Source of the DNA: CAVPRW01 sp046727435 [NCBI: bacterium]
Lineage (GTDB): Bacteria > Tectomicrobia > Entotheonellia > J063
Assembly (NCBI GenBank): GCA_046727435.1
Contig: JBKPCR010000430.1
Location: forward strand, 1 to 8,301
Reading direction: 5' to 3'
DNA length: 8,301 nucleotides
In this document: positions 1 to 8,301 of the stretch, piece by piece
Position numbering within the stretch: position 1 is the first letter of the stretch
Layout of the letters: every line of letters starts with the position of its first letter
Notes under the pieces: model-generated
The model's database searches: none
What the model saw: the letters and a program-made list of their open reading frames with translations, nothing else
What the model was told of the DNA's origin: nothing
Translations under genes and position numbers: made by a program

Positions 1-153
1 CAACTCGACCGCGAGATCATCGACGCGCGCGTCTGGGGGGGCATTCACTTCCGCCAGACGGATGAGGACTCCAGCGCTCTCGGGCACAAGATCGGAGAGT
101 ACGCCGTGCAGACGTGGCTGCGGCCTCTATCCCCGAATGTAGGCTTGCGGTGA
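1..153 (+). CDS. C-terminal end of a PAP2/vanadium-dependent haloperoxidase-like protein (5' truncated by window)
   Basis: Frame 1 is open from the first base to a TGA at 151-153, giving the last 50 residues of a protein that starts outside the window. It carries ARVWGGIHFR (residues 9-18 of the fragment), which is the third core motif of the PAP2/vanadium haloperoxidase fold: Arg10 and His16 keep the R-x5-H spacing of the vanadate- or phosphate-binding site. The tail that follows (ALGHKIGEYAVQTWL) matches the closing helix of the family. Members are acid-phosphatase-fold enzymes, either phosphatases or haloperoxidases, usually exported. The R and H of this motif are intact, but the Lys-Arg-Pro and PSGH motifs are outside the window, so activity cannot be judged. 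The motif wording (GGIHFR) differs from the tandem PAP2 protein at 1513-2907, so it is a different subfamily member. I am confident of the superfamily and unsure of the exact enzyme. Confidence 0.75.
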   Translation, partial: QLDREIIDARVWGGIHFRQTDEDSSALGHKIGEYAVQTWLRPLSPNVGLR

Positions 154-216
154 CACAGATGACAGTCCTGGACGAGTGCTGCCTTCCGCGTAGCTGTGCG
201 ATGACCAAAGACACGT

Positions 217-327
217 GAGGTCCAATTTCGCAGTGACCTCGAGGCGGGCTCTGCCATTGGGCGCGCAGTGGCCGAGAAGGTCATCGAACGGACGCAGTCC
301 GACGGGGCAGTGGCCAAAGCCCCGTAG
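217..327 (+). pseudogene. Decayed fragment of a tandem PAP2/haloperoxidase-like gene
   Basis: Frame 1 (217-324, TAG at 325-327) encodes EVQFRSDLEAG followed by SAIGRAVAEKVIER and SDGAVAKAP. This lines up closely with residues 212-238 of the tandem PAP2 protein at 1513-2907 (ANYRSDIDAG, TLGQAVAQQALARA, TDGSDAKW). The Gln where the catalytic His would sit, next to FRSD, resembles the N-terminal half of that family (Asn there) and not the His-containing C-terminal half. Upstream the frame is closed by TGA at 202-204, there is no start codon or ribosome site, and the sequence stops where the family would continue into the second half. I infer a relic of a second tandem PAP2 gene, left after deletion. 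A chance match is unlikely given about 30 consecutive family-like residues. Confidence 0.6.
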
Positions 328-403
328 CCTGACCCACGGCCAAGAGGCCATGTCCCAGCGAGGACCCAGGCGAGCATGGGCCCCGCACATTCACACGCAT
401 GCT
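328..403 (+). other. Leader of the DoxX-like gene; no gene seen
   Basis: Between the PAP2 relic and the ribosome binding site of the next gene I see no coding sequence, RNA gene or clear promoter hexamers. An in-frame ATG at 376 could extend the following gene by 13 residues, but it lacks a ribosome site and would add an unfavourable polar leader. The stretch 154-216 just upstream is equally featureless. Confidence 0.4.
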
Positions 404-411
404 GGAGGGAG
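404..411 (+). promoter_or_regulatory. Ribosome binding site that decides the start of the DoxX-like gene
   Basis: GGAGGGAG lies with its GGAGG core 6 nt before ATG 415. The alternative in-frame ATG at 376 has no comparable site, so 415 is taken as the start. Confidence 0.65.
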
Positions 412-414
412 CAG

Positions 415-1302
415 ATGTTTCGCCAACTGCCTGCGGTGTCAATCGTGCCACAGCCGGCCATTGCCACGACACTGTGTGATCCGGTGGCGCGACACACGCT
501 GGAATGGAAACTCCATTGGTTGTTGCGCCTTGCTCTGTGCTTTGAATTTGTCGGCCATGGCGCCTTCGGCGTGATGACGAAAGCCGCCTGGCTCTCCTAT
601 TTTGCGCTGTTTGGCATCCCAGAAGCCTGGGCGTGGCGGCTGATGCCCGTGGTGGGGAGCGTGGATATCGCATTGGGGGCGCTGATGCTGGTGGCGCCGA
701 CACGCGCTGGGCTCCTGTACATGTCCTGGTGGGGGCTCTTTACCGCGCTGCTCCGCCCGCTGGCGGGGGAAGGGTGGTGGGAGTTTTTCGAACGGGCGTA
801 TAACTTCGGGATGCCCTTGCTGATGCTCTGGGTCCATGGCCCTGGGAGCAGCGCCACCTCGTGGCTTGCCGTGCTCACCACCATCCCACGCTTGACCGTG
901 GCCAAGGCGCGCACCTATCAGTGGGCGCTCCAAGCTATAATGGCGAGCATGCTCATCGGACATGGGGGCTTGGGGCTGGTGATGGGCAAACCCAACCTCC
1001 TCCAGTTGTATGCCATGGTGGGGTTGGGGGGCTTTAGTGTGCCTCTCCCCACCGTGCGCGCCGTGATTGGTGGGGTGGAAATGCTGCTGGGGGTATGCTG
1101 TTTGGCGGTCAAGAGCGTGGCCTTTTTCCTCGGCGTGTGTCTGTGGAAGCTCGGCACCGAAGGGTTATATGTCCCCGCGCAGGCGTATGGGGCGTGGTGG
1201 GAAGTCCTGGAGCGCGGCAGTAGCTATGCGGCCCCGCTCGTGTGGATTGGCTTACAGCGGGTGGTTAAGCGCGCCCGGTGCCCTCTGGACGAAAAGGACT
1301 GA
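415..1302 (+). CDS. Integral membrane protein with two tandem DoxX-like repeats
   Basis: A 295-residue, strongly hydrophobic protein with roughly eight predicted membrane segments. It is built from two homologous units about 135-140 residues apart. Unit 1 has a GHGAFG motif (His48), a VVGSVDIALGALML helix and a GWWEFFER motif (Trp121-Arg127). Unit 2 repeats these as GHGGLG (His183), AVIGGVEMLLGVCCL and AWWEVLER (Trp261-Arg267). The helix pattern and GHG start resemble the DoxX/DoxX-like superfamily, small four-helix membrane proteins linked in some species to quinone or thiol redox reactions, so this looks like an in-frame fusion of two DoxX-like domains. Substrate and partners are unknown. 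It sits between PAP2/haloperoxidase-like genes, which may or may not be functional. The N-terminal 30 residues are not a clear signal peptide. The family call is moderate; the internal duplication is clear. Confidence 0.7.
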   Translation: MFRQLPAVSIVPQPAIATTLCDPVARHTLEWKLHWLLRLALCFEFVGHGAFGVMTKAAWLSYFALFGIPEAWAWRLMPVVGSVDIALGALMLVAPTRAGLLYMSWWGLFTALLRPLAGEGWWEFFERAYNFGMPLLMLWVHGPGSSATSWLAVLTTIPRLTVAKARTYQWALQAIMASMLIGHGGLGLVMGKPNLLQLYAMVGLGGFSVPLPTVRAVIGGVEMLLGVCCLAVKSVAFFLGVCLWKLGTEGLYVPAQAYGAWWEVLERGSSYAAPLVWIGLQRVVKRARCPLDEKD

Positions 1303-1498
1303 ATGCACATTTCTCTTCCCCCGGTGGCGCCTGACCTCCTCTCCTCCGCTGCCGGGGGGCAAGGCCCGGAGGTATTGGAAAGGCGCAGAGATGTTCCTCT
1401 CCGACCATACGGGATGTGCTGTCACGGGGAGCCCCGCCGAAGCGGTCATCGCCTCTGGCGCCGGGACTCGAGACGAGGAGGGTAGGTTCTGCGTAGAG
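1303..1498 (+). other. Intergenic spacer with a compound hairpin
   Basis: The spacer before the tandem PAP2 gene contains CCTCCG (1343-1348) pairing with CGGAGG (1367-1372), and an inner TGCC (1350-1353) pairing with GGCA (1358-1361) around a GGGG loop. There is no T-tract after it, so it is not a standard intrinsic terminator; it could still end or attenuate transcription from the DoxX-like gene. An ORF of 60 codons starting at 1303 overlaps the hairpin, is rich in Arg/Pro/Gly and has no ribosome site, so I do not call it a gene. No promoter hexamers stand out. Confidence 0.3.
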
Positions 1499-1512
1499 AA
1501 AGGAGAGCGATC

Positions 1513-2907
1513 ATGTTCACGCGGAAGTGGCACTCTGTGAGACTCGTCGTGATGACGCTGGCGCTCCTCGGCGTCATGGCGCTCCCCGCCAGCGCCGAGG
1601 TCGTCGGCGACGGGCCGAAAGTGGGGCAGTGGAAGACTTGGGTGCTCGCCAGCGGCAACGAGATTAAGGTGCCGGCGCCGCCGGCTGAGACTTCCGACCA
1701 GACCACAGCCGAGCTGGCAGAACTGCGACAGCTTCAGAAGGAGCGCTCGCCGAGCGCCAACACGGCGATCCAGTACTACCACGCCGTGCCGGCCACGCAG
1801 CGCTGGCACGACCTCGCCTTCGCGCTCGCCCGGGCTGAGAAGCAGAGTCCGAACCGCCAGGCGCGACTGGCGGCCATTCTGCACACGGCGTTGCACGACG
1901 CTGTGATCGTGACCTGGGCCGCGAAGTACCAGTTCAACCGCACGCCACCCACCCAGGTGGCGCCGGATGTGACCCCTGTGGTCCTGATTACCGGCGAGGG
2001 CCCGGCGCCGGAGGCGTCGTATCCGTCCGAGCACGCGGCGATCGGGGGGGCCGCGGTCGGCATCCTGACGGCGTTCTTCCCAAAGGAGGAAACCAATCTG
2101 AAAGCCATGGCTGCTGAGTTGGGTCAGACGCGGCTACTGATGGGTGCCAACTACCGCAGCGACATTGATGCAGGGTTTACACTCGGCCAGGCAGTGGCGC
2201 AGCAGGCGCTCGCCCGTGCCGCCACCGACGGCTCAGACGCGAAGTGGACTGGCACGGTGCCGACCGGGCCAGGGATGTGGGTCGGGAAGGATCCGCTGGA
2301 GCCGCTGCAGGGGACCTGGAAGCCGTGGCTGCTGACACGGGGCGACCAGTTCCGGCCAGGGCCGCCGCCGGCCGTTGGCTCGGCGGAGTTCGAGGAGGAG
2401 TTGGCGGTGCTGAAACGGATCAACAGTCACCCGATACCATCCCAGCGCGCCATCGCCACCAACTTTGCCACCAAGAGCCTCGACTTCGTCTGGGAACCAG
2501 GCTATGCCCTCGTGCGCCGTGAGCGGCTCAGCGTGCCCCGTGAGGTGCGGCTATTGGCGCCGTTTGCCGTCCTGTATTTGGACGCCTTCATCGCTGCGCA
2601 CGATGCGAAATATCTTTACTGGCGTCTGCGGCCGAACATGGCGGACCCCACGATTGCGCCGTTGATCCCGCAGCCAAACCATCCCGCCTACGTGTCGAAC
2701 GCCGCGATCATTGCCAGCGCGGTGGCGGAACTGGTCAGCTACATGTTCCCGCAGGAGGCGGCCCGCTGGCAGTATCTGAGCGAGGAGGCCGGCCTGTCCC
2801 GTATCTACGGCGGCATCCACTACCCCAGCGATGAACGTGCCGGAAGCCAGATGGGCAAAAGCATTGCCGCACTGGCGATCCGACGCGATCAGGCCAACGG
2901 ACCCTAG
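1513..2907 (+). CDS. Secreted tandem PAP2/vanadium-haloperoxidase-like protein with incomplete active sites
   Basis: A 464-residue protein with a Sec signal peptide (residues 1-28, cleavage after ASA). Two homologous PAP2-fold units follow, each opening with a WKxWxL motif (Trp40, Trp269). The family core is K-x6-RP, PSGH-like, then SR-x5-H. In the N-terminal unit Lys138 is present, the Arg of RP is Pro145, PSEH is intact (His174), and TR-x5-N has Arg207 but Asn213 for His. In the C-terminal unit K-x6-RP (Lys366, Arg373) and SR-x5-H (Arg430, His436) are intact, but the PSGH position reads VSNA, with Ala397 for the catalytic His. His174-Arg207 and Ala397-Arg430 are both 33 residues apart, which supports this alignment. 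It is exported and may bind phosphate or vanadate, but classical haloperoxidase or phosphatase chemistry is doubtful. AAAGGAGAG at 1499-1507 lies 5 nt before ATG 1513. The family is certain, the activity is not. Confidence 0.85.
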   Translation: MFTRKWHSVRLVVMTLALLGVMALPASAEVVGDGPKVGQWKTWVLASGNEIKVPAPPAETSDQTTAELAELRQLQKERSPSANTAIQYYHAVPATQRWHDLAFALARAEKQSPNRQARLAAILHTALHDAVIVTWAAKYQFNRTPPTQVAPDVTPVVLITGEGPAPEASYPSEHAAIGGAAVGILTAFFPKEETNLKAMAAELGQTRLLMGANYRSDIDAGFTLGQAVAQQALARAATDGSDAKWTGTVPTGPGMWVGKDPLEPLQGTWKPWLLTRGDQFRPGPPPAVGSAEFEEELAVLKRINSHPIPSQRAIATNFATKSLDFVWEPGYALVRRERLSVPREVRLLAPFAVLYLDAFIAAHDAKYLYWRLRPNMADPTIAPLIPQPNHPAYVSNAAIIASAVAELVSYMFPQEAARWQYLSEEAGLSRIYGGIHYPSDERAGSQMGKSIAALAIRRDQANGP

Positions 2908-2986
2908 GTCAGGTATTCGGATGCGTCGAGAGCGCCACCCGTGAGATGGCTGAGCCCCCAGCCCACAGATAAAAGGAGAGGTGTCC

Positions 2987-3037
2987 ATGCGTTCCCTGCA
3001 GCTCGCGGTCGGGCCGTATGCCTCGACCCATCTCTGA
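2987..3037 (+). CDS. Possible 16-residue ORF with a good ribosome site
   Basis: ATG 2987 is preceded by AAGGAG at 2973-2978 with 8 nt spacing, among the better ribosome sites in the window. The frame closes after 16 residues (MRSLQLAVGPYASTHL). I do not recognise it. It may be a leader peptide, or the surviving start of a gene whose body was lost; the good ribosome site attached to so short a frame favours the second. Real translation is unproven. Confidence 0.2.
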   Translation: MRSLQLAVGPYASTHL

Positions 3038-3101
3038 GGACTGTCCGGTGGGTCACTGCGAATACTTTTTGCGCAAGCAGCTCGCGGAACTCGATGAGTA
3101 A
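3018..3101 (+). CDS. Possible 27-residue ORF or gene remnant with Cys/His N-terminal part
   Basis: ATG 3018 to TAA 3099-3101 encodes a 27-residue peptide containing CPVGHC, then EYFLRKQLAELDE to the stop. The amphipathic charged ending looks like genuine protein sequence, not random translation, and the CPVGHC spacing could hold a metal. It overlaps the 16-residue ORF at 2987 in another frame and has no clear ribosome site. It could be a relic of an unrecognised gene joined to the ribosome site at 2973-2978 by a frameshift. Low confidence. Confidence 0.2.
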   Translation: MPRPISEDCPVGHCEYFLRKQLAELDE

Positions 3102-3326
3102 CCACATCATCTGTGTGGCGTTCCATCCCTTAATGAACCTCCTGGGTGGATATCATCTAATGGAGGAGGGAATTCCTCAGTATCGCGGCGAGAGGGAAGA
3201 GAGGTATATTGCTGGGTGTGCACTCTGCAGCGAGCGTCATATGACTATGGGTTGCAGATGCGCCTCGGTTGGACGCTATGACAGCCTCATGGTTGCAACC
3301 CTGCGAGGAGAGGGGGAAAAGTGGGA

Positions 3327-3575
3327 ATGCCTTTGAGAGCGCTAGAAGTGGTGGGCACTATTGATGAACAGCGGCGACCGCAGTTGGACGAGCCCCTGCC
3401 GATAGTCGGCCCCAGTCGAGTCCGTGTCATCATCTTGATCCCTGAAGAGACCGACCTAGACGAGCAGCAGTGGCTTCAGGCTGCAGCGGTCAACCCGGCC
3501 TTCGATTTCCTCAAAGAGCCTGAAGAAGACATCTACACCCTGGACGATGAGAAACCATTTCATGACCAAGGGTAA
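3327..3575 (+). CDS. Antitoxin of a PemK/MazF-type toxin-antitoxin pair
   Basis: An acidic protein of 82 residues (84 if GTG 3321 is used). It contains TIDEQRRPQLDEPLPIVG, a hydrophobic VRVIILIPEE strand, NPAFDFLKEPEEDIYTL, and a short KPFHDQG tail. This ordering is that of small antitoxins found directly before PemK/MazF-like toxins in several uncultivated and cyanobacterial lineages (recalled resemblance, not searched). No AbrB-type or ribbon-helix-helix DNA-binding segment is obvious. The gene overlaps the following toxin gene by 14 nt, the usual translational coupling of such pairs. Purine-rich sites GAGGAG and GAGGGGG at 3305-3316 serve either start; ATG 3327 is preferred because of its start codon. 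It should bind the toxin and block its RNase activity, but the toxin is frameshifted here, so the antitoxin may be orphaned. The frame itself shows no damage. Confidence 0.65.
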   Translation: MPLRALEVVGTIDEQRRPQLDEPLPIVGPSRVRVIILIPEETDLDEQQWLQAAAVNPAFDFLKEPEEDIYTLDDEKPFHDQG

Positions 3576-3938
3576 AGTCGTTCTAGTGCCGTTTCCATTC
3601 GACGACCTGTCCGCCACCAAAGTGCGGCGTGCAGTGTGCTTGACCGAGCCGATCGGGCTCATCAGCATGTTATTTTGGCGTTCATCACCAGCCGAACACC
3701 CGCTCCCTTACTGCATACCGACCTGGTATTGGATGCCAACCATGCGGATTTTACGTCGACAGGCCTCCGGGTATCCTCCACACTTCAGCTGCATCGCCTG
3801 ATGTCCGCTACGACTTCGCTGATCCGGCGTGAACTGGGAGCATTGTCTCCAGCGATGCAAACCGATGCCGCTAATAGACTACGCGAGATGTTCGGGCTAT
3901 GGGGGACCACGAGCAACAGCACCGGGGACGGGTTGTAG
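3562..3938 (+). pseudogene. Frameshifted PemK/MazF-like mRNA-interferase toxin
   Basis: The reading starts at ATG 3562 (MTKGKVVLVPFPFDDLSATK), the N-terminal signature of PemK/MazF-type endoribonucleases. In this frame it keeps family sequence up to EPIG (codon ending 3657), then becomes unrelated. Shifting one base earlier, codons from 3657 restore it: HQHVILAFITSRTP, DLVLDANHADFTSTGL, RVSSTLQLHRLM, SLIRRELGALSP, ending near EMFGL (3899). A single-base loss at about 3655-3660 explains this. No slippery heptamer or stimulatory structure is apparent, so programmed frameshifting is unlikely; a sequencing error is possible. In addition the conserved Pro after KVR is Arg (VRRAVCL). After FGL the frame runs on for 13 non-family residues (3900-3938) into cyclase-like DNA, so the normal stop is also lost. 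Probably an inactive toxin. Confidence 0.7.
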
Positions 3939-4048
3939 ACTGGCCGGCAGATAAGTTGCGGGTGGAGTTTGCCAGTGTGTTGGACGCGGGGCGGTGTGCG
4001 GTGGCGATGCAGCGGGAGTTCAAAGCCCGGAATGCCGAGCTGCCCCCC
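3917..4048 (+). pseudogene. Fragment of a class III adenylate/guanylate cyclase catalytic domain
   Basis: In frame 2, from 3917, the translation reads QHRGRVVDWPADKL, then RVEFASVLDAGRCAVAMQREF and KARNAELPP. This matches the segment of bacterial class III cyclases usually written HGGRVVDxPGDNLLAEFASVVDAVxCAVxIQRELKARN, which includes the second metal-site Asp (Asp at 3950-3952 here). Changes at the metal-site surround (PGDN to PADK) and loss of everything before and after mark it as a relic. The open frame continues to 4225 but bears no cyclase sequence after 4048 (the expected FRIGINLGD strand is absent). An ATG at 3899 precedes it without a ribosome site. The fragment abuts and partly overlaps the toxin remnant, so a deletion or insertion joined the two. 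Confidence 0.55.
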
Positions 4049-4306
4049 GTGAGTGAGAAGGAAGCGAGTGCAGCTGTCGGTGATTCGTATGGGGCAGGTG
4101 ATCTTGGTGCGAACGGTGTTGGCATGCCTCCACTGCTCATTGACCCACGGCACGAAAGCGGTCTCCCAGCAAACGCAAGGACCAATGCGGGATATCTGTG
4201 GATTTTCTTGTTGAGGAGGTTATAGCAAAGAAATAGAATAGCGGCGCTCGGAGCTGCGGCGTGGTTCTTTTGACTCACCTCACACCTGCAGAGGGGGAGA
4301 CGCCAC
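4049..4306 (+). other. Non-coding spacer upstream of the lactonase-like gene
   Basis: From the end of the cyclase fragment to the lactonase-like start I see no convincing gene. Base composition turns AT-richer at about 4195-4240, where the putative promoter lies, then returns to GC-rich sequence ending in the purine-rich ribosome site AGAGGGGGAG (4290-4299) before ATG 4307. Confidence 0.4.
4211..4239 (+). promoter_or_regulatory. Putative sigma-70-type promoter for the lactonase-like gene
   Basis: TTGAGG (4211-4216) and TAGAAT (4234-4239) are separated by exactly 17 nt. They match the consensus TTGACA/TATAAT at four and five of six positions. They sit in the only clearly AT-rich patch upstream of ATG 4307, giving a 5' leader of about 60 nt. 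Found by eye only. Confidence 0.35.
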
Positions 4307-5203
4307 ATGAGAACCATCAGGCAAGTAGGTTTTGCAACGGCGGTGGCGGCGCTGTTGTTGGCCACGACAGCGGCGGTCGCGCTCGCACAGTCGCCGCAAG
4401 GCAAGAAGCTCTATGTGTTCAGCTCTGGGGCGCTGACGATCGGCAAGCACATTCTCCAGAACCTCGCCCCGCAGGATACGATCAAGGTGCCGGTGGGCTT
4501 TTTCGTGGTGATGCATCCCAAGGGGAACGTGCTGTTCGATACGGGCAACAACGACAAGATCATCATGGATCCGAGCTATTGGGGCCCCGCTTTCCAACGC
4601 CTCAGCCCGGTGAATACCCCCGATATGGCCATTGACGCCCAACTGGGCAAGATCGGCCTCAAGCCCGATGACATCAAGTATGTGGTGGTGAGCCACTTAC
4701 ACCTCGATCACGGCGGCAACGTCGGCAAGTTCCCCAACTCGACCCTGATTGTGCAGAAGGACGAAATCCGCAACGCCTTCTGGCCTGAGCCCGGGACGGC
4801 CGGACCGTACATTCCGGGGGATATTGCGCCGCTGCGCAGTGACCTTGGCGAAGCCATGCCGAACAAGTACAAGATGATCCAGCTCCACGGCGACATCGAC
4901 ATCTTCGGTGACAACAGTGTGGTCGTGAAGCGCTGGGTCGGCCACACTCCCGGCAGCCAAATGATGGTGGTGCGCCTGCCAAAGACCGGTACCATTATTC
5001 TGACCGGTGACAATGTCTACTTCCGGGAAAACGTCGAGAAGAACATTCTACCCAACGTCGTGTTGGCCTATGACCCCTCTGGCATTTTGCGGGCCTATGA
5101 ATGGATCCGTTACCTGCAGGCCACTGAGAAGGCGGACTTCTTCACGGCCCACGATCCCGACGCGTTCAAGGCGCTGAAGAAGCCACCGGAGTATTACGAC
5201 TAG
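4307..5203 (+). CDS. Secreted N-acyl-homoserine-lactonase-like metallo-beta-lactamase-fold hydrolase
   Basis: A 298-residue protein with a Sec signal peptide (residues 1-27, cleavage after ALA), so probably periplasmic or secreted, unlike the cytoplasmic Bacillus AiiA. All ligands of a two-metal site are visible: HLHLDH gives His130, His132, Asp134 and His135; GHTPGS gives His213; Asp235 bridges; His282 lies in TAHDPD. Asp235 is followed by Asn-Val-Tyr238, the D-x-x-Y spacing of Asp191 and Tyr194 in AiiA, where the Tyr helps lactone opening; the ENVEKN that follows resembles the AiiA ENFEDE segment. Family members open the homoserine lactone ring of quorum-sensing signals; related enzymes act on other lactones. 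Start chosen from AGAGGGGGAG at 4290-4299. The gene appears to stand alone, with its own promoter. The fold is certain, the substrate inferred. Confidence 0.85.
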   Translation: MRTIRQVGFATAVAALLLATTAAVALAQSPQGKKLYVFSSGALTIGKHILQNLAPQDTIKVPVGFFVVMHPKGNVLFDTGNNDKIIMDPSYWGPAFQRLSPVNTPDMAIDAQLGKIGLKPDDIKYVVVSHLHLDHGGNVGKFPNSTLIVQKDEIRNAFWPEPGTAGPYIPGDIAPLRSDLGEAMPNKYKMIQLHGDIDIFGDNSVVVKRWVGHTPGSQMMVVRLPKTGTIILTGDNVYFRENVEKNILPNVVLAYDPSGILRAYEWIRYLQATEKADFFTAHDPDAFKALKKPPEYYD

Positions 5204-5244
5204 GGACCGGTTCTCGCTCTTCCCCGCAGAAAAGCCCGCTCAGC

Positions 5245-5266
5245 TCCCCCTTTGGTAGAGGGGGGA
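5245..5266 (+). terminator. Weak terminator-like hairpin after the lactonase-like gene
   Basis: TCCCCC (5245-5250) can pair with GGGGGA (5261-5266) across a 10-nt loop, 42 nt after the stop codon. A T5 run occurs only at 5284-5288, too far for a standard intrinsic terminator, so its termination role is doubtful. Confidence 0.25.
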
Positions 5267-5335
5267 AACGCATAGTGTGGAGATTTTTCGCCTGTGAGAG
5301 GCGACCCCAAGAGCTGGCTTTGTCAGGTTGGGATT

Positions 5336-6277
5336 ATGACCCCCGTTATCGTCGCGGAGCAATTGAGCAAGCGCTATGGGGCACGGCTTGCTGTTGATCG
5401 GGTGTCCTTCGACGTCAGGGCCGGCGAGGTCATGGGCTTACTTGGGCCAAACGGCTCGGGGAAGACCACAATTCTGCGCATCCTCGCTGGCTACCTGCGT
5501 GCCTCGTCGGGCACGGCACGCGTGGCGGGATTCGACGTGGCGGAGGAAGGGCTCCAGGCGCGCCGGTATGTGGGCTATGTGCCGGAGGAGCTGCCGCTGT
5601 ATACTCATATGAGGGTGGACGAGTTCCTGGCATTTATGGGCCGCCTCAAGGGACTGACCGGCCGTCCGTTGCACGATGGCATGGCGTTGGTGTGCGAACG
5701 CTTGGCGCTCTCTAAGGTGCGGCACATGGTGATCGGCAAGCTGTCGCGTGGGTATCGTCAGCGGGTGGGGATCGCCCAAGCGCTACTCAATAATCCGCCA
5801 CTCCTGATCCTGGACGAACCGACCAACGGGCTTGACCCGCACCAGATTATCGCGATACGTAAGCTGATTCGCACCCTAGCCACAACGCAGACGATCCTCG
5901 TGACCTCGCACATCCTCGGCGAGATCGAAAAGGTCGCGCACCGCGTCGCAATCTTACTTGACGGTCGTCTGCTCGCGGTGCAGGCGCTCGACGGCGGCGA
6001 TATCGTCCGCCACCTGCGACTGACCATCCGTGGCCGACCACAGGCGAAGGTACAGACGTGCCTGCGCGCTGTGCCAGGCGTGGAGGACGTGACCATGGAA
6101 GCTCTGACGCATGGTGAGGTGTCTAAATACCTGGTGCGGGTGCAAACCGTGAGCCTTGCCGAGTCCCTGGTCGCAGCGCTGGTGGCACACGGCTTCGGGG
6201 TGCTGGAGATCCGACCAGAACGGGCGGACCTGGAAACGCTATTTCTGCAACTGACAGGCGCTGAGGCCATGGTATGA
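5336..6277 (+). CDS. ABC transporter ATP-binding protein, GldA-like
   Basis: A 313-residue cytoplasmic ATPase that would drive the permease encoded next. Walker A is GPNGSGKTT (residues 37-45). The Q-loop position reads GYVPEELPLY, with Glu84 for Gln, as in many GldA-type ATPases. The signature is LSRGYRQ (136-142) in place of LSGGQ, Walker B is LLILDEP (156-162), the D-loop NGLDP follows, and the H-loop His is His192. After about residue 215 comes a C-terminal regulatory-type extension. ATG 5336 is chosen because family sequence (VIVAEQLSKRYG) starts there; the GTG at 5294 would add 14 unrelated residues and lies in a small hairpin. The stop overlaps the permease start by 4 nt (ATGA). The exact cargo is unknown; Gld-type systems are best known from Bacteroidetes gliding but homologues occur widely without gliding. 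Confidence 0.9.
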   Translation: MTPVIVAEQLSKRYGARLAVDRVSFDVRAGEVMGLLGPNGSGKTTILRILAGYLRASSGTARVAGFDVAEEGLQARRYVGYVPEELPLYTHMRVDEFLAFMGRLKGLTGRPLHDGMALVCERLALSKVRHMVIGKLSRGYRQRVGIAQALLNNPPLLILDEPTNGLDPHQIIAIRKLIRTLATTQTILVTSHILGEIEKVAHRVAILLDGRLLAVQALDGGDIVRHLRLTIRGRPQAKVQTCLRAVPGVEDVTMEALTHGEVSKYLVRVQTVSLAESLVAALVAHGFGVLEIRPERADLETLFLQLTGAEAMV

Positions 6278-6975
6278 GCCCCTTGCTGACCCTCCTGGCC
6301 AAGGAAACAAAAGCGTTGTTTTCTTCGCCGATTGCCTACGCTGTCATCGCCGTGTTCCTGCTGCTCATGGGTTATTCCTTTACCGCCTTCTTGTTCCTCA
6401 ACAAGACCTCGAGCCTGGTGCACCTCTTCTTTCAGGCCGCAGTGCTGTTCCTGCTCATGGTGCCGGTGCTGACCATGCGCCAATTTGCGGAGGAGCGCAA
6501 GACCGGAACGCTTGAGTTGCTGCTCACCGCTCCCGTGCGCGAGATCGACATCGTCCTGGCCAAATTTCTTGCCAGCATGGCGGTGAACGCCAGCATGCTA
6601 GCCCTGACACTGACCTATGCCGGCGTGCTCCAGGCGTATGGGGAGCCGGACTGGGGTCCCATCTATAGCGGCTACCTTGGCCTTGTGCTGTTCACAGCGG
6701 CGCTGGTGGCGCTGGGCTTAACCGTCTCCGCGCTCACGGCGAACCAGATCGTGGCGGCGGTTGTCTCGCTGGGCCTGTTTCTGGTGCTGTGGATGATCGA
6801 TACGCTCGGCTCGCTGCTGCCGTATCCCTTCGATAACATGGTGCTGAGCGTCTCACTGCTGGCCCATTTCACCCCTTTCGCCACCGGCGCCATCTACCTC
6901 TCCGATATGGGCTTCTTCGTCAGCCTCATCCTTCTCGGGCTGTTCTTGAGCGTGCAGGCGTTGGCGCGGCGCTAG
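6274..6975 (+). CDS. ABC-2 type permease, GldF-like
   Basis: A 233-residue membrane protein with about six hydrophobic segments (roughly residues 18-40, 48-68, 95-117, 130-150, 156-180 and 208-230). After the first two lies the cytosolic coupling stretch MRQFAEERKTGTLELLLTAPV, the hallmark of ABC-2 permeases of the GldF/NosY type, which contacts the ATPase. The length fits the family. Its ATG overlaps the ATPase stop codon and the next gene begins 4 nt after its stop, so the three are almost certainly co-transcribed and translationally coupled. It should form the inner-membrane channel of the exporter; the substrate is not evident from sequence. Confidence 0.88.
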   Translation: MSPLLTLLAKETKALFSSPIAYAVIAVFLLLMGYSFTAFLFLNKTSSLVHLFFQAAVLFLLMVPVLTMRQFAEERKTGTLELLLTAPVREIDIVLAKFLASMAVNASMLALTLTYAGVLQAYGEPDWGPIYSGYLGLVLFTAALVALGLTVSALTANQIVAAVVSLGLFLVLWMIDTLGSLLPYPFDNMVLSVSLLAHFTPFATGAIYLSDMGFFVSLILLGLFLSVQALARR

Positions 6976-6979
6976 ACCG

Positions 6980-8301
6980 ATGGAACATCACGCCTCCCTG
7001 GAACCGACCAAACTGCTCTGGTTCGCTGGCTGGTGCGCGGCACTGCTTGTGCTCTTTGTCCTGGGCATCCGGCTGCCCCTCCAGCCACGGTTGTCGCGCT
7101 TTGCAGGCTTCATGTTTACTGTTGGAAGCGTTGTTGCGGCCATCGGCCTGGTTATCCTGGCCAATGTCGCGCTGGTCCTGCACGACGTGCACTTCGATCT
7201 CACACGCGAGCGCGTCTTTACGCCGTCCAGGCATGCGCTAGAGGTGGTGGATCGCCTCGCCCAGAACGTGCATCTGACCTATTTCTACCAGGCGCAGGAT
7301 CCGAACGGGAAACGGCTCAGGGATCTGGTCACCATGCTGGGCCGACGCAATCGGCGGCTACACGTACGCACCGTCGACCCGGACAAGCAGCCAAGCCTGG
7401 CGGCAACGCACGGCGTGCGCCTCTACAACGCCGCGGTGTTGGAGGCCGACGGCCGACGCATAGTGGTGCAGAGTACAAACGAGAACGACTTGGCCATTGG
7501 CATCCAGCGGGTCTTACGTGAGCAGGTGATCACGATCTGCTTCATCGAGGGACACCACGAGTATCCGATCGACAACTTCGAGTTCCACACCCATCTGGAA
7601 GGCCTGCACGATCACAGTCACGGCGATGCGTCTTCCAAGGTCGTACAGATGCCGGGTCACGGCATTGGGCGGCTGAGGCGTGCGCTCGAGGCGCACGGCT
7701 TCGAGATGCGCACCATCATCCCCGCCATGCAGCCGGAGATCCCCGTTGACTGTGCTGCGACGATCGATGTGAATCCACGCACGACCTATCTGCCCGGCGA
7801 GAGTACCACGTTCGAGGCGTATCTGGCGCGCGGCGGCTCGCTGCTACTCATGTATGACTTGGGCTTTGTCGTCGAACCGCGGCTGGGACGCCTACTTGAG
7901 ACCCTGGGCGTGCGGCTCACCCAGAGCGTGGTGATCGATCCGCAGCAGCACTATGGGACCGACCCAGAGATGGTGGCCGTGAGCAGCCTCGAACCGCATC
8001 CCATCAGCAAAAATGTGTCGTTGACGTTCTTTCCCGGGGCCCGGGCGCTGGAGCTCGTCCCTACGACGGCGGACATCACCGCGGTACCGCTTATCCTCTC
8101 CAGCGAAGCCAGCTATAGACGACCTGTGGAGCCCGTGGAAGCGCGGCAGGTGAGCCCTGACCTCCTGCCTATATCCCCAATAGCCGCGTTGTCAGAAGCA
8201 AAACCGCACCGCCATGTGCTTGCGGTGGCGACGGAAGGCACATGGCCGGGCGCGAGCCCGGATGCCCGCCCATTCCGCGCCGTCATCATTGGTGATGCCG
8301 A
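6980..8301 (+). CDS. GldG-like ABC auxiliary membrane protein (3' truncated by window)
   Basis: An open frame from ATG 6980 runs off the right edge without a stop (440 codons seen). Two membrane helices occupy residues about 12-34 and 42-67. A large periplasmic part follows, beginning FDLTRERVFTPSRHALEVVDRL, the characteristic opening of GldG/ABC_transp_aux proteins. Later landmarks are FIEGHHEYPIDNF, GHGIGRLRRALEAHGFE, YLARGGSLLLMYD and SLTFFPGARALEL, in the order expected for the family. A His-rich loop lies at residues 203-214 (His203, 205, 210, 212, 214). These proteins act with GldA/GldF-type ABC exporters at the inner membrane; their mechanism is poorly known. It starts 4 nt after the permease stop and lacks its own ribosome site, implying coupling. 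A further partner, often a DUF4340 protein, may follow outside the window. Confidence 0.88.
   Translation, partial: MEHHASLEPTKLLWFAGWCAALLVLFVLGIRLPLQPRLSRFAGFMFTVGSVVAAIGLVILANVALVLHDVHFDLTRERVFTPSRHALEVVDRLAQNVHLTYFYQAQDPNGKRLRDLVTMLGRRNRRLHVRTVDPDKQPSLAATHGVRLYNAAVLEADGRRIVVQSTNENDLAIGIQRVLREQVITICFIEGHHEYPIDNFEFHTHLEGLHDHSHGDASSKVVQMPGHGIGRLRRALEAHGFEMRTIIPAMQPEIPVDCAATIDVNPRTTYLPGESTTFEAYLARGGSLLLMYDLGFVVEPRLGRLLETLGVRLTQSVVIDPQQHYGTDPEMVAVSSLEPHPISKNVSLTFFPGARALELVPTTADITAVPLILSSEASYRRPVEPVEARQVSPDLLPISPIAALSEAKPHRHVLAVATEGTWPGASPDARPFRAVIIGDA

What the first reader, a model, noticed from the sequence alone, without database searches (positions are those of the whole stretch)
1513..2907. 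Tandem PAP2/haloperoxidase-like protein with reciprocal active-site loss in its two halves
The N-terminal half keeps Lys138, PSEH (His174) and Arg207, but has Pro145 where the RP Arg belongs and Asn213 for the last His. The C-terminal half keeps Lys366, Arg373, Arg430 and His436, but the PSGH His is Ala397. The His-to-Arg distance is 33 in both halves, so the alignment is sound. From vanadium chloroperoxidase, the missing residues are those that protonate or hold vanadate/phosphate. Either the protein has become a binding or structural protein, or the halves cooperate in a composite site, or it is decaying while still read through.
Basis: partly seen in the sequence, partly recalled or inferred. 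Interest (0 to 1): 0.6.

Follow-up and report, generated by a model that had tools for sequence, protein, structure and literature searches.

The report
Two-domain haloperoxidase-like protein missing one histidine
The gene encodes an intact, apparently secreted relative of vanadium haloperoxidases made of two similar halves: the first is a worn second site seen throughout the family, and the second keeps its anion-binding pocket but lacks one helper histidine, a loss that appears to have happened several times in this family and does not look like a dying gene.

Summary
The reading is partly right. P0001 is a full-length two-bundle protein of the vanadium-haloperoxidase (VHPO) fold (pLDDT 91.6; 4CIT Z 33.3), in a tandem-PAP2 family of rhizobia, Chloroflexi, Acidobacteria and Actinobacteria. 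The N-half's last His is absent in 72 of 72 rows; its RP Arg is absent in all 13 rows of the window's clade and in 10 of 59 others. The C-half's distal His is kept in 63 of 72 rows, with four changes by parsimony. In the nine rows without it, Lys366, Arg373, Ser395, Arg430, His436 and Asp440 stay, 9 of 9. The window keeps 45 of 50 near-invariant columns. Decay is unlikely; a composite site finds no support, though its distance was not measured. Most likely the C-half still binds vanadate or phosphate, with altered chemistry, and the N-half is a relic of the proposed VHPO duplication. New: DM13 electron-transfer domains beside or fused to relatives (8 of 19 DM13 places in six genomes). Activity is untested.

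The parts
1501..1507 (+). Shine-Dalgarno-like AGGAGAG, 5 bases before the ATG
   Evidence: sequence read directly
1513..2907 (+). intact CDS, 464 aa, tandem PAP2 / VHPO-fold protein P0001
1513..1596 (+). likely export signal (aa 1-28; judged by eye, no signal-peptide program run); mostly low-confidence stretch of the model
1618..2241 (+). N-terminal helical bundle (aa 36-243), acid-phosphatase fold with an incomplete site: K138, P145, H174, R207, N213
2242..2904 (+). linker and C-terminal helical bundle (aa 244-464): K366, R373, S395, R430, H436, D440 kept, distal His position is A397
1945..1947 (+). codon of Pro145 (RP Arg in 49 of 72 rows; A, P or G in the 13-row clade)
2032..2034 (+). codon of His174 (N-half PSEH; His in 52 of 72 rows)
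2149..2151 (+). codon of Asn213 (last-His position of the N-half; His in 0 of 72 rows)
2701..2703 (+). codon of Ala397 (GCC) at the distal acid-base His position
2818..2820 (+). codon of His436, by alignment the equivalent of the axial vanadate ligand / nucleophile

Best explanation
P0001 is an intact, probably exported two-bundle protein of the VHPO fold. Shown by computation: both halves are PAP2/acid-phosphatase bundles; the N-half lacks the nucleophile His throughout the rows examined; the C-half keeps the oxyanion cradle (Lys366, Arg373, Ser395, Arg430) and the axial His436 but has Ala at the distal acid-base position, where some other lineages have Ala, Ser or Thr. Inferred: the N-half is a relic of the duplication proposed for VHPOs and mainly completes the scaffold, perhaps with a residual anion site; the C-half still binds vanadate or phosphate; without the distal His it is not a normal chloroperoxidase or acid phosphatase. 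I think it most likely runs oxidative chemistry at bound vanadate that does not need that proton donor (for example bromide, iodide or sulfide oxidation), or an altered reaction, as the VHPO homologue NapH3 does.
For: Residues. Fold: pLDDT 91.6, pTM 0.90; 4CIT Z 33.3 over aa 66-464; XhnO11 9L8X 28.2; NapH1 3W35 27.0; NapH3 8CXL 26.3; VCPO 22.5-23.1; acid phosphatases on one half, mostly 16.6-18.3. Profile of 47 rows: 4CIT first, E 6e-34. Selective loss: the nine rows without His397 keep K366, R373, S395, R430, H436 and D440 in 9 of 9; four changes by parsimony. Selection: 45 of 50 near-invariant columns; dN/dS 0.029/0.188 = 0.155 for L044/L045 (Ala type) against 0.17 and 0.19 for His-type pairs L007/L008 and L016/L020. 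The VCPO H404A mutant is tabulated with bound vanadate (1VNG; PMC8407142, passages). Vanadate in VCPO: His496 axial, Lys353, Arg360, Ser402, His404, Arg490 hold it (PMC10278073, passages). Duplication and fusion suggested for VHPOs (PMC4859513 section 7). Redox neighbours in relatives: DM13, sulfite oxidase.
Against: No activity, metal or phosphate binding was measured. The window protein sits on a long end branch (1.41, median 0.22; 1.22, median 0.19) and no relative over 42% identity was found, so relaxed constraint is not excluded and its own dN/dS was not computed. A Ser397-type pair (L017 second gene / L053) has dN/dS 0.228/0.535 = 0.43, though a diverged His-type pair (L088/L089) has 0.35. 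Pfam's VCPO_2nd and VCPO_N models do not match P0001 even at E 1, and single-sequence phmmer ranks acid phosphatases above 4CIT, through the N-half. The table that lists vanadate in H404A lists it for H496A and R360A too, so it shows only that a damaged pocket can hold vanadate in a crystal. No DM13 or sulfite oxidase lies in the window. NCBIfam phosphatase models match weakly, below their cut-offs.
Confidence: 0.55

Rival explanations
1. Pseudoenzyme: an oxyanion-binding or scaffold protein with no catalysis, the bound phosphate or sulfate being structural.
For: Neither half has all five residues. The cradle is kept 9 of 9 where the acid-base His is gone, as binding alone would predict. The N-half triad K138/H174/R207 is kept 13 of 13 in the clade although its nucleophile is gone.
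Against: The axial His436 and Asp440 are also kept 9 of 9; a pure binding protein need not keep the nucleophile.
Confidence: 0.25
2. Relaxed or decaying gene beside other broken haloperoxidase-like pieces.
For: Long end branch. A relic of another tandem-PAP2 N-half lies at 205-327.
Against: 464 codons open, ribosome site, 45 of 50 near-invariant columns kept, GC3 0.84 and 0.81 in the two halves. Four of the five C-half catalytic residues kept. Loss of His397 recurs in relatives with full-length open frames.
Confidence: 0.08
3. Acid phosphatase with a weak acid-base step (good leaving groups only).
For: PAP2 family; NCBIfam PhoC and SepP models match below cut-off; single-sequence phmmer ranks acid phosphatases first. 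VCPO has been reported to show phosphatase activity (PMC4859513 section 7).
Against: Full-length best matches are VHPOs by family profile and by fold. Some relatives lie beside redox genes.
Confidence: 0.07
4. Composite or inter-subunit site: His174 of the N-half, or of a neighbouring subunit, supplies the acid-base His missing from the C-half.
For: His174 is kept 13 of 13 in the clade holding 6 of the 9 non-His397 rows. In AmVHPO the substrate site is built from two subunits (PMC11871015 passages).
Against: Each half matches a whole acid-phosphatase bundle, which should put His174 with K138 and R207 of its own half. His174 retention is not tied to loss of His397 (8 of 9 vs 44 of 63, p 0.43); L003 lacks both. 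Distance not measured.
Confidence: 0.05

Closest known systems
Zobellia galactanivorans vanadium iodoperoxidase (4CIT/4USZ)
   Same: whole two-bundle fold, linker and C-half motifs (Z 33.3, 344 residues aligned; profile E 6e-34)
   Different: in the profile search its N-half gave only a 2.7-bit stretch, and its C-half keeps the SGH His; here the N-half still scores as PAP2 and the C-half has Ala
NapH3 (8CXL), VHPO homologue of napyradiomycin biosynthesis
   Same: VHPO fold (Z 26.3); precedent for a member that is not a halogenase (PDB title; PMC12871659 passages)
   Different: those passages tell it from NapH1 by a catalytic Lys and Ser; its own motifs could not be read here
Curvularia vanadium chloroperoxidase and its H404A mutant (1VNG)
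   Same: C-half site with the same kind of change; tabulated with vanadate (PMC8407142)
   Different: a laboratory mutant; here the change is natural and seen in several lineages
'Phosphatase PAP2 family protein' of rhizobia (WP_017957736.1 and others)
   Same: same tandem architecture, 33-40% identity over nearly the full length
   Different: C-half complete (KRHRH) and N-half KRHRQ in nearly all rhizobial rows (L030 and L033 differ)
Class A non-specific acid phosphatases (1D2T, 7F17, PhoN, PhoC)
   Same: one half alone has this bundle (Z mostly 16.6-18.3; 9HTZ 14.4)
   Different: single bundle; here two in one chain and neither with a complete site

Membership tests
PAP2 superfamily (PF01569) | profile match over the curated cut-off | tested here: met
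   76.7 bits against 27.2, two stretches
Vanadium-dependent haloperoxidase | two helical bundles in one chain, VHPO fold | tested here: met
   4CIT Z 33.3 over aa 66-464; the first 14 rows are VHPOs or NapH3
Vanadium-dependent haloperoxidase | match to Pfam VCPO_2nd / VCPO_N | tested here: not met
   neither listed for P0001 at E up to 1; relative L048 matches both weakly, below cut-off
Vanadium-dependent haloperoxidase | Lys and RP Arg of the C-half motif | tested here: met
   K366, R373; 72 of 72 rows each
Vanadium-dependent haloperoxidase | distal His of the PSGH motif | tested here: not met
   Ala397; His in 63 of 72 rows
Vanadium-dependent haloperoxidase | Arg, axial His and Asp of the last motif | tested here: met
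   R430, H436, D440
Vanadium-dependent haloperoxidase | binds vanadate, oxidises halide with H2O2 | not testable with these tools
   needs protein
Class A acid phosphatase | complete five-residue site in one bundle | tested here: not met
   N-half lacks Arg and nucleophile His, C-half lacks acid-base His
NCBIfam PhoC (NF045654) / SepP (NF047884) | score over the equivalog cut-off | tested here: not met
   38.6 of 430 and 49.2 of 250 bits
Tandem-PAP2, VHPO-like family | both halves homologous over the full length, N-half without last His | tested here: met
   72-row alignment; last His of the N-half in 0 of 72
13-row actinobacterial clade (N-half K-[APG]-H-R-[NAS]) | window groups with the 12 actinobacterial rows on the tree | tested here: inconclusive
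   tree holding them together scores 11.4 lnL better, p-AU 0.736, but the window's branch is long; residue pattern agrees

The most novel reading that the evidence does not exclude
In the clade that includes the window, two incomplete sites are both kept by selection: an N-half K/H/R pocket without nucleophile (13 of 13 rows) and a C-half vanadate cradle that has dropped its acid-base His in 6 of the 13. The protein would be a two-site oxyanion redox enzyme, served in its relatives by a DM13 electron-transfer partner, instead of a haloperoxidase or phosphatase.
Probability: 0.12. Interest if true: 0.75.

Novelty: new variant of a known kind. Interest (0 to 1): 0.45.

Why it matters
Duplication and fusion have been suggested in the origin of VHPOs from acid phosphatases (PMC4859513 section 7). 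This family keeps recognisable PAP2 motifs in the N-terminal bundle, so it gives sequence-level support for that step. It also offers natural VHPO-like proteins in which the distal His is gone in several lineages while the vanadate cradle stays, so the role of that His can be tested on natural variants, and it links parts of the family to DM13 and sulfite oxidase redox neighbours.

Tried and rejected
Nothing over 42% identity was found, so the window's own dN/dS was not computed. Genome searches scored only part of the candidates in many genomes, so their tallies are lower bounds.

Compensating residue: a screen for H, D, E, C, K, R, Y or W gained in at least three of the four loss groups gave 12 columns; only column 419 (W/H/W/Y) met it in all four, and it lies 11 residues before Arg430 in the same helix, judged too far. 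No His is shared. Ser392 is S in 58 of 63 His397 rows and 0 of 9 others, but with four independent pairs the sign test cannot reach significance (p 0.25-0.5).

Composite site: set aside on co-occurrence and domain grounds, not on a measured distance (no coordinates in the box).

NapH3's own motifs could not be read: meant to bring it up, listed 4CIT, VCPO entries and 9L8X. RNA families: none at gathering score in the window. Phyla for which I had no locus could not be searched, so the host of the window is unknown.

Confidence: on re-checking, the best explanation was lowered from 0.60 to 0.55, because vanadate is tabulated for H496A as well, VCPO Pfam models miss P0001 and the Ser-type pair has dN/dS 0.43.

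Papers: PMC8407142, PMC11871015, PMC10427571, PMC10278073 and PMC12871659 (a preprint) seen as passages; PMC4859513 as passages and section 7. PMC4249250, PMC40244 and PMC212741 are not held and nothing of them was seen. Not found in the held library: at least three of tandem PAP2, PAP2 domain, haloperoxidase, pseudoenzyme, Curvularia (0 papers); DM13 with haloperoxidase (0 papers). Searches listed 2 and 6 papers, none with a title on this family; of those I had read parts of PMC4859513 and PMC10427571 and no other.

Full report
Observation. The ORF at 1513-2907 encodes 464 aa (P0001). PAP2 (PF01569) matches in two stretches, E 1.8e-21; Pfam's VCPO_2nd and VCPO_N do not match at E up to 1. A Shine-Dalgarno-like AGGAGAG lies five bases before the ATG, and the N-terminus looks like an export signal (by eye).

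What it is. By single-sequence phmmer the first solved relatives are acid phosphatases, through the N-half (7F17, E 3.6e-10), with 4CIT fifth. A profile of 47 family members ranks the Zobellia iodoperoxidase 4CIT first (E 6e-34), aligned through the linker and the C-half, then acid phosphatases and chloroperoxidase. The AlphaFold model is confident (pLDDT 91.6, pTM 0.90). Foldseek's first 17 rows are VHPOs or NapH3. VIA-align puts nearly the full chain on 4CIT Z 33.3, 9L8X 28.2, NapH1 27.0, NapH3 26.3, Curvularia VCPO 22.5-23.1. Acid phosphatases match one half at a time, mostly Z 16.6-18.3 (9HTZ 14.4): most rows on aa 35-243, PhoN 2A96 on aa 270-464.

The family. tblastn in plasmids gave full-length relatives in Rhizobium, Phyllobacterium and Microvirga at 33-37%. 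One scan of genome contigs with a four-row alignment gave 67 loci. Searches drawn from Actinobacteria, Chloroflexi and Acidobacteria gave matches at E 1e-25 in 6 of 396, 3 of 251 and 9 of 247 genomes, centre genomes included; two class searches gave 1 of 66 and 2 of 24, and a family search with the Variovorax protein at E 1e-40 gave 1 of 200. From the 101 loci then held, 71 full-length rows were kept with the window; 26 partial frames and 12 duplicates were dropped.

The ten columns (72 rows). N-half: Lys138 in 70, Arg145 in 49, His174 in 52, Arg207 in 64, last His in 0. C-half: Lys366 72, Arg373 72, His397 63, Arg430 71 (Thr in L056), His436 71 (L084 ends before it). No N-half is complete; 61 of 72 C-halves are. 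So the N-half's missing nucleophile is a trait of the whole sample. Arg145 is absent in all 13 rows of the group made by the window and 12 actinobacterial rows (A 10, P 2, G 1) and in 10 of the other 59; in those 13 rows K138, H174 and R207 are kept 13 of 13.

Loss of His397. Nine rows have Ala (window, two Variovorax, Microvirga L003), Ser (L017 twice, L053, L083) or Thr (L048). Parsimony on two unrooted quick trees needs four changes. In these nine rows Lys366, Arg373, Ser395, Arg430, His436 and Asp440 are kept 9 of 9. Of the partial rows left out, the broken-up L064 has Thr, and those with a readable C-half otherwise mostly have His. The pattern is removal of the distal His with the oxyanion cradle and axial His kept.

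Decay or not. The window keeps 23 of 26 near-invariant N-half columns and 22 of 24 C-half ones, catalytic columns set aside, within the range of intact relatives. Third-position GC is 0.84 and 0.81 in the two halves. The Ala397-type Variovorax pair L044/L045 has dN 0.029, dS 0.188, ratio 0.155; His-type pairs give 0.17 (L007/L008), 0.19 (L016/L020), 0.08 (L096/L099) and 0.35 (L088/L089); the Ser-type pair L017 second gene/L053 gives 0.43; the two L003 pairs have dS over 2.7 and are saturated. Against constancy, the window's end branch is long: 1.41, median 0.22; 1.22, median 0.19. Its grouping with the actinobacterial rows is favoured by 11.4 lnL but not proven (p-AU 0.736).

Composite site. 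His174 is kept in 8 of 9 rows without His397 and 44 of 63 with it (Fisher p 0.43), and L003 lacks both. Since each half matches a phosphatase bundle, His174 should sit in its own pocket. The distance was not measured.

Mechanism. In Curvularia VCPO His496 is the axial ligand and Lys353, Arg360, Ser402, His404 and Arg490 hold vanadate (PMC10278073, passages). The H404A mutant is tabulated with vanadate (1VNG), but so are R360A and H496A (PMC8407142). By homology P0001 should still bind vanadate or phosphate. That loss of the distal His weakens chloride oxidation, and proton transfer to a leaving group, is my recollection of the VCPO mutant work and of acid-phosphatase mechanism, not a call. I therefore favour altered oxidative chemistry over a full chloroperoxidase or phosphatase, with a binding-only protein as main rival.

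Context. With the DM13 domain of L046 as query, phmmer at E 1e-6 over the 103 held loci found DM13 in the same frame as the L046 tandem-PAP2 protein, next to it in L053, L035, L084, L085, L088, L089, L048, L064 and L086, and about 1.4 kb away in L017; besides duplicates of these, no other held locus matched, including clade loci L079 and L083, whose flanks are short. PF10517 was called in L046 and L048. In six actinobacterial genomes PF10517 has 19 places, and 8 lie within 1.5 kb of a tandem-PAP2 place (against places); by my hand estimate about 0.04 would be expected over their 23 Mb, though the domain was noticed first and tested afterwards. The tandem-PAP2 places G001 C106 and G148 C154 and the partial G003 C4 have none; G004 and G005 (Chloroflexi, Acidobacteria) and the 14 control genomes have no DM13. 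Sulfite oxidase-like genes lie directly upstream in Variovorax L044/L045 and in L030, downstream in L001, L005, L015, L025 and L054, and 4 kb away in L013: nine distinct loci, a minority of those held (L001 annotated as such; L044 by Pfam). The window shows neither. These redox neighbours suit an oxidative role but do not prove it.

Verdict. A new variant of a known kind: a VHPO-fold protein whose N-half is a recognisable relic of a duplicated phosphatase bundle and whose C-half naturally lacks the distal His.

Noticed in passing
1-150 (+): C-terminal end of another VHPO-like protein running in from the left edge (31% over 36 residues to aa 422-457 of P0001; Pfam VCPO_2nd E 0.0009, below cut-off).
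   Followed up: partly
205-327 (+): Isolated relic resembling a tandem-PAP2 N-half (44% over 32 residues to aa 213-244 of P0001; no Pfam match), so the locus seems to have held several haloperoxidase-like copies.
   Followed up: partly
L017 5860-7371 and 7415-8953: Two adjacent tandem-PAP2 genes, both with Ser for the distal His, in an Acidimicrobiia MAG.
   Followed up: partly
L046, L048, L053, L035, L017, L084, L085, L088, L089, L064, L086: DM13 electron-transfer domain in frame with, next to or near tandem-PAP2 genes of actinobacteria; 8 of 19 DM13 places in six genomes are within 1.5 kb of one.
   Followed up: yes
L044/L045 and L030 upstream; L001, L005, L015, L025, L054 downstream: Sulfite oxidase-like molybdoenzyme gene beside the tandem-PAP2 gene in different arrangements.
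   Followed up: partly
3547-3938 (+): PemK/MazF-like toxin gene apparently broken across two frames (Pfam PemK_toxin E 0.0005 in the second piece, below cut-off, none in the first), preceded by an 84-aa ORF (3321-3575) without a Pfam match.
   Followed up: no
376-1302 (+): DoxX-like membrane protein, weak DoxX_3 match (E 0.003, below cut-off).
   Followed up: no
4307-5203 (+): Metallo-beta-lactamase-fold protein (E 5e-16) with a signal-like N-terminus by eye.
   Followed up: no
5294-8301 (+): ABC transporter ATPase, ABC-2 permease and ABC_transp_aux genes in a row; the last runs off the window.
   Followed up: no
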